Below are positions 1-64,000 of a stretch of 64,000 nucleotides of DNA, in pieces; position 1 is the stretch's first letter, and the number at the start of each line of letters is the position of its first letter. The notes below the pieces were generated by a model. It was not told where the DNA came from. It did not search any database and saw only the letters and a list, made by a program, of their open reading frames with translations. The stretch lies in assembly GCA_017453065.1 (NCBI GenBank), contig JAFTKW010000015.1:1-64000 (forward strand). The letters are read 5' to 3'. The DNA is from Lachnospiraceae bacterium (GTDB lineage: Bacteria; Bacillota; Clostridia; Lachnospirales; Lachnospiraceae). The position numbers and the translations under genes are program-made.

Positions 1-2460
1 ATTGCGCCTACACAGTTACGTTTGCAGGAGTGGAGAAATACATACCTTTACAATAATACATATTCATCCGTACATCCTTTGTATGTGACTTTGGAAAAAG
101 GCAAAAACGTAATTACTCTTACCAACATGTCCAATGATGGACTGGTGTTGGGAACACTTTTGGCTGAGGCACCAGTGGATACGGTTCCAAGCTATGAAGA
201 GTATTTGGCAGCGCACCCAGGAAATATTGTTTCTGAGAGTGCATTCCTTACTGTTAACGCCATTGATTACACAGAAAAGAACTCTGCAGAAATCATCTAT
301 GAATCCAAGGCTACCCCTGCGGTTTACCCTTACGATGCAGAGTACAAGAAACTCAATACCATCAAGTGGAACAAACCAGGGGATGAGATTTCTTATGAAT
401 TTGAAGTGCAGGAGGATGGCCTTTACCAGCTTGCCTTCCACTATATGAATGAAAAAGAGGAATTTGATTCCTTTGAGACGATTATGATTGATGGACAGGT
501 GCCATTTGAGGAACTTAATTGCTACGCGTTTCCATATACCAACGGTTCCTGGGCCAACGAAGTGCTTTCTGATGCTGAGGGCAATCCTTATTACATTTAT
601 CTGACCAAGGGAACTCACAAATTGACTATGAAGGCAGAACTTGAGCCAGTGATTGAGGCTTGGAGATATGGCCAGTTGATTGCAGAGCATGTAACGCAGT
701 TTGCATTGGATGTAAAGAAGATTGCGGGTCAGGATGCAGACAAATTCAGAACCTGGAAGATGACACAGTATATTCCTGAGATTCCAGCTTATCTGGATGC
801 TTACAAGACTTTGATTCAGCATATTAGATATTTGCTTCAGGACGATACAGAGTATGGTATCAATGGTGCGTTACTTACTTATCTTGGCAAGGCAGAGATG
901 TTCATCGATGATATGGCAGAGTATCCAGATGAGATTGCACTTTATACCAACAGCATGACAGGTAGAGACAACTCTGTACTGGTAGCCATCAGTACCTTTA
1001 ACTCTTCTATCGTGAAGTTAAATTTCTCCTTAGATAGAATCTATGTCTATGGTGAAGGAGAACTTCCAAAGGCAAAAGCAAGCGTGTGGGAAAGCATCTG
1101 GAACGGTGTTTTGACAGTGTATTACTCTTTCACCTCTGAAAAATACAATACGAACACAGAGGATGAAGAGGTGCTTACTGTCTGGGTAAACAGAGCTCTT
1201 ACACATGTGGATTTGTTGCAGAAACAGGTGGATACCTCTTTCACTCCACAGACGGGAATTCAGGTAAAGATTTCGGTTATGCCAGATGCCAACAAGATGA
1301 CTTTGGCGGCGGCAGCAGATCAGACTCCTGACGTGGCACTGGGCCTTGCTTCTTACATGCCATTTGATTTGGCAAGCCGTGGTGCACTTTATGATTTGAC
1401 ACAGTTTGAAGATTTCTGGCAGACCTCTAATCGCTTTGTAGCAGGTGCTATGGTGCCTTATGTGTACAACGAAGGCGTCTATGCGATTCCAGAGACCCTG
1501 GATTTTGGGGCTGTCATCTATAGAACAGATATTTTTGAAAACCTAGGATTAGAGGTTCCTAGCACTTGGGATGAGTTGAGAGATTTACTTCCAGAACTTC
1601 AGAGATATGGTATGAACTTCTACCACAACATTTCTTCTGGTGTAGGATACAAGTGGTTCTTCCAGACCACACCAATGCTCTTCCAAAATGGGGGACAGCT
1701 CTACACCGACGATGGAACAGCGACAGCCATTGACTCTCCTGAGTCTGTTAAGGGCTTAAAGGAGCTTGGCGATTTGTTTGTAGCCTATTCCTTGGACACA
1801 CAGGTAAACGAGTTCTTTAACTCCTTTAGATATTCTGTACTTCCAATCGGTATCGTGGATAGCAACACTTACATTTTGATTAAGAATGGTGCCACAGAGC
1901 TAGATGGACAGTGGGCTTTGGCGCCATACCTTGGAACCGAGCAGGAGGATGGAAGTATTGACAGATGGTATGTAGCCAACGGTACAGGCGGTGTTATTTT
2001 CTCTGACACGCAGAAGGCAGAGGATGCTTGGACTTTCCTCAAATGGTGGACCAGCACAGAAACTCAAGTGGAGTATACTTACACACTTCGTTCTACCTAT
2101 GGCGACACCTACTTCTGGTTGCCTTCTAACTTAGAAGCGTTAGAGCAGGCTCCTATCGACCAGGAGGACAAAGACATTGTGATGGATATGGTGCAGTGGA
2201 TTCGCGATGTACCTAGAACTCCAGGACAGTATTTGGTAGAGCGTTCTATCTCAGATATATGGAACGCCATGGTGCTAGACGGTACCTCCGCACAGGTTGC
2301 AGCGGACGAAAAGGTAATTGCAATCAATCGTGAGATTAAAAAGAAAATGCAGGAACTGGGTTACTACGACGAGGATGGAAACTTGATTAAACCTTATGTC
2401 ATCCACGACGTAGACTGGATTCAGGAGCAGATGGACAAAGCAGGAAAGGAAGGTAAGTAA
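1..2460 (+). CDS. Extracellular solute-binding protein of a sugar ABC transporter, 5'-truncated by the window edge
   Basis: The frame is open from base 1, so the N-terminus, including any signal peptide, lies outside the window; 819 residues are visible. From about visible residue 390 to 770 the protein is a family 1 sugar-binding protein: a VWVN strand opens it, followed by the typical TPDVALG and [12 protein letters not shown] segments. The first ~380 residues look like beta-rich galactose-binding-type modules (repeated YEFEV...GLYQL...KGTHKLT patterns), which could bind carbohydrate; this is inferred from pattern only. At over 800 residues it is about twice the usual length. It lies 2 bp before a permease gene and is the only binding protein seen in the operon. 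It presumably captures beta-glucan oligosaccharides at the cell surface. Confidence 0.85.
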
Positions 2461-2462
2461 GC

Positions 2463-3362
2463 ATGAAAAAGCTTCGTTTTACAAAAGAAGATAAAAAGTC
2501 TTATTTGATGCTATCTCCATACATCCTTCTGTTTTCCGTGTTTATCTTGATTCCAGTTATCATGGCGGTGATGCTTTCCTTCACCTACTTTGATGTAATC
2601 AATGAGCCTAGCTTTACAGGACTTTTAAACTATATCACTTTGTTTACACAGGATGAGGTATTCCTTAAATTTGTACTTCCAAATACTTTCTTGTATGCGC
2701 TGATTGTTGGACCAGGCGGATATGTTCTTTCATTCCTTTTAGCTTGGATGCTGGCGCAGATTCAGGCACTGCCTAGAACCATTTTGGCACTTTGTATTTA
2801 TACTCCTTCCATGCTGGGCTCTGTGTTCATCGGTGTCATTTGGAAAACCATTTTCTCCGGCGACCAGTCTGGTTGGGTGAACAGTATTCTGATGCAGTGG
2901 GGATTGATTGATACACCAATTCAGTTTTTGCTGACTAAAGATTATTTCATGCTCATCATGATTATCGTATCTCTTTGGTCTTCCATGGGTATCGGATTTT
3001 TGGCTATGGTATCCGGTATCTTGAACATCAATCAGGAGCTTTATGAAGCGGCTTATGTGGATGGCATGAGAAATCGTTTCCAGGAAATCATCTACATTAC
3101 TGTGCCTTCCATGAAGCCTCAGATGTTGTTCGGCGCAGTTATGGCTATCGTAAATGCATTTAATATGGGTTGGATTGGTGTAACTCTTTCCGGGGCCAAT
3201 CCAACACCAGAATATTCTGGACAGCTGATTACCAACCACATTGACGACTATGGATTTATCCGATACGAGATGGGCTATGCGGCGGCTGTTTCCGTGGTAC
3301 TGCTTTTGGTAGTATATGGATTCAACGTAGTGGCTCACAAGCTGTTCGGTGAAAAAGAGTAG
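2463..3362 (+). CDS. Sugar ABC transporter permease, MalF/LacF type (first pair)
   Basis: A 299-residue integral membrane protein with about six hydrophobic segments. The binding-protein-dependent permease EAA loop is at about residues 195-218 ([10 protein letters not shown]...PSMKP), where it contacts the ATPase. The start ATG follows the binding-protein stop by 2 bp. It forms the first half of permease pair 1 with the gene at 3377. No ATPase gene is present in the operon, as is common in Firmicutes where one MsmK-type ATPase serves many sugar importers. The substrate is inferred from neighbours (GH16 enzymes and phosphorylases), not from this protein. Confidence 0.9.
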
Positions 3363-3376
3363 AGGGGAGGGAAAGC

Positions 3377-4267
3377 ATGAAAACAAAAAGAAGAAAAAGA
3401 GGAAACTTTCAAGGCTCCCGTATCAACCCTAGATTCTTTTCTTTTGGGCAGGTGAAGTTTTACCTGATATTGATTCCGCTGGCAGCATTCATGATCTTGC
3501 CCGTAATCATGATTTTGAACCGTGCGTTCATGCCACTGGGTGAGCTGTTCGCTTTCCCACCACATATTTGGGTTCACAACCCAACCTTAAACAACTTTAA
3601 GAGCTTGTTTAACCTTTCCAGCACCACTGGAGTACCACTTCTTCGCTATTTGTTGAACTCCGTGATTGTAACGGTACTGACGGTGCTGCTTAACCTTGTA
3701 ATTACGATCCTTGGAGCTTATACATTTTCCAAGAAGAACTTCAAAGGAAAAAGCGCTCTCTTTGAAATCAACCAGTTGGCACTGATGTTTGTGCCTACCG
3801 CAGTTGCAATCTCCAGATACATGGTTATCGTGGAATTGAAACTGACAGATACCTGGCTGGTACATGTGCTTCCACTGGCGGCAATGCCGGTTGGTTTGTT
3901 CCTTGTAAAACAGTTCACAGACCAGATTCCAGACGCCCTGATTGAAGCGGCAGTTATGGACGGGGCAAAGGAACTTACCATCATTCGAAAGATTATTGTC
4001 CCTTTGATCAGACCAGCTTTGGCCACCTCCATCGTGCTGACCTTCCAGCAGGTGTGGATGGCAGTAGAAGCCTCCAACAACTATGTAAACGACGATTCCA
4101 TGAGAACTCTGGCATACTACCTGAACTCTCTGTCCACCAACAATACGGTGGCGGCAGCAGGTATGACCGCAGCAGCATCTGTAATCCTGTTTGTTCCAAA
4201 CTTGATTATCTTTATCTGTATGCAGTCTCAGGTTATGAATACCATGAGCCACTCTGGAATTAAGTAG
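3377..4267 (+). CDS. Sugar ABC transporter permease, MalG type (first pair)
   Basis: A 296-residue membrane protein of the MalG branch. It has a basic cytoplasmic N-terminus, hydrophobic segments from about residue 27, and an EAA loop at about residues 190-213 (EAAVMDGAKEL...PLIRP). A GAGGGGAGGG-like ribosome site precedes the ATG. It pairs with the permease at 2463 to make the membrane channel for the large solute-binding protein. The operon carries a second permease pair at 8728-10547, so this is one of two channels made together. The sugar specificity is inferred from the locus. Confidence 0.9.
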   Translation: MKTKRRKRGNFQGSRINPRFFSFGQVKFYLILIPLAAFMILPVIMILNRAFMPLGELFAFPPHIWVHNPTLNNFKSLFNLSSTTGVPLLRYLLNSVIVTVLTVLLNLVITILGAYTFSKKNFKGKSALFEINQLALMFVPTAVAISRYMVIVELKLTDTWLVHVLPLAAMPVGLFLVKQFTDQIPDALIEAAVMDGAKELTIIRKIIVPLIRPALATSIVLTFQQVWMAVEASNNYVNDDSMRTLAYYLNSLSTNNTVAAAGMTAAASVILFVPNLIIFICMQSQVMNTMSHSGIK

Positions 4268-4277
4268 GAGGTGCGGT

Positions 4278-6311
4278 ATGAAAAAGAAGATTTTGAAAAC
4301 CCTGCTCCTCTTTGTTTTGGCAGTGAGTATGCTTCAGCTTCCTATGACGGCAAGTGCCGAGATGGCCACATCTTATACTTATGCGGAGGATGACAATGGC
4401 TATTGGGTGCGTACCCAGGACGCATACCTACCAGACAGAACGATTACAGAGCTGGGACTTAAGACCCCTGAGGATTTGTACATTGACGAAAACAATATGC
4501 TCTATATCGCTGACACAGGCAACAAGCGTATTTTGAAATACGATATTGCCAAGGGTGAAGTGGTAGGAGAACTGACCAGCCCAGATTTTTCCACCCCTAG
4601 AGGCGTGTTTGTCACTGAAAATGGCGACATCTATGTGGCGGACTCTGGAGCGAAGCTGGTACTGGCATTTGACAAGGATTTCAATCAGATTTTGAAACTG
4701 GGAAAACCAGATACGCCAATTTTTGCAGACACCAACTTTGAACCAAAGCGTATTGCCGTAGATGGCGGTGGAAACATTTACCTAATCGGCGAAGGTGTTT
4801 ACAACGGTGTCATCCAGATGGCTACCACAGGCGAGTTTTTAGGATACTTTGCTGTAAATGAAGCTTCCTTAACCTTCTCTCAGAGAGTGCAGAGACTTTT
4901 GTTTACAAGAGCACAGCTTGCCAATTTGGTAGATGCCAACCCTACCGTATTTACCAACGTGTTTGTGGATAGAGACGGTATCGTGTATACCGCTACCAGC
5001 GGACTAAACCGCAATGGTATGAAAAAGCACAGTACCAACGGTGGAAACATGTTCAAGACCAAGGTTTGGTCTGACACGGATTTGACGGATGTATATGTAG
5101 ACTTTAGAGGCATGATTTACACCTGTTCTGCAGACGGTTTTATGACGGTGTATTCCAAGAACGGTGAAAGTATTTTTGACTTCGGTTCTGAAGTTACAAC
5201 CGTAGATATTGCAGGACTTTTTACAGCCCTTCCTTCTATCGCAGTAGACCAGAATGGCTACATTTGGGCGGTGGATGGAACCAAGGGTTACATTCAGTCC
5301 TTTAAGCCTACCGAATATGCCAACATGGTTTATGGCGCTATGAACCTTTATGAGGAAGGCCGCTACGAGGAAGCCATGGAGCAGTGGAATCTGGTGCTTC
5401 GTCAAAACCAGATGTCCGTGCTGGCACACAACGGTGTAGGTAAGGCTTACCTGCATGCCATGGACTATGAAGCGGCACTGGAGCATTTCAAGGTTGCCAA
5501 CAACAAAACTTATTACTCTCAGGCATTCTGGGAGGTAAGAAACAAATGGCTTCAGGACAATTTGCCAACGATTTTGTTTGCGCTGATTGGGCTGTTGGTG
5601 CTTCGAGGCATTGTGAAGGCCATCGACAAGAAACATGGCAAGTTAAAAGCCTTCACAGATGGTATCAAAGGCAAGCTTTTAAGGCTTCCTGTAATTAAGG
5701 ATTTTGCTTATGCGGCGAAGACTCCAATGCATCCTATGAACAATTACTATGAGATTCGTAAGAACAGACAGGGTAGTGTGCTGGGCGCGACGGTGATTTA
5801 TGTAGTATTCTTTGTGCTGTTTATGGCCTATCAGACTAGCAAAGGCTTCGTATATCAGATGCAGAAGGTAGAGGATATGGATATTGGCTCTATCGTCATA
5901 GGATTCCTTTTGATGCTTGGGCTTTCCATCATCTGTAACTACTTGGTAACCAGTATCAATGATGGTGACGGTACCTTCCGTCAGATATATATGATTCCGG
6001 CCTATGGCCTTTTGCCAGCTATGATTTCTCTTCTGACAGTGACAGTAGTGTCATATGGCATGACGGAGACAGAAGCATTCCTCTTGACCATTATCATGTT
6101 GATTGGTGTGGTATGGAGTGCGATTACCATCTTTGTAGGTCTGCAGACAGTGCATGATTATACCTTTGGAGAGACAGTGAAGAGTGTCATCATTACCATC
6201 GTGTTTATGGTGATTTTGGCTATCGTAGCAATCATTCTCTCTATCATGTGGGATTCCTTGTATTCCTTCATCAAATCCTTTGGAAAGGAGTTGTTCCAGA
6301 ATGTGTTATAA
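4278..6311 (+). CDS. Exported NHL-repeat / TPR / Yip1-like membrane protein
   Basis: This 677-residue protein joins three parts rarely seen together. A signal peptide ends near residue 27 (TASA). NHL beta-propeller repeats run from about 45 to 350, with repeated motifs such as LYIDENNMLYIADTGNKRI and GDIYVADSG. A TPR-like pair sits at about 350-420 (MNLYEEGRYEEAMEQW, KAYLHAMDYEAALEHF). A transmembrane helix near 435-450 leads to a C-terminal Yip1-like multi-spanning domain (~480-677). The topology places the propeller outside and the Yip1-like part in the membrane. It lies between permease pair 1 and the DUF5696-like gene, tightly spaced, which suggests a role in handling or sensing the glycan. 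No catalytic residues are recognised, and a signalling or scaffold role is inference. Confidence 0.75.
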   Translation: MKKKILKTLLLFVLAVSMLQLPMTASAEMATSYTYAEDDNGYWVRTQDAYLPDRTITELGLKTPEDLYIDENNMLYIADTGNKRILKYDIAKGEVVGELTSPDFSTPRGVFVTENGDIYVADSGAKLVLAFDKDFNQILKLGKPDTPIFADTNFEPKRIAVDGGGNIYLIGEGVYNGVIQMATTGEFLGYFAVNEASLTFSQRVQRLLFTRAQLANLVDANPTVFTNVFVDRDGIVYTATSGLNRNGMKKHSTNGGNMFKTKVWSDTDLTDVYVDFRGMIYTCSADGFMTVYSKNGESIFDFGSEVTTVDIAGLFTALPSIAVDQNGYIWAVDGTKGYIQSFKPTEYANMVYGAMNLYEEGRYEEAMEQWNLVLRQNQMSVLAHNGVGKAYLHAMDYEAALEHFKVANNKTYYSQAFWEVRNKWLQDNLPTILFALIGLLVLRGIVKAIDKKHGKLKAFTDGIKGKLLRLPVIKDFAYAAKTPMHPMNNYYEIRKNRQGSVLGATVIYVVFFVLFMAYQTSKGFVYQMQKVEDMDIGSIVIGFLLMLGLSIICNYLVTSINDGDGTFRQIYMIPAYGLLPAMISLLTVTVVSYGMTETEAFLLTIIMLIGVVWSAITIFVGLQTVHDYTFGETVKSVIITIVFMVILAIVAIILSIMWDSLYSFIKSFGKELFQNVL

Positions 6312-8715
6312 AAAGCAGTTAAAAAATTATATGAAAAAACTGATGGCGATGGTACTTGCTGGAACAATGCTTGCTGCGCCACTTAGCGCGGATGCGTACA
6401 TTCCTACCAACCGCGATACAAAGGTGGCTCCTGAAAAAGCACAGTACACTCAGGAGGATTTTGAAGGCTTTACCCTTCTGAAGGAAACAGGTACCGTTCG
6501 TTTTTACTATAGAGATGACAGAGACATCTTTGCTATCGAAGACAAACAGACTGGCTATGTGATTAAAACTGGCGCAGATCTTCCTTTTTCTGGAGATATC
6601 AAGGATGCAGTAAAGAAAATGAAAAAAGACAAGTCTGCAACCACAGAGGATATTTTGGCAGTGGCGGAACCTTATGCAGACGACTTAAATACCACTTATG
6701 TGGGAATTGCAAACTCTCTGATTACGGTTGAGTACTATGAGAGTGACAAAATCAAATATATCTCATCCGCTTCCGAGGAGGGTGTAAGTTCCACTTTGAG
6801 TGAAGTAGACAAGGCAGCAGGTAAGTATGTGCTGGATATTGATTTTGAAGAGATTGATCTTCAGATGAAGGTTTACATTACTTTGGAAGAAAGTAGCTTA
6901 AGCTACCACATACCCGCTGGGGAAATTCAAGGAACTGGCAGAGCCAAGATGGCAGCTGTGGATATCACACCGTTTATGGGTGCCAGCGGTGGACGAATGA
7001 ACGTCCTGAACCCTGAGACCTTGGATTGGGAAGAGGTAGACAATTACCGCACACCAGGTTATGTGCTGGTTCCAGATGGAAGCGGAAGCTTGATCCGTTT
7101 TGTAGACAACACCGCAGTGTTTAACCAGTATGTGGGTGATGTGTATGGCAAAGACAGTGCCACTGAAACCTATCAGGACTTTATGTACAAGGATGATGTG
7201 CCTGTGAGCGATCCTGTAATGCCAGTGTTTGGCATTGCCCATGGCGATGGCCAGATGGCCTTTGTGGCTTGGGCAGAGGAAGGCGCAGAGTACATGGACA
7301 TCATCGTCAATCCAGATGGTACTAAGGCAACCACTTATACCTGGGCTTATCCAAGATTTGAACTGAACGTTAACTACTTCCAAGTGTACGACGAAAAGGG
7401 AAGCGGCTTCTTTACACAGATGGATGAGATATTTAAATATGACATCCAAATGACCTATTCCCTTTTGTTTGGGGATGGAAGCGATGGCAGCCCTGCGGCA
7501 GATTACACTGGTATGGCGAGGGCTTATAGACAGCATCTTTTGGATAGCGGAGAGCTGACTCTTCTGACAGAGGCAAGTGAGGATGTGCCAATTCGTTTGG
7601 ACTTCATCTTGGCGGATGGTGAAAAGGGAATTCTTGGAACCAACGAAGTAGTGGTAACTACCGCAGATGATGTGGAAGCGATTCTAAATGACGTGATGGA
7701 GAGTGGAATTTCCAATATCAACACAGGCCTAATTGGATGGCAGAAAAAGGGTGAAACCTTAACAAAGCCAACGGCAATGCGTTTTTCCTGGTCTGTGGGA
7801 ACACAGGGACGCTTCAAACAGTTGATGGCTGATTTTGCAGAAAAAGGAGTGGAGATTTCTTTTTCCAGAGATATGCTGACCATCAACAAGGAGATGCTAA
7901 ATTATTACAACACTGCTGTGAAACATATCAGTAACTGGTACGTTTCCATCAACAAGGCATACATCCTGCCAGCCAATGCAGTGACTTATACCTTCAGTTA
8001 TGCCACACCCAAAAAGGCGGCAAGCTGGATTAGCACTTTGGCAGACAAGGTAGGTGAGTACAGTGATGGCATCACTATTACCAAGCAGCCAAACACCTTG
8101 ACTTCCCACTATGGAAGAGAAGGCGTCATCACAACTTTGACAGAGGCTATAGAGCTTTACAGACAGACATATGAAAACCTTCCAGAGGGCATGTCTATCA
8201 ATTTAGAGAAGCCAAATATGTATCTCTGGAAATATACAGACCGCTATTTGCAGTCTCCAGTAGGAAGTTCACAGTTTATCTTTGAGACAGATGCAGTTCC
8301 ATTTTTGCAGATGGTATTACACGGAACCATGGAGATGTATGCACCTTATGCAAACTTCTCTTTCAACAGCCAGGACTGTGTGCTTCGCATGATTGATTAC
8401 AATCTATCCCCATCCTTTATTCTGTCACAGGAAGCTTCCTGGGCACTCAGCGATACCTTTTCTGCAAACCTGTATTCCACAGAATACACTTTGTATGAAG
8501 AGATGATTGAGGATATTTACGGACAGATCAATGGAGTACTCTCACAGGTACAAGGATATGAATGGGTAGATAGAAGGGTTCCACAAAATGGTGTAGTGAT
8601 TAACTCTTATGAAAGGGATGGGAAGACCGTCCATATCATCATTAACTACACCGAAAAAGAAGTAAGTTATATGGGCCAGAGCGTTGCCGCGCAGAGCGCA
8701 GCAGTGGCCAGATAA
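6301..8715 (+). CDS. Exported DUF5696-like protein, possible TIM-barrel glycosidase relative
   Basis: The ATG at 6301 is preferred because AAAGGAG lies 10 bp upstream; this overlaps the previous stop by 11 bp and suggests translational coupling. An in-frame ATG at 6331 begins MKKLMAMVLAG, so the signal peptide (ending ...PLSADA) works from either start. The 804-residue product has a beta-rich N-terminal half and a C-terminal half (about residue 430 onward) with alternating strands and helices like a TIM barrel. It resembles proteins I recall as DUF5696, which accompany sugar ABC transporters in Firmicutes. No catalytic pair was identified. A cell-surface glycan hydrolase or binding role is inferred from context. 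Confidence 0.65.
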   Translation: MCYKKQLKNYMKKLMAMVLAGTMLAAPLSADAYIPTNRDTKVAPEKAQYTQEDFEGFTLLKETGTVRFYYRDDRDIFAIEDKQTGYVIKTGADLPFSGDIKDAVKKMKKDKSATTEDILAVAEPYADDLNTTYVGIANSLITVEYYESDKIKYISSASEEGVSSTLSEVDKAAGKYVLDIDFEEIDLQMKVYITLEESSLSYHIPAGEIQGTGRAKMAAVDITPFMGASGGRMNVLNPETLDWEEVDNYRTPGYVLVPDGSGSLIRFVDNTAVFNQYVGDVYGKDSATETYQDFMYKDDVPVSDPVMPVFGIAHGDGQMAFVAWAEEGAEYMDIIVNPDGTKATTYTWAYPRFELNVNYFQVYDEKGSGFFTQMDEIFKYDIQMTYSLLFGDGSDGSPAADYTGMARAYRQHLLDSGELTLLTEASEDVPIRLDFILADGEKGILGTNEVVVTTADDVEAILNDVMESGISNINTGLIGWQKKGETLTKPTAMRFSWSVGTQGRFKQLMADFAEKGVEISFSRDMLTINKEMLNYYNTAVKHISNWYVSINKAYILPANAVTYTFSYATPKKAASWISTLADKVGEYSDGITITKQPNTLTSHYGREGVITTLTEAIELYRQTYENLPEGMSINLEKPNMYLWKYTDRYLQSPVGSSQFIFETDAVPFLQMVLHGTMEMYAPYANFSFNSQDCVLRMIDYNLSPSFILSQEASWALSDTFSANLYSTEYTLYEEMIEDIYGQINGVLSQVQGYEWVDRRVPQNGVVINSYERDGKTVHIIINYTEKEVSYMGQSVAAQSAAVAR

Positions 8716-8727
8716 GGAGGGAAAGGC

Positions 8728-9654
8728 ATGGCGAAAAAAGATGTTAGACAGCCAAGAATTGGCCGTAGAAGTAAAAGCTATGAAAAGCGTCAGAACCGTT
8801 TGGGCTATACCTTTATGCTTCCTTGGATTTTGGGATTTTTCGTATTTACATTTTTGCCATTTGTAGCCACTTTAGTGCTCAGCTTTACAACGGTAAATTC
8901 AACCGTTGAAGGCTATCAGATTACCTACAACGGCGGTGAGAACTACTATGTGGCTTTCTTTAAAAACACAGAATTTGTACCAGCCCTTCTTTCCTTTTTG
9001 GGCATGGTCATTCCTTATACCTTTGTCATCATCATCGTGGCCTTTATCATGGCTTATCTGCTGAATAAGATTAAAGTTGGTAAGGGTATCATGAGAACCA
9101 TCTACTTTTTGCCAGTTATCATTATGTCTGGTCCAGTTATGAGTCAGATTTTGGATCAGGCAGATGAGGCGGTGCAGATGGCGCAGGGTATGGATACAGG
9201 GATGGATGGAATCTTCGTACTTGAGATGATTCGAAGCTATTCCCCAGCAATTGCAAACTTTGCAGAGGGAGTATTTGATCAGTTGTCCATGATTCTGTGG
9301 TTTACTGGTATTCCAATTGTATTGTTTATCAGTGCACTGCAACGTATCAATCCTTCCCTCTTTGAGGCGGCAAGAATTGACATGGCCAACGAATGGCAGA
9401 TACTTTGGAAGATTATTATTCCAATGATCAAACCAACTGCGTTGGTAGCAACCATCTTTACGATTGCTCAGCTGGGTACCTACGATACCAGCGCAATCTA
9501 TTCCCTGATTAAGACTGCTACCAACAATACCACCGGAGGACTTGGATTTGCAGCAACCTATTCATGGATTTATTCCTTGGTGGTGCTGATTATCATCGGT
9601 CTGGCTTGTCTTTTGTTTAAAGAAAGACAGCCAAGGAGGCGTGATATATGGTAA
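8728..9654 (+). CDS. Sugar ABC transporter permease, MalF type (second pair)
   Basis: A 308-residue permease with a long basic N-terminus (about 25 residues rich in Arg and Lys), then hydrophobic segments. The EAA loop is at about residues 213-236 (FEAARIDMANEW...PMIKP). The ribosome site AAGGAGGG lies just upstream of the ATG. Its end overlaps the next permease by 7 bp (ATATGGTAA), typical of subunits made in equal amounts. It has a longer periplasm-facing insertion around the QADEAVQMAQG segment than the permease at 2463, so the two pairs are not simple duplicates. The substrate is inferred from the operon. Confidence 0.9.
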   Translation: MAKKDVRQPRIGRRSKSYEKRQNRLGYTFMLPWILGFFVFTFLPFVATLVLSFTTVNSTVEGYQITYNGGENYYVAFFKNTEFVPALLSFLGMVIPYTFVIIIVAFIMAYLLNKIKVGKGIMRTIYFLPVIIMSGPVMSQILDQADEAVQMAQGMDTGMDGIFVLEMIRSYSPAIANFAEGVFDQLSMILWFTGIPIVLFISALQRINPSLFEAARIDMANEWQILWKIIIPMIKPTALVATIFTIAQLGTYDTSAIYSLIKTATNNTTGGLGFAATYSWIYSLVVLIIIGLACLLFKERQPRRRDIW

Positions 9655-10547
9655 AGAAAGTAGGAAATACAATAGCGAAAATAGCAATCTATTTTGTGCT
9701 GATTACGGTAGGCTTTGTTTACTTGCAGCCTATCTTTGAAATCATTGCCAAGACCTTTATGTCAGAGGCGGATATCATTGATCCATCTGTACAGTGGGTA
9801 CCAAAGGGGATTTCCTTTGAAAACCTGACCATTGCTGCAGGAGTATTGAAGTTGGAGGAAACCTTGAAAAACTCCATTCTTTGGTCCGGTGGAATGGCAT
9901 TGGCGCAGACGGTGGTAGCAGCACTGACAGGATATGCACTTTCCAGATATACCTTTAAGTTTAAGAAGTTCTGGTTTGTGATGATTGTACTGGCTTTTAT
10001 TATTCCAACTCCAGTACTGATGATTCCAAGACTGATGATGTTTGTAACCGCTCAGGAAACGCTGGCGATTCAGCTCATCGGAACAGCCATTCCTCAGAGC
10101 TTGATGGCAGTCTTTGGACAGGGCGTTTTTTCCACAGTACTGATTTTGATTTTTTATACATCCTTTAACATGATTCCAAAGGTATTGGATGAGGCAGCGC
10201 AGATTGACGGTGCTAGCGCACTGAAGGTGTTCTATTTCATTGTTGTAAAGATGTCTGCGACTACTATTTTGGTAGTATTCCTGTTCGCCTTCGTGTGGAA
10301 CTGGAATGAAACCTACATCACAGGAACATTGATGCGTAACAACATCGCGCTTTTACCTGCAAAACTCAGTCTCTTTAACAGTGAATTTGAGGATGCAGTT
10401 TCCGCTGTAGGCGGAGGCTTTAAATTAAACGAAGCATACAAGATGGCAGCAACGCTGATTTCCATCTCCCCACTTTTGCTTATGTATGCTTTCGTTCAAA
10501 AACAGTTTATCCAGGGTATTGAAAACACTGGTATTACGGGTGAGTAA
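9648..10547 (+). CDS. Sugar ABC transporter permease, MalG type (second pair)
   Basis: A 299-residue membrane protein with a MalG-branch layout and an EAA-type loop at about residues 182-206 (LDEAAQIDGASALKVFYFI). The ATG lies inside the end of the preceding permease gene and is served by an AAGGAGG site about 8 bp upstream. Together with the 8728 gene it forms permease pair 2. The tail of the loop (VVKMSAT) lacks the usual Pro of the P-x-x-[KR]-P ending seen in pair 1, a small divergence at the ATPase contact. Either it uses the same solute-binding protein, or its own binding protein lies upstream of the window. Confidence 0.9.
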   Translation: MVKKVGNTIAKIAIYFVLITVGFVYLQPIFEIIAKTFMSEADIIDPSVQWVPKGISFENLTIAAGVLKLEETLKNSILWSGGMALAQTVVAALTGYALSRYTFKFKKFWFVMIVLAFIIPTPVLMIPRLMMFVTAQETLAIQLIGTAIPQSLMAVFGQGVFSTVLILIFYTSFNMIPKVLDEAAQIDGASALKVFYFIVVKMSATTILVVFLFAFVWNWNETYITGTLMRNNIALLPAKLSLFNSEFEDAVSAVGGGFKLNEAYKMAATLISISPLLLMYAFVQKQFIQGIENTGITGE

Positions 10548-10561
10548 CTTAGGAGTTAATA

Positions 10562-11605
10562 ATGAAAAAGAAATGGATTTCACTTTTGCTGACAGTAACT
10601 TTAATAAGTGGATTAACTGCTTGCGGTCAGGGGGATACCCCTGGCCAGAGCGGCACCTTGGAAGGCTCATCCGTGGTGGCAGAGAGCACGGAGCCTAGCA
10701 GCGAAGGACCAGTAGAAAAAGACGATTCCAAATACAGAGTGGGTGGCACGGTGTCCGATGCCTATGTAGACCCATCCAAGCATACCGTATCGGGACAGGA
10801 GCTGAAGGCTCAGGGCTTTGAATATGACAAAGAATCCTTGACCTACGAACTGGTTTGGAGCGATGAGTTTGACTATGAAGGTGAGCCCGATCCTGAAAAA
10901 TGGGGCTATGATGTCGGCGGTGGAGGCTGGGGTAACAATGAGCTTCAGTACTATACGAAGGCTGAAAATGCTTCTGTGGCAGATGGCGTGTTGACCATTC
11001 AGGCGCGAAAGGAACAGGTGGGATTTTATGAATACACCTCTTCTAGAATGGTGACTAGGCAAAAAGGGGACTGGTTGTACTGCAAGGTGGAAGTATCTGC
11101 GAAGCTTCCAAAAGGCAAAGGTACCTGGCCTGCAATCTGGATGCTTCCTACCGATTGGGACTACGGCGATTGGCCAGCTTCTGGTGAAATCGATATTATG
11201 GAGCATGTGGGCTATGATCAGGATGTCATCGTACAGTCTGTACATAGCACCAAATATCATGCGGCCAATTCAAAGAGTGGAAGCTATAAGGTGGAAGGCG
11301 TCAGCGATGAATTTCACACTTACACAGTAGAGTGGCTTCCAGACAAAATCATTTTTAGTGTAGATGGGGAAGAAAAATACACTTACGATCCTAACAAATT
11401 AAGCAAACAGCCAACCAAGGCAATCTGGCCTTTTGACAAGAGGATGCATTTGCTAATCAACTTGGCATTTGGCGGTGATTGGGGTGGCGCACGCGGCGTA
11501 GATGATTCCTATTTCCCTGTGGATTACTACATCGACTATGTGAGAGTCTATCAGAGCCCAGAAATTATGGAACTGACAGGACAGACCTTGGAGAAAACGA
11601 AGTAA
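10562..11605 (+). CDS. GH16 endo-beta-glucanase lipoprotein (laminarinase-like)
   Basis: A 347-residue secreted enzyme. A type II signal peptide ends in the lipobox LTAC with Cys21, so it should be anchored to the outer face of the membrane, and a Ser/Gly/Glu-rich linker follows. The GH16 domain spans about residues 95-340. The catalytic motif GEIDIMEH places the nucleophile at Glu209, Asp211 between, and the acid/base at Glu214. The extra Met of the E-I-D-I-M-E form is typical of laminarinase-type GH16 members, unlike lichenase E-I-D-I-E. It likely cuts beta-1,3 (or mixed 1,3/1,4) glucan into oligosaccharides for the adjacent importers. Exact linkage specificity cannot be read from the sequence. 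Confidence 0.9.
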   Translation: MKKKWISLLLTVTLISGLTACGQGDTPGQSGTLEGSSVVAESTEPSSEGPVEKDDSKYRVGGTVSDAYVDPSKHTVSGQELKAQGFEYDKESLTYELVWSDEFDYEGEPDPEKWGYDVGGGGWGNNELQYYTKAENASVADGVLTIQARKEQVGFYEYTSSRMVTRQKGDWLYCKVEVSAKLPKGKGTWPAIWMLPTDWDYGDWPASGEIDIMEHVGYDQDVIVQSVHSTKYHAANSKSGSYKVEGVSDEFHTYTVEWLPDKIIFSVDGEEKYTYDPNKLSKQPTKAIWPFDKRMHLLINLAFGGDWGGARGVDDSYFPVDYYIDYVRVYQSPEIMELTGQTLEKTK

Positions 11606-11672
11606 CCGAGGCGATATGAAAAAGGGACGCAGGCAAGTTGCCTTGCAAAGATGAAAATGAGAGGTTAAGACA

Positions 11673-14600
11673 ATGAGTAATTACACATTAGTAGGAGATA
11701 AATTTATCATCGACAATTACGATACCGTGCCAGCTTTTTCCAGTTTCCTTCCTGGAATTGCAGGCGTCATTGGTATTCCAATCTGGGCTTTCTATACCAA
11801 TAGAGGACAGGGTATCAACAGTTTTGGTATTCATCATAAAGGGAATGCCATCATGGAATTTAATTCCGCCAATACTGCTTACGAAAATACACCTGTAAAA
11901 GGATTCCGTACTTTTGTAAAGGTAAATGGCAATTACTTTGAACCATTTTGTGGATATGTTTCCGAGGCAAAGAGAGAAGCTTTGGGAATGGTTCGAAGAA
12001 TGGAAATCGAAAAAAACACCTTCACTTTGGTAGAAGAAAGAGAAGGTCTTAGAATAACAGTGAACTATGTAGTACTTCCAGGAGAGAGCATTGGTGCTTT
12101 GGTTCGTAGCGTGTCTGTAGACAATATGACAGGCCAGGACCTTGAAGTGGAAGTGTTGGATGGTATGCCACAGATCATTCCTTACGGTATTCAGAATGGG
12201 CAGTACAAAGAAATGTCCAATCTGTTTAAGAGCTGGGCAGATATTAAGAACATTGAAAACCATGCTCCGGTATATGCCATGAGGGCGTCCAGTGATGACT
12301 CTGCTGAGGTTTCTGAAATTCTAGGCGGATATTTCTACTTTGCACAGATGGAAGGAAATCCACTTCCAATCATTTATGACAAAAATGTCATTTTTGGATT
12401 TGACAATTCTATGGTAACACCAGTGAACTTTGTAGAAAACGGAATGCAGACAGTGGTAGAGGCTACACAGTGTTTTGCAAACAAGGTTCCATGTGGTTTT
12501 GCAGCTGTGACCAAGAAATTGGCAGCAGGCGAGAGCATGAAGTTTGCAGCCTTTGTAGGATTTGCATCCTCCGAAGAACTTCTGAACCAGAAGACCAAGG
12601 ATTTCTGCAAGGCTGGCTATGTAGAAGCAAAGGTAGAGGAAGCAAGAAGCTTGGTAGATTCCTTTACAAAAGATATTCGCACTAAGACAGGCAAACCACT
12701 CTTTGACCAGTATATGGAGCAGTGCTACTTAGACAATTTCTTAAGAGGCGGCTATCCATTCGTTATTGGCCAGGGAGACAAGAAGTCTGTGGTACATCTC
12801 TTTAGCAGAAAGCATGGAGATCCAGAGCGAGATTACAATTTCTTCTCCACAGCAGGAGAGTATTATTCTCAGGGTAATGGAAACTATCGTGACGTATGTC
12901 AGAACCGTCGTAACGATGTATTCTTTAATCCTGCGATTGAAGATTTCAATGTACGCCATTTCTTTAGCCTGGTTCAGATGGATGGTTACAACCCACTGGA
13001 AATCAGACCATGTACCTTTGTTATTGAAGAAGGTATGAGGCAGAAGGCTCAGGTTGCACTGAAAAATCATGTGGCAGACCCTGAGGGAAGGCTTGATAAA
13101 GTGATTGCAGGTGCGTTCACACCTGGACAGATTACCAACACCATCGCACAGTATCAGTTGACGGTCATTGGCAGCGAACAGGCACTGGTGGAGGAACTTC
13201 TTGAGATGTCTATTCAGCAGCTTGAGGCGGGCTTTGGTGAAGGCTACTGGTCCGATCACTGGGATTACAACTTGGATTTGGTAGAAAATTATTTACTGGT
13301 TTATCCAGAGAAAAAAGAGCAGTTACTCTTTGGATTTGATGGATACAAGTACTACGATAGCGTAGGCGTAGTAAGACCAAGAAAAGACACTTATGTCATA
13401 AATAAAGGTAGGGTTCGTCAGTATGGCTCCATGGAGCACTGTGAAGAAAAGGCTTCTATGCCTGGATTTAATGCAGGTGCAACCAACTGGCTTAAGGATG
13501 CACAGGGCAAAGAGGTTACAACCACTTTGTTCGGCAAGATGATGACTCTAGCTGTGAACAAGTTTGCGCTTCTTGACAGTTATGGAATGGGCGTGGAAAT
13601 GGAAGGCGGAAAGCCGGGCTGGAACGATGCTATGAATGGTCTTCCAGGATTGTTTGGCAGTAGTATGCCAGAGACCATGGAACTGAAGAGATTGGTGGAT
13701 TTCATGGCGAAGGAAGTGGCGGCGAAAGAAGCAACAGCAAAGGGTGCAAGCCTTCTTCTTCCGGCAGAGCTTGTAGACTTCATGAGAGATATTATGGAAG
13801 CCCTTGAAAGTGGTCTTTCTGATTTCGAATATTGGGATAGAGTAGCATCCCTGCGAGAAGACTTCAGAGAATTAGTGAAGTTTAGTGTAAGCGGGCAGTA
13901 TGCAGAAGTTTCTTTTGAAGAACTGAACAAGGTGCTTGCAGCGTTTGCTGACAAACTTAAGACTGCTGTAGACAAAGCGCTTGCATTTGGGGAAGGAATT
14001 ATGCCTACCTACTTTACCTTTGAAGCTACGGATTTTGAGGAAGTACTTAATGAGGACGGTACACCTCGCATCAGCCCTTATGGTCTTCCAAGTGCTAAGG
14101 TCAACAAATTGGAAATTCAGAAATTGCCTCGCTTCTTAGAAGGTCCTGCTCGTATGCTTTCGGCATGTGAAGAAAAGGATATTGATGTTGCGAGAGCAAT
14201 GTGTGCAAAGATTAAAGAGACAGATATCTATGACAAGAAACTTAAGATGTATAAGACATCTGAGTCTATTGAAGAGGTATCTATGGAAAACGGACGTGTC
14301 AGAGCCTTTACACCAGGTTGGCTTGAGAGAGAAAGTGTATTCCTTCACATGGAATACAAATACTTCCTCGGCATGTTTAAGGCTGGTCTTTATGAGGAAT
14401 TCTATGAGGCCATTGGAGGAGCATTGATTCCTTATCAGAATCCAGAAGTTTATGGAAGAAGTATTTTGGAGAATTCTTCCTTCTTGGCTTCCAGCGCAAA
14501 CCCAGATCCACAGGTACATGGTCAGGGATTTGTGGCAAGACTTTCTGGTTCTACCGTTGAAATGCTTTCCATGTGGATTGGAATGTTTGTTGGAAACAAA

Positions 14601-14888
14601 GGCTTCTTTGTGGAAGATGGACAGCTGAAATTAGAACTTGAGCCAAAGCTTTCCGGCGATATGTTTGATGAGGAAGGTAAGGCAAGCTTTACCCTTTGCG
14701 GAAACTGTAAAGTGACATATCACAACCCTGCCAAGGCGGCTACATTTGGTCAGAGCGCGGCTACCATCCAGAGTATGGAAGTATGGTGCGGCGAAGAAAA
14801 GACAGAGGTTGCTGGCGCTGTTCTTGGAGAAGAACTTGCAGTTAAGGTTCGTGAGGGCAAAGTAGAACGTATCGAAGCATTTATGTGA
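11673..14888 (+). CDS. Large beta-glucan phosphorylase-like enzyme (GH94 clan, GH149/GH161-like)
   Basis: This 1071-residue cytoplasmic protein has no signal peptide. Its organisation resembles GH94-type inverting phosphorylases: an N-terminal beta-sandwich, then an (alpha/alpha)6 barrel. The segment GNYRDVCQNRRNDVFFN, near residues 403-420, matches the conserved region of the large beta-1,3-oligoglucan phosphorylases, and the length fits GH149/GH161 (about 1100) better than GH94 (about 800-950). Such enzymes use phosphate to release glucose 1-phosphate from beta-1,3-glucan chains. It sits between a GH16 gene and a GH94 gene. The family choice between GH149 and GH161 is not decided here, and activity is inferred. 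A GAGG site precedes the ATG. Confidence 0.7.
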   Translation: MSNYTLVGDKFIIDNYDTVPAFSSFLPGIAGVIGIPIWAFYTNRGQGINSFGIHHKGNAIMEFNSANTAYENTPVKGFRTFVKVNGNYFEPFCGYVSEAKREALGMVRRMEIEKNTFTLVEEREGLRITVNYVVLPGESIGALVRSVSVDNMTGQDLEVEVLDGMPQIIPYGIQNGQYKEMSNLFKSWADIKNIENHAPVYAMRASSDDSAEVSEILGGYFYFAQMEGNPLPIIYDKNVIFGFDNSMVTPVNFVENGMQTVVEATQCFANKVPCGFAAVTKKLAAGESMKFAAFVGFASSEELLNQKTKDFCKAGYVEAKVEEARSLVDSFTKDIRTKTGKPLFDQYMEQCYLDNFLRGGYPFVIGQGDKKSVVHLFSRKHGDPERDYNFFSTAGEYYSQGNGNYRDVCQNRRNDVFFNPAIEDFNVRHFFSLVQMDGYNPLEIRPCTFVIEEGMRQKAQVALKNHVADPEGRLDKVIAGAFTPGQITNTIAQYQLTVIGSEQALVEELLEMSIQQLEAGFGEGYWSDHWDYNLDLVENYLLVYPEKKEQLLFGFDGYKYYDSVGVVRPRKDTYVINKGRVRQYGSMEHCEEKASMPGFNAGATNWLKDAQGKEVTTTLFGKMMTLAVNKFALLDSYGMGVEMEGGKPGWNDAMNGLPGLFGSSMPETMELKRLVDFMAKEVAAKEATAKGASLLLPAELVDFMRDIMEALESGLSDFEYWDRVASLREDFRELVKFSVSGQYAEVSFEELNKVLAAFADKLKTAVDKALAFGEGIMPTYFTFEATDFEEVLNEDGTPRISPYGLPSAKVNKLEIQKLPRFLEGPARMLSACEEKDIDVARAMCAKIKETDIYDKKLKMYKTSESIEEVSMENGRVRAFTPGWLERESVFLHMEYKYFLGMFKAGLYEEFYEAIGGALIPYQNPEVYGRSILENSSFLASSANPDPQVHGQGFVARLSGSTVEMLSMWIGMFVGNKGFFVEDGQLKLELEPKLSGDMFDEEGKASFTLCGNCKVTYHNPAKAATFGQSAATIQSMEVWCGEEKTEVAGAVLGEELAVKVREGKVERIEAFM

Positions 14889-14962
14889 GCAGTTCGTCTT
14901 CAAAGAGGGCAGTAGAAATAGTAAGTAGTTGAAATATGTGCAAATCTAACAGGGAGAACGAC

Positions 14963-17818
14963 ATGAAAAAGGGTTATACCTACACAGACAAATTTGGAAG
15001 TTTTCGATTGGACAATCCGGAGGATACCAGTTTCCTTTATTTTCCGTTGGCAGGAGAAAGTGGACTGAAGAGTAGCATTACGCCCCTGCTTGGCGGCGAT
15101 AGTAAGCTGGATCAAAATACATTCCTTCTTCAGCCTACCAGTACAGAGGAATTGCACAACCTAAAGAGCACCAGAAATTTCTGGTGCGTCTTTCAGGGCG
15201 GCAAAACAGACGGTGCTGGCGCGGCAAATAGAATATGGTCTGCAACAGGAAACAGCAGTGAAGCAGAATATTTAAGATCCATAGGACAGGCAGAGGAAAG
15301 TGTGCTGGAAGCGGGCTTTATGTGGCACAAGCTCTCCAGAAAAAGCGCAGAGCATGGATTGAAGGCAACCATTACTTCCTTTGTGCCTTGTGATAAGCGT
15401 ACCTTTGAAATCATGGAAGTGACCTTGGAAAACATTGGTGACAGAGATGTCACATTTGTTCCTGTGGCGGCGATTCCAGTATATGGACGTTCTGCAGACA
15501 ATGTACGAGACCACAAGCATGTGACCAGTTTGCTTCATCGCACGCTGGTTGCCAATTGGGGACTTCAGGTGACACCAACCCTTACTTTTGACGAAAGAGG
15601 CCACAAGAAAAACACCATGACCTATTTTGTCTATGGCAGTGAAAGCAATGGCGTTGGCCCAAAGGCTGTATGCCCTAGAGTGATGGACTTCATCGGTGAA
15701 GGTGGAAGTCTGACTTGCCCTAAGAGTTTGCTGAAACTTGATGTGAAGTCGGAATGTGGCTCTGCTGATGGCGCATTTTGTGAGACTACGGACGAAGCGG
15801 CAGGCGTATGGCAGAGTGCTGGTGCGCAGGATGGCGGATGGGAGACTATCGGCGCCCTTCAGTTTGCGCCTAAGACCTTAAAGAGTGGTGAAAAGGTATC
15901 CTATCAGGTGATGATGGGTATTACCTCCAAGGACAATAAAGATATCGAAATGGAAGCTCTGATGGCTGACTATGCGGGCAAGGAAGCTGTGGATAAAGCC
16001 CTTGAGCAGTTAAAAGAAGAGTGGATAAAGAAAGTAAATGTTCATTATGAAACAGGAAATGAACAATTAGATGGTTATCTGTACTGGGTAACCTTCCAGC
16101 CAATTTTGCGCCGTATTTACGGTTGCTCCTTCCTGCCATATCATGACTACGGCAAAGGAGGAAGAGGCTGGAGAGATCTGTGGCAGGATTGCCTTGCGCT
16201 ACTTATCATGGAGCCAGATGGAGTAAGAGATATGCTGGTTTCTAACTATGGTGGCGTGCGTATGGACGGTACCAATGCAACCATCATTGGTCAGAAGCAG
16301 GGTGAATTTGTAGCAGACAGAAACAGTATTGTGCGCGTATGGATGGATCACGGTTTGTGGCCTTTCATGACAACAGAATTTTATATTAAGCAGACTGGCG
16401 ATATCAGACTGTTTGAAGAGCAGGTGCCATATTTTAAGGATGCGCTGTGCTATAGAGGCCAGGGTAGAGATGAAAGATGGGAAGCCTTACAGGGAACCTG
16501 GCAGCTTTGTGGCGCGGACGCCGGGGACTATAAGGCTATGGAAGGCGGCAGTAAGCCAGAAGATGCCGCACTGACAGTGGCAAAAGGAACTATTTTGGAG
16601 CATATCCTTCTTCAGAACATTACAGCTTTTTACGATGTGGGAGAGCATGGTCATATCAAGCTTCGCGGTGCAGACTGGAACGATGGATTTGACATGGCAG
16701 TGGAGCATGGCGAAAGTGTGGCGTTTACAGCGGCTTACGGTGGAAATTTGGCACAGATTGCAGACCTGGTTCGCAAATACGCTAAGGATGTATGTGAGAC
16801 TATGGATTTCCATGAAGAAGTGGCTATGCTTCTTGAGGGTCATAGAGAGATTTATGACTCAGTGGAAGCCAAGCAGGATTTCCTGAGTGCTTATTATGCC
16901 AAGGTAAAGCATACCCTTTCAGGCAAAAAGGTTACCTGTAACTTATATGAACTTGCAGATGTGCTGGATGAAATGTCTCTTTGGATTAAAGAGCATATCA
17001 GACAGACCGAGTGGGTGAGTGCTCCAGAGGGTAGCTTTTACAATGGCTACTATGACAACCACAGCAGACAGATTGAAGGTGTCTTCCCTACTGGAACTCG
17101 TATGACCCTGACAGGTCAGGTATTCCCTATTATGTCCGGAACCGCTACCGATGAGCAGGTAAAAGAGATGGCTTTGGCAGCAGACAAACTGCTTTATAGA
17201 AGTGAGGCAGGTGGATATTGCCTTAACAGTGATTTCCATGAGGTGAAAGATGATATGGGCAGAGCATTTGGTTTTGCCTATGGACATAAAGAAAATGGCG
17301 CTGTATTTGCCCATATGGCAGTTATGTACGGCAATGCTCTTTATCGCAGAGGATTTATCAAGGAAGGGTACAAGGCACTCAATGCACTTTATGAGCAGAG
17401 CATAGACTTTGAGCATAGCTGTATGTATCCGGGCCTTCCAGAGTATTTCAGTGAGCGCGGTAGAGGAATGTATCCTTACCTGACTGGTTCGGCAAGTTGG
17501 CTGATGATGACTATGGTAACAGAAGTATATGGTGTGAAAGGTGAGTTCGGAGACCTTTGCATAGCACCTAAGCTTGTGGGTGAGCAGTTAGATGCAAACG
17601 GTGAACTTGGTATCAGCCTGATGTTCAATGGCGTGAAACTTCATGTGAAGTTTAAGGCACAGGAGGGCTGTGCATGTAAGGACGCTTTGGCGGAGCAGAA
17701 GGTTTACACTCAGGTGAAGGAACTTTACTTAAACGGTCAGAAGATAGAGGGAAATGTGATTCCAAAGCAGCTTCTTAAGGCTACAGAGGGAGTACAGGAA
17801 ATCGAGGCATACATTTAG
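14963..17818 (+). CDS. GH94 beta-glucoside phosphorylase (laminaribiose/cellobiose phosphorylase type)
   Basis: The start at 14963 is chosen because AGGGAG lies 6 bp upstream; an ATG at 14936 has no site. The 951-residue protein is cytoplasmic. It has the GH94 layout, with RGWRDLWQDCLALL around residue 400 and the catalytic-acid segment RGADWNDGFD (Asp571-Asp574). Family members reversibly phosphorolyse cellobiose, laminaribiose or related beta-glucosides to alpha-glucose 1-phosphate and the shortened sugar. Because it follows a longer-chain phosphorylase and lies among GH16 genes, laminaribiose or short beta-1,3-oligoglucan is the likely substrate. That is inference, and cellobiose remains possible. 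Confidence 0.8.
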   Translation: MKKGYTYTDKFGSFRLDNPEDTSFLYFPLAGESGLKSSITPLLGGDSKLDQNTFLLQPTSTEELHNLKSTRNFWCVFQGGKTDGAGAANRIWSATGNSSEAEYLRSIGQAEESVLEAGFMWHKLSRKSAEHGLKATITSFVPCDKRTFEIMEVTLENIGDRDVTFVPVAAIPVYGRSADNVRDHKHVTSLLHRTLVANWGLQVTPTLTFDERGHKKNTMTYFVYGSESNGVGPKAVCPRVMDFIGEGGSLTCPKSLLKLDVKSECGSADGAFCETTDEAAGVWQSAGAQDGGWETIGALQFAPKTLKSGEKVSYQVMMGITSKDNKDIEMEALMADYAGKEAVDKALEQLKEEWIKKVNVHYETGNEQLDGYLYWVTFQPILRRIYGCSFLPYHDYGKGGRGWRDLWQDCLALLIMEPDGVRDMLVSNYGGVRMDGTNATIIGQKQGEFVADRNSIVRVWMDHGLWPFMTTEFYIKQTGDIRLFEEQVPYFKDALCYRGQGRDERWEALQGTWQLCGADAGDYKAMEGGSKPEDAALTVAKGTILEHILLQNITAFYDVGEHGHIKLRGADWNDGFDMAVEHGESVAFTAAYGGNLAQIADLVRKYAKDVCETMDFHEEVAMLLEGHREIYDSVEAKQDFLSAYYAKVKHTLSGKKVTCNLYELADVLDEMSLWIKEHIRQTEWVSAPEGSFYNGYYDNHSRQIEGVFPTGTRMTLTGQVFPIMSGTATDEQVKEMALAADKLLYRSEAGGYCLNSDFHEVKDDMGRAFGFAYGHKENGAVFAHMAVMYGNALYRRGFIKEGYKALNALYEQSIDFEHSCMYPGLPEYFSERGRGMYPYLTGSASWLMMTMVTEVYGVKGEFGDLCIAPKLVGEQLDANGELGISLMFNGVKLHVKFKAQEGCACKDALAEQKVYTQVKELYLNGQKIEGNVIPKQLLKATEGVQEIEAYI

Positions 17819-17923
17819 TCTGATAGTATTATTTCAGTTGGATAGGCGTGAGATGTAAGGGCGCAAAGAAACTTAGGGAAGGCGCAAATAGGCCCGTGGG
17901 GCGCTAAAGAGAAGGGAGCAGAC

Positions 17924-18676
17924 ATGTTTGAGAGAATAGATCAGTATCAGTTAGTATGGTTTGACGAATTTCAGTATGTGGGGGAACCTAACCCTGACAA
18001 GTGGAACTATGATGTCGGCAATTTTCAGTGGGCTAACAACGAACTTCAGGCTTATACCAACAGTCCTGACAATGTGTATGTAAAAGATGGCGATCTTTAC
18101 ATGGTTGCGCGTAAGCAACAGGACGGAGAAAGACAATATACCTCTGTTCGTATGACAACCTATGGAAAACAGCATTTTCAGTATGGCTATTTTGAGATTC
18201 GAGCAAAGCTTCCATCTGCAGTAGGCTCCTGGCCGGCTTTTTGGTTCCTTTCATGCGATATCAAAGAGGGCGTGCATTGGCCTCTTTGTGGTGAAATTGA
18301 TATGATGGAACACACCTTGGTGCACAGCGGGGATGTGGTGTACAGCCTTCATTCCCAGAAGCACAATCATGCCAACCCAAATACTGTGCAGTATTCCACC
18401 AGTGTCCATCAGGAGAATCTGTTCGAGGAATATCATGTATATGGATTGGAGTGGACAGAGGATTATATCGAATATTTCTTTGACGGCAAAAGTGTTTGTA
18501 AGTACTGTAAGGCAGATGACAAGGAAGACCAGACAGAATTAGCTTGGCCTTATGACAAACCTTATTATCTGATTTTGAACATTGCAGTGGGTGGATTTAT
18601 GGGTGGCCCTGTAAAGGATGATCAACTGCCTACAACCATGGTGGTAGATTATGTGAGAGTGTATCAGAAGAAATAG
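17924..18676 (+). CDS. GH16 beta-glucanase without signal peptide (probably cytoplasmic)
   Basis: A 250-residue stand-alone GH16 domain beginning MFERIDQYQLVWFDEF. It has no signal peptide, membrane segment or linker. The active site motif is GEIDMMEH, with Glu124 as nucleophile, Asp126, and Glu129 as acid/base, the laminarinase-type arrangement with the additional Met. It resembles the catalytic domain of the lipoprotein at 10562 but is clearly a separate gene. An intracellular endo-glucanase would shorten imported oligosaccharides for the two phosphorylases. It is the last gene of the operon, and a hairpin at 18691 follows. Cytoplasmic location is inferred from the missing export signal. 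Confidence 0.85.
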   Translation: MFERIDQYQLVWFDEFQYVGEPNPDKWNYDVGNFQWANNELQAYTNSPDNVYVKDGDLYMVARKQQDGERQYTSVRMTTYGKQHFQYGYFEIRAKLPSAVGSWPAFWFLSCDIKEGVHWPLCGEIDMMEHTLVHSGDVVYSLHSQKHNHANPNTVQYSTSVHQENLFEEYHVYGLEWTEDYIEYFFDGKSVCKYCKADDKEDQTELAWPYDKPYYLILNIAVGGFMGGPVKDDQLPTTMVVDYVRVYQKK

Positions 18677-18690
18677 TGGAAATACAATGG

Positions 18691-18718
18691 CAAAAGGCTA
18701 GCATGTGCTGGCCTTTTG
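18691..18718 (+). terminator. Hairpin terminator at the end of the beta-glucan operon
   Basis: CAAAAGGCTAGC and GCTGGCCTTTTG form a 12-bp stem (one G-T pair) around a 4-nt loop, 14 bp after the last GH16 gene. The T-run is broken (TTTTGTT), so termination may be incomplete. Confidence 0.65.
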
Positions 18719-18747
18719 TTGCGCCAGAGAGGGAAGTTGTCTATAAT
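18719..18747 (+). promoter_or_regulatory. Sigma-A-like promoter of the amidohydrolase gene
   Basis: TTGCGC, a 17-bp spacer and a perfect TATAAT lie 19 bp before the ATG of the next gene and just past the operon terminator. Confidence 0.6.
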
Positions 18748-18766
18748 GTGAATAGAAGGTGATGCT

Positions 18767-19651
18767 ATGAAAAAGATAGATTTACATATGCACGTTATGA
18801 CAACGTGGAATATTCCAAAGATTGGGAAACTAAATATTTCTGGTCCAGACAAAATGATTGCTCATATGGATGAACTGGGTATTGCAAAGGCGGTACTGAT
18901 GTCAAGTGGAGAGAAAAAGTCTCCTCTAGGCAAAAATAAGACCAACTTAAAGATTTGCCAAAGGTTCCCCGAGCGCTTTGCCTGGATGTGCACCGTGGAT
19001 CCTGTGGACGAGGCGACGGTCTATGATAGGCTTGCTTCTTACAAGCAGCAGGGTGCTATTGGAGTAGGCGAGTTTACCCTCAATCGCAGATTAGATGATT
19101 CCTTTGTGCAGGCAGTTTTTGAGGCTGCTGAAAAACTTAAGCTTCCTGTGACCATTCACATGAGTCCAGAGGAGGGCTACAGTTATGGCGTGGTGGATGA
19201 GCCAAGACTTCCTCTTTTAGAGGGTGTTTTGCAGAAATACCCTGCCCTGAAGATTTTAGGTCATAGCCAGACTTTTTGGATTGAGATGAGCGGGGACGCT
19301 CCAGATGACAAAGAGGGAAGAAATAGCTGGGGACAGGGACCGGTGAAAGAGGGCGGACGCGTGCCAGAGCTTTTTGCTAAGTATCCTAATCTGTATGGTG
19401 ATTTAAGTGCCAACAGCGCAGGATGTGCGATTATGCGAGATCCTGAGTTTGGGCTAAGGTTCTTGGAGACCTATGCAGACAGACTGTTCTTTGCCACAGA
19501 TATGGTGAATGCAGATATGGTATTTCCACTGGGAGCTTGGCTGGATGAACAGGTGGACAAAGGAACCCTAAGTAGGGAAGCCTATGAAAAGATTTGCTGG
19601 GGAAACGCCCAGAGAGTATTTGGGTTGAACCAATCAAAAGTTATTCCGTAG
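18767..19651 (+). CDS. Amidohydrolase-2 family metal-dependent hydrolase
   Basis: A 294-residue TIM-barrel protein of the amidohydrolase-2 type. The metal-binding H-x-H is at His7/His9 (KIDLHMH). Later metal and active-site segments are TIHMSPE, ILGHSQ and FFATDMV, the last carrying the barrel-8 Asp. Family members hydrolyse or decarboxylate small ring or acyl compounds, and the substrate cannot be predicted here. It has its own promoter (18719-18747) and therefore probably does not belong to the beta-glucan operon. The next gene, a PHP phosphoesterase, is also a metal-dependent barrel enzyme, but 87 bp with a further TATAAT (19708) separates them. Confidence 0.75.
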   Translation: MKKIDLHMHVMTTWNIPKIGKLNISGPDKMIAHMDELGIAKAVLMSSGEKKSPLGKNKTNLKICQRFPERFAWMCTVDPVDEATVYDRLASYKQQGAIGVGEFTLNRRLDDSFVQAVFEAAEKLKLPVTIHMSPEEGYSYGVVDEPRLPLLEGVLQKYPALKILGHSQTFWIEMSGDAPDDKEGRNSWGQGPVKEGGRVPELFAKYPNLYGDLSANSAGCAIMRDPEFGLRFLETYADRLFFATDMVNADMVFPLGAWLDEQVDKGTLSREAYEKICWGNAQRVFGLNQSKVIP

Positions 19652-19738
19652 CCGACTACAGCGACATTCACCCAGATGAATGCTTAGAGAAATCATGTAG
19701 ATGGGTGTATAATAGAGGGAAGAAATGAGGTATTAGGC

Positions 19739-20497
19739 ATGACAGTAGAAGAGATTAAAAAACAGTATCCGTATTTATATGAAACCCATTTGCACACCAA
19801 CCTGGCAAGTGCCTGCGGACATGCTTCGGGGGCGGAGATGGCCAGGGCCTGCAAAGAGTATGGCTATGCAGGAATCATAGTCACAGACCACAACTGGGGT
19901 GGAAATACCTGCGTAGACCGTGCACTCCCATGGGAGGAGTGGGTTGAGAACTTTTTCAAGGGCTACGAGGATGCCAAGGCCATGGGAGATGAGATAGGAC
20001 TTTCTGTTTTTCCGGGCTGGGAAGCAGGTTTTGAAGGTACAGAGTTTTTAATCTATGGTCTGGGAAAAGATTGGATGAAGGCCCATCCCGAGGTGAGAGA
20101 GGCCACAGTAGAGCAGCTATATGAATTGGTAAAGGCGGGCGGTGGTCTGATGGTTCATGCTCATCCATATAGGGAGGAATGGTACATTCCAAAGATACGT
20201 CTTTATCCTCATGCGGTGGATGGAGTGGAGATTGTAAATGCCACTCACAGTAACTCAAAGAGCATGGGGCACAATGATCCAGAGTATGATGCAAGGGCGA
20301 TTGCTTATGCAAAGGAGCATGATTTGCCTACAACGGCGGGCTCCGACATTCACAGTACCGACCTGTTTGGCGGTGGCATGGCGTTTAAGCGCAAGTTAGA
20401 TAGTGTGCAGGATTTTATCGACGCAATTCGACAAGGCGAAGACTATGTAGTGACCAATGGAGAGAAATGGTACGATAAAAGAGGAAATTTGTTGTAA
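19739..20497 (+). CDS. PHP-domain phosphoesterase family protein
   Basis: A 252-residue PHP protein. All four PHP motifs are visible: ETHLHTN (His17, His19), VTDHN, MVHAHPYR and AGSDIHS. These ligate two or three metal ions in the fold. Family members include histidinol phosphatase, polymerase-associated PHP domains and nucleotide or phosphoester hydrolases. This stand-alone form is most like the uncharacterised cytoplasmic ones, so no substrate is proposed. A TATAAT at 19708 with a poor -35 may start its transcript. It ends 112 bp before a lipoprotein gene; an A/T-rich inverted repeat (20498-20506 with 20528-20536) lies in that gap. Confidence 0.8.
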   Translation: MTVEEIKKQYPYLYETHLHTNLASACGHASGAEMARACKEYGYAGIIVTDHNWGGNTCVDRALPWEEWVENFFKGYEDAKAMGDEIGLSVFPGWEAGFEGTEFLIYGLGKDWMKAHPEVREATVEQLYELVKAGGGLMVHAHPYREEWYIPKIRLYPHAVDGVEIVNATHSNSKSMGHNDPEYDARAIAYAKEHDLPTTAGSDIHSTDLFGGGMAFKRKLDSVQDFIDAIRQGEDYVVTNGEKWYDKRGNLL

Positions 20498-20609
20498 AAA
20501 ATCTTTCCATTTTTTTAATAAATCCGCAAAGATTTTCCAATACTAGCATAAGATAATAATAGTAGATAAAGGAGACTCTGATATAAGAGACTTTGAAGTG
20601 AGGTGCTAG

Positions 20610-21119
20610 ATGAGAAGTGATGCGAGGGAAAATGGAGTAGAGCTTAGTCTGATGACAGATAAAGTGACAAGTAAAGCGGCGTATTTTGTGATGGGACGTA
20701 TGGTGCTGGTGGTCGCAATTTTGCTTGTGCTTGCTTTGACATCTTGTGGGAAAGGGAAAGACAAAGGGACACTAAAAGGCGATGTTTCTGTGGTTGATTT
20801 GGAGCCGGGGACATCAAATTTATATAGTGAGGAAGAAATTTATGCTGCCATGGCAGAGGTAACAGAGCACTTTGAGGAGGAATTTGTTGGCTGTATGCTG
20901 ACCAATCTGGTGTATGACGAAGCTTATTCCTTGCAGAGCGCAGAACAGTGGGCGAAGCAATATGGAGACGACGAAGCCATTGTCTTTTTGTCTAGTTTTG
21001 ATGTGTCAGAGACCGGAGGAGATGGTAGCTTAGAGCCTGGGCAGACCTACAGGGACTGGCAGTGGATTTTGACCAGAGACAAGGGAGAGGACTGGGAACT
21101 ACAGACCTGGGGATATTAG
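20610..21119 (+). CDS. Small lipoprotein of unknown function
   Basis: A 169-residue product. A hydrophobic stretch at about residues 28-45 ends in LALTSC, a lipobox, but about 27 residues precede it, so a downstream start (Met28 or Met31) is possible. GAGGTG precedes the ATG at 20610. The mature part is acidic and small, with a conserved-looking end (YRDWQWILTRDKGEDWELQ). I have seen similar short lipoproteins in Clostridia but know no function. A long-stem terminator follows at 21143. Confidence 0.65.
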   Translation: MRSDARENGVELSLMTDKVTSKAAYFVMGRMVLVVAILLVLALTSCGKGKDKGTLKGDVSVVDLEPGTSNLYSEEEIYAAMAEVTEHFEEEFVGCMLTNLVYDEAYSLQSAEQWAKQYGDDEAIVFLSSFDVSETGGDGSLEPGQTYRDWQWILTRDKGEDWELQTWGY

Positions 21120-21142
21120 AGTTTCCGCAAAATTTGATACTT

Positions 21143-21199
21143 AAGCCTTAGAGTAAATGGGGAAAACTAGTGGGTTTCCTTTCTGCTCTAAGGCTTTTA
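21143..21199 (+). terminator. Long-loop terminator after the lipoprotein gene
   Basis: AAGCCTTAGAG (21143-21153) pairs perfectly with CTCTAAGGCTT (21186-21196), followed by TTATTTTA. The 32-nt loop holds further weak pairing. Confidence 0.6.
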
Positions 21200-21260
21200 T
21201 TTTACATAGATTTGTTGTATGATAAATAAAGATAAACCGAGGAAAAAGAGGGACAATTTT

Positions 21261-22133
21261 ATGGAACTTTTGAAAGATTATAGAAATAATGATGCGCTGA
21301 GGGCAAGCTTTAATGCACTGGCAGGAGAAACCTTTGGACTTAACTTTGAAGATTGGTATCAAAATGGATATTGGACTGATAGATACAATCCCCATTCCGT
21401 GGTAGTGGATGGGCAGGTGGTGTCCAATGTTTCTGTAAATCAAACCTTTTTTGAGGTGGATGGAAAAGTGCTTCGCTTTTTGCAACTAGGAACGGTTATG
21501 ACCAAGCCGGAGTATCGAAAGCAGGGTCTTGCCAAGAAGCTGATGGAGTGGATATTTGAACTTTATGAAGATCAAGTGGATGGAATCTATCTGTTTGGCA
21601 ATGATTTTGCATATGATTTTTATGTGAAGATGGGTTTTGAACCTTCTAGGGAGTACACCTGTAGCTGGAAGCAGGATAGTGAAGGTCTAAAGCAGGTGGT
21701 TACACAAGTTCCCATGGATGACAGGGCGGATTGGGATATGTTGGAAGAACGAATTCAACAGGGAAATCATGTCTGTGCTTTTGATATGGTAGACAACAGC
21801 CAGCTTCCAATGTTTTATGTGACCAAATTTATGCAGGGGAATGTATTTTATCATAGTGGAATGGACACCTATGTGATAGCCGAAGAAGAATGTGCAGAAT
21901 TGGTTATCAGCATGGTGATTGCACCAAAGGATAAAGAGATTGATTTAAAAGAATTGGCCAAGGGGTTTGGGCCAGACATCAAAAAAGTAACACTTGGATT
22001 TACTCCTGTAAGTAGGCAGGGAATGGATGTAGATGAACTGAGTGTAGATGATAGCACATTCTTTGTCCGTGGGGAAAAGATGAGGATAGTGGAAGAGAAG
22101 GAATATATGGTGCCAGGATTGGCGCACGCATAA
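21261..22133 (+). CDS. GNAT family N-acetyltransferase
   Basis: The ATG at 21261 is chosen over 21219 because AGAGGGA lies 8 bp upstream; the earlier ATG overlaps a TATGAT that is more likely part of a promoter. The 290-residue protein has a GNAT fold in its N-terminal half. The acetyl-CoA binding segment is EYRKQGLAKKLM, followed by FGNDFAYDFYVKMGFEPS, the typical beta-5/alpha-4 end. The C-terminal half resembles a second, degenerate domain. The acceptor substrate is unknown. It lies 18 bp before the glycerol operon and may be transcribed with it, though a functional link is not evident. Confidence 0.8.
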   Translation: MELLKDYRNNDALRASFNALAGETFGLNFEDWYQNGYWTDRYNPHSVVVDGQVVSNVSVNQTFFEVDGKVLRFLQLGTVMTKPEYRKQGLAKKLMEWIFELYEDQVDGIYLFGNDFAYDFYVKMGFEPSREYTCSWKQDSEGLKQVVTQVPMDDRADWDMLEERIQQGNHVCAFDMVDNSQLPMFYVTKFMQGNVFYHSGMDTYVIAEEECAELVISMVIAPKDKEIDLKELAKGFGPDIKKVTLGFTPVSRQGMDVDELSVDDSTFFVRGEKMRIVEEKEYMVPGLAHA

Positions 22134-22151
22134 GAAAGGTGGGGCCAAAAC

Positions 22152-23606
22152 ATGTATGATGTAGCAGTGATTGGGGCAGGTGTAACAGGATGCGCCATTG
22201 CGAGAGAACTTGCGAAATATCAATTGGACGTAGTGGTAATTGAGAAGGCATCGGATGTATGCGAAGGGACATCAAAGGCCAACAGCGGAATTGTTCATGC
22301 GGGTTTTGATGCAGAGCCAGGCAGCTTGAAAGCAAAACTCAATGTGGAGGGAAGCCGCCGTATGGAGGCTCTTTCCAAGGAACTAGATTTCCATTATGCG
22401 AACAATGGTTCATTGGTGCTGATGTTTGACGAAGAAGATAGAGATAGCCTACAGGCATTGTATGACAAGGGTCTGGCCAATGGGGTGGAAGGCCTGCAGA
22501 TATTGACACCTGAGCAGGTGCATGAAATGGAGCCTCATATTACAGACAAACTGGCGGGCGCTTTGTATGCTCCTACTGCTGGTATAGTCTGTCCTTTTGG
22601 GCTCACCATAGCCCTTGCAGAAAATGCATATGACAACGGTGTCATATTTGAATTCAATCAGGAAGTCTTTAAGATAGAGAGACAGGAACTGGGTAATTTG
22701 TTCCGTATTTGGACCACAGATTATACCTATGAGGCGAGAGTGGTCATCAATGCAGCGGGAGTCTATGCGGACGCTATCCACGAGATGGCGACAGGAGAGA
22801 TTCCAGAGCAGCTTAAAATAGTGGCCAGAAGAGGTCAGTATATGTTGATGGACAAAACAGAAGGCCATCTAGTGCATTCTACTATCTTCCAGTTGCCAAC
22901 CAAGATGGGCAAAGGAATTCTGGTGACTCCTACAGTGCACGGAAACTTGTTGGTGGGACCAACAGCAGAGGATATTGAGGACAAAGAGGGAACCAATACC
23001 ACCAGTCAGGGCTTGGAAGGCGTTTTGGAAAAAGGTTCCATGAGTGTGCCAGCTCTTTCCTCTAGAAAGGTAATTACTTCTTTTTCTGGACTCCGTGCGC
23101 ATTCTATGGGCAATGATTTCTATATCCAGAAATGCCAGGAAGTACCAGGCTTTATTGATGTAGCAGGAATTGAATCTCCAGGCTTATCCTGCGCACCAGT
23201 GATTGGTGAGTATGTGGTAGATATTGTGAAGGAGATTATGAGACTGATTCCTAATCCAAAGTTTAAAGCCTTCCGTAAAGGTGTGCCCAATATGGCACTG
23301 GCATCCAAGGAAGAAAGAGAGGCTTTGATAGCGCAGGATCCTTCTTATGCGAAGGTAATCTGCAGATGCGAATTGGTAACAGAGGGAGAAATTCGCAATG
23401 CAATCAGAAGGAGCCTTGGTGCAAAGACTTTGGATGGAATAAAGAGACGAACCAGAGCGGGCATGGGAAGATGCCAGGCTGGGTTCTGTTCCCCAAAGAC
23501 CGTAGAGATTTTGGCGCAGGAGCTTAATGTTTCGCCAGAAGAGATTACCAAATGCGGAGGAGATTCTTATTTCCTTGACGGCGTAAACAAGGAGGTAGAG
23601 GCATGA
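22152..23606 (+). CDS. FAD-dependent glycerol-3-phosphate dehydrogenase-like protein with BFD-type [2Fe-2S] domain
   Basis: A 484-residue flavoprotein. The N-terminal dinucleotide-binding motif is VAVIGAGVTGCAIARELA, then a DAO-type oxidoreductase domain to about residue 370. The C-terminus carries a bacterioferritin-associated-ferredoxin-like domain with Cys pairs CRC and CQAGFC that can hold a [2Fe-2S] cluster. This matches the GlpA type of anaerobic glycerol-3-phosphate dehydrogenase, which oxidises glycerol 3-phosphate to dihydroxyacetone phosphate. It overlaps the next flavoprotein gene by 4 bp, and glycerol kinase follows, which supports the assignment. No GlpC-type membrane anchor is present, so the electron acceptor is unclear. 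Confidence 0.8.
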   Translation: MYDVAVIGAGVTGCAIARELAKYQLDVVVIEKASDVCEGTSKANSGIVHAGFDAEPGSLKAKLNVEGSRRMEALSKELDFHYANNGSLVLMFDEEDRDSLQALYDKGLANGVEGLQILTPEQVHEMEPHITDKLAGALYAPTAGIVCPFGLTIALAENAYDNGVIFEFNQEVFKIERQELGNLFRIWTTDYTYEARVVINAAGVYADAIHEMATGEIPEQLKIVARRGQYMLMDKTEGHLVHSTIFQLPTKMGKGILVTPTVHGNLLVGPTAEDIEDKEGTNTTSQGLEGVLEKGSMSVPALSSRKVITSFSGLRAHSMGNDFYIQKCQEVPGFIDVAGIESPGLSCAPVIGEYVVDIVKEIMRLIPNPKFKAFRKGVPNMALASKEEREALIAQDPSYAKVICRCELVTEGEIRNAIRRSLGAKTLDGIKRRTRAGMGRCQAGFCSPKTVEILAQELNVSPEEITKCGGDSYFLDGVNKEVEA

Positions 23607-24994
23607 AGGTAGATATCGCGATTATCGGCGGCGGACCTGCTGGACTTGCGGCAGCTTTGGGCGCCAAGAAAAGTGGAGTTTCCAATGTCGTAATATTGGA
23701 GCGTGATGGCAAGTTGGGTGGCATCCTGAATCAGTGTATTCACAATGGATTTGGCCTACATACCTTCAAGGAGGAATTGACAGGTCCAGAGTATGCCTCC
23801 AGATATGCAAAACAGGTGATAGAACAGCAGATTCCATATCTGCTAAATACAATTGTTGTAGATGTGACAACGGTGTCAGGTGGCGCAGCGAACGGCGATA
23901 CTCATCAAACAAAGCTTTTGACAGTGATGAATGAGGAGCGTGGGCTCTTTCAGATAGAAGCCAAAGCGGTAGTATTGGCTATGGGCTGTAGAGAACGCGC
24001 CAGAGGCGCACTGAATATTCCAGGCTATCGTCCTGCAGGAATCTACAGTGCTGGAACTGCGCAGAGATATGTTAATATGGAAGGCCGTATGCCAGGAAGA
24101 GAGGTGGTAATCCTAGGCTCTGGAGATATCGGTCTGATTATGGCAAGACGTATGACTTTGGAGGGTGCCAAGGTTAAGGTGGTAGCGGAATTGATGCCTT
24201 ACTCTGGTGGCCTTAAAAGAAATATTGTACAGTGCTTGGATGATTTTGGAATTCCTTTGAAGTTAAGTCATACTGTGGTAGATATCCACGGTAAGGAGCG
24301 CGTGGAAGGAGTTACCCTTGCACAGGTAGACGATAAAGGAAAGCCCATTAAGGGAACAGAAGAGTATATTGCTTGCGATACCCTGCTTTTGTCCTGTGGG
24401 TTGATTCCAGAAAATGAACTTTCTACTGGCATGGGAGTGCAGCTAAGTCCAGTGACCAGCGGCCCAGTGGTAAATGAAAGTCTGGAGACCAACATACCAG
24501 GCGTATTTGCCTGTGGCAATGTGCTTCATGTGCATGACCTGGTGGACTATGTATCTGAGGAATCCACCAAGGCGGGGGAAAAGGCCGCGCAGTATGTGCT
24601 TGCCAAGTCACAGACAGTAGATATTTGTGGCAAATCTATGCCTGAGAAAGAGAACGAATGTAAGATGGCGAAAGCGGCTCGTGGCATTCCGATCAAAGGG
24701 GTGAATGGAGTGCGCTATACGGTGCCATCCTTTGTCAGAGTAGACCAGATGGAAGATTTGCTGACAGTACGCTTTAGAGTAGGTGCAGTTTACTCCAATG
24801 TAAATGTGGTTGTTAAAGTTGGTGACACGGTTGTCACAAAACAGAAGAAGCGCACCATGGCACCAGGAGAGATGGAGCAGGTGAAGCTAAAGAAGGCGGA
24901 ACTTGAGAAATTACTTCAGGAGAGTGATGCTACTGCGTGCTGTGGCACCAGCGATACAAACGCTATGGAAATTCAGATTTCTATAGAAGCTTAA
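23603..24994 (+). CDS. NAD(P)/FAD-dependent oxidoreductase of the glycerol operon
   Basis: A 463-residue pyridine-nucleotide-disulfide-type flavoprotein. The FAD motif is IAIIGGGPAGLAAALGA, and a second nucleotide motif, VVILGSGDIGLIMARRM, lies near residue 170. The segment GGILNQCIHNGFG carries a Cys close to the flavin. It takes the place that GlpB has in the enterobacterial GlpABC complex, but it is a different type of flavoprotein. With the BFD-domain partner upstream and DUF1667 downstream it probably forms a soluble electron-transfer complex that passes electrons from glycerol 3-phosphate to a nucleotide or ferredoxin pool. That complex is inference from gene order. Confidence 0.8.
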   Translation: MKVDIAIIGGGPAGLAAALGAKKSGVSNVVILERDGKLGGILNQCIHNGFGLHTFKEELTGPEYASRYAKQVIEQQIPYLLNTIVVDVTTVSGGAANGDTHQTKLLTVMNEERGLFQIEAKAVVLAMGCRERARGALNIPGYRPAGIYSAGTAQRYVNMEGRMPGREVVILGSGDIGLIMARRMTLEGAKVKVVAELMPYSGGLKRNIVQCLDDFGIPLKLSHTVVDIHGKERVEGVTLAQVDDKGKPIKGTEEYIACDTLLLSCGLIPENELSTGMGVQLSPVTSGPVVNESLETNIPGVFACGNVLHVHDLVDYVSEESTKAGEKAAQYVLAKSQTVDICGKSMPEKENECKMAKAARGIPIKGVNGVRYTVPSFVRVDQMEDLLTVRFRVGAVYSNVNVVVKVGDTVVTKQKKRTMAPGEMEQVKLKKAELEKLLQESDATACCGTSDTNAMEIQISIEA

Positions 24995-25019
24995 GACTGA
25001 GAGAAAGGAAGGTAAACAC

Positions 25020-25388
25020 ATGGAAACCAGAGAGTTAACTTGTATATGTTGTCCTTTAGGGTGCAGTCTGACCGCTACTATGGAGGCTGATGGACAGATC
25101 GCTGTTACAGGAAATACCTGCCCAAGAGGAGCAGAGTATGCTAGGACCGAGTGGCTGGATCCAAGAAGAGTGGTAACCAGCACAGTGGTGGTGACGGGAC
25201 AGAGCAGTGAGGAAGAAGCCATGGTTTCGGTGAAAACGAAAGAGGCAATTCCAAAGGACAAAATGATAGATTGCATTCGCCAGCTTGCGGGGGTGAGCTT
25301 AAAAGCGCCAGTGCGAATTGGCGACGTGGTGGTCACAAATGTGGCCGGCACTGGGGTGGATGTGATAGCTACAAAAGATATTGGGTAA
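25020..25388 (+). CDS. DUF1667 Cys-rich protein of the glycerol operon
   Basis: A 122-residue protein starting with the Cys-rich segment TCICCPLGC and a later NTCPRG, giving four to five conserved Cys, the DUF1667 pattern. These could ligate an Fe-S cluster or zinc. In Clostridia and Thermotogae this domain commonly sits with the two flavoproteins and glycerol kinase, exactly as here (25 bp after the flavoprotein, 18 bp before glpK). It is likely the third, electron-transferring subunit of the glycerol-3-phosphate oxidising complex. No direct function is established to my knowledge. Confidence 0.8.
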   Translation: METRELTCICCPLGCSLTATMEADGQIAVTGNTCPRGAEYARTEWLDPRRVVTSTVVVTGQSSEEEAMVSVKTKEAIPKDKMIDCIRQLAGVSLKAPVRIGDVVVTNVAGTGVDVIATKDIG

Positions 25389-25406
25389 AGGTACAGGTAA
25401 GAAGGT

Positions 25407-26906
25407 ATGACACAAAACTATATAATGGCATTAGATCAGGGAACAACCAGTTCCAGATGTATTTTGTTTGATCACAAGGGTAACATTTGCTCTATGGCGC
25501 AGAAGGAATTCACACAGATTTATCCTACTCCAGGTTGGGTGGAGCACAATCCAATGGAAATCTGGGCTTCTCAGATGTCTGTGGCTATGGAAGCTATGAC
25601 TATGGTGGGTGCAAAGCCTGCACAGATTGCGGGTATCGGTATCACTAACCAGCGCGAAACTACTATCGTATGGGACAAAAAGACAGGGGAGCCTGTGTAC
25701 AACGCCATAGTTTGGCAGTGCAGACGAACTGCAGATATGATAGATGCTTTGGTGGAAAATGAATTTGATCAGGTGGTGAGAGCCAAGACAGGACTGATTC
25801 CAGATGCTTATTTTAGTGCATCCAAGGTGGCTTGGATACTGAACAATGTTCCAGGCGCAAGAGAAAAGGCACAGGCAGGAGAACTTCTTTTTGGTACTGT
25901 GGATACCTGGCTGATTTGGAATTTAACCAAGGGCAAGGTGCATGTGACGGACTATACCAATGCATCCAGAACCATGCTCTACGACATCTACAATTTGTGT
26001 TGGGACAAAGAGATTTTAGATTATTTCCAGATTCCAGAATCCATGCTTCCAGAGGTAAAGCCATCCAGTTGCATCTATGGTTATACAGACAGTAGTGTGC
26101 TTGGCGGTGAGATTCCTATTGCAGGAGCAGCAGGTGACCAGCAGTGTGCGCTTTTTGGCCAGTGTTGTTTCGAAGAGGGCGATGTGAAAAATACATACGG
26201 AACAGGTTGCTTTATGCTGATGAATACAGGAAACAAAGCGATCCGTTCCCAGAATGGACTGTTAACTACCATTGGCGCCAGCGTAGGTGACCAGGTGGAG
26301 TATGCCCTTGAGGGCAGTGTATTCGTGGCAGGCGCTGCGGTGCAGTGGCTGAGAGATGGTGTGCGTATGGTACGCAGTGCTTCTCAGACGGAGGAATACG
26401 CTACGAAAGTAGAAGATACCGCAGGCGTATATGTGGTTCCGGCTTTTGCAGGCATGGGTGCACCATATTGGAATCAGCACGCAAGAGGAACGATTGTAGG
26501 TCTTACCAGAGGCTGTGACAAGGAGCACTTTATCAGAGCCACACTGGAGTCTATCGCTTATCAGACCAGCGATGTATTAAACGCTATGGAGCAGGATAGT
26601 GGATTGAACCTCACCAGCCTTAAGGTAGATGGTGGTGCCAGTGCCAACAATTTCCTGATGCAGTTCCAGGCAGATATCCTAAGCTGCGATGTAATCAGAC
26701 CTGAGTGTATTGAGACAACTGCCTTGGGTGCCGCCTACCTTGCAGGTTTGGCAGTAGGCTATTGGAAAGACAAGCAGGAAATCAAAGAGAACTGGGCTTT
26801 GGGCAAAGAGTTTAAGCCTGCCATGAGCGGCGATGTGAGACTGAAGCTGGTCAAGGGCTGGAAGAGAGCAGTGAAGTGTGCACTTATGTGGGCACAGGAG
26901 GATTAG
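25407..26906 (+). CDS. glpK: Glycerol kinase
   Basis: A 499-residue FGGY-family kinase of the usual length. It begins [17 protein letters not shown], the phosphate-1 segment of GlpK, then [14 protein letters not shown] and [10 protein letters not shown], which carry the glycerol-binding Arg and Glu-type residues. [14 protein letters not shown] contains the catalytic Asp region, and [16 protein letters not shown] is the C-terminal FGGY signature. It makes sn-glycerol 3-phosphate with ATP, feeding the two flavoproteins upstream. No glycerol facilitator gene is present. The conserved His that PTS phosphorylates in many Firmicute GlpK proteins was not located with confidence. A hairpin terminator follows at 26963. 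Confidence 0.95.
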
Positions 26907-26962
26907 ACGAAGCCTCGCTAGAACTTGCGATATGTTTTTGTGATAAAGATAGGATTGTATGA

Positions 26963-26988
26963 AGCGCCTGCACATGCGGGCGCTTTAT
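26963..26988 (+). terminator. Terminator after glpK
   Basis: AAGCGCCTGCA pairs with the TGCGGGCGCTT that follows through a very short loop, and TTTAT comes after. It closes the glycerol operon. Confidence 0.65.
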
Positions 26989-27044
26989 CTGGGCTAATAA
27001 TTCATGACAAATTGTGAAATAATAGATGTTGTAATGACGATGTA

Positions 27045-27073
27045 TTGACACGGACGGGGGTGGATGGTACATT
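27045..27073 (+). promoter_or_regulatory. Promoter of the toxin-antitoxin pair
   Basis: A perfect TTGACA, a 17-bp spacer and TACATT lie 23 bp before the chosen antitoxin ATG. The TTG of the -35 box also opens a longer reading frame, but it has no ribosome site. Confidence 0.7.
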
Positions 27074-27095
27074 TAAGAAAAAGGAGATGATTATT

Positions 27096-27410
27096 ATGGT
27101 AGAACATTTAAATGTTGCAATGGCACCAAAAGATTCTACTTTCCAGGTAAGAATCAATTCTGAAATAAAAAAGGCAGTTGAAGAAATTTATGCTAGAACT
27201 GGAATGACTTTGACAGATGCATTTAATACCTTTATTCAGCAATCTCTTAACGTAGAAGGGTTGCCTTTTTTGGTTACTCAAAACAGCAAAGAAGCCCTCA
27301 GGGAGCAGGCAATTGCTATGCTTATGATGGATTTGAAGAGAGCAGAAGAACGTGCAGAGAAAGAAGGATGGATTGACGCAGACGACCTCGAAAAGGAATT
27401 GGGGGTATAA
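27096..27410 (+). CDS. RelB/DinJ family antitoxin
   Basis: The start ATG at 27096 has AAGGAG 9 bp upstream. The 104-residue protein has a ribbon-helix-helix N-terminus: the strand TFQVRINSEIKKAVEEIYAR, then GMTLTDAFNTFIQQSL, a close match to DinJ/RelB antitoxins that bind their own operator. The C-terminal tail is charged (LKRAEERAEKEGWIDADD), the toxin-wrapping part. The toxin gene starts 2 bp after the stop. Antitoxin and toxin together normally repress the promoter at 27045. Confidence 0.85.
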   Translation: MVEHLNVAMAPKDSTFQVRINSEIKKAVEEIYARTGMTLTDAFNTFIQQSLNVEGLPFLVTQNSKEALREQAIAMLMMDLKRAEERAEKEGWIDADDLEKELGV

Positions 27411-27412
27411 GT

Positions 27413-27676
27413 TTGAAGAAAATAAAATATACTCCTGATGCCGCGGATAAACTTCGTGCTATCAATACAGCTATATCGCTACAATATGGTAGCAAGAAAG
27501 CAAAAGAGATAGTCGGAAGTATTACGGGCGCAATTCGAGGACTTGTCGTTAATGAACAAATGGGGCCATCGGTAGGGCATATGTTTGGAGTGGCTTCTGA
27601 CTATCGATATATATTTGTATCGAGAAATTATGTGTTTTATAGCATTGAAAATATAGGTACAGTGGTGCAAAGATAG
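27413..27676 (+). CDS. RelE/ParE-like toxin, short at the C-terminus
   Basis: Begins at a TTG 2 bp after the antitoxin stop (MKKIKYTPDAADKLRAI), a typical RelE/ParE start. The fold pattern continues through GAIRGLVVNEQMGPSVG and DYRYIFVSRNYVFYSIEN. At 87 residues it stops at GTVVQR, just where relatives continue with a last strand and the catalytic or RNA-contact tail (a V-x-R-[IV]-[LY]-H/Y-x-R-x-D type ending). The downstream bases can be read in another frame as LYLILHRG, so a frameshift may have removed the tail. mRNA cleavage activity is therefore uncertain. Confidence 0.75.
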   Translation: MKKIKYTPDAADKLRAINTAISLQYGSKKAKEIVGSITGAIRGLVVNEQMGPSVGHMFGVASDYRYIFVSRNYVFYSIENIGTVVQR

Positions 27677-27845
27677 GCGCTCTGTACCTAATTTTGCATA
27701 GAGGAATACAAGGGCGAAACGCTATTAGTATAAAAATAACCTGTATTTGTAAGATAGGAAGAGTTTCTTCGTGTATATAGGTGAAGAGACACTTTAAAAA
27801 TGATTTGCATGGCGAATGGACATGAATAATGAGATGAGGGAAACA

Positions 27846-28409
27846 ATGACAGACGAACAGATTGTACAACTGTATTGGAAGAGGGATCAGGAGGCGATAA
27901 CGGCGACTGCAGATAAGTATGGGAATTACTGCACTACCATAGCTAGAAATATTTTGGCAGATGCGCAGGACACGGAGGAATGTGTTAACGATACTTATTT
28001 GAAGGCGTGGAATACGATGCCTCCACATAGGCCAAGTGTGTTAACTACATTTCTTGGGAAGATTGCGAGAAATCTGGCAATTGATCGCTATCGTCATGCA
28101 CATGCAGCAAAAAGAAATGGCGGGAACGCCGTGGTGTCTTTCGAAGAGCTAGAGGAGTGTCTGCCTGATAAGACTAGCCCTGTGGAGGACGAGATGGCAA
28201 AGAAAGAATTGGTTGAAGCGCTAAATCAATTCTTGGGTGAATTGCCTGTTACCAAAAGAAATCTTTTTGTGTGCCGCTATTGGTATTTTGACAGTGTCTC
28301 AGATATCGCAAGGCGTTTTGGGATGACAGAAAATAATGTCTCTGTGACTTTAAAGCGTTTGCGAGTGAAGCTACATAGTTTCTTAGTAGAAAGAGGGTTT
28401 GAGATATGA
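27846..28409 (+). CDS. ECF-like RNA polymerase sigma-70 family sigma factor
   Basis: The ATG at 27846 (MTDEQIVQLYWKRD) is preferred because GAGGG lies about 6 bp upstream and relatives begin the same way; 27816 would add ten residues. The 187-residue protein has sigma region 2 at about residues 20-90 (AQDTEECVNDTYLKAWN, FLGKIARNLAIDRYRH) and region 4 at the C-terminus (VSDIARRFGMTENNVSVTLKRL, a helix-turn-helix). It overlaps the next gene by 4 bp, so sigma factor and membrane partner are made together. Its target promoters are unknown, and the 169-bp gap upstream shows no obvious conserved box. Confidence 0.85.
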   Translation: MTDEQIVQLYWKRDQEAITATADKYGNYCTTIARNILADAQDTEECVNDTYLKAWNTMPPHRPSVLTTFLGKIARNLAIDRYRHAHAAKRNGGNAVVSFEELEECLPDKTSPVEDEMAKKELVEALNQFLGELPVTKRNLFVCRYWYFDSVSDIARRFGMTENNVSVTLKRLRVKLHSFLVERGFEI

Positions 28410-29626
28410 AAGTAGAAGATTTGTGTGATGCTTTGCAAGATATCGATGAAAAATACATTTTGGAGGCGAGAGGACTAGAGCAGGCAGAGGAACTAGAAGG
28501 CTTTCGTGCGACGGGACACATGACCAGAAAAAAGACAGTATTGCGAAGTGTCTTGAAATGGTGTGCGGCGGCAGCAATTCTAATTCTGCTAGTCTGGGGA
28601 GGCAGTGCGATATTGCGCCCAACAAGCCCTGTAGAAGACCTCGATTTGCCCATGATAGCCATTGTAGAAAACACAGCCGATGGAATGGGATATGAAGGCT
28701 TCTGGGCATATAGTTTTGACGAATATAAGAACGAGAATCCTAGGTCAGAGGACGTGGAAATAGAGTATCTTCCAGTCTACAAAAATCCTTGGGAACTGGA
28801 TAATATGTTTGCATCTCCCATTCGAGATGTAGAGGCGATGGAGAAAGAACTATTCCGAATTGCAGAAATGTTAGGTATAGACACGGATACGGCTGAAATA
28901 GAAAGGGACCCTGGAGCGGGGGATGCAGATAGCCATCTGACCTTCACGATTAAGACAGACAAAGTGTGGATAGATGTGGATGAGGTAATGCAGGTAACGA
29001 TTTCTTTCCGTGAGACTATTGAGATTCCAGGGGTAGAACCATCGGAGGACTACCACACAAAATACGAAGACTATGTGATAGCTGCAGAATTCATTTTGGA
29101 GGAATATGGAGAATTGCTGGATATGGAAGACCCGCAGATTGAAGTGCGTGGTGGCAGCAGAGATATATATGCTGACCAGAGCTGGTATATTGTGATATAT
29201 GAAGGCGCAGGGGAAACCATAGAAGAGAGGCTGGTCAATTATTTCTTCAATAATGTACGCTTCAGTTTGTCCTATGGAAAACTTTCGTACATCCATGGCG
29301 ATGAGGTGACCAAAGTGGAAAAAATCGCAGACTACCCTATCATCACCTTGGAAGAGGCCAAGGAAAAACTTGCAAAAGGAGAGTATTTGACAAGTGTGCC
29401 TTACGATATGCCAGGCATGGAGTATGTGGCGGGTGTGGAACTTGTTTACGATACGAAGATTCTTCAAGATTACTATGTGCCATATTATAAATTCTATGTG
29501 CAGGAGCTTGATTTGGGAAATGAAAGCCTAGAAGAACTTGGATTGAAAGGATATAATGTATATTATGTTCCAGCAGTAGAAGATAAATATTTGAAGTATA
29601 CCGAGAATTGGTACAGTGGGTTTTAA
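28406..29626 (+). CDS. Single-pass membrane protein, probable anti-sigma partner
   Basis: A 406-residue protein coupled by a 4-bp overlap to the sigma factor. The cytoplasmic N-terminus (about 48 residues) has the DALQDIDEKYILEA segment seen in proteins next to this sigma type. One transmembrane helix lies at about residues 50-70 (WCAAAAILILLVWGG). A roughly 330-residue acidic, Tyr-rich extracellular domain follows. No zinc-binding anti-sigma motif is visible. The gene order suggests that it holds the sigma factor at the membrane and senses an outside signal, but this is inference. A strong terminator follows directly. Confidence 0.65.
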   Translation: MKVEDLCDALQDIDEKYILEARGLEQAEELEGFRATGHMTRKKTVLRSVLKWCAAAAILILLVWGGSAILRPTSPVEDLDLPMIAIVENTADGMGYEGFWAYSFDEYKNENPRSEDVEIEYLPVYKNPWELDNMFASPIRDVEAMEKELFRIAEMLGIDTDTAEIERDPGAGDADSHLTFTIKTDKVWIDVDEVMQVTISFRETIEIPGVEPSEDYHTKYEDYVIAAEFILEEYGELLDMEDPQIEVRGGSRDIYADQSWYIVIYEGAGETIEERLVNYFFNNVRFSLSYGKLSYIHGDEVTKVEKIADYPIITLEEAKEKLAKGEYLTSVPYDMPGMEYVAGVELVYDTKILQDYYVPYYKFYVQELDLGNESLEELGLKGYNVYYVPAVEDKYLKYTENWYSGF

Positions 29627-29630
29627 GAGA

Positions 29631-29657
29631 AGAGTGCTCTTGTGAGCACTCTTTTTT
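29631..29657 (+). terminator. Strong terminator after the sigma/anti-sigma pair
   Basis: AGAGTGCTC, loop TTGT, GAGCACTCT: a perfect 9-bp stem followed by TTTTTT. Confidence 0.85.
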
Positions 29658-29698
29658 GTCCGAGTTCTCTGCCCCTTTACCTTGCTAAAATATTTCTG

Positions 29699-29727
29699 TT
29701 GGAGTTATGCAAACTTTGTGTTATGAT
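29699..29727 (+). promoter_or_regulatory. Promoter of the aminotransferase gene
   Basis: TTGGAG, a 17-bp spacer and TATGAT, about 95 bp before the ATG at 29823. The leader between them shows no strong hairpin. Confidence 0.55.
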
Positions 29728-29822
29728 ACTTAGATATGAAGGAAAACTATAATGAGGTGTGGAATTTGCATGAGGGAATGAAGGGCAGAGGCATCTCAAA
29801 GAAAATAAAGTGAGGGAATATT

Positions 29823-31016
29823 ATGATCGTTCAAAAGTATAAGGATATGTTGTCCGGTAAATCAGTAATTCGTCAGCTCTCTGAGTTTGCAACAGCAAGA
29901 GGTGCTGAGATCGGATATGAAAATGTGTTTGACTATAGTTTGGGAAATCCATCTGTGCCAGTTCCACAGCAGTTCACAGACAAGATGATAGAAATGCTTC
30001 AGACAGAGAGCTCTGCAACTCTGCATGGCTACAGCCCAAGTCTTGGCATCACTAAGGTGAGAGAGGCAATCGCTGCATCCTTAAAGGAGAGATTTGGAAT
30101 TCCATATACTGCAAACCATATCTTTATGGCGTCCGGTGCAGCTGGCGCTTTGGCCCATGCTTTTCGTCTGGTGACAGAACCAGGAGATGAAATCTTGACT
30201 TTTGCTCCATTTTTCCCAGAGTACAATCCATACGTCAACTTGACAGGTGCAGTGCTGAAAGTTGTTCCTGCCAATACAGCAGACTTTCAGATTAACTTTG
30301 AAGCCTTTGAGGAGATGATTAGCCCAAAGACCATGGCGGTGTTAATCAACACCCCTAACAATCCATCTGGCATTGTTTATTCTAAGGAAACTTTGGAGAA
30401 ATTGGCAGCAGTACTTACAGCTAAATCTGAAGAATACGGACATGACATCTTTGTCATTTCTGACGAACCATATAGAGAGATTGTATTTGCAGGGGTGGAT
30501 GCGCCTTGTGTATCTGCTTTTTATGACAACACCATTATGTGCTATTCTTTTTCCAAATCCTTGTCCTTGCCAGGAGAACGTATTGGCTATGTAGCTATCA
30601 ATCCTGCTTGCAAGGAAGCGGAGACCATGGTTGTCATGTGTGGCCAGATTTCCAGAGGTATTGGACACAACTGTCCACCTTCTATCATTCAGCTTGCGGT
30701 GGCAGAGGTGCTGGATTTGACAGCGGATTTGTCTGTCTATGAAACGAACATGAATTTGATTTATAATGAACTTATGGATCTTGGATTTACCTGCGTGAAA
30801 CCTGGCGGAACTTTTTATATCTTCCCTAAAGCACTTGAAGAGGATGCGAAGGTGTTCTGTGAGAAGGCGCTGAAGTATGATCTTATTTTGGTGCCAGCAG
30901 ATTCCTTTGGCTGCCCAGGGTATTTCCGTATGGCGTACTGTATCGATACCGAAAAAGTGGAGCGTTCTTTGGTTGCACTTCGCAAGTTTGTGGAGACAGA
31001 ATATCCTAATCGCTAA
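29823..31016 (+). CDS. PLP-dependent aminotransferase, class I/II
   Basis: A 397-residue fold-type I aminotransferase of usual length. The PLP-binding Lys is Lys245 in YSFSKSLSLPGERIGY, and the NTPNNPSGIVYS segment and ISDEPYREIVF carry the cofactor-contacting Asn and Asp-x-x-Tyr. FRMAYCID contains the substrate-carboxylate Arg. It resembles aspartate/aromatic aminotransferase-like enzymes (the AspC/PatA group), and the amino-acid specificity cannot be told. GAGGGA lies upstream of the ATG. The patatin gene follows after 71 bp without a clear terminator. Confidence 0.85.
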   Translation: MIVQKYKDMLSGKSVIRQLSEFATARGAEIGYENVFDYSLGNPSVPVPQQFTDKMIEMLQTESSATLHGYSPSLGITKVREAIAASLKERFGIPYTANHIFMASGAAGALAHAFRLVTEPGDEILTFAPFFPEYNPYVNLTGAVLKVVPANTADFQINFEAFEEMISPKTMAVLINTPNNPSGIVYSKETLEKLAAVLTAKSEEYGHDIFVISDEPYREIVFAGVDAPCVSAFYDNTIMCYSFSKSLSLPGERIGYVAINPACKEAETMVVMCGQISRGIGHNCPPSIIQLAVAEVLDLTADLSVYETNMNLIYNELMDLGFTCVKPGGTFYIFPKALEEDAKVFCEKALKYDLILVPADSFGCPGYFRMAYCIDTEKVERSLVALRKFVETEYPNR

Positions 31017-31087
31017 GTGTGAATCGGGAAGAACTTAGGCAAGATAGGATTGCAGGGCGAGAGTATTAATAGAAAGACTGAGGTAGT

Positions 31088-31963
31088 ATGATGTATCAGG
31101 CTGGTTTGGTTTTAGAAGGCGGTGGAATGAAGGGGATTTATACCGCCGGTGTGCTGGATTTTTTCTTGGAAAAAGGAATAGAATTTAGTCATATTTATGG
31201 AGTATCTGCTGGGGCGTGCCATATGTGTAGCTTTATCTCCAAGCAAAAGGGTAGAGCATACGATATTGGAATTGATTTGGCTGATCACAAGAGATATTGT
31301 AGTGTGAGTAGCTTGCTGACTACAGGTGATTTGTTCAATGTAAAGACTTCCTACAGTTTGGTGCCAGACTATCTTTATCCTTATGATCATGAGACTTTTC
31401 ATAAATACCAGGGGCGTGCATATGCCGTGGTGACCAATATTGAAACAGGAAGAGCGGAGTATCTGCGCCTGCGTGATATGAAAAAGGATATTGATATGAT
31501 AAGAGCATCTGCATCCCTGCCTCTGGTATCCAGAAATGTGCAGATTGGCATGAAGCAGTATTTGGATGGCGGTATTTCAGATGCGATTCCACTTCGCAAG
31601 TCTATTATGGATGGCAATCTGAAAAATATCGTAATCATGACGAAGGAAGAGGGATTTGTGCGCAAGCCAACTTCCCAGTCTACTTTGGCACTCATAAAAG
31701 CGAGATACTTTAAATATCCTAGAATATATGACTTGATGGAAAAGCGTCATGAGGTATATAATGAGACGCTTGATTATATCGAGAGACAGAAAATGAACGG
31801 TCAGGCTTTTGTGATTCGCCCCAAGAAAAAGAGCAATGTGGGACGTATTGAAAAAGACAGAGAAAAACTGATTGCCCTTTACTGGGAAGGTTATCACGAT
31901 GCCGAGGAGCAGTTTGAGGCAATGATGAATTATCTCGAGTCTGACATGTCAGAAGAAATGTAA
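31088..31963 (+). CDS. Patatin-like phospholipase family protein
   Basis: A 291-residue patatin fold protein. The oxyanion loop is EGGGMKGIYTAGVL (residues 10-23), the nucleophile Ser40 lies in GVSAG, and the dyad Asp160 in DGGISDAIP. All catalytic elements are intact, and it belongs to the bacterial YjjU-like group. There is no signal peptide, so it acts in the cytoplasm, presumably on acyl lipids. Two adjacent ATG codons (31088, 31091) could start it. The UppP gene follows after 74 bp, a loose lipid theme only. Confidence 0.85.
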   Translation: MMYQAGLVLEGGGMKGIYTAGVLDFFLEKGIEFSHIYGVSAGACHMCSFISKQKGRAYDIGIDLADHKRYCSVSSLLTTGDLFNVKTSYSLVPDYLYPYDHETFHKYQGRAYAVVTNIETGRAEYLRLRDMKKDIDMIRASASLPLVSRNVQIGMKQYLDGGISDAIPLRKSIMDGNLKNIVIMTKEEGFVRKPTSQSTLALIKARYFKYPRIYDLMEKRHEVYNETLDYIERQKMNGQAFVIRPKKKSNVGRIEKDREKLIALYWEGYHDAEEQFEAMMNYLESDMSEEM

Positions 31964-32037
31964 TCTTTGTGAATTGCTAAGATTAGAATTGAAGTGACAA
32001 AAGGTCTTGAGAATATGGCCATGAGAGAGGGATTGAA

Positions 32038-32880
32038 ATGTTAGAGATTTTAAAAGCGATTTTGTTTGGCGTGATTGAAGGAATCACAGAGTGGCTTCCA
32101 GTTAGTAGCACAGGACACATGATTCTGCTGGAAGAGTTTGTACATATGAATGTATCCAAGGAGTTTTGGGATTTGTTCCTAGTGGTAATTCAGCTTGGTG
32201 CTATTTTGGCATCTGTACTTCTTTTTTGGAACAAGATATGGCCTTTCCAGAAGCCAGAAAAGGGTAACTGGAAAAGTGTGTTTAAAGTAGATACTTGGAT
32301 GCTACTTTTTAAAGTCGGTGTAGCTTGCGTCCCTGGTGTATTTTTTGCAGTGCTCGGTATTGACGATTACTGTGATGCATTGTTCTACAACGGCTTTGGT
32401 GTATCAATTGCACTGATTGTGTTTGGTATTGTATTTATCTTGATTGAGAACTGGAACAAAAAGAGAACACCAAAGGTGGAGAATCTTTCTGATATGACCT
32501 TTAAGTTGGCTATCCTGATTGGTATTTTCCAGCTTTTGGCGGCAGCTTTTCCTGGAACCAGTCGCTCTGGAGCAACCATCATCGGAGCGTTGCTTCTTGG
32601 CGTAAGCCGTGTGGCGGCATCTGAGTTTACCTTTATCCTTGCAATCCCAGCAATGTTGGGTGCAAGTGCGCTGGAACTTTTGGACTTCCTTGAGATGGGA
32701 ATTTCCATGAGTGGCATGGAAATCGCAATCCTTATTGTTGGCGTAGTGGTAGCTTTCGTGGTATCCGTAGTGGTAATCAAATTCCTGATGGGCTACATCA
32801 AGAAACACGACTTCAAGGTGTTTGGATGGTATCGAATTGTACTTGGCGCTATTGTGCTTTTGTATTTTGCACTGAGATAA
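32038..32880 (+). CDS. uppP: Undecaprenyl-diphosphatase
   Basis: A 280-residue, multi-spanning BacA/UppP protein. The two active-site regions are complete: GVIEGITEWLPVSSTGH near the N-terminus (Glu14, Glu18, His27) and FPGTSRSGAT with Arg176. It dephosphorylates undecaprenyl pyrophosphate at the membrane, recycling the lipid carrier for cell-wall synthesis, and can give bacitracin tolerance. About eight hydrophobic segments are visible. A good terminator follows 13 bp after the stop. Confidence 0.95.
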   Translation: MLEILKAILFGVIEGITEWLPVSSTGHMILLEEFVHMNVSKEFWDLFLVVIQLGAILASVLLFWNKIWPFQKPEKGNWKSVFKVDTWMLLFKVGVACVPGVFFAVLGIDDYCDALFYNGFGVSIALIVFGIVFILIENWNKKRTPKVENLSDMTFKLAILIGIFQLLAAAFPGTSRSGATIIGALLLGVSRVAASEFTFILAIPAMLGASALELLDFLEMGISMSGMEIAILIVGVVVAFVVSVVVIKFLMGYIKKHDFKVFGWYRIVLGAIVLLYFALR

Positions 32881-32892
32881 AAATATTTTTGT

Positions 32893-32924
32893 AAAGGAGC
32901 ATTCTGCGAAGGATGCTCCTTTTT
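32893..32924 (+). terminator. Terminator after uppP
   Basis: AAAGGAGCAT pairs with ATGCTCCTTT around a 10-nt loop and runs into TTTTT. Confidence 0.8.
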
Positions 32925-32933
32925 GCTACATAA

Positions 32934-32964
32934 TTGACAGTATACTCCCGTGGGAGTATACTGT
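32934..32964 (+). promoter_or_regulatory. Promoter covered by a perfect 28-bp palindrome (probable operator)
   Basis: TTGACA (32934-32939), a 17-bp spacer and TATACT (32957-32962) form a near-ideal promoter. A perfect inverted repeat, ACAGTATACTCCC with GGGAGTATACTGT around GT (32937-32964), runs from inside the -35 box to just past the -10 box. A repressor bound here would block RNA polymerase. The XRE-type protein at 33647 is the obvious candidate ligand, which would make the module self-regulated. Confidence 0.85.
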
Positions 32965-32988
32965 ACTTGAAAGAGGAGGAATTATTTA

Positions 32989-33666
32989 ATGGTTAAGAAA
33001 ATATATCATGGCTCTTTGAAAATCATTGAAAAGCCATTGTATGGATATGGGAAATCCTACAATGACTATGGTTTGGGATTTTACTGTACAGATATTCTTG
33101 AGATGGCAATGGAGTGGGCGGTTTACAAAGAACAGAACGGGTACGCCAACTGCTATGAAATAGATTGTGATGGCCTAAAGATTCTTGATTTGAACGATTC
33201 TGAATACTGCATTTTGCATTGGCTCACTATATTGCTTGAGAATCGAGAGTTTGACATTCCTTCTGCATTGGCATTAGAGGCAAAGGAGTATTTGTTTTCG
33301 AATTTTAGGGTGAATTATGAGGACTATGATGTAATTGTCGGGTATCGTGCTGATGATAGTTATTTTTCTTTCGCACAGGACTTTTTGAATGGAACAATAT
33401 CTTATCGCCAGTTGAATAATGCGATGCGTCTTGGCAATTTGGGACAGCAGTTTGTTCTAAAGAGTAAAACAGCATTCGAAAAGATTAAGTTTGTGGGTAG
33501 TGAACTGGCAGAAAACAGGGAATGGTATGCAAGGAAGATGCTTAGAGACCAAACCGCTCGCCGTGAATATTTCAGTGAAGAACGAAGCAAACGTTTACCG
33601 GGCGATTTGTATATTACACATATTTTAGATGAGGAGATGAAAGCAGATGATTCGCGCTTACGATAA
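32989..33666 (+). CDS. DUF3990 protein, probable ADP-ribosyltransferase-fold toxin-like protein
   Basis: A 225-residue cytoplasmic protein matching the DUF3990 pattern. It starts KIYHGSLKIIEKP, then NDYGLGFYCTDILEMAMEWA. The middle part has DYDVIVGYRADDSYF, and later comes LGQQFVLKSKTAFEKI. The H-G-S start and Y-G-x-G-F-Y segment are what an ADP-ribosyltransferase (H-Y-x type) fold would use to hold NAD+; that reading is inference. AGGAGG lies 9 bp before the ATG. The gene overlaps the HTH gene by 20 bp and follows a palindromic operator, an arrangement like a toxin-antitoxin pair. Confidence 0.75.
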   Translation: MVKKIYHGSLKIIEKPLYGYGKSYNDYGLGFYCTDILEMAMEWAVYKEQNGYANCYEIDCDGLKILDLNDSEYCILHWLTILLENREFDIPSALALEAKEYLFSNFRVNYEDYDVIVGYRADDSYFSFAQDFLNGTISYRQLNNAMRLGNLGQQFVLKSKTAFEKIKFVGSELAENREWYARKMLRDQTARREYFSEERSKRLPGDLYITHILDEEMKADDSRLR

Positions 33667-34291
33667 GGTTTATCTTGACAAGGCCCGAACTGTTTTGGGG
33701 CGTATGCTGGACTTTGCAGTGTATGATTTAAAATATGATATAGAAGTTTTTTTTGAATTGTTTGTTCAGTCCTCTATGGCTTCTCGATTTGAAAATGGTG
33801 ATTTTGCAGTGATTGCGGGAATGTCTGGTGTAGAACTTGCTTATGAGGTGCTTTGGCAGTCGGGTCAGGATTTTAAACGCATCAAACCAAACTATACTGT
33901 AGGACGTAGTAAGGAATATTGGGCTGGTCATGCGCTAGCTTATTACCAATGGATGACAGCCTTAAGTTTTGAGGAGATTGTTCAGAATATCTCAATAGAG
34001 GATATTGTGGCTTTGTATTCGCCTTATCACGAGATGGATATCAGACAGTTTGTGGACAAGATGAACGAATTATACAAACAGGCGAAGCCGGAGACCAATC
34101 TAAAGAGATTACGGCAGAAAAGAAATTTAAGCCAGCGTGAACTTTCGGATCTCAGCGGTGTTCCACTGCGCACTCTGCAACAGTATGAGCAGAGACAAAA
34201 AAATATAAACAAAGCTCAGGTGGAGTATCTTGTTGTATTGGCCAAAACTCTGTGTTGTGAGGTGGAGGCGCTAATCGAAAAAACGGAATAA
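33647..34291 (+). CDS. XRE-type helix-turn-helix protein paired with DUF3990 (probable antitoxin/repressor)
   Basis: A 214-residue protein in two parts. Residues 1-145 form a helical domain of unknown function (VYLDKARTVLGRMLDFAVYD, SKEYWAGHALAYYQWMTALS, SPYHEMDIRQFVDKMNELY). Residues 150-214 are a Cro/C1-type helix-turn-helix (NLKRLRQKRNLSQRELSDLS, LRTLQQYEQRQKNINKAQ). The gene starts within the end of the DUF3990 gene. The C-terminal domain likely binds the palindrome at 32937-32964, and the N-terminal domain may bind and neutralise the DUF3990 protein; both are inferences from arrangement. Related two-part proteins are frequent in gut Firmicutes. Confidence 0.75.
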   Translation: MIRAYDKVYLDKARTVLGRMLDFAVYDLKYDIEVFFELFVQSSMASRFENGDFAVIAGMSGVELAYEVLWQSGQDFKRIKPNYTVGRSKEYWAGHALAYYQWMTALSFEEIVQNISIEDIVALYSPYHEMDIRQFVDKMNELYKQAKPETNLKRLRQKRNLSQRELSDLSGVPLRTLQQYEQRQKNINKAQVEYLVVLAKTLCCEVEALIEKTE

Positions 34292-34324
34292 AAAAGGTCG
34301 TGACCAATGTGGTCGCGACCTTTT
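34292..34324. terminator. Bidirectional terminator between convergent genes
   Basis: AAAAGGTCGTGACCA pairs with TGGTCGCGACCTTTT (one G-T pair) around a 3-nt loop, with A- and T-runs on either side. It can stop the plus-strand HTH gene and the minus-strand MBOAT gene. Confidence 0.85.
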
Positions 34325-34335
34325 GCTTGCTTATT

Positions 34336-35745
34336 TTAGAACTGGAAATAGATAAACGCTCCATTTCCGTGATAGAAAAATGCCAGTGCCATCAGGATGA
34401 CTAAGATAAAGAATACCTTAGGCCAAAACTTGTTAAAGTCTAGGAAGATATATCTGCCCTGCGCATGTTCTTTGAAGTATAAATACAGGTGGATGAGCAG
34501 GATAGCTAATCCATAAAGGACAAAGAAAATTGGCACATACTGCACGCCATCTGCAAAAGTAAAGAGTCTGCCAAGAACAGTCAAGGCATTGTCAAGGCTA
34601 GGGGCTCTAAAGAATACCCAGCAGATGGAGACGAAGATATAGGTGCCAAGGATGGAGAACAACTTTGCTGCTCCTGAAGAAGTTACAGCCAGGTCTCCAT
34701 TTGCAACTTTTCTCAATTTCATAAAAAGCTTGTGTACCACCAAAGCCAGTCCGTGTAGTGCACCCCATATAATAAAATTAAAACTTGCGCCGTGCCAAAG
34801 GCCACCAAGAACCATAGTCAAAAGCAGGTTTACATAAGTGCGGATCTGCCCTTTGCGATTTCCTCCAAGAGAGATGTAAAGGTATTCCTGAAGCCAGGAG
34901 GAAAGGCTGATGTGCCAGCGCTTCCAAAACTCTGTCACATTGGCAGAAAGGTATGGTACGTTAAAGTTTCGCGTCAAATCATAGCCCATGGCTTTGGCAA
35001 CACCGATTGCCATGTCGGAGTATCCTGAGAAGTCGCAGTAAAGCTGAATGGAATACGCCAGCACCGCACACAGGATGGAACTCCAACTGTATGCCATAGG
35101 GGCGGCAAATACTGCGTCTACCCCCACAGCCAAGCGGTCAGCAATGACTGCTTTTTTGATGGCACCCATGAGAAAGATCTGCGCTCCTTTTTCGAAGTTA
35201 TCTTTCGTAATGGCAGGATTGGTATCCAGCTGTGGAAAGAAAGCTGTGGAGCGGACGATAGGGCCAGCCATCAATTGTGGGAAAAAGCTGATATAGAGAG
35301 AAACCTTTAAAAAACTCTGCGGTTTTAAAAGTTTACCTCTATAAATATCTACAACATAACTGATGCTTTGGAAGGTATAAAAGGAAATACCCACCGGAAG
35401 GATAATGGTCAAAGCATCAAAGTATCCACCGGTAAAGAAGTGGAAATATTTGAAAAATCCTAGTACGCCAAGGCAAAGAACGATGCTGATAGTTACCCAT
35501 AACTTGCCCGCTGAGCCTTTGGAGGCATCTGCCCTGCCACGGCTTTGGCAAATCAGTCTTGCGCCTATATATACGACTAAGCATTGGAAAATGAGCAGTA
35601 GCAAAAAACGCACATCCCAATAAGCATAGAAGAAATAGCTAGCTAAAAGTAATATGACCTGTCTTGGACGCTGCTGCTTCACTAGAATAAGTAGCAACAT
35701 GGTTACTGCAAAAAAGATGGCGAAAGGAAGGGTTAAAAATGTCAT
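34336..35745 (-). CDS. MBOAT family membrane-bound O-acyltransferase (AlgI/DltB type)
   Basis: A 469-residue protein with about ten hydrophobic segments. It has the MBOAT pattern: FYTFQSISYVVDIYRGK and FPQLMAGPIVR in the middle, NVTEFWKRWHISLSSWLQEY, and the conserved His in GGLWHGASFNFIIWGALHG. Such proteins move acyl groups across the membrane to add acetyl or other esters to surface polysaccharides. Its start overlaps the SGNH-like gene upstream by 4 bp (ATGA type), and the two work as the usual transferase pair. The target polymer is not shown by the neighbourhood, as no polysaccharide cluster is adjacent. Confidence 0.9.
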   Translation of the reverse strand: MTFLTLPFAIFFAVTMLLLILVKQQRPRQVILLLASYFFYAYWDVRFLLLLIFQCLVVYIGARLICQSRGRADASKGSAGKLWVTISIVLCLGVLGFFKYFHFFTGGYFDALTIILPVGISFYTFQSISYVVDIYRGKLLKPQSFLKVSLYISFFPQLMAGPIVRSTAFFPQLDTNPAITKDNFEKGAQIFLMGAIKKAVIADRLAVGVDAVFAAPMAYSWSSILCAVLAYSIQLYCDFSGYSDMAIGVAKAMGYDLTRNFNVPYLSANVTEFWKRWHISLSSWLQEYLYISLGGNRKGQIRTYVNLLLTMVLGGLWHGASFNFIIWGALHGLALVVHKLFMKLRKVANGDLAVTSSGAAKLFSILGTYIFVSICWVFFRAPSLDNALTVLGRLFTFADGVQYVPIFFVLYGLAILLIHLYLYFKEHAQGRYIFLDFNKFWPKVFFILVILMALAFFYHGNGAFIYFQF

Positions 35746-36803
35746 TCTTCATTTCCTCCTTTCAGTGCTTCATATATTAATTCTGCACTGATGCGGTGGC
35801 CGTCCTCATTTAGGTGGCCTTCGCCGGGTGCAGTATTGGAGAAACCATACGGTACAATATAGTCTTGCTCATAAGCCTCGAGAAAGGCTTCTGTTGCATC
35901 TACAAATGTAACATTGTATTTTTCACATACTTCTTTAAACCAAGGAGTTGTAATGGACTCTTTGATTTTTAGAGAACCGTCCTCAGCGATGGTCGCCTCT
36001 GGATGATAATATATGATCAAATCTTCGCCCCAAAAGAAGCAGATAGAAAAGAGTGCGTTGTCAATGGCAGTCTGATATTCCTCTTTGGTAAAGTCAAGAG
36101 CTTCTTCCTTAACAGGCTCAGGCACTTCATATATAAAAGGCTTTTTGGTGCCTTGCTCAAAAACGAGTTGTTTGGAAAGATACAGGCTGACAAGAGGGAG
36201 AACTTCCTTCAGCCTAATCTGCACACGGGTCTTGGTGGGCAAACTATAATACAGCCAGCTGCCAGCTTGCGTGTAATCATAATGCTTTGGATAATATTTT
36301 CCCTCGAACTCTTCTGGAGAAAATTCCGTAGTTGGAATCTCTATGACAACGGCATTGGTGGTTGCCATCTCATCGATTGCAGCCTTGAAGCCGTGTACGA
36401 TAGCAGGGAAATAGAAACCATCGATGGACAAATTGTATGCGTATAGGATGCTGTCGTCTCCACCAGACAGTTTGTCATTTAATAGGGAAGAGAAGCGCTT
36501 GCCCATAGGTACTTCTGTGCCTTTGGTATGGGAACATCCTAGCACTAGTACATGGTCTTGGGCTACGGGGAGATCTTCGTTGAGATATCCGCGAAAGTCC
36601 ACATGGGAATAACCATATCCCTCATATCCATTTATCACAAATTCACCAGCGTGATAAATGGCAGATGTTGAACAGCCCGCTCTAGGTATCCATCCAGGAG
36701 CATACCAATAAGGAAGAATCAGTACGTTGGCTAGAACAAAGGCCACGATACAAGCCAAAATCCACTGTATGAGATTTTTAATGTTTCTTTTTTTCTGTTT
36801 CAT
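35742..36803 (-). CDS. Membrane-anchored SGNH-like partner of the MBOAT acyltransferase
   Basis: A 353-residue protein with an N-terminal basic stretch and one membrane anchor at about residues 13-33. The outer domain has VLVLGCSHTKGTEVP at about residues 85-100, matching the block I position of SGNH/AlgX-like proteins, where the residue after Cys is Ser. GEGHLNEDGHRISAELIYE near the C-terminus is like the block V D-x-x-H end. It would complete O-acylation on the outside after MBOAT export of the acyl group. The exact family was not identified. The 480-bp region upstream shows no strong sigma-A promoter reading leftward that I could fix. Confidence 0.75.
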   Translation of the reverse strand: MKQKKRNIKNLIQWILACIVAFVLANVLILPYWYAPGWIPRAGCSTSAIYHAGEFVINGYEGYGYSHVDFRGYLNEDLPVAQDHVLVLGCSHTKGTEVPMGKRFSSLLNDKLSGGDDSILYAYNLSIDGFYFPAIVHGFKAAIDEMATTNAVVIEIPTTEFSPEEFEGKYYPKHYDYTQAGSWLYYSLPTKTRVQIRLKEVLPLVSLYLSKQLVFEQGTKKPFIYEVPEPVKEEALDFTKEEYQTAIDNALFSICFFWGEDLIIYYHPEATIAEDGSLKIKESITTPWFKEVCEKYNVTFVDATEAFLEAYEQDYIVPYGFSNTAPGEGHLNEDGHRISAELIYEALKGGNEE

Positions 36804-36845
36804 GAATATTCCTTTATATATAAAGATAATAGAAATCTATTCTTA

Positions 36846-37140
36846 CATTCTAATTCTAAAATGTATCACTGTCGCATCTTTCTTCCCGTAATTATAGCAT
36901 GCCAGAATATCTTTAGTAAATTCAAGTTTATTAATGCACCTCCAAAATCCAGCCACTTCGTGTCTGCCGTGCTTCGCCATGCCATGCGCACATTCGAAAG
37001 CATCCCTTTGGGCTACTTCCTCATTTACGGCATTCGCCGTATACATGAAAGGCGAAATGCATGCTTTAGCGAGCGAGCTCTCACGCATGCCTTTCTCCTT
37101 TCATGTGCATGGCTCATTGCTAGCGCAACTTTATATTTAT
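36846..37140. repeat. Hairpin-rich intergenic element upstream of the hrcA promoter
   Basis: This part of the 481-bp gap holds no convincing gene. A nested hairpin covers 37043-37106: ACATGAAAGG pairs perfectly with CCTTTCATGT, an inner GAAATGCATGC pairs imperfectly with GCATGCCTTTC, and the apex GAGCGAGCTC is also self-complementary. A smaller one, CGGCATTCGCCG, lies at 37028-37039. Short open frames on both strands here have no ribosome sites or recognisable proteins. The hairpins resemble in style those at 46415-46555. Confidence 0.55.
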
Positions 37141-37166
37141 TTAATAAATAATTCTCATTTAATTGG

Positions 37167-37195
37167 TTGACAATGAAAATGCTAAGTGATATCTT
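37167..37195 (+). promoter_or_regulatory. Promoter of the hrcA heat-shock operon
   Basis: TTGACA, a 17-bp spacer and TATCTT, located 14 bp before the CIRCE element. A bound HrcA dimer would sit at the transcription start. Confidence 0.7.
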
Positions 37196-37209
37196 ATGCT
37201 AAGACGGTG

Positions 37210-37236
37210 TTAGCACTCCCCTCGATTGAGTGCTAA
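37210..37236. promoter_or_regulatory. CIRCE operator (HrcA binding site)
   Basis: TTAGCACTC-N9-GAGTGCTAA, a perfect match to the CIRCE consensus, extended by one further G-C pair on each side. HrcA, encoded directly downstream, represses the operon through this element and releases it on heat stress when GroEL is busy. Confidence 0.98.
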
Positions 37237-37284
37237 CAAAGTAAAGGAAACTGTAAACAGCCCCAACCCACAAGGAGAGATGGT

Positions 37285-38313
37285 ATGCAGTTAGATGAAA
37301 GAAAAAGAAAAATATTGCAAGCCATTATTCGAAACTATTTGGAGACTGGTGAGCCGGTTGGCAGCAGAACCATTTCAAAGTATACGGACTTGAATCTAAG
37401 TTCCGCTACGATTCGAAATGAGATGTCCGACCTAGAAGAGATGGGCTATATCCTTCAGCCACACACTTCTGCAGGCCGAATTCCTTCCGACAAAGGGTAT
37501 CGCTTTTATGTAGATACCATGATGGAAGAAAAAGACAGAGAGATTGAAGAAATCAAAGAGATGATGCTTCAAAAAGAAGACAAGATGGATTTGCTTCTTA
37601 AGCAAGTGGCAAGAGTGCTAGCGCAGAACACCAACTACGCAACCATGATTTCCAGTCCACAGTATCATCGAAACAAACTGAAATTTATTCAGTTGTCCAG
37701 AGTAGATGACAATCAACTTTTGGCAGTTATCGTAGTGGAAGGCAATGTGATTAAGAATCAGCTTCTCTCTATTACAGAAACTTTGGATGATGAAACCATG
37801 CTGAAGTTGAACATCCTTCTAAACACCCATCTAAATGGACTGTCCTTGGAAGAAATCAATCTGGGAACCATCGCCAAATTAAAACAGCAGGCTGGTATCC
37901 ACGGAGACATCGTTGGCGAAGTGCTGGATGCAGTGGCAGAGGCCATTCGGGCTGATGAAGATTTGGAAATCTACACAAGTGGAACCAACAACATCTTCAA
38001 ATATCCTGAATTGGCAGATCAGACCAGAGCAAGTGAATTGATTACCACCTTCGAAGAGAAACAGGTGTTGAGTACTCTGGTACATGAAACCCTGGCGGAT
38101 GAAAATAGCACAGGCATTCAAGTTTACATTGGAAATGAATCACCTATTCAGAGCATGAAGGATTGTAGCGTGGTAACAGCCACCTACGAGCTGGAGGAAG
38201 GTATGAAGGGAACCATCGGTATCATCGGACCAAAGCGTATGGACTACGACAAGGTAGTGGGAACCCTGAAGACCATGATGCATCAACTAGATGATTTGTA
38301 TAAAAAGAAATAA
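37285..38313 (+). CDS. hrcA: Heat-inducible transcription repressor HrcA
   Basis: A 342-residue protein of the usual length. The N-terminal winged helix holds RKRKILQAIIRNYLETGEPV, the signature SRTISKYTDLNLSSATIRNE, and DLEEMGYILQPHTSAGRIPS. The central GAF-like and C-terminal dimerisation parts follow, including VYIGNESPIQSMKDCSVV. It represses its own operon through the CIRCE site at 37210. AAGGAG lies 7 bp before the ATG. It is first in the operon hrcA-grpE-dnaK-dnaJ. Confidence 0.97.
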   Translation: MQLDERKRKILQAIIRNYLETGEPVGSRTISKYTDLNLSSATIRNEMSDLEEMGYILQPHTSAGRIPSDKGYRFYVDTMMEEKDREIEEIKEMMLQKEDKMDLLLKQVARVLAQNTNYATMISSPQYHRNKLKFIQLSRVDDNQLLAVIVVEGNVIKNQLLSITETLDDETMLKLNILLNTHLNGLSLEEINLGTIAKLKQQAGIHGDIVGEVLDAVAEAIRADEDLEIYTSGTNNIFKYPELADQTRASELITTFEEKQVLSTLVHETLADENSTGIQVYIGNESPIQSMKDCSVVTATYELEEGMKGTIGIIGPKRMDYDKVVGTLKTMMHQLDDLYKKK

Positions 38314-38384
38314 AAAATGTAGCACAAGATAATGGAGAAACAAAGAAAGCAAATGCTACGAAGCAGATAGAAAGGAATGATGTA

Positions 38385-38993
38385 ATGGCGCAGCAGGAAA
38401 CAAATGCAGTAGACCAGGAACTGGAAACTCCAGAAATGGAAAACCAGGAAGTGGAAGATACACAACAGGCTGAAGCGACTGTAGAAGAGACAGCAGAGGC
38501 TGATAAAGCAGAAAAGAAGGGCTTTGGCAAAGGCAAAAAGAAAGACAAAAAAGAAGATGCTTACAAACAGCAGATTGCTGAGTTGGAAGACAGAGTAATG
38601 CGACAGATGGCAGAGTTTGAAAACTTCCGTCGCCGTACCGACAAAGAAAAAACATCCATGTTTGAAACTGGAGCAAAGAGTGTAGTTGAGAAAATTCTTC
38701 CAGTAGTCGACAACTTTGAAAGAGGCTTGGCAACCATCCCTGAAGAAGACAAAGGAACCCCTTTTGCTGAAGGAATGGCAATGATTTACAAACAGCTAAT
38801 GACTGAGTTGGAAGGCATTGGCGTAAAACCAATCGAGGCAGTTGGTCAGGAATTTGATCCAAACTTGCACAATGCAGTAATGCAGGTGGAGAGTGAGGAA
38901 TATGAATCTGGAGTGATAGCACAGGAACTGATGAAGGGCTACACTTACAGAGATTCCGTAGTAAGACATAGCATGGTTGCAGTGACACAGTAA
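38385..38993 (+). CDS. grpE: Nucleotide exchange factor GrpE
   Basis: A 202-residue GrpE. An acidic, low-complexity N-terminus of about 50 residues (Glu/Thr/Ala rich) is followed by a Lys-rich patch (KKGFGKGKKKDKKED). The long helix holds ELEDRVMRQMAEFENFRRRT, and the C-terminal beta-domain holds GVKPIEAVGQEFDPNLHNAV and GYTYRDSVVRHSMV. It releases ADP from DnaK as a dimer. It lies 71 bp after hrcA and 87 bp before dnaK in the CIRCE-controlled operon. Confidence 0.97.
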   Translation: MAQQETNAVDQELETPEMENQEVEDTQQAEATVEETAEADKAEKKGFGKGKKKDKKEDAYKQQIAELEDRVMRQMAEFENFRRRTDKEKTSMFETGAKSVVEKILPVVDNFERGLATIPEEDKGTPFAEGMAMIYKQLMTELEGIGVKPIEAVGQEFDPNLHNAVMQVESEEYESGVIAQELMKGYTYRDSVVRHSMVAVTQ

Positions 38994-39068
38994 ACGCAAC
39001 CGAAACTATAAAAACTCCTTGGCATAGCTAAGGACAAGAAAAAGCAAGTAAACAATGTTTAGATATAG

Positions 39069-40946
<1,878 letters not shown>

Positions 40947-40968
40947 TAAATTTTAGAGGATAGAAACA

Positions 40969-42138
40969 ATGGCAGGACAAAAACGAGATTACTACGAGGT
41001 ACTCGGCGTAGACAAAAATGCGGATGATGCCGCTCTTAAAAAAGCATATAGAGCTCTTGCGAAGAAATACCATCCTGATACCAATCCAGGAAATGCAGAA
41101 GCAGAAGCCAAATTTAAAGAGGCATCCGAGGCATACGCAGTGCTAAGTGATCCAGAAAAGAAACGTCAGTATGATCAGTTCGGCCATGCAGCATTTGAAG
41201 GTGGCATGGGAGGCGGCGCTGGAGGATTTGACTTCAGCGGTGCCGACTTTGGAGATATTTTTGGAGACCTTTTTGGCGACTTGTTCGGCGGTGGACGTAG
41301 CCGTGCTCAGCACAATGGTCCGATGAAAGGCGCAAATCTTCGCACCAGCGTGCGCATTTCTTTTGAGGAAGCAGTTTTTGGCTGCGAAAAAGAAATTGAA
41401 CTTACCGTAAAGGAACTCTGTAAGACCTGTGGTGGTAACGGCGCAAAGCCAGGAACTCATCCAGAGACCTGTAGCAAGTGTGGCGGTAAGGGTCAGGTGG
41501 TATTTACACAGCAGTCTTTCTTTGGAACAGTGCGTAATGTACAGGCTTGTCCAGATTGTCAAGGCTCAGGAAAAATCATTCGTGAGAAGTGCGCAGACTG
41601 TCGCGGAACAGGATATGTGCCAATGCGTAAGCGTTATGCAGTGGCTATTCCAGCTGGTATTGACAACGGTCAGTGCAAACGTATGCCTGGACTTGGCGAG
41701 CCAGGAACCAACGGCGGTCCAAGAGGCGACGTGCTTGTAGAAGTAATCGTAAATCGCCATCCTATTTTCCAGCGTCAGGATTACAACATCTTTTCCACAG
41801 TGCCTATGTCCTTCGCAGTAGCAGCTTTGGGCGGTGAAGTGGTCATTGATACTGTAGATGGCAAAGTAATCTACGACGTGAAGCCAGGTACTCAGACCGA
41901 TACCAAGGTAAGGCTGAAGGGTAAAGGTGTACCAACCCTTAGAAACAAAGAGGTTCGCGGTGACCATTATGTAACACTTGTGGTATCAGTGCCAGACAAA
42001 CTTTCCAACCAGGCGAAAGAATTGCTGAAACAATTCGACGCAGAAAGTGGAGATAGCCTGAACGCAGCAAAAGGCCTTTCTGAAGGTGACAAAGCTCCAA
42101 ATGAACCAAAAGACAAGAAAAAGAAATTCTGGAAATAA
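40969..42138 (+). CDS. dnaJ: Chaperone protein DnaJ (Hsp40)
   Basis: A 389-residue class I DnaJ. The J domain occupies residues 1-70 with the HPD tripeptide in [11 protein letters not shown] Gly/Phe-rich stretch follows ([20 protein letters not shown]). The zinc domain has four C-x-x-C-x-G-x-G repeats ([32 protein letters not shown]). C-terminal substrate domains end in a Lys-rich tail. It stimulates the DnaK ATPase and delivers substrates. It is the last gene of the heat-shock operon, followed by a strong terminator. Confidence 0.98.
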
Positions 42139-42144
42139 TAAGAT

Positions 42145-42175
42145 GCCCGCTTGGAACATACCAAGCGGGCTTTTT
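42145..42175 (+). terminator. Terminator after dnaJ
   Basis: GCCCGCTTGG, loop AACATA, CCAAGCGGGC: a perfect 10-bp stem followed by TTTTT. Confidence 0.93.
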
Positions 42176-42177
42176 GG

Positions 42178-42206
42178 TTGACATTGTGCACTTAACTGAC
42201 TAAAAT
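42178..42206 (+). promoter_or_regulatory. Promoter of prmA-rsmE
   Basis: TTGACA, a 17-bp spacer and TAAAAT start immediately after the dnaJ terminator, so prmA can be expressed independently of heat-shock control. Confidence 0.8.
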
Positions 42207-42246
42207 GAAAATGGTTTATTGTGCATAAAATGTCGGAGGAATCAAA

Positions 42247-43233
42247 ATGAAGTGGACAAAATTTCAGATAAAGACAATTACAGAGGCAGAGGATATTATT
42301 ATCAGCACTCTCTATGACATCGGACTTGAGGGGGCTCAGATTGAAGATAAAGTGCCTCTTACTGCTTGGGAAAAGGAGCAGATGTTTGTAGATATATTGC
42401 CAGACTGCCCAGAGGATGACGGCGTGGCATACCTTAGCTTTTTCGTGGAAGAGCAGGAAGATGGAAGCCTGGTGGTAAATGGGGAGACTACTGACGCAGC
42501 AGCTATAGAGGCTATGGTTAGAGCAGAATTGGATGACCTGGCTCAGTGGATGGATATCGGCGAGGGAACCATTACTGTAGGCGAGACAGAGGATATCGAC
42601 TGGATTAACAACTGGAAACAGTATTTCCACCAGTTCTATATAGATGATATTTTGGTAATTCCATCTTGGGAAGATATCAAGGTAGAGGACCAGGACAAGA
42701 TGGTGCTTCACATTGATCCAGGAACTGCTTTCGGAACTGGCATGCATGAGACAACTCAGTTGTGTATCAGACAGCTTCGCAAGTTTATCACACCTGAGAC
42801 AGTGCTCTTGGATGTAGGAACTGGCAGTGGTATTCTTGGTATCCTTTCTCTTATGTTTGGAGCAAAGAGTGTGGTGGGCACAGACCTTGACCCATGCGCT
42901 GTGCCAGCAGTTGCAGAAAATATTGAGGCTAATGGTGTAAATCCGGATGCCTTTACTATGATGATTGGAAATATCGTTACTGAAAAAGAGATTCAGGATC
43001 AGGTGGGCTATGAGTGCTATGACATTGTTGTAGCAAACATCCTTGCAGATGTGCTTGTGCCACTTACACCCGTAATCGTGAATCAAATGAAAAAGGGTGG
43101 TATCTATATTACTTCTGGTATCATCGATGACAAAGAGCAGACAGTTGTGGATGCTGTGAAAGCAGCAGGTCTTGAAGTACTCGAAGTAACCTATCAGGGC
43201 GAATGGGTAAGCGTGACAGCACGCAAGAACTAA
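42247..43233 (+). CDS. prmA: Ribosomal protein L11 methyltransferase
   Basis: A 328-residue class I SAM-dependent methyltransferase. The N-terminal half recognises L11 (KWTKFQIKTITEAEDIIIST, NWKQYFHQFYIDDILVIPSW). The catalytic half has DPGTAFGTGMHETTQLC, the SAM motif LLDVGTGSGILGILSLM, and VVANILADVLVPL. It trimethylates ribosomal protein L11. Placement directly after dnaJ and before rsmE is the classic Firmicute order. GGAGG precedes the ATG. Confidence 0.97.
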   Translation: MKWTKFQIKTITEAEDIIISTLYDIGLEGAQIEDKVPLTAWEKEQMFVDILPDCPEDDGVAYLSFFVEEQEDGSLVVNGETTDAAAIEAMVRAELDDLAQWMDIGEGTITVGETEDIDWINNWKQYFHQFYIDDILVIPSWEDIKVEDQDKMVLHIDPGTAFGTGMHETTQLCIRQLRKFITPETVLLDVGTGSGILGILSLMFGAKSVVGTDLDPCAVPAVAENIEANGVNPDAFTMMIGNIVTEKEIQDQVGYECYDIVVANILADVLVPLTPVIVNQMKKGGIYITSGIIDDKEQTVVDAVKAAGLEVLEVTYQGEWVSVTARKN

Positions 43234-43264
43234 AGAGGTTCGTGGGAGAAATTGGAGAGATAAG

Positions 43265-44008
43265 ATGTATCAGTTCTTCGTAGACAGTTCTCAAATAAAT
43301 GGAAATGATATAGTAATCATTGGTGGCGATGTCAACCACATCAAAAATGTGCTTCGCATGAAAGTCGGCGAGGAAGTGGCTGTCAGCAATGGCGTGGATG
43401 GCAAGGAATACCGCTGTGAGATTGCCAGTATAGAGGATGATTTGGTGCGCCTTACTTTACGCTTTGTGAAGGAGGATGGGCTAGAACTTCCTTCCAAGGT
43501 TTACCTTTTTCAGGGGCTCCCTAAAGGGGACAAGATGGAGCTCATCATTCAAAAGATGGTAGAGCTTGGAGTTTATGAAATCGTTCCGGTGGCAACTAAG
43601 AGATGCGTGGTAAAGCTGGATGACAAAAAGGCGGCTTCCAAGATACAGCGTTGGCAGGGCATTGCAGAAGCAGCGGCGAAACAGAGTAAGAGACGTATCG
43701 TGCCACAGATTCACGGCGTGATGACCTTTGGGGAAGCTTTGCAGTATGCCAAAGATATGGATTTGAAATTGATTCCGTATGAACTTGCTGAGGGTATGGC
43801 AGGTACCAAGAAACTGATTGAGGGCGTAAGGCCAGGGCAGAGCATTGCTGTGTTCATTGGACCAGAGGGCGGTTTTGAGGAAAGCGAAGTGGACAAGGCA
43901 AAGGAGCAGGGAGTGCTTCCAGTTACCTTGGGCAAACGAATCCTTCGCACCGAAACTGCGGGTCTTACCGTTATGGCGTGGCTGATGTATCAACTAGAGC
44001 GAGACTAG
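43265..44008 (+). CDS. rsmE: 16S rRNA (uracil(1498)-N3)-methyltransferase RsmE
   Basis: A 247-residue SPOUT-class methyltransferase. A PUA-like N-terminal part includes HIKNVLRMKVGEEVAVSNG. The trefoil-knot C-terminal part has KRCVVKLDDKKAASKIQRW, FIGPEGGFEESEVDKAKEQG and LGKRILRTETAGL, which hold SAM. It methylates U1498 in the decoding region of 16S rRNA. It lies 31 bp after prmA in the same direction. Confidence 0.96.
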   Translation: MYQFFVDSSQINGNDIVIIGGDVNHIKNVLRMKVGEEVAVSNGVDGKEYRCEIASIEDDLVRLTLRFVKEDGLELPSKVYLFQGLPKGDKMELIIQKMVELGVYEIVPVATKRCVVKLDDKKAASKIQRWQGIAEAAAKQSKRRIVPQIHGVMTFGEALQYAKDMDLKLIPYELAEGMAGTKKLIEGVRPGQSIAVFIGPEGGFEESEVDKAKEQGVLPVTLGKRILRTETAGLTVMAWLMYQLERD

Positions 44009-44050
44009 ACATATATTAATATAGAGATAGAAAAAAGGAGCGTTTTGTCG

Positions 44051-45208
44051 GTGAAGGAAATATATTTGGATAATTCCGCTACTACCAGGGTGTTTCCTGA
44101 GGTGGCAGAGTTGGTCACTCACGTTATGTGCGAAGACTATGGCAACCCTTCCAGTATGCACCTAAAAGGTGTGGAGGCGGAAAAATATATCAAAAGTGCA
44201 AAAGAGACCTTGGCTAAGATACTGAAGGTGAATGAAAAAGAGATTTACTTTACCTCAGGCGGCACAGAGTCCGACAACTTAGCGTTGATTGGAAGCGCTA
44301 TGGCAAATTACAGAGCAGGACAACATGTGATTACCACACAGATAGAGCACCCAGCAGTGCTTCAGACTTGCGATTATTTGGAAAAGAAGGGGTTTGAGGT
44401 GACCTATCTTCCAGTGGACAGCAATGGACAGATTTCGTTGTCCGATTTGGAAAAAGCAATCAGACCAGATACCATTTTGGTATCTATCATGCACACAAAC
44501 AACGAGATTGGAGCATTGCAGCCAATTGAGGAAGCGGGAGCACTCATCAAACGCCTAAATCCTAACACCCTGTTTCATGTGGATGCAGTTCAGGGATTTG
44601 GAAAGATGCGTATTTATCCTAAGAAATGGAATATTGATATGCTGGCAGTCAGCAGCCACAAGATTCATGGCCCAAAGGGCGTTGGATTTTTGTATGTAGG
44701 AGAAAAAGTAAAAATCCATCCAATCTCTCATGGCGGTGGACAGCAAAAGGGTCTGCGCAACGGCACAGAAAATGTACCCGGTATCGCAGGCATGGCTTTG
44801 GCAGCACAAATGATGTATGACCATTTGGATGAGGACCATACCAGACTGCTTGCTTTGAAAGCAAGACTGATAGAGGGACTTTGCCAGATAGAAGATGTAA
44901 AAATCAATGGACTTACGGGAGCAGATAGCGCCTCCCACATCGTCAGTGTATCGGTCAGAGGCGTGCGCAGCGAAGTATTGCTTCATGCCCTGGAGGACAG
45001 AGGAATCTATGTGTCTGCAGGTAGTGCCTGTGCTTCTAACAAGCCACAGACATCAGCTACCCTGAAGGCAATCGGTGTGGAAAAAGAGTTGCTGGATTCC
45101 ACGGTTCGTGTTAGTATGTCTGTCTACACGACCTGTGAAGAGATAGATGAGACAGTGAAAGCTTTTGGAGAGATCGTGCCAATGCTACGAAGATTCACCA
45201 GAAGATAA
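44051..45208 (+). CDS. NifS/IscS-type cysteine desulfurase
   Basis: A 385-residue PLP enzyme beginning KEIYLDNSATT. PLP-binding Lys204 lies in AVSSHKIHGPKGVG, and catalytic Cys327 in SAGSACASNKP, the short-loop form typical of IscS/NifS. It removes sulfur from cysteine as persulfide. The thiI gene starts 10 bp downstream, so its main role here is probably to supply sulfur for 4-thiouridine in tRNA and perhaps thiamine (a NifZ-like role). The start is GTG 44051 (AAGGAG 10 bp away) or TTG 44045 (4 bp away); the former spacing is better. Confidence 0.9.
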   Translation: MKEIYLDNSATTRVFPEVAELVTHVMCEDYGNPSSMHLKGVEAEKYIKSAKETLAKILKVNEKEIYFTSGGTESDNLALIGSAMANYRAGQHVITTQIEHPAVLQTCDYLEKKGFEVTYLPVDSNGQISLSDLEKAIRPDTILVSIMHTNNEIGALQPIEEAGALIKRLNPNTLFHVDAVQGFGKMRIYPKKWNIDMLAVSSHKIHGPKGVGFLYVGEKVKIHPISHGGGQQKGLRNGTENVPGIAGMALAAQMMYDHLDEDHTRLLALKARLIEGLCQIEDVKINGLTGADSASHIVSVSVRGVRSEVLLHALEDRGIYVSAGSACASNKPQTSATLKAIGVEKELLDSTVRVSMSVYTTCEEIDETVKAFGEIVPMLRRFTRR

Positions 45209-45218
45209 GGAGGAAATT

Positions 45219-46403
45219 ATGTACAAATCATTTCTGATAAAATATGCGGAAATCGGAGTAAAGGGCAAAAACAGATATCTGTTTGAGGACGCTTTGGTTC
45301 AGCAGATTAAGTACGCCATGAAAAAATGCGAAGGCGAGTTTAAGGTTCGCAAAAATTCTGGTCGTATATATGTGGATGCTCAGACAGACTTTGATTTCGA
45401 CGAGGCAGTAGATCACTTGAAAAAAGTGTTTGGTATCTGGGGGATTTGCCCAGTTGTTTGCCTGGAGGACGAAGGCTTTGACAAACTTTGCGAGGATGTC
45501 ATCCACTATGTTGACCAGGTATATCCAGACAAAAACAAAACCTTTAAGGTGATGGCAAGACGTGCTAGAAAGAATTACCCTATGGAATCTATGGAAATCA
45601 ATGCCAAGATGGGTGGGGTGATTTTGGATGCCTTCCCAGAGATGAAGGTAGACGTACACAAGCCAGATATCCTTCTTACTATTGAAATCCGTGAAAAGAT
45701 TTATCTTTATTCTGAGATTATTCCTGGACCAGGTGGTATGCCTGTGGGAACTGGTGGAAAGGCTATGCTTCTTCTCTCTGGTGGTATCGATTCTCCAGTG
45801 GCTGGCTATATGATTGCGAAACGTGGTGTAAAGATTGACGCGGTTTATTTCCATGCGCCACCATATACCAGTGAAAGAGCGAAACAGAAGGTAGTAGATT
45901 TGGCTCGAATTGTATCCAGATACACAGGACCAATCTATTTGCATATCATTAACTTTACAGATATTCAGATGTATATCTATGAGAAGTGCCCACATGACGA
46001 GCTGACTATCATTATGCGTAGATACATGATGCGTATTGCACAGCAGATCGCCAGTGAGACAGAGTGCTATGGACTTGTTACAGGCGAGAGCATTGGACAG
46101 GTTGCATCCCAGACTCTGCAGTCCCTTATGGCTACCAACGATGTGTGCGATCAGATGCCTGTTTACAGACCATGTATCGCTATGGACAAACAGGATATCG
46201 TAGATATTTCTGAAAAAATTGGAACCTATGAGACTTCTATTTTGCCATTCGAGGATTGCTGTACTATCTTTGTGGCAAAACATCCTGTGACCAAACCAAA
46301 TGTAAAAGTGATTCGCAGACACGAAGAGAATTTGGCTGAAAAGATTGATGAGATGGTTCAGACTGCACTGGACACTAAAGAAGTGATAGTGGTTAGTGAA
46401 TAA
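45219..46403 (+). CDS. thiI: tRNA 4-thiouridine synthase ThiI
   Basis: The ATG at 45219 follows AAGGAGG and gives a 394-residue product; a longer frame from 45165 would overlap the desulfurase gene and has no site. The N-terminal ferredoxin-like and THUMP domains cover about residues 1-170. The PP-loop of the adenylation domain is LLLSGGIDSPVAGYM. The protein stops after the adenylation domain and lacks the C-terminal rhodanese domain of the E. coli protein, as usual in Firmicutes, where the adjacent NifS-type desulfurase supplies the sulfur. Confidence 0.96.
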   Translation: MYKSFLIKYAEIGVKGKNRYLFEDALVQQIKYAMKKCEGEFKVRKNSGRIYVDAQTDFDFDEAVDHLKKVFGIWGICPVVCLEDEGFDKLCEDVIHYVDQVYPDKNKTFKVMARRARKNYPMESMEINAKMGGVILDAFPEMKVDVHKPDILLTIEIREKIYLYSEIIPGPGGMPVGTGGKAMLLLSGGIDSPVAGYMIAKRGVKIDAVYFHAPPYTSERAKQKVVDLARIVSRYTGPIYLHIINFTDIQMYIYEKCPHDELTIIMRRYMMRIAQQIASETECYGLVTGESIGQVASQTLQSLMATNDVCDQMPVYRPCIAMDKQDIVDISEKIGTYETSILPFEDCCTIFVAKHPVTKPNVKVIRRHEENLAEKIDEMVQTALDTKEVIVVSE

Positions 46404-46414
46404 AAATGAGAGTT

Positions 46415-46555
46415 TGCTTGGCGCAGCCCAAGATTTCTTGAATCTTGGGCTGATTAACAGTCGCCAGATGCAGCTTCTCGCCAAGCATCTTTTCCTTAGA
46501 ATTCCCAAACATGAAGCATTCATGCGAGCATGAGCTTCAAATTTGTGAACTCTAA
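46415..46555. repeat. Two consecutive large nested hairpins downstream of thiI
   Basis: Hairpin A (46415-46487): TGCTTGGCG pairs with CGCCAAGCA, and inside it AGCCCAAGATT pairs perfectly with AATCTTGGGCT. Hairpin B (46496-46555): TTAGAATTC pairs with GAACTCTAA (one wobble), then TGAAGC with GCTTCA, and ATTCATG with CATGA near the apex. A third short one, CGAACTTCGTTCG (46559-46571), and the terminator at 46600 follow. No gene is seen in the 244-bp gap. Neither A nor B ends in a T-run, so they are not simple terminators. Confidence 0.7.
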
Positions 46556-46599
46556 GTACGAACTTCGTTCGTGCGCTTGGCTCGTTGTCATAACAAAAA

Positions 46600-46624
46600 A
46601 AGTGTCGCCGATTTGGCGACACTT
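46600..46624. terminator. Bidirectional terminator between thiI and the HPr-like gene
   Basis: AAGTGTCGCC, loop GATTT, GGCGACACTT: a perfect 10-bp stem. A run of A precedes it and TTTTG follows, so it can act in both directions between convergent genes. Confidence 0.85.
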
Positions 46625-46647
46625 TTGTAGATATCGTAGATATTGAA

Positions 46648-46878
46648 TTAAACCAAGTAAGGTTTCAAAATATCTAAAACTGCCTCTACGTTTTCTTCGG
46701 CATGAATGTTCAAATCGATAGGCTTAGAAAGATCCAAGCTAAAGATACCCATAATGGATTTAGCATCGATAACATATCTGCCAGATACTAAGTCGAAGTC
46801 ATAATCAAACTTAGTGATATCATTAACGAAAGATTTAACCTTGTCAATGGAGTTCAAAGAAATTGTAACGGTTTTCAT
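46648..46878 (-). CDS. HPr-like protein lacking the phosphorylatable histidine
   Basis: A 76-residue protein with the size and C-terminal pattern of HPr: DAKSIMGIFSLDLSKPIDL matches the Ser46 region (K-S-I-M-G-x-x-x-L), and ENVEAVLDILKPYL matches the last helix. The N-terminal segment, where HPr has G-x-H-A-R-P with the PTS phosphohistidine, reads NSIDKVKSFV, so it cannot carry PTS phosphate. A regulatory role through the Ser46-like site, as with Crh, is conceivable. TAAGGAGG lies 8 bp before the ATG. It is a single gene with its own promoter (46918-46946) and terminator. Confidence 0.85.
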   Translation of the reverse strand: MKTVTISLNSIDKVKSFVNDITKFDYDFDLVSGRYVIDAKSIMGIFSLDLSKPIDLNIHAEENVEAVLDILKPYLV

Positions 46879-46917
46879 GTAGATTACCTCCTTAAATTAT
46901 TGATACCTTCTTTTTCC

Positions 46918-46946
46918 ATATTAAGGGCTCAAAGGTTAAAAGTCAA
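46918..46946 (-). promoter_or_regulatory. Promoter of the HPr-like gene
   Basis: On the minus strand: TTGACT, a 17-bp spacer and TAATAT, about 40 bp before the ATG. Confidence 0.75.
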
Positions 46947-46979
46947 TGACAAAACACCACAAAAAAAGTGAGGATAAAT

Positions 46980-48374
46980 ATGAAAAATGTAGCATTACAC
47001 AACCTCGGTTGTAAGACAAATGCTTATGAAATGGACTTTATGCAACAAAACTTACAAGAAAAAGGCTATAACATTGTACCATTTGATACACAGGCGGATG
47101 TTTATATCATAAATACATGCAGTGTGACGAATATTGCAGACCGTAAGAGCAGACAGATGTTGCATCGGGCCAAAAAGAAAAATCCAGATGCTGTTGTCGT
47201 TGCAGTAGGTTGCTATGTGCAGACTGGACTAAACGACGTGGTGATGGACGAGGCCATTGATTTGGCTATTGGCAACAACAAAAAGAAAGATATCGTGGAT
47301 ATTTTGGAGGCCTTCCTAGCAGAGAGAGAAGCGAACCAGAAAAATGGTCAGTGCCAAGTACAGGATGTACAGGCTGTGGAAAGCAGTAGCCTAAAAACGC
47401 TACATGACACAAGTGTCATAGACATAAACCACACTTCAGAATACGAAGAAATGACGCTGGAACATACGGCAGAGCATACCAGAGCTTATATCAAGATCCA
47501 GGATGGCTGCAATCAGTTCTGCTCTTATTGTATTATTCCTTATGCAAGGGGTAGAGTGCGTAGCCGAAAGAGCGAGGACGTCATCAAGGAAGTAGAAGGA
47601 ATCGTGGCAGCAGGCTATCAGGAAATCGTTTTGACTGGAATCCATATCAGCTCCTACGGAATAGATTTGGGTGAAAAGGCGGAAGTATATCAGGGACAGG
47701 ATTATCTCATAGACTTGGTGGAGAGGCTGCATCAAATCCCTGGACTGAAGCGTATTCGCTTGGGGTCTTTGGAACCTAGAATCGTGACGGAGGCAGTGGC
47801 AAAACGCTTGGCATCTATGCCGAAAGTCTGCCCGCATTTTCATCTTTCTTTGCAGAGTGGGTGTGACGAAACTCTGAAGAGAATGAATAGGCATTATTCG
47901 GCAAGTGAATACTTGGAATGTGTAAGACAACTTCGAACAGCTTATGAGTGCCCTGCCATTACCACCGATGTCATTGTGGGATTTCCGGGAGAAACCGAGG
48001 AAGAGTTCGAAACCACAAGAGCCTATCTGGAAGAGATAAATCTGTACGAGATGCATGTGTTCAAGTATTCTAAGAGAGCAGGAACTGTGGCTGCCAAGAT
48101 GCCAAACCAGGTGCCTGATACGGACAAGTCTAAAAGAAGCGATGTATTGCTTGAGATGGAAGCAACACAATCCAAGGCTTTTCGTGCACGTTTTGTAGGA
48201 CGTGAAGTGGAAGTGCTTTTTGAGGAGAGCAAGGACATAGACGGCCAGACTTATCAGGTAGGACATACTCCGGAATATGTGAAGGTGGCTGTGCAGACGC
48301 AGGAGGATTGGTCTAATCAAATCAAGAAAGTAACACCAAAGGCTTTTTTGGCGGAGGATACTTTGCTGGCTTAA
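46980..48374 (+). CDS. mtaB: tRNA t6A37 methylthiotransferase MtaB
   Basis: The ATG at 46980 follows GTGAGG by 6 bp; a GTG at 46968 is the alternative but lies inside that site. The 464-residue radical-SAM enzyme has the UPF0004 N-terminal domain (LGCKTNAYEMD, NTCSVTNIADRKSR, GCYVQ) with three Cys for the second [4Fe-4S] cluster. The radical-SAM motif is DGCNQFCSYCIIPYARG, and a C-terminal TRAM domain follows. It converts t6A37 to ms2t6A37 in tRNAs reading ANN codons. The LGCKTN opening is typical of the MtaB branch rather than MiaB or RimO. Confidence 0.95.
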   Translation: MKNVALHNLGCKTNAYEMDFMQQNLQEKGYNIVPFDTQADVYIINTCSVTNIADRKSRQMLHRAKKKNPDAVVVAVGCYVQTGLNDVVMDEAIDLAIGNNKKKDIVDILEAFLAEREANQKNGQCQVQDVQAVESSSLKTLHDTSVIDINHTSEYEEMTLEHTAEHTRAYIKIQDGCNQFCSYCIIPYARGRVRSRKSEDVIKEVEGIVAAGYQEIVLTGIHISSYGIDLGEKAEVYQGQDYLIDLVERLHQIPGLKRIRLGSLEPRIVTEAVAKRLASMPKVCPHFHLSLQSGCDETLKRMNRHYSASEYLECVRQLRTAYECPAITTDVIVGFPGETEEEFETTRAYLEEINLYEMHVFKYSKRAGTVAAKMPNQVPDTDKSKRSDVLLEMEATQSKAFRARFVGREVEVLFEESKDIDGQTYQVGHTPEYVKVAVQTQEDWSNQIKKVTPKAFLAEDTLLA

Positions 48375-48397
48375 TGACATTTTAAGATTTCCAAATG

Positions 48398-48426
48398 TTG
48401 TATTTTGGGGCGAGATAAGGTAAGAT
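48398..48426 (+). promoter_or_regulatory. Possible promoter of the ireB-ruvX operon
   Basis: TTGTAT, a 17-bp spacer and TAAGAT lie 34 bp before the ireB ATG in the 86-bp gap after mtaB. Confidence 0.5.
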
Positions 48427-48460
48427 AAAAGATATACCATTTGGATAAAGGAGTAGCAGC

Positions 48461-48724
48461 ATGCAGGAATTAGGAAATACACAATTTTTTACAGTAGAGG
48501 CCGAACCAGAAACAGCAGCTAAGATGGTGCTGTCTACTGTTTATGATGCACTGAAAGAAAAGGGATACGATCCAGTCAATCAGATTGTGGGATACATTAT
48601 GAGTGGAGACCCTACTTACATCACTAGCCACAAGAATGCCCGTAGCATGGTTATGAAAGTGGAAAGAGACGAACTGGTGGAGGAGCTCCTTAAGTCCTAT
48701 ATCAAGAACAATAACTGGAAATAA
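48461..48724 (+). CDS. ireB: IreB family regulatory phosphoprotein (DUF965)
   Basis: An 87-residue protein of the usual length, with [34 protein letters not shown] and [14 protein letters not shown] as the conserved segments. In Enterococcus, IreB is phosphorylated on Thr near the N-terminus by the PASTA kinase IreK and regulates cephalosporin resistance. The N-terminal [10 protein letters not shown] here holds the matching Thr. It precedes ruvX and DUF1292, the standard Firmicute order, though alaS, which often starts the cluster, is absent. Confidence 0.95.
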
Positions 48725-48737
48725 CGGAGGATACTTT

Positions 48738-49172
48738 ATGCGTATTATGGGGCTGGATTTCGGCTCTAAGACTGTGGGTGTAGCAATTAGCGACGAACTG
48801 TTGATTACCGCGCAGGGCAAAGAGATTATTCGCAGAAAAGAAGAAAATAAACTGAGACAAACCTTGGCTCGTATCGAGGAGCTCATTGTAGAGTACGATG
48901 TAAAAGAGATTGTTTTAGGGCTTCCTAAAAACATGAACAATACAGAGGGAGAGCGCGTGGAGCTAACTCTGGAGTTCAAAGAAAAATTGGAAAGACGTAC
49001 GGGGCTACCTGTTTCAACCTGGGATGAAAGACTTACCACGGTTGCGGCGGACAAGGCTATGATGGAGGCGGGCATCCGCAGGGAGGACCGCAAGGAACAT
49101 GTGGACAAATTGGCTGCTGTGTTTATTTTACAGGGCTATTTAGATATGCGTAGCATGAAGGGAACAGAATGA
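48738..49172 (+). CDS. ruvX: Holliday junction resolvase RuvX / pre-16S rRNA nuclease YqgF
   Basis: A 144-residue RNase H-like fold protein. The first strand [18 protein letters not shown] carries the first catalytic Asp, [16 protein letters not shown] the second acidic position, and [15 protein letters not shown] the third. It is annotated as a Holliday junction resolvase; in E. coli YqgF is needed for 16S rRNA 5' end maturation. It lies 13 bp after ireB and overlaps the DUF1292 gene by 4 bp. Confidence 0.94.
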
Positions 49173-49438
49173 TGGAAAAGATCACCTTTAGACCGGAGGG
49201 AGAAGAGGAGGTTTTGTTCTATGTGTTGGAGCAAACCCGAATCGGCGGTCATAATTATATTTTAGTAACTGATGTAGAAGAAGGAGACGGAGAAGCTTAT
49301 ATCATGAAGGACATGTCTGCCGATGGCGACGAGGAAAGTGTCTATGATATGGTGGAGGACGACGCAGAACTGGAAGCGGTAGCTGAAGTTTTTGAGAAGA
49401 TGTTGGAAGACGTTACGCTGGAAGGGCCAAACGATTAA
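49169..49438 (+). CDS. DUF1292 domain protein
   Basis: An 89-residue, strongly acidic protein with the DUF1292 core: [20 protein letters not shown] and [20 protein letters not shown]. It starts with ATGATG overlapping the ruvX stop. Its place after ireB-ruvX is conserved across Firmicutes (YrzB in Bacillus), but the function is unknown to me. The next gene, RNase J, begins 89 bp downstream. Confidence 0.92.
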
Positions 49439-49527
49439 CTTCCCCTCAAACTAGCTACTTTCTTTTGGTACTTGCTTTGTTTTCTTGTGGCAAACCTCTA
49501 GTTCCGAAGTTAGTGGAGGTAAATTGA

Positions 49528-51198
49528 TTGAAAAAAATGAATAGTAATGCTTCAAAACTGAAGATTATACCACTTGGTGGATTGGAGCAGATTGGAATGA
49601 ACATTACTGCCTTTGAGTACGAAGACAGTATTGTTGTTGTGGATTGCGGATTGTCCTTTCCGGCGGATGATATGCTGGGCATCGACTTGGTAATCCCAGA
49701 TGTGACATATTTGAAAGACAATATCGACAAGGTAAAAGGCTTTGTCATTACCCATGGTCATGAAGACCATATTGGCGCACTTCCTTATGTGCTGAAGGAT
49801 GTGAATGTGCCTGTGTATGCGACCAAACTGACAATAGGATTGATTGAACATAAGTTAAAGGAGCACAACCTACTTAAGGGTACTAAACGCAAAGTTGTGA
49901 AATTTGGACAGTCCATCAATTTGGGACAGTTTCGTATAGAATTTATCAAGACCAATCACAGTATCGTAGATGCATCTGCGCTGGCGATTTACTCTCCAGC
50001 GGGTATTGTGGTGCACACGGGAGACTTTAAGGTGGACTATACACCTGTATTTGGTGATGCCATCGATTTGCAGCGATTTGCGGAAATTGGCAAAAAGGGC
50101 GTATTGGCGTTGATGTGTGATTCTACCAATGCTGAGAGACCGGGCTTTACTGCTTCTGAAAAGACAGTGGGCAAAACCTTTGACAACCTATTTGAAGAGC
50201 ACAAGAACTCTCGTATTTTTGTGGCGACTTTCGCATCCAACGTGGACCGAGTACAGCAGGTAATCAATACGGCGTACAAGTTTGGTCGTAAGGTTGTGGT
50301 GGAAGGCCGCAGCATGGTAAGTACCATTGAAATCGCGTCCAACTTGGGATATTTGAATATTCCAGATCAGACTCTTATTGAGGTAGACCAGCTGAAGAAT
50401 TATCCACCTGAGCAGCAGGTTATTATTACAACCGGAAGCCAGGGAGAAAGCATGGCGGCACTCAGCCGTATGGCTGCAAGCATACACAAAAAGATTACTA
50501 TCGGTGCGGGAGATACGGTTATTTTTTCATCCAGCCCTATCCCTGGCAACGAAAAGGCTGTTACCAAGATTATCAACGAACTGCTTCGCAAGGGGGCAGA
50601 TGTAATCTTCCAGGATACCCATGTTTCTGGACATGCTTGTCAGGAAGAAATCAAGTTAATTTATACATTGGTCAAGCCGAAATATTCTATTCCAGTGCAC
50701 GGTGAGTACAAACATCTGCGCGCACAGGCCAAGATTGCAGAGAATCTGGGTATTGCAAAAGAAAACATCCTGATTATGTCCTCTGGCGATGTGCTTGAAC
50801 TTTCTGAAGAGAGAGCATGTGTTTCTGGCAAGGTTCCAGTAGGCGGCATTTTGGTAGATGGACTAGGCGTAGGCGATGTGGGAAGTGTAGTGCTTCGTGA
50901 CAGACAGCACCTGGCTGAGGATGGAATTTTGATTGTAGTGATGGCACTGGATAGTTACAGTGGGCAGATTGTTTCTGGACCAGACATTGTGACTAGAGGA
51001 TTTGTCTATGTGAAGGAATCCGACCAGCTCATGGAAGAGGCGAGAGTGGTAGTGGACCAAGCACTCTGGAATTGCCTGGATCGTGGAGTGACAGATTGGG
51101 GCAAGTTGAAGGCTGCCACCAAGGACGCATTGGGCGATTATGTATGGAAGAAGACCAAGAGACGTCCTATGATTTTGCCTATCATTATGGAAGTGTAA
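49528..51198 (+). CDS. rnj: Ribonuclease J
   Basis: A 556-residue metallo-beta-lactamase/beta-CASP ribonuclease of the usual length. The metal motif is THGHEDHIG (His76, His78, Asp80, His81), the later His lies in TNHSIVDA, and the beta-CASP part holds TTGSQGESMAALSRM and DTHVSGHACQEE. It cuts and degrades RNA 5' to 3'. The start is a TTG with GGAGG 8 bp upstream; the ATG at 49537 would be too far from the site. It is the only RNase J gene in the window, so J1 or J2 type is not assigned. Confidence 0.96.
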   Translation: MKKMNSNASKLKIIPLGGLEQIGMNITAFEYEDSIVVVDCGLSFPADDMLGIDLVIPDVTYLKDNIDKVKGFVITHGHEDHIGALPYVLKDVNVPVYATKLTIGLIEHKLKEHNLLKGTKRKVVKFGQSINLGQFRIEFIKTNHSIVDASALAIYSPAGIVVHTGDFKVDYTPVFGDAIDLQRFAEIGKKGVLALMCDSTNAERPGFTASEKTVGKTFDNLFEEHKNSRIFVATFASNVDRVQQVINTAYKFGRKVVVEGRSMVSTIEIASNLGYLNIPDQTLIEVDQLKNYPPEQQVIITTGSQGESMAALSRMAASIHKKITIGAGDTVIFSSSPIPGNEKAVTKIINELLRKGADVIFQDTHVSGHACQEEIKLIYTLVKPKYSIPVHGEYKHLRAQAKIAENLGIAKENILIMSSGDVLELSEERACVSGKVPVGGILVDGLGVGDVGSVVLRDRQHLAEDGILIVVMALDSYSGQIVSGPDIVTRGFVYVKESDQLMEEARVVVDQALWNCLDRGVTDWGKLKAATKDALGDYVWKKTKRRPMILPIIMEV

Positions 51199-51281
51199 GG
51201 TGAGGCCTTGGAAGGGGAGAGCCGAGGCTATGCCATATAGATTAGTATAAAGGGTATCGAGCTTTAGATTGGAGTTTTAAC

Positions 51282-51599
51282 ATGAGAGACGCTTTGGAGC
51301 ATTTGATTACCCAGATAAAGAATAGCGAGGAATATACAAGATACTCTAGAGAAAAAGAGAGAGTGAAACAGCATCCATGGCTGAAAAGTAGATTGGATGA
51401 GTTTCGTCGAATCAATTTCGAACTGCAAAATACTATCGATGGTGAAGAACAGTTTGACAAATTGCAGGAGTTTGAATTAGAGTATGAAGAGTTTCAGAGA
51501 GATCCATTGGTAAGTGCCTTTTTGGAGGCAGAAAATGATTTGTGCAGGATGATACAGAGTATCAACTTCGAAATCGTGGATGCCCTGGATTTCGAGTAG
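51282..51599 (+). CDS. YlbF/YmcA family protein
   Basis: A 105-residue, wholly helical, charged protein. EHLITQIKNSEEYTRYSREK near the start and DPLVSAFLEAENDLCRMIQS near the end match YlbF/YmcA. In Bacillus, YlbF, YmcA and YaaT form a complex that guides RNase Y and influences competence, sporulation and biofilm formation. It lies just after RNase J, so the RNA-processing theme is consistent. It precedes the small MltG-like gene by 11 bp, suggesting co-transcription. Confidence 0.88.
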   Translation: MRDALEHLITQIKNSEEYTRYSREKERVKQHPWLKSRLDEFRRINFELQNTIDGEEQFDKLQEFELEYEEFQRDPLVSAFLEAENDLCRMIQSINFEIVDALDFE

Positions 51600-51610
51600 G
51601 AGGATTCTAA

Positions 51611-52003
51611 ATGAAGACAAAGCAGGTAGTTGTTGCCGTATTAGGCACCATATTTAAAGTCGTGGCTGCAATCGTGATTGTTTATTTTGTGTACGAAGCA
51701 TCTATGATGGCTTACGATTATGGATACCGAGTTTTCACTGAGCCAGCAATGGCTAAAGAGGGCGAAGGCGTAGATATTACAGTGGATATTACCATGGGCA
51801 AGACAGAGAAGCAGATTGGACAGATATTGGAGTCCAAGGGCCTTGTCAGAGATGGGAATTTGTTCTATATCCAAACCTTGCTTTCTGAATACAGTGGCAA
51901 ATTGTTGCCAGGAAGTTATGTGCTGAACACCTCCATGACTGCCAAGGAGATGATGGAAATCATGTCCACGGAGCCGGAGGAAGAGATTGTTGCTGAAGAA
52001 TAG
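51611..52003 (+). CDS. Short MltG-like membrane protein without the catalytic domain
   Basis: A 130-residue protein with one N-terminal transmembrane helix (about residues 8-30) and a small outer domain. DITVDITMGKTEKQIGQILE, SKGLVRDGNLFYIQTLLSEY and LLPGSYVLNTSMTAKEMMEI match the LysM-like first subdomain of MltG/YceG, the endolytic transglycosylase. The catalytic part, with its Glu, is absent, and the end is acidic (TEPEEEIVAEE). It occupies the place of yrrL (mltG) in the Bacillus gene order before yrrM and yrrN/O. It cannot cut peptidoglycan by the MltG mechanism. A binding or regulatory role is inferred. Confidence 0.8.
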   Translation: MKTKQVVVAVLGTIFKVVAAIVIVYFVYEASMMAYDYGYRVFTEPAMAKEGEGVDITVDITMGKTEKQIGQILESKGLVRDGNLFYIQTLLSEYSGKLLPGSYVLNTSMTAKEMMEIMSTEPEEEIVAEE

Positions 52004-52038
52004 GTGGAAACAGGAAAACTCGTTACAGAGGATACAAT

Positions 52039-52782
52039 ATGATTATAGATGAAAGAATGGTTGCCTTTATTAACTCGTTTGATAAAGGCAATACGCCTTT
52101 TTTGAACGAAATTGAAAAATATGCTCTTGAGACAGAGGTTCCAATTGTTCGTAAAGAAATGCAGAACTTTATGAAGTTTTTGCTTCAGATGCACAGACCT
52201 AAGCGCATTTTGGAAGTGGGAACCGCTATAGGTTTTTCAGCACTTCTGATGAACGAATATGGACCTGCGGGCTGCCATATTACTACGATTGAAAAATATG
52301 AAAAACGCATCCCCATCGCAGTGGCGAATCTGCTAAGAGCTGGAAAGTTTGATGAAAAAGGAAGCGTGCTTACAAGCTGCGACTTAGAGAGCATAAAAAT
52401 GCTGAATGCAGAAGCGAGTGAAACTCAGGATGGCAGCATTACCCTGATTGAGGGAGACGCCTTAGATGTGCTAAAATCCTTAGAAGGTTCTTACGACCTT
52501 ATTTTTATGGATGCAGCAAAGGGGCAGTACATTCACTTTTTGCCAGATATCTTAAGGCTTTTGCCAGAGGGGGGCTTGCTCCTTTCGGACAACGTGCTTC
52601 AGGATGGAGATGTGTTGCAGTCCAGATTTGCAGTGGCTCGTAGAAACAGAACGATACATGCTCGCATGAGAGAGTACCTTTATACGCTGACCCATCATGA
52701 TGCGCTGGTAACTACGATTTTGCCAGTGGGCGATGGAATTACCATGAGTGTGAAGCGCACAAGCGAAGGAAAAAAGGCATAA
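52039..52782 (+). CDS. trmR: O-methyltransferase, probable tRNA 5-hydroxyuridine methyltransferase
   Basis: A 247-residue class I methyltransferase of the COMT-like group. The SAM motif is ILEVGTAIGFSALLM, with LIEGDALDVLKSL and DLIFMDAAKGQYIHFLPDIL further on. LLSDNVLQDGDVL carries the metal-binding Asp/Asn. The position before a U32 protein and after ruvX/MltG matches Bacillus yrrM, shown to be TrmR, which methylates ho5U34 to mo5U34 in tRNAs. The assignment rests on family plus gene order. Confidence 0.85.
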   Translation: MIIDERMVAFINSFDKGNTPFLNEIEKYALETEVPIVRKEMQNFMKFLLQMHRPKRILEVGTAIGFSALLMNEYGPAGCHITTIEKYEKRIPIAVANLLRAGKFDEKGSVLTSCDLESIKMLNAEASETQDGSITLIEGDALDVLKSLEGSYDLIFMDAAKGQYIHFLPDILRLLPEGGLLLSDNVLQDGDVLQSRFAVARRNRTIHARMREYLYTLTHHDALVTTILPVGDGITMSVKRTSEGKKA

Positions 52783-52836
52783 GGTGCAAGGTAGAAAGAG
52801 AAGAATTCCCAGTATTTTGTATAGAAAGGTTTAGAA

Positions 52837-54078
52837 ATGAGCGAACTGAGAAAACCTGAGTTGCTGGTTCCGGCCAGTAGCCTTGAAGTGTTAAAAACAG
52901 CAGTTATATTTGGAGCAGATGCAGTGTACATAGGTGGAGAGGCTTTCGGCCTTCGCGCCAAAGCAAAGAATTTTTCCAAAGAAGAGATGGCACAGGGCAT
53001 TGCTTTTGCCCATGAGCATGGTGTAAAGGTATATGTGACTGCGAATATTTTGGCTCACAATGATGATTTAGAGGGAGCAGAGGAATATTTTGCAGAACTT
53101 CGCGATATGAAGCCAGAGTGCCCAGATGCACTGATTATTTCGGATCCAGGTATGTATACCATCGCCAGAAAGGTTTGGCCAGAAGTGGAAATTCATATTT
53201 CTACGCAGGCAAACAATACCAACTGGCAGACCTATCTTTTTTGGTGGAATTTAGGGGCAAAGCGCGTGGTGTCTGCCCGTGAACTGTCCTTGGCAGAAAT
53301 TCGCGAAATCAGAGACCATATTCCAGAGGATATGGAGATTGAAAGCTTTATCCATGGTGCTATGTGCATTTCATACTCTGGCAGATGTCTGCTTAGCAAT
53401 TATTTTACTGGCAGAGATGCCAATCAGGGTGCATGCACACATCCATGCAGATGGAAGTATGCAGTGGTAGAGGAAAAGAGACCAGGTGAATATCTTCCGG
53501 TCTATGAAAATGAAAGAGGAACCTATATCTTTAACTCCAAGGACCTTTGCATGGTGGAATATATTCCTGAGGTGGTAGCAGCGGGTATCGATAGCCTGAA
53601 GATTGAAGGCCGTATGAAGACGGCGCTTTATGTGGCAACGGTAGCACGTACTTACCGCAAGGCCATCGATGATTTCTTTACTTCGGAAGAAACTTATCGC
53701 GCCAATATGGACTGGTACCACTCCGAAATCGCAAAATGCACTTATAGACAATTTACTACAGGTTTCTATTTGGGGAAGCCAGATGAAAATACACAGATTT
53801 ATGACAGCAATACCTATATCAACGAATACATTTATCTTGGTATCGTCGATGAGGTGAAGGATGGATTGGCTCGCATCGAGCAGCGCAATAAGTTCTGCGT
53901 GGGCGATGTCATTGAGATCATGAAGCCAGACGGCCAAAATGTGGAAGTCACTGTGGAAGGAATGTTCACAGAGGATGGCGAGGCTGTGGATAGCGCACCT
54001 CATCCAAAGCAGGTATTGTGGTTAAAGTTATCTCAGATGCCAGCACCTTACGATTTGCTGAGAGTGAAGAGTAAATAA
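52837..54078 (+). CDS. trhP: U32 family protein, probable tRNA uridine 34 hydroxylase TrhP
   Basis: A 413-residue member of peptidase family U32. The signature region reads IESFIHGAMCISYSGRCLLS, then NQGACTHPCRWKY, giving four Cys able to hold an Fe-S cluster. Relatives TrhP (YegQ, YrrN/YrrO) use prephenate-linked chemistry to make 5-hydroxyuridine at tRNA position 34, the substrate of TrmR encoded just upstream. Older annotation as collagenase or peptidase is unlikely to be the true role. Bacillus has two genes (yrrN, yrrO) where only one is present here. Confidence 0.88.
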   Translation: MSELRKPELLVPASSLEVLKTAVIFGADAVYIGGEAFGLRAKAKNFSKEEMAQGIAFAHEHGVKVYVTANILAHNDDLEGAEEYFAELRDMKPECPDALIISDPGMYTIARKVWPEVEIHISTQANNTNWQTYLFWWNLGAKRVVSARELSLAEIREIRDHIPEDMEIESFIHGAMCISYSGRCLLSNYFTGRDANQGACTHPCRWKYAVVEEKRPGEYLPVYENERGTYIFNSKDLCMVEYIPEVVAAGIDSLKIEGRMKTALYVATVARTYRKAIDDFFTSEETYRANMDWYHSEIAKCTYRQFTTGFYLGKPDENTQIYDSNTYINEYIYLGIVDEVKDGLARIEQRNKFCVGDVIEIMKPDGQNVEVTVEGMFTEDGEAVDSAPHPKQVLWLKLSQMPAPYDLLRVKSK

Positions 54079-54085
54079 AAATACG

Positions 54086-54114
54086 TTGACCGCAGGAAAA
54101 GTGTATTGTACAAT
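54086..54114 (+). promoter_or_regulatory. Promoter of the glutamine synthetase gene
   Basis: TTGACC, a 17-bp spacer and TACAAT, 70 bp before the ATG at 54184. Confidence 0.8.
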
Positions 54115-54183
54115 TAGGAATGATTTTTTTTGCTAGAAAAAGAGGTTGCAAACCGCGGTGTTTGTGGCAGATGGAGAGGGAAC

Positions 54184-56295
54184 ATGAGCGAAGTGTTGAA
54201 TGTGGAAGAGTTATTCGGAAGCAAAGTTTTTACTTTGGGTAAAATGAAAGAGCGCCTGCCAGAGGATGTTTTTGCAGAAGTAAAACGTGTTATGGATCAG
54301 GGTGGAGAACTTTCTTTGGCTACAGCAGGAGTCGTTGCGAAGGCAATGAAAGACTGGGCGATTGAAAATGGTGCCACACACTACAGCCATTGGTTCCAGC
54401 CATTGACTGGTATCACAGCAGAAAAACAGGATTCCTTTGTTACGCATCCAGATGCAGAGGGCAGAATGCTCATGGAATTTTCTGGCAAGGAATTGATTAA
54501 GGGTGAGCCAGATGCATCTTCATTCCCATCTGGTGGACTGCGTGCAACTTTTGAAGCGAGAGGATATACGGCATGGGATATCACCTCTCCAGCATTTCTT
54601 AGAGAGGATGCAACAGGTGTAACCTTGTGCATTCCTACTGCTTTCTGTTCCTACAAAGGCGAAGCTTTGGACAAAAAGACACCACTTCTTCGCTCCATGG
54701 AAGCAATCAGCAAGCAGGCTCTCCGTATTGTTAGATTGTTTGGAAATACTGAGGCAACCAAGGTGATTCCTTGTGTTGGCCCTGAACAGGAATACTTCCT
54801 GATTGATAGAGAGAAATATTTGCAGAGAACCGACCTTTTGTTTGCGGGACGTACTCTTTTTGGCGCACCTGCTCCTAAGGGACAGGAGATGGATGACCAC
54901 TATTTTGGCACCATTAGAGAACGTATCGGTTCCTTTATGCAGGATTTGAATGTTGAACTGTGGAAATTGGGCGTTACAGCCAAGACACAGCACAATGAAG
55001 CTGCGCCTGCACAGCATGAATTGGCGCCAATTTACGAGACTGCCAATATTGCAGCTGACCACAACCAGATTGTAATGGAGACCATGAAGAAAGTAGCGGA
55101 ACGTCACGGTTTGGCTTGTCTTTTACATGAAAAACCATTTGCAGGCGTTAATGGTTCCGGTAAGCACAACAACTGGTCTTTAAGTACTGACAATGGTGTC
55201 AACTTATTGGATCCGGGAGATACTCCAAATGAAAATATTCAGTTTCTGTTGGTGCTTGCTTGTGTGATGAAGGCTGTAGACTATCATGCAGATTTGCTTC
55301 GCCAGAGCGCATCTGATGTAGGTAACGATCATCGTTTGGGCGCAGATGAAGCACCACCAGCGATTATTTCTATTTTCCTTGGGGAACAGCTTGAGGACGT
55401 AGTAAAACAGCTTGTGGAAACTGGTGAAGCGGCACGACTTTTGGAAGGCGGTAAGTTAGAGACAGGTGTATCTACACTTCCAGAGTTTGCAAAGGACGCT
55501 ACAGATAGAAACAGAACATCACCATTTGCTTTTACAGGTAATAAATTTGAGTTCCGTATGGTAGGTTCTTCTGACTCCATCGGAAGCCCAAATACTATTT
55601 TGAATGCTATCGTGGCAGAGGCTTTCTGCGAGGCTGCAGATTACTTGGAGCAGGCAGAAGACTTTGACATGGCAGTACACGATTTGATTAAGAAATACAT
55701 GACTGAGCATCAGCGTATCATTTTCAATGGAAATGGTTATGCAGATGAGTGGGTTGCAGAAGCCAAGAGAAGAGGCCTTCCAAATATCAAGACTATGGTG
55801 GAAGCGGTAGATACTCTGATTACAGACAAATCTGTAAAACTTTTTGAGCGCTTCGGTATCTTTACAAGGGTGGAACTGGAATCTAGAGCTGAGATTCTTT
55901 ATGAAACCTATTCTAAGACCTTGAACATTGAAGCTATGACCATGATTGATATGGCTTCCAAGCAGATTTTGCCAGCAGTAGTGAAATACACAAAGGTGTT
56001 GGCAGATACTATCGTGGCACTGAATGGTGCTGGTGCAGATGCAAGTGTGCAGGTAGAACTTTTAAATGAAGTAACTGTTCTTTTGAAGGAAGCAAAAGCA
56101 GCACTCAATGCACTGAAGGAAGTGGAAGCTAAAGCGATGTCCATGGTAAATGGCAAGGAAAAAGCTTTCTTCTATATGGAAAGTGTTCGCGCAGCAATGG
56201 ATGCTCTTCGCGCACCGGTAGATGGTCTTGAGCAGATTGTAGACAAAGATATGTGGCCAATTCCTACTTATGCGGAATTGACATTTGAAGTGTAA
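54184..56295 (+). CDS. glnN: Type III glutamine synthetase
   Basis: The ATG at 54184 ([16 protein letters not shown]) follows GAGAGGGA; a TTG at 54130 only extends the frame. The 703-residue length is typical of GSIII, far above the 440-470 of GSI. Segments include [29 protein letters not shown] (metal-binding Glu), [10 protein letters not shown] and [12 protein letters not shown]. It condenses glutamate and ammonia with ATP. It has its own promoter (54086-54114). A stable hairpin (56307-56336) and then a tRNA-Gln gene follow, and no glnR-type regulator is adjacent. Confidence 0.95.
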
Positions 56296-56306
56296 GCAGA
56301 TTTGGC

Positions 56307-56336
56307 GGGTTTTCGCTCGTGGTAGAGCGGAAACCC
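56307..56336 (+). other. Stable hairpin after glnN
   Basis: GGGTTTTCGCTC pairs with GAGCGGAAACCC (one wobble) around GTGGTA, 11 bp after the glnN stop. There is no T-run, so it may protect the 3' end or act as a weak terminator. Confidence 0.55.
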
Positions 56337-56418
56337 GGCCTAATAGAAAAGAAAACGTTGATCAAAGCGGCACATTTGGGTGCTAAAAATAAAAATGAAA
56401 AATTTTTTAAATTAGGTA

Positions 56419-56447
56419 TTGCAAAATAAAAAATCTTGTTATATAAT
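56419..56447 (+). promoter_or_regulatory. Promoter of tRNA-Gln
   Basis: TTGCAA, a 17-bp spacer and a perfect TATAAT, with the start expected about 13 bp before the tRNA 5' end. Confidence 0.8.
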
Positions 56448-56466
56448 TCATTAGGTCGCATGACAT

Positions 56467-56538
56467 AGGGCTATCGCCAAACGGTAAGGCAACGGACTCT
56501 GACTCCGTCATTTCAAGGTTCGAATCCTTGTAGCCCTG
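56467..56538 (+). tRNA. tRNA-Gln (anticodon CUG)
   Basis: A full cloverleaf: acceptor AGGGCTA with TAGCCCT, D stem GCC/GGC, anticodon stem ACGGA/TCCGT with loop CTCTGAC giving anticodon CTG at 56499-56501, and T arm CAAGG-TTCGAAT-CCTTG. The discriminator is G. CCA is not encoded. It reads CAG codons. It stands alone with its own promoter and terminator. Confidence 0.96.
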
Positions 56539-56564
56539 TTGTAGACAGGGGTTGCCCTGCTAGA

Positions 56565-56597
56565 AAAACTCACGAGTTTTGCTCGTGAGTTTTTTTG
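56565..56597 (+). terminator. Terminator of tRNA-Gln
   Basis: AAAACTCACGAG pairs perfectly with CTCGTGAGTTTT around a 5-nt loop, followed by more T residues. Confidence 0.93.
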
Positions 56598-56600
56598 TTT

Positions 56601-56800
56601 AAATAGCCTGCGCAGGAATAGTTATCCAACGCAGACACGCTCTCGCTTCGTGAAAAACGTAGCGGAACACTAAATTCAAAAGCCACCTTCCGTCCAAAAG
56701 ATTTCAAAGTGAATCTTTCGGCCAGAAAGTGGCTTTTTCATTAAGTGCCGACGTTTTTCAAGAGTCTGCGTGAGATAATATTTCCTGCGCAGGCATATTT
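56601..56800. repeat. 200-bp nested inverted repeat element
   Basis: The outer arms match across the whole space. AAATAGCCTGCGCAGG at 56601-56616 pairs with the arm ending at 56800 (CCTGCGCAGGCATATTT), CGCAGAC at 56630-56636 with GTCTGCG at 56764-56770, and TGAAAAACGT at 56651-56660 with ACGTTTTTCA at 56751-56760. A separate hairpin sits in the centre: AAAAGCCAC (56678-56686) with GTGGCTTTT (56729-56737), plus an AAAGATT/AATCTTT core. The central hairpin with its T- and A-runs can serve as a terminator for the minus-strand reductase gene. The outer arms are not explained. Confidence 0.75.
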
Positions 56801-57787
56801 TTACAAAGCAATCTCATCGATTAACTTGAGTTCTTCTGCGCTGAGACCAGCACCTTCAAGAATTTTGAGGTTGTCGAGGATTTGTTCTGGCTTGGATGCG
56901 CCGATGAGCACGCTGGTGATATCACTATCTTTCATAACCCATTTTAGTGCAAGCTGTGCGAGGCTTTCGCCGCGCTGTTGTGCCAGGGCATTTAACTTCT
57001 TGATTTTATCTAGGTTTTCATAGACCTGTTTTTCCTGAAGGAATACTCCGCTGGTCTTGATGCGGCTATCTTCAGGAATACCATCGATATAGCGGTTGGT
57101 AAGCATGCCTTGTGCAAGAGGACTAAAACAGATAATGCCTTTGCCTGCCTGACTGGCAGCGGCCTTTAACCCGTTATGCTCGATAGTGCGGTTGAATATA
57201 TTGTATGAGTTTTGGTTGATGACAAATGGGCATTTCAGGTCTTCAAGGATAGCAGCAGCACGCTCCATGGTAGGGCCATCGTAGTTAGAAATACCTACAT
57301 AAAGGGCTTTGCCACTTAACACAATCTGGTGTAGCGCGCCCATGGTTTCTTCCAATGGGGTGTTTGGATCCATGCGGTGATGATAGAAAATATCTACATA
57401 GTCAAGTCCCATGCGCTTTAAACTTTGATCTATACTTGCGATCAAATATTTGCGACTACCCCAGTCGCCGTAAGGGCCTGGCCACATACCGTAGCCTGCT
57501 TTGGTGCTGATAATTAACTCGTCTCTGAACATGGTCAGATCTTCTGCCAATATACGCCCAAAGTTGCTCTCTGCGCTTCCTGGTTCAGGGCCGTAGTTGT
57601 TGGCTAGGTCAAAGTGTGTGATGCCGTTGTCGAAGGCAGTAAAGCACATGGCTTTCATGTTTTCAAAGTCGCTTAAGTCGCCAAAATTGTGCCAAAGACC
57701 TAAAGATACAGCTGGGAGCATTAGGCCACTTTTGCCGCATCGATTGTATTGCATCTGCTCATATCTTTGTTTGCTTGCGTGATACAT
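56801..57787 (-). CDS. Aldo/keto reductase (YghZ/GPR-like)
   Basis: The ATG at 57787 is chosen because AAGGAGG lies just upstream; a longer frame to 57832 lacks one. The 328-residue TIM-barrel reductase has FDLANNYGPEPGSAESNFGR (catalytic Asp and Tyr), MGLDYVDIFYHHRMDPNTPL (His) and SVLIGASKPEQILDN (NADPH site). It is closest in layout to YghZ, an L-glyceraldehyde 3-phosphate reductase, and to Kv-beta-like members. The physiological substrate is not certain. It is a single gene transcribed against its neighbours. Confidence 0.9.
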   Translation of the reverse strand: MYHASKQRYEQMQYNRCGKSGLMLPAVSLGLWHNFGDLSDFENMKAMCFTAFDNGITHFDLANNYGPEPGSAESNFGRILAEDLTMFRDELIISTKAGYGMWPGPYGDWGSRKYLIASIDQSLKRMGLDYVDIFYHHRMDPNTPLEETMGALHQIVLSGKALYVGISNYDGPTMERAAAILEDLKCPFVINQNSYNIFNRTIEHNGLKAAASQAGKGIICFSPLAQGMLTNRYIDGIPEDSRIKTSGVFLQEKQVYENLDKIKKLNALAQQRGESLAQLALKWVMKDSDITSVLIGASKPEQILDNLKILEGAGLSAEELKLIDEIAL

Positions 57788-57895
57788 AGGAAACCTCCTT
57801 TTGTGTGACTGCATAAAAACGTTTTTTAACATATATATAGTATACTTTATTTGGCCGGCTTTGAGAAGAAGTATGTGAGGAAATAAAGTTGCAAA

Positions 57896-57924
57896 TTGTT
57901 TTTTTTACGCTGCTGTGCTAGAAT
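57896..57924 (+). promoter_or_regulatory. Promoter of the acyl-ACP thioesterase transcript
   Basis: TTGTTT, a 17-bp spacer and TAGAAT. The expected transcription start is near 57931, exactly where the structured leader begins. Confidence 0.65.
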
Positions 57925-57930
57925 GGTTAA

Positions 57931-57984
57931 ACATCCCCGCGGGATTAACCCAAATAGAAAGCCGCAAAGGCTAGGGGCGGATGT
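57931..57984 (+). ncRNA. Compact structured 5' leader, candidate riboswitch or regulatory RNA
   Basis: ACATCC (57931-57936) pairs with GGATGT (57979-57984) to close the element. Inside are two small hairpins, GGG-ATTAA-CCC (57941-57951) and GCC-GCAAA-GGC (57961-57971). CCCC near 57935 could instead pair with GGGG at 57974-57977, a possible pseudoknot or switch. The ribosome site TAGGAG starts 4 bp after the closing stem. I could not match it to a riboswitch class I know. Confidence 0.5.
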
Positions 57985-57999
57985 GTGTAGGAGATAGAA

Positions 58000-58752
58000 A
58001 TGTATTCTTTTGATGCTAGAATTCGTTACAGCGAGACAGACCATACAGGAAAACTTTCCCTGGAAGCACTTCTGGACTATTTCCAGGATTGCTCCACTTT
58101 TCATTCCCAGGATTTAGGACTTGGACTGGAGTATTTGACAGAGAAACATTTGGTTTGGGTGCTTTCTTCTTGGCAGATTATTGTAAACCGTTATCCAGAG
58201 TGCTGTGAAAAAGTCATCGTGGGAACTTTCCCGACCGAATTTAAGGGCTGTTTTGGCTATCGTAACTTTTTCCTAAAGGATATGGATGGCAATTATCTGG
58301 CTATTGCAAATACCATGTGGACACTGCTGGATACGGACAACTTCAGACCATCCAAACCAACAGTTGAAATGTTGGAAAGATATGAATTGTCCCCTTGCAT
58401 TGAGGCCGATTGGGCACCTAGAAAGATTACAGTGCCTGAGGGTGGACGTGAACTGGAAGGGATTCAAGTAAAGAAGCATCATCTAGATACCAATCAGCAT
58501 GTGAACAATGGGCAATATGTCAAGATGGCAGAGGATTTTTTGCCTGAAGGATTCGAGATAGCACAGCTTCGTGCGGAATATAAAAAGCAGGCTTATCTGA
58601 ATGATGTGTTGATTCCTTATGTGGTAGAAGTGCCAGGAGAGAATTCTATCAAAGAAGAGGCGTGTGAGAATGTCAATGCAGATAGAGTTGTGGTAGCACT
58701 GAAGGGTGAAGATGGCGCAGTGTATGTGAACGTGGAGTTTACGAGAAAATAA
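58000..58752 (+). CDS. Acyl-ACP thioesterase (FatA/B-like)
   Basis: A 250-residue double hot-dog protein of the acyl-ACP thioesterase family. It begins SFDARIRYSETDHTGKLSLE. The first domain holds HLVWVLSSWQIIVNRYP, and the second has KKHHLDTNQHVNNGQYVKMA with the catalytic Asn/His positions. It releases fatty acids from acyl carrier protein in the cytoplasm, a function many gut Clostridia have. TAGGAG lies 6 bp upstream, directly after the structured leader, so translation may be controlled by that leader. Confidence 0.9.
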   Translation: MYSFDARIRYSETDHTGKLSLEALLDYFQDCSTFHSQDLGLGLEYLTEKHLVWVLSSWQIIVNRYPECCEKVIVGTFPTEFKGCFGYRNFFLKDMDGNYLAIANTMWTLLDTDNFRPSKPTVEMLERYELSPCIEADWAPRKITVPEGGRELEGIQVKKHHLDTNQHVNNGQYVKMAEDFLPEGFEIAQLRAEYKKQAYLNDVLIPYVVEVPGENSIKEEACENVNADRVVVALKGEDGAVYVNVEFTRK

Positions 58753-58838
58753 ACTGAGATGCGGGAGCAAAACAGGCAAAGCGATTTGCGGCCTGAAAAG
58801 GCCTAACCAAGGACGGACAAACAAAAGGAGAATTTGAG

Positions 58839-59675
58839 ATGTTATTGTTGGGTGAAAAACAACAGCTTGAAGTAATCAAGACAGTGGATTTTGGTGTGTA
58901 TCTGGCAGAGCCAGGTGGAGATAAAGAAGAGAAGGTGTTACTTCCAGCCAAGCAGGTGCCAACCGATGCGAAGGTGGGCAGCCTTGTGGAAGTGTTTTTG
59001 TACAGAGATTCCAAGGATCGAATGATTGCAACAACGGTAGAGCCACTTTTGATGGTGGGTCAGGTGGCCAGACTTACTGTGGCCGAAGTGGGCAAGATAG
59101 GTGCTTTCTTAAACTGGGGCCTGGAAAAGGATTTGTTCCTTCCTTTTAAACAGCAGACCTACAGAGTAAAAGCAGGAGATACACCGCTGGTGTCTCTCTA
59201 CATTGACAAGAGTAACCGTTTGTGTGCCACTATGAATGTATACAAGGAACTTGAGTATCGCAGCCCTTACAAAAAGGATGATATGGTAACGGGACAGATT
59301 TATGCAACCAGTGATAACTTTGGAGCCTTTGTGGCAGTGGATGACAAATTCAGCGCATTGATTCCAAAGAAGGAGCTATACGGGGAACTGAAGCCTGGAG
59401 ATACTGTAAATGCGAGAGTAATCAAGGTGCAGGAAGACGGAAGACTTTGCCTTGGCATAAGAGAAAAGGCTTATTTGCAGATTTCGGAGGACGCAGACAA
59501 AATCATGGCGCTTTTGGATGCCTACGATGGCGTGCTTCCTTTTACCGAGAAGGCAAGTCCTGAGGTGATTCGCAGAGAAACACAGATGAGCAAGAACGAA
59601 TTTAAGCGTGCAGTTGGCAACCTGTACAAACAGGGAAAGGTGGATATTGCCGACGGAAGAATTCGTAAATGTTAA
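58839..59675 (+). CDS. cvfB: CvfB-type S1 RNA-binding protein
   Basis: A 278-residue protein with S1-like domains in series: about residues 1-62 (VDFGVYLAEPGG), 65-135 (GKIGAFLNWGLEKDLFLPF) and 145-215 (SDNFGAFVAVDDKFSALIP). A C-terminal winged helix follows (MSKNEFKRAVGNLYKQGKVD). This order is that of CvfB/YitL, an RNA-binding protein that affects virulence gene expression in Staphylococcus. AAAAGGAG precedes the ATG. It is 86 bp from the thioesterase gene, with no obvious terminator between. Confidence 0.9.
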   Translation: MLLLGEKQQLEVIKTVDFGVYLAEPGGDKEEKVLLPAKQVPTDAKVGSLVEVFLYRDSKDRMIATTVEPLLMVGQVARLTVAEVGKIGAFLNWGLEKDLFLPFKQQTYRVKAGDTPLVSLYIDKSNRLCATMNVYKELEYRSPYKKDDMVTGQIYATSDNFGAFVAVDDKFSALIPKKELYGELKPGDTVNARVIKVQEDGRLCLGIREKAYLQISEDADKIMALLDAYDGVLPFTEKASPEVIRRETQMSKNEFKRAVGNLYKQGKVDIADGRIRKC

Positions 59676-59730
59676 GAGTCGGCTACAAATCGCCGATATA
59701 TTATAGGCAAAGAGAAAGGAGGAATTGTCT

Positions 59731-59922
59731 ATGGACATTGCAGCAGTTTCAATGGCGCTTTCGCAGGTGAATCTGAGCTCGCAGGTTGGCATTGCAGTGC
59801 TCGATAAGGCTATGGAAACCAATGAAGATTTGGGAAGCGGTCTGGTACAGATGATTAACTCCGCGGAGATGGAGCGATCAGTAAATCCCAACCTGGGTGG
59901 CAACTTTGATGTGAGAATCTAA
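59731..59922 (+). CDS. YjfB family putative motility protein
   Basis: The ATG at 59731 has AAAGGAGG 8 bp upstream; a TTG two codons earlier is less likely. The 63-residue protein matches YjfB: MDIAAVSMALSQVNLSSQVG, IAVLDKAMETNEDLGSGLVQ, then NPNLGGNFDVRI. YjfB proteins are named as putative motility proteins and occur in flagellated Firmicutes, but the function is not known. No flagellar gene is in this window. A terminator follows at once. Confidence 0.85.
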   Translation: MDIAAVSMALSQVNLSSQVGIAVLDKAMETNEDLGSGLVQMINSAEMERSVNPNLGGNFDVRI

Positions 59923-59939
59923 CTCTTTGTAAAAAAACA

Positions 59940-59974
59940 CAAAAGGCGTCTGCTGAATAAGCGGGCGCCTTTTG
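59940..59974 (+). terminator. Terminator after yjfB
   Basis: CAAAAGGCG pairs with CGCCTTTTG. The inner bases also pair weakly, and the arm ends in a short T-run. Confidence 0.75.
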
Positions 59975-60110
59975 TATAATTTTGCATAAAACTTTAGCGT
60001 AATGGTGTAGATTTTTTTGTTGATTTATATTAAAATAGTGAGTAAGTGTCTTCCTGTCGGAAGAAAATGGTCGGTTATTATTGTTAATTTTGCCAAAAGG
60101 AGAAAAACAA

Positions 60111-61196
60111 ATGATTTCAAATCAAATTTTGCAGAGTACTATCGAGGGCCTCAAAGGCATCGCAAGAGTAGAATTCTGCGTAATGGACGTTGATGGAAAG
60201 GAAGTTGCATCTACAACAGATATGACAGAATGTTCTAAGGCAGCAGTAGAGTTTGCGCAATCTCCCGCAGATTCCCAAGAAATACAGGGATTCCAGTATT
60301 TTAAAGTTTTTGACGAGCAGCAGTTAGAGTACATTGTGGTAGCAGCTGGAAGTGGTGAAGATGTGTACACCATTGGCAAACTGGTGGCTTTCCAGATTCA
60401 GAATCTTCTGGTGGCATACAAGGAGCGCTTTGACAAAGACAACTTTGTAAAGAACCTTCTTCTTGACAACCTGCTGTTGGTAGACATCTACAGCAGAGCA
60501 AAGAAACTGCATATACAGACAGATGCTCCTCGTGTAATCATGATTACCGAAGCTGAGAACTGCAAAGATAGTAATGCATTGGAATTGGTTAGAACATTCT
60601 TTGGTTCCAACAGCAAAGATTTTGTTACTGCCGTAGATGAAAATTATGTCATCGTAGTAAAGGATTTGTCTGAAGGTGAAGCGGCGAAGGATATCGACAA
60701 GGTGGCTAGAAATCTGGTCGCATTCCTGAACAAAGAAGGCCTTAAGAAGATTCGTCTTGCTTATGGTACTGTTGTCCATGAAATTAAAGAGGCCAGCCGT
60801 TCCTATAAAGAGGCAAAGATGGCACTGGATGTAGGTAAGATTTTCTTTGACGAGAGAGATGTCATTGCGTACAGCGAATTGGGCATTGGACGTTTGATCT
60901 ATCAGCTTCCTATTCCGCTCTGCAAATTGTTCATCAAGGAAATCTTTGATGGTAAGAGCCCAGATGAATTTGACGAGGAAACTTTGACGACTATTTTCAA
61001 GTTCTTTGAGAATAGTTTGAACGTGTCAGAGACCTCCAGACAGCTGTTTATCCATCGTAATACTTTGGTATATCGTTTGGACAAACTGCAGAAGAGTACA
61101 GGGCTTGATTTGCGCGTGTTTGAGGATGCCATCACATTTAAGATTGCGCTCATGGTAGTGAAATATATGAAGTATATGGAGACCTTTGAGTATTAA
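60111..61196 (+). CDS. PucR/CdaR-type helix-turn-helix regulator
   Basis: The ATG at 60111 has AAAAGGAG 8 bp upstream. The 361-residue protein has an N-terminal sensor-like domain (about residues 1-120: GIARVEFCVMDVDGKEVAS, a diacid-regulator/PAS-like pattern), a middle GGDEF-related region, and a C-terminal PucR HTH: FKFFENSLNVSETSRQLFIH, NTLVYRLDKLQKSTGLDLR. Such proteins activate genes for sugar diacids, purines or similar small molecules. Here the next gene, after 97 bp, is ftsE, so a link to division or the cell wall is possible but unproven. Confidence 0.85.
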   Translation: MISNQILQSTIEGLKGIARVEFCVMDVDGKEVASTTDMTECSKAAVEFAQSPADSQEIQGFQYFKVFDEQQLEYIVVAAGSGEDVYTIGKLVAFQIQNLLVAYKERFDKDNFVKNLLLDNLLLVDIYSRAKKLHIQTDAPRVIMITEAENCKDSNALELVRTFFGSNSKDFVTAVDENYVIVVKDLSEGEAAKDIDKVARNLVAFLNKEGLKKIRLAYGTVVHEIKEASRSYKEAKMALDVGKIFFDERDVIAYSELGIGRLIYQLPIPLCKLFIKEIFDGKSPDEFDEETLTTIFKFFENSLNVSETSRQLFIHRNTLVYRLDKLQKSTGLDLRVFEDAITFKIALMVVKYMKYMETFEY

Positions 61197-61293
61197 GACA
61201 TCAGAAGGATAGAAATGCAGATGTTAAAAGGCAAGCACGAACTGGCAGAGGGGCAAGGGAGTGCTTTAAAGCTACACAGGAAAGGGTATTTAG

Positions 61294-62037
61294 ATGCTAA
61301 GCAAACAGGAAAAACGTAAAAAAAGAGAAAAGATGATAGAAGAACAGGGCCTGATTTTTTTGGACAAGGTAACCAAGTCCTATTCTTCAGGTGCACCTGC
61401 TCTCAATGGCATTTCTCTGCATATCAAGAAGGGCGAGTTTGTCTTTATTGTGGGTGACAGTGGTTCTGGTAAGTCTACACTGATCAAACTCCTTCTCAGA
61501 GAATTGACTGCCACAGGTGGACACGTTTATGTCATGGGACACGATCTGGCAAGACTCCGCCACAGACAGATTCCCAAATACCGTAGAAATTTGGGCGTTG
61601 TATTCCAGGATTTCCGCCTGTTGAAGGACAGAAATGTTTATGACAACGTTGCCTTTGCTCAGCGTATTATTGAAAAATCAGCCAAAGAAATTCGCAGAAA
61701 TGTGCCAGCGGTACTTTCTACAGTTGGATTGGCTGGTAAATACAAATCCAAACCAAAGCAACTTTCTGGTGGTGAACAGCAGAGAGTAGCCTTGGCGAGA
61801 GCGCTCGTAAACAAGCCATCTATTTTGTTGGCAGACGAGCCTACCGGAAACTTAGATCCGAAGAACTCCTGGGAAATTATGCAGCTTTTAGAGGAAATCA
61901 ATGAAAATGGAACTACCGTTTTGGTGGTAACTCACAACCGAGACATCGTAAATGCGATGCACAAGCGAGTGATTACCATGAAAAAAGGTGTAATTGTAAG
62001 CGACGAGGAAGAAGGAGAGTATAACGATGAAGATTAG
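61294..62037 (+). CDS. ftsE: Cell division ATP-binding protein FtsE
   Basis: A 247-residue ABC ATPase. Walker A is VGDSGSGKSTLIK, the Q-loop VVFQDFRLLKDRNVYDNV, the signature LSGGEQQRVALARAL, and Walker B ILLADEPTGNLD. The N-terminus carries about 17 extra charged residues; an ATG at 61333 would give the usual FtsE length, and AGGAAAGGG supports 61294. It overlaps ftsX by 11 bp. FtsEX controls peptidoglycan hydrolases during division, and the PcsB-like gene downstream fits that role. Confidence 0.95.
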   Translation: MLSKQEKRKKREKMIEEQGLIFLDKVTKSYSSGAPALNGISLHIKKGEFVFIVGDSGSGKSTLIKLLLRELTATGGHVYVMGHDLARLRHRQIPKYRRNLGVVFQDFRLLKDRNVYDNVAFAQRIIEKSAKEIRRNVPAVLSTVGLAGKYKSKPKQLSGGEQQRVALARALVNKPSILLADEPTGNLDPKNSWEIMQLLEEINENGTTVLVVTHNRDIVNAMHKRVITMKKGVIVSDEEEGEYNDED

Positions 62038-62929
62038 AACCTTATTTTATATTCTCAGACAGGGTTTCAGAGGTATTTTTAGAAACAAACTTTTCACATT
62101 GGCATCCATGGCTACTATAGCAGCTTGCTTGTTTTTGTTTGGCCTGTTTTACTCAGTGCTTACTAACTTCCAGCATATTGTTAAGACGGCTCAGGAAGGC
62201 GTATCTGTAACGGTGTTCTTTGAAGAGGGCACAGAAGATGCTCGTATGAAGCAAATTGGAGACTTAATCTTGGCTCGTACGGAGGAAGTGGATCATATTG
62301 AGTTTATTTCTGCAGACCAGGCATGGAAGGATTTTAGCGAGCAGATGAATTTCGGCGAACTGGCTGAGAATCTGCCGGAGAACCCTTTGGCAAACCATGC
62401 AAATTATGAGATTTATGTAAAGGATGTTTCGAAACAGGCATCTTTGGTTACTTATCTGGAATCTATTCCAGATGTAAGAAAGGTTGTGCGCTCTGAGCTC
62501 GCGGCAACTACTTTGTCTGGCGTGAATTTAATGATTGCCTACGTTTCGGGTGGTATCATTCTAATTCTTTTGGCGGTATCTGTATTCTTGATTAGCAATA
62601 CCGTTACCATCGGTATTTCCGTTCGTCAGGAAGAGATTAATATTATGAAATATGTAGGTGCGACAGACTTTTTTGTAAGGGCACCGTTTGTGATAGAAGG
62701 TATGATTATAGGATTGGTTGGAGCGGCGATTCCGCTGGGTGCAATCTATTACCTGTATGATTTGGTAATCAGTTATGCGCTGTCAGAATTCCCAATGCTG
62801 ACTAATTTCCTAAATTTCTTGCCGGTAGGTACTGTGTTCAAAGTACTGGTGCCAATCTCCCTAATCATTGGAGTGGGCATTGGTTTCTTTGGAAGCTATG
62901 TTACTACCAGAAAGCATTTGCACGTGTAA
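62027..62929 (+). CDS. ftsX: Cell division protein FtsX
   Basis: A 300-residue membrane protein with four transmembrane helices: one near residues 22-45, an outer loop of about 120 residues (EGVSVTVFFEEGTED onward), and three at about 170-190, 218-240 and 265-290. GISVRQEEINIMKYVGATDF, between helices, is the FtsX signature. It forms the FtsEX complex at the septum, and its outer loop contacts the hydrolase (PcsB in streptococci). It starts inside the end of ftsE. Confidence 0.95.
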   Translation: MKIRTLFYILRQGFRGIFRNKLFTLASMATIAACLFLFGLFYSVLTNFQHIVKTAQEGVSVTVFFEEGTEDARMKQIGDLILARTEEVDHIEFISADQAWKDFSEQMNFGELAENLPENPLANHANYEIYVKDVSKQASLVTYLESIPDVRKVVRSELAATTLSGVNLMIAYVSGGIILILLAVSVFLISNTVTIGISVRQEEINIMKYVGATDFFVRAPFVIEGMIIGLVGAAIPLGAIYYLYDLVISYALSEFPMLTNFLNFLPVGTVFKVLVPISLIIGVGIGFFGSYVTTRKHLHV

Positions 62930-62976
62930 GCCAGATCTGAAACCTTATAAACGACTTTGAAGATAAAGGTGCTTAG

Positions 62977-64000
62977 ATGAAGAAACTAAAGATTTTTATT
63001 ATGTGCATTCTTTGTACATCTTTGGCTTTGGGTATGGTCGGCTCCGTAGATGCTACGGGGGGAGTTGGCTCTGTTACCAGCCAGAGCATCAAGGACAAAG
63101 AAAATCAGATTAAAAAGGCAGAAAACGAACTGGATGAACTTGAGGATATGCTTTCTGATGTCAAGGCGATGAAAAAGTCTCTCGAGACCAAGAAGAGCAA
63201 TCTGAAGGAATATATTGCGGAATTGGATGCCAACTTAGAGATTATCATGGGCAAAATTGCAGAGTTAGAAGCGTTGATTGTCACTAAAGAAGCGGAGATT
63301 GAGCAGGCGGAAATAGACCTTGCCAATGCGCAGGCACAGGAATCTTTGCAGTATGAAATGCTGAAAGCTCACATACAAATGATGTATGAGCAGGGCGATA
63401 TGTTCTTTTATGATGTCATCATCTCTGGACAGGGGATTTCGGATATTCTGACCAAGATGGAGTATGTAAATCAGTTTGTAGCGTACGACAAACAGGTTTG
63501 GGATAGTTATATTCTTAACCGTGAATTGGTGGAATACTGCAAGATGACCTTGGATGCAGAAAAAGTGGTGTTAGACGAGGCCAAGGCCGGTGTGGAATCA
63601 GAAAAGGACGCGCTGGAAGAACTGATTGCAGAGAAGGAAGCACAGATTGTAGCCTACGATAGCGATATCAAGAATAAAGAACAGGCGATTAAAGATTATG
63701 AGGAATATATCCAGGAGCAGGAGGAAGTCATTGCTGCTCTAGAAAAAGCAGTGGAAGAGGAGCGCAAACAGCTCATTGCTCAAAGTGGGGCAGTTCTTAC
63801 CTATGATGGTGGAGCGTTTGTATTTCCAGTTGCCAAGTATACCCGTGTTTCCAGTGAATTTGGATGGCGTATACACCCTACTTTGGGTGTCAACAAATTC
63901 CACAACGGAGTAGACTTAGCATCTCCTACAGGAACCAATATTTATGCTGCTTACGATGGAATTGTAGTGGCGGCAACCTATAGTAAAACTATGGGTAATT
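62977..64000 (+). CDS. PcsB/EnvC-like coiled-coil peptidoglycan hydrolase with M23 domain, 3'-truncated by the window edge
   Basis: The open frame from ATG 62977 runs off the right edge; 341 residues are visible. A signal peptide covers about residues 1-25 (KIFIMCILCTSLALGMVGS). A long coiled coil follows from about 30 to 275, rich in Glu, Lys, Leu and Ala. Around residue 283 the M23 (LytM) peptidase domain begins: SSEFGWRIHPTLG, FHNGVDLASPTGT carrying the zinc His and Asp. The rest of the zinc site lies outside the window. Being just after ftsEX, it is likely the hydrolase that FtsEX activates. Confidence 0.88.
   Translation, partial: MKKLKIFIMCILCTSLALGMVGSVDATGGVGSVTSQSIKDKENQIKKAENELDELEDMLSDVKAMKKSLETKKSNLKEYIAELDANLEIIMGKIAELEALIVTKEAEIEQAEIDLANAQAQESLQYEMLKAHIQMMYEQGDMFFYDVIISGQGISDILTKMEYVNQFVAYDKQVWDSYILNRELVEYCKMTLDAEKVVLDEAKAGVESEKDALEELIAEKEAQIVAYDSDIKNKEQAIKDYEEYIQEQEEVIAALEKAVEEERKQLIAQSGAVLTYDGGAFVFPVAKYTRVSSEFGWRIHPTLGVNKFHNGVDLASPTGTNIYAAYDGIVVAATYSKTMGN

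Follow-up and report, generated by a model that had tools for sequence, protein, structure and literature searches.

The closest catalogued relative of the locus described here is the PADLOC phage-defence candidate PDC-M42, a module of a DUF3990 gene (M42A), a second gene (M42B) and a NADAR gene (M42C), which is named in no paper found by our literature search. DUF3990 also belongs to the DUF3791–DUF3990 modules PDC-M10 and PDC-M13 of PADLOC. RES toxins, known from the RES–Xre (ParST-like) systems, have NADase activity, and the RES–Xre partner represses its own operon. These systems pair a toxin with an ADP-ribosyltransferase (ART) fold with an Xre-type partner. In DarTG1 (DarT1–NADAR) and YarT–YbiA, an ART toxin shares an operon with NADAR, the antitoxin of DarT1 and YarT, which removes ADP-ribose from guanine (PMC11543638; PMC11125620); PMC11833690 extends this activity to RNA. 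DUF3990 itself is placed in Pfam's ART clan by PMC7955679, which also describes the triad that defines the H-Y-[EDQ] clade, and in Serratia it forms the C-terminal domain of an Rhs protein that is accompanied by an immunity gene (PMC4524185); the passages on DUF3990 in these two papers state no activity for it. Judged by its sequence, the cassette that we analysed is an HTH-bearing, NADAR-less branch of PDC-M42.

The cassette lies in a 64,000-nucleotide stretch of a Lachnospiraceae genome (the window; GCA_017453065.1, contig JAFTKW010000015.1, positions 1 to 64,000). It consists of two plus-strand genes that overlap by 20 bp, just as the original prediction described: ORF1 (32989-33666, +) encodes a 225-aa DUF3990 protein, the predicted ADP-ribosyltransferase toxin, and ORF2 (33647-34291, +) a 214-aa protein, the predicted antitoxin and autorepressor. 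ORF1 matches PDC-M42A (2.6e-39), and the first 140 residues of ORF2, directly downstream, match PDC-M42B (1.8e-10), in the gene order of PDC-M42. Unlike PDC-M42, the window form adds a C-terminal helix-turn-helix (HTH) to the B protein as well as a conserved operator, and it lacks the NADAR gene (M42C) of PDC-M42.

Upstream lies a gene that we take to be uppP (32038-32880, +), and the convergent neighbour is presumably an MBOAT-type gene (34336-35745, −), both named from their sequence. Behind uppP, an inverted repeat with a terminal T run (32893-32922, +) is a possible terminator that would insulate the cassette upstream; it is absent from the terminator-scan list. An intrinsic terminator with a 15-pair stem (34292-34324, +), seen in both the inverted-repeat listing and the terminator scan and absent from the original prediction, lies directly 3′ of ORF2 and ends the operon, which makes the cassette self-contained. 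The GC content of the cassette is 0.399 versus 0.44 for the window, and 1.6% of equal-sized windows are lower. A congeneric genome (G403, locus L160) has the uppP and MBOAT matches 20 bp apart in the same order and lacks the cassette; ORF1 and ORF2 were not found at any of 19 uppP loci (L160-L178, approximately 1.5 kb flanks; tblastn, 1e-5). Given this empty site and the cassette-free uppP loci, the cassette was most likely gained here, between uppP and the MBOAT-type gene. The same window also holds a RelB/ParE-like toxin–antitoxin pair at 27045-27676 (+; PF04221, 1.8e-5; PF05016, 9.3e-7).

The two genes are inherited together. Searching with seven aligned M42A proteins yielded at least 583 genome loci, the best 80 of which, a choice biased towards close kin, were analysed together with 11 viral contigs. 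An ORF2 homologue lies directly downstream of the ORF1 homologue at 89 of these 91 loci (85 by a start-codon rule and four more by eye), which bears out the expectation that the pair would co-occur in other genomes; the two exceptions, L128 and L156, are decayed. The partner runs through the HTH in 87 of the 89, L118 ending with its contig and L147 being cut, and 51 of the 85 loci found by the start-codon rule show an overlap of exactly 20 bp. Co-inheritance of two overlapping genes is what is expected of a type II toxin–antitoxin system. Intact M42A-type genes without a partner were not found among the 91 loci (best 80 of at least 583, plus 11 viral). The reverse arrangement occurs: solitary M42B genes lie beside remnants of a DUF3990 gene at L008 and L032 (by profile) and at L023 and L033 (by eye). 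Among the matches listed, 40 of 56 M42B places have DUF3990 directly upstream, and the other 16 are an upper bound for solitary partners, as one has DUF3990 downstream (G057) and one reaches a contig end (G121). Of five long DUF3990 genes inspected because they had no listed M42B, a local profile revealed the partner at two (L179, L183), a third reaches the contig end (L182), and no M42B partner was found beside L180 and L181, which belong to other branches. We consider a toxin–antitoxin relation between ORF1 and ORF2 likely. At L181 (1077-2313, G112:C6) the long DUF3990 gene overlaps a tRNA-editing domain gene (PF04073, 5.2e-24), and at L194 (G118:C1) and L196 (G135:C26) an M42B gene long enough to include the HTH lacks any adjacent DUF3990 hit.

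DUF3990 (PF13151) is the sole Pfam match of ORF1 (E = 2.9e-44), and the H-G-S and Y-G-x-G-F-Y segments of the original prediction are present, as Y-H-G-S and D-Y-G-L-G-F-Y. Across 66 M42A proteins, H7 is conserved in 65 and Y32 and Q154 in all; the H, Y and Q are likewise all present in 21 of 21 varied DUF3990 proteins. ORF1 thus carries the H, Y and E/D/Q residues of the H-Y-[EDQ] clade, and we infer that H7, Y32 and Q154 form its active-site triad. Matches to ART-PolyVal (28 of 66 M42A and 10 of 21 varied DUF3990 proteins; within residues 1-67 in the six of ten proteins where the match was located) and to PARP (2 of the 21) are weak and below Pfam cut-offs, and unrelated families recur weakly too (CITED hits 16 of the 66 M42A proteins, TerY_C 15). 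Sequence searches of DUF3990 against solved structures gave nothing convincing, one of them returning two chance-level matches (E = 0.76 and 2.8), and ORF1 was rejected as a sequence relative of a solved structure. Bacterial PARP was also rejected as a yardstick (1 of 199 genomes, below cut-off). Sequence provides fair evidence that ORF1 belongs to the ADP-ribosyltransferase superfamily, the NADAR genes near its relatives provide strong contextual evidence, and we regard ADP-ribosyltransferase activity of the protein as very likely.

The HTH-less relatives point to what this activity may be directed at. Of the 11 best-scoring HTH-less M42 modules, 8 have NADAR as their third gene, behind M42B (example scores, PF08719 8e-48 and PDC-M42C 8.5e-86), and across all 23 HTH-less M42B places it follows 8; in these eight places the M42B and NADAR matches are 21-65 bp apart. 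In three others (G035, G104 and G028; 237-aa frame) NADAR matches 432 bp from DUF3990 with no M42B match between. Counted from the side of NADAR, at least 11 of 33 places in 150 genomes adjoin DUF3990 (7) or M42B alone (4), a lower bound in which DUF3990 was taken among the matches listed and M42B from the 11 best HTH-less modules. These relatives resemble DarTG1 and YarT–YbiA in combining an ART toxin and NADAR in one operon. Unlike in DarTG1, ORF1 of the window has no DarT match in Pfam, NADAR is absent and M42B is an extra partner. The company of NADAR, combined with its chemistry, makes ADP-ribosyl-guanine the most plausible product of DUF3990. For ORF1 itself the target is carried over from these relatives, since NADAR has no place in the flanks examined of any of the 91 HTH-form loci (best 80 of at least 583, plus 11 viral) and follows only 8 of 23 HTH-less places; by this analogy, guanine has slightly less than an even chance of being the target of ORF1. 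No NADAR gene lies beside the window cassette, and the host genome (84.7% complete) holds one fragment, on contig C23, with three stops and a score below cut-off. At L187 (4260-7480, G112:C40), a CRISPR array with units of approximately 66 bp adjoins M42B and a NADAR gene that a stop divides in two; DUF3990 gives no hit next to this pair.

The same observations bear on whether ORF1 might instead deplete NAD+, as RES toxins do, and modify no nucleic acid, with antitoxin action and autoregulation unchanged. RES–Xre is a precedent for the pairing of a toxin of ART fold and an Xre-type protein, and an HTH antitoxin without an eraser, as in the 91 HTH-form loci, would fit the loss of NAD+. This reading leaves unexplained why NADAR accompanies DUF3990 both where M42B separates the two (eight places) and where M42B is lacking (three), given that NADAR reverses guanine ADP-ribosylation (PMC11543638 and PMC11125620), and the Pfam scan of ORF1 gave no RES match. 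The window cassette further differs from RES–Xre in having DUF3990 in place of RES, an HTH placed C-terminally on an unrelated antitoxin domain and the toxin gene first. We therefore consider NAD+ depletion unlikely and keep to a transfer reaction, with guanine as the best candidate acceptor.

ORF2 carries the C-terminal HTH that had been predicted (HTH_3, residues 152-188, E = 3.4e-8). Its N-terminal domain had been taken to be novel and possibly a new antitoxin type; we rejected this because residues up to approximately 140 (from about residue 2) correspond to PDC-M42B. An HTH-less form of that domain (L007) matches the PADLOC profile far better, at 5.1e-78. Elsewhere, DUF3990 is accompanied by one or two small proteins: DUF3791 (PF12668, 2.9e-21, L037) plus a second small protein, a 150-aa protein, or one protein whose second half is DUF3791 (L061, 1.6e-23). 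In HHalign, a broader alignment of ORF2-type partners (A2) aligned with DUF3791 over its second half (probability 74.7, E = 2.6e-5). The large ORF2 alignment (A5) gave weak results with DUF3791 (probability 6.8), with the second small partner (P 0.097) and with 154-aa partners (probability 3.5, the alignment falling on the HTH), and comparison with the one-protein partner of L061 gave nothing (P 0.36). HMMER matched small DUF3990 partners at weak scores to both halves of the ORF2-type profile. Its first round (E < 1) returned 18 further real ORFs along with three reversed decoys; by our reading 15 of the 18 are small DUF3990 partners, and the best decoy (0.014) outscored all but three of these. 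In the last round the two halves of the L061 partner, the one with DUF3791 among them, both fell on the first half of the profile, which suggests that the units are repeats of a single kind. We have moderate confidence that the N-terminal domain of ORF2 consists of fused DUF3791-type units, the usual partners of DUF3990. The cassette would thereby resemble PDC-M10 and PDC-M13, which share the DUF3990 family and whose small partners resemble parts of this domain; it differs from them in its longer DUF3990 protein (225 versus approximately 155 aa) and in having the partner domain in one protein, joined to an HTH.

HTH repressors often carry helical dimerisation domains, and ORF2 has an HTH with a matched operator; its N-terminal domain might thus serve only for dimerisation or ligand sensing, with neutralisation achieved through repression alone. 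In other modules, the M42B domain occurs directly after DUF3990 without any HTH, and at L003, L021 and L031 it occurs where the DUF3990 protein carries the HTH, at its own N-terminus. The domain is thus kept where it is unable to repress through an HTH of its own, which makes a purely dimerising or sensing role very improbable.

The genes are preceded by the near-ideal promoter of the original prediction, a sigma-70 type TTGACA-17-TATACT at 32934-32962 (+) with 11 of 12 consensus matches. The palindrome reported over it, at 32937-32964, is perfect in its two 13-bp arms (32937-32949 and 32952-32964), which contain the half-sites of the core TACTCC-N4-GGAGTA (32943-32958), and not at its centre, an asymmetric GT, which leaves 26 of 28 bp symmetric; likewise, it encloses the whole −10 box as claimed, but of the −35 box it takes in no more than the final three bases. 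Perfect 13-nt arms occur in two of the 22 short-range inverted repeats listed for the window, the operator and 56564-56594, and the operator site is unique in the 2.73-Mb genome even at three mismatches in its 24 specified bases. Promoter-like sites are common, with three in 32800-34400 versus 3.9 expected. The core, allowing one mismatch, lies upstream of the ORF1 homologue at 58 of the 91 loci (best 80 of at least 583, plus 11 viral); five control-window sets gave 1, 0, 0, 0 and 0 of 91, and ten shuffled half-sites were found in 0-5 of 91 upstream regions. Two-sided variants at other loci include TACACC/GGTGTA, TATCGC/GCGATA, TATCAC/GTGATA and others, these classes having been named after inspection of the same upstream regions, and 11 of 92 upstream regions match none of the classes sought. 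Where a related locus has an operator of any class (80 loci), a sigma-70 promoter overlies it in 65 cases, compared with 150 of 1820 random places.

Operator class varies with the HTH. In the 62 of 70 rows that had an operator class and were used, residues 179 and 176 of the recognition helix were the most informative of the ORF2 columns scored, and these top two columns are positions where contact with DNA is expected. Columns 117 and 26 of the N-terminal domain rank third and fourth, indicating that shared ancestry adds signal. The host genome has three DUF3990 modules, each with different promoter elements: the exact core TACTCC-N4-GGAGTA occurs only at the window site; the C6 module has TATCTC-N4-GAGATA, which has no other exact copy in the genome and is preceded at 32 bp by a copy with one mismatch; and in the C9 module (L003 / L005, G000:C9) the HTH is N-terminal on the DUF3990 protein. 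By eye, an element of approximately 18 bp, different from the others, is repeated on both sides of the C9 promoter. On one viral contig (L147), a single case, ORF2 is cut before the HTH and an operator of any class is absent. A wider ORF2 regulon was considered and rejected, as the exact core occurs once in the genome and one-mismatch sites number 7, versus 3 for a reversed-pattern control. The conservation of the operator and its covariation with the recognition helix support the predicted binding of ORF2 to the palindrome. The comparative support for autoregulation by ORF2 through the promoter operator is strong, and we consider such autoregulation highly likely.

Relatives of the cassette are distributed sporadically across phyla, and also lie on viral contigs and plasmid records. 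The phylum labels, some of them from metagenome bins, include Bacillota, Spirochaetota, Actinomycetota, Lentisphaerota, Kiritimatiellota and Pseudomonadota. They are interspersed in the tree: with 23 of 63 forks open, the labels need nine changes versus a least possible five, which agrees with transfer and is no proof of it. A type I restriction gene occurs no more than 5 kb from 4 of 23 HTH-less places, and from 0 of 25 C-terminal-HTH and 0 of 8 N-terminal-HTH places, as judged from a hand-picked part of the match tables (mostly HsdS), the N-terminal class having been set by ORF length with the HTH checked in three proteins; the HTH-bearing form thus differs from PDC-M42 at large in the places compared. 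The full tables add two C-terminal-HTH places, G044:C25, where N6_Mtase matches weakly (E = 5.2e-5) at a distance of 3.8 kb, and G080:C16, with HsdR-like and N6_Mtase matches approximately 5 kb away. A role of the cassette in phage defence is plausible, by association only.

Most known ARTs act on proteins, and in the window the pair forms one chromosomal insertion that brings both a promoter and a terminator. ORF1 might accordingly modify a protein, in which case the pair would be a regulator or stress switch and ORF2 only a repressor. This reading sits poorly with sporadic spread across phyla, viral contigs and plasmid records, with the restriction genes beside some HTH-less forms, with solitary partners next to remnants of DUF3990 genes and with the use of DUF3990 in Serratia as the C-terminal domain of an Rhs protein next to an immunity gene (PMC4524185), and we judge it quite unlikely.

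As a whole, we favour, as on balance probable, a mobile, self-repressing toxin–antitoxin unit, apparently exchanged among gut bacteria, with an ART toxin that probably acts on guanine in nucleic acid and an antitoxin that blocks it. ORF1 would transfer ADP-ribose from NAD+ through its H-Y-Q site to a target in the cell, most likely guanine in DNA or RNA, and the N-terminal domain of ORF2 would bind and block it. ORF2, as a dimer or in complex with ORF1, would occupy 32937-32964 and shut the promoter; were ORF2 lost or titrated, for example during phage infection, the promoter would open and free ORF1 would stop the cell. Many HTH-less M42 modules add a NADAR eraser, instead of which the HTH form may use repression and blocking.

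More broadly, we tentatively propose that DUF3990 proteins are unrecognised guanine-specific nucleic-acid ADP-ribosyltransferases with an H-Y-Q site, held in check by a non-enzymatic, DUF3791-like blocker, a NADAR eraser or both. The HTH would replace the eraser here, sitting on the toxin or the antitoxin according to branch, and divergence of the HTHs would let several modules in one cell use operators of their own, so that a helix-to-operator code could be read from them. DUF3990 is common in the family of the host, with matches in 86 of 150 genomes, yet few papers name it, and the link to NADAR gives it a concrete, testable activity, ADP-ribosylation of guanine. The domain analysis of ORF2 also suggests a role for DUF3791-type partners, which may be blockers, and the 80 related loci with a named operator class are natural repressor/operator pairs through which the reading of DNA by Xre-type helices may be followed.
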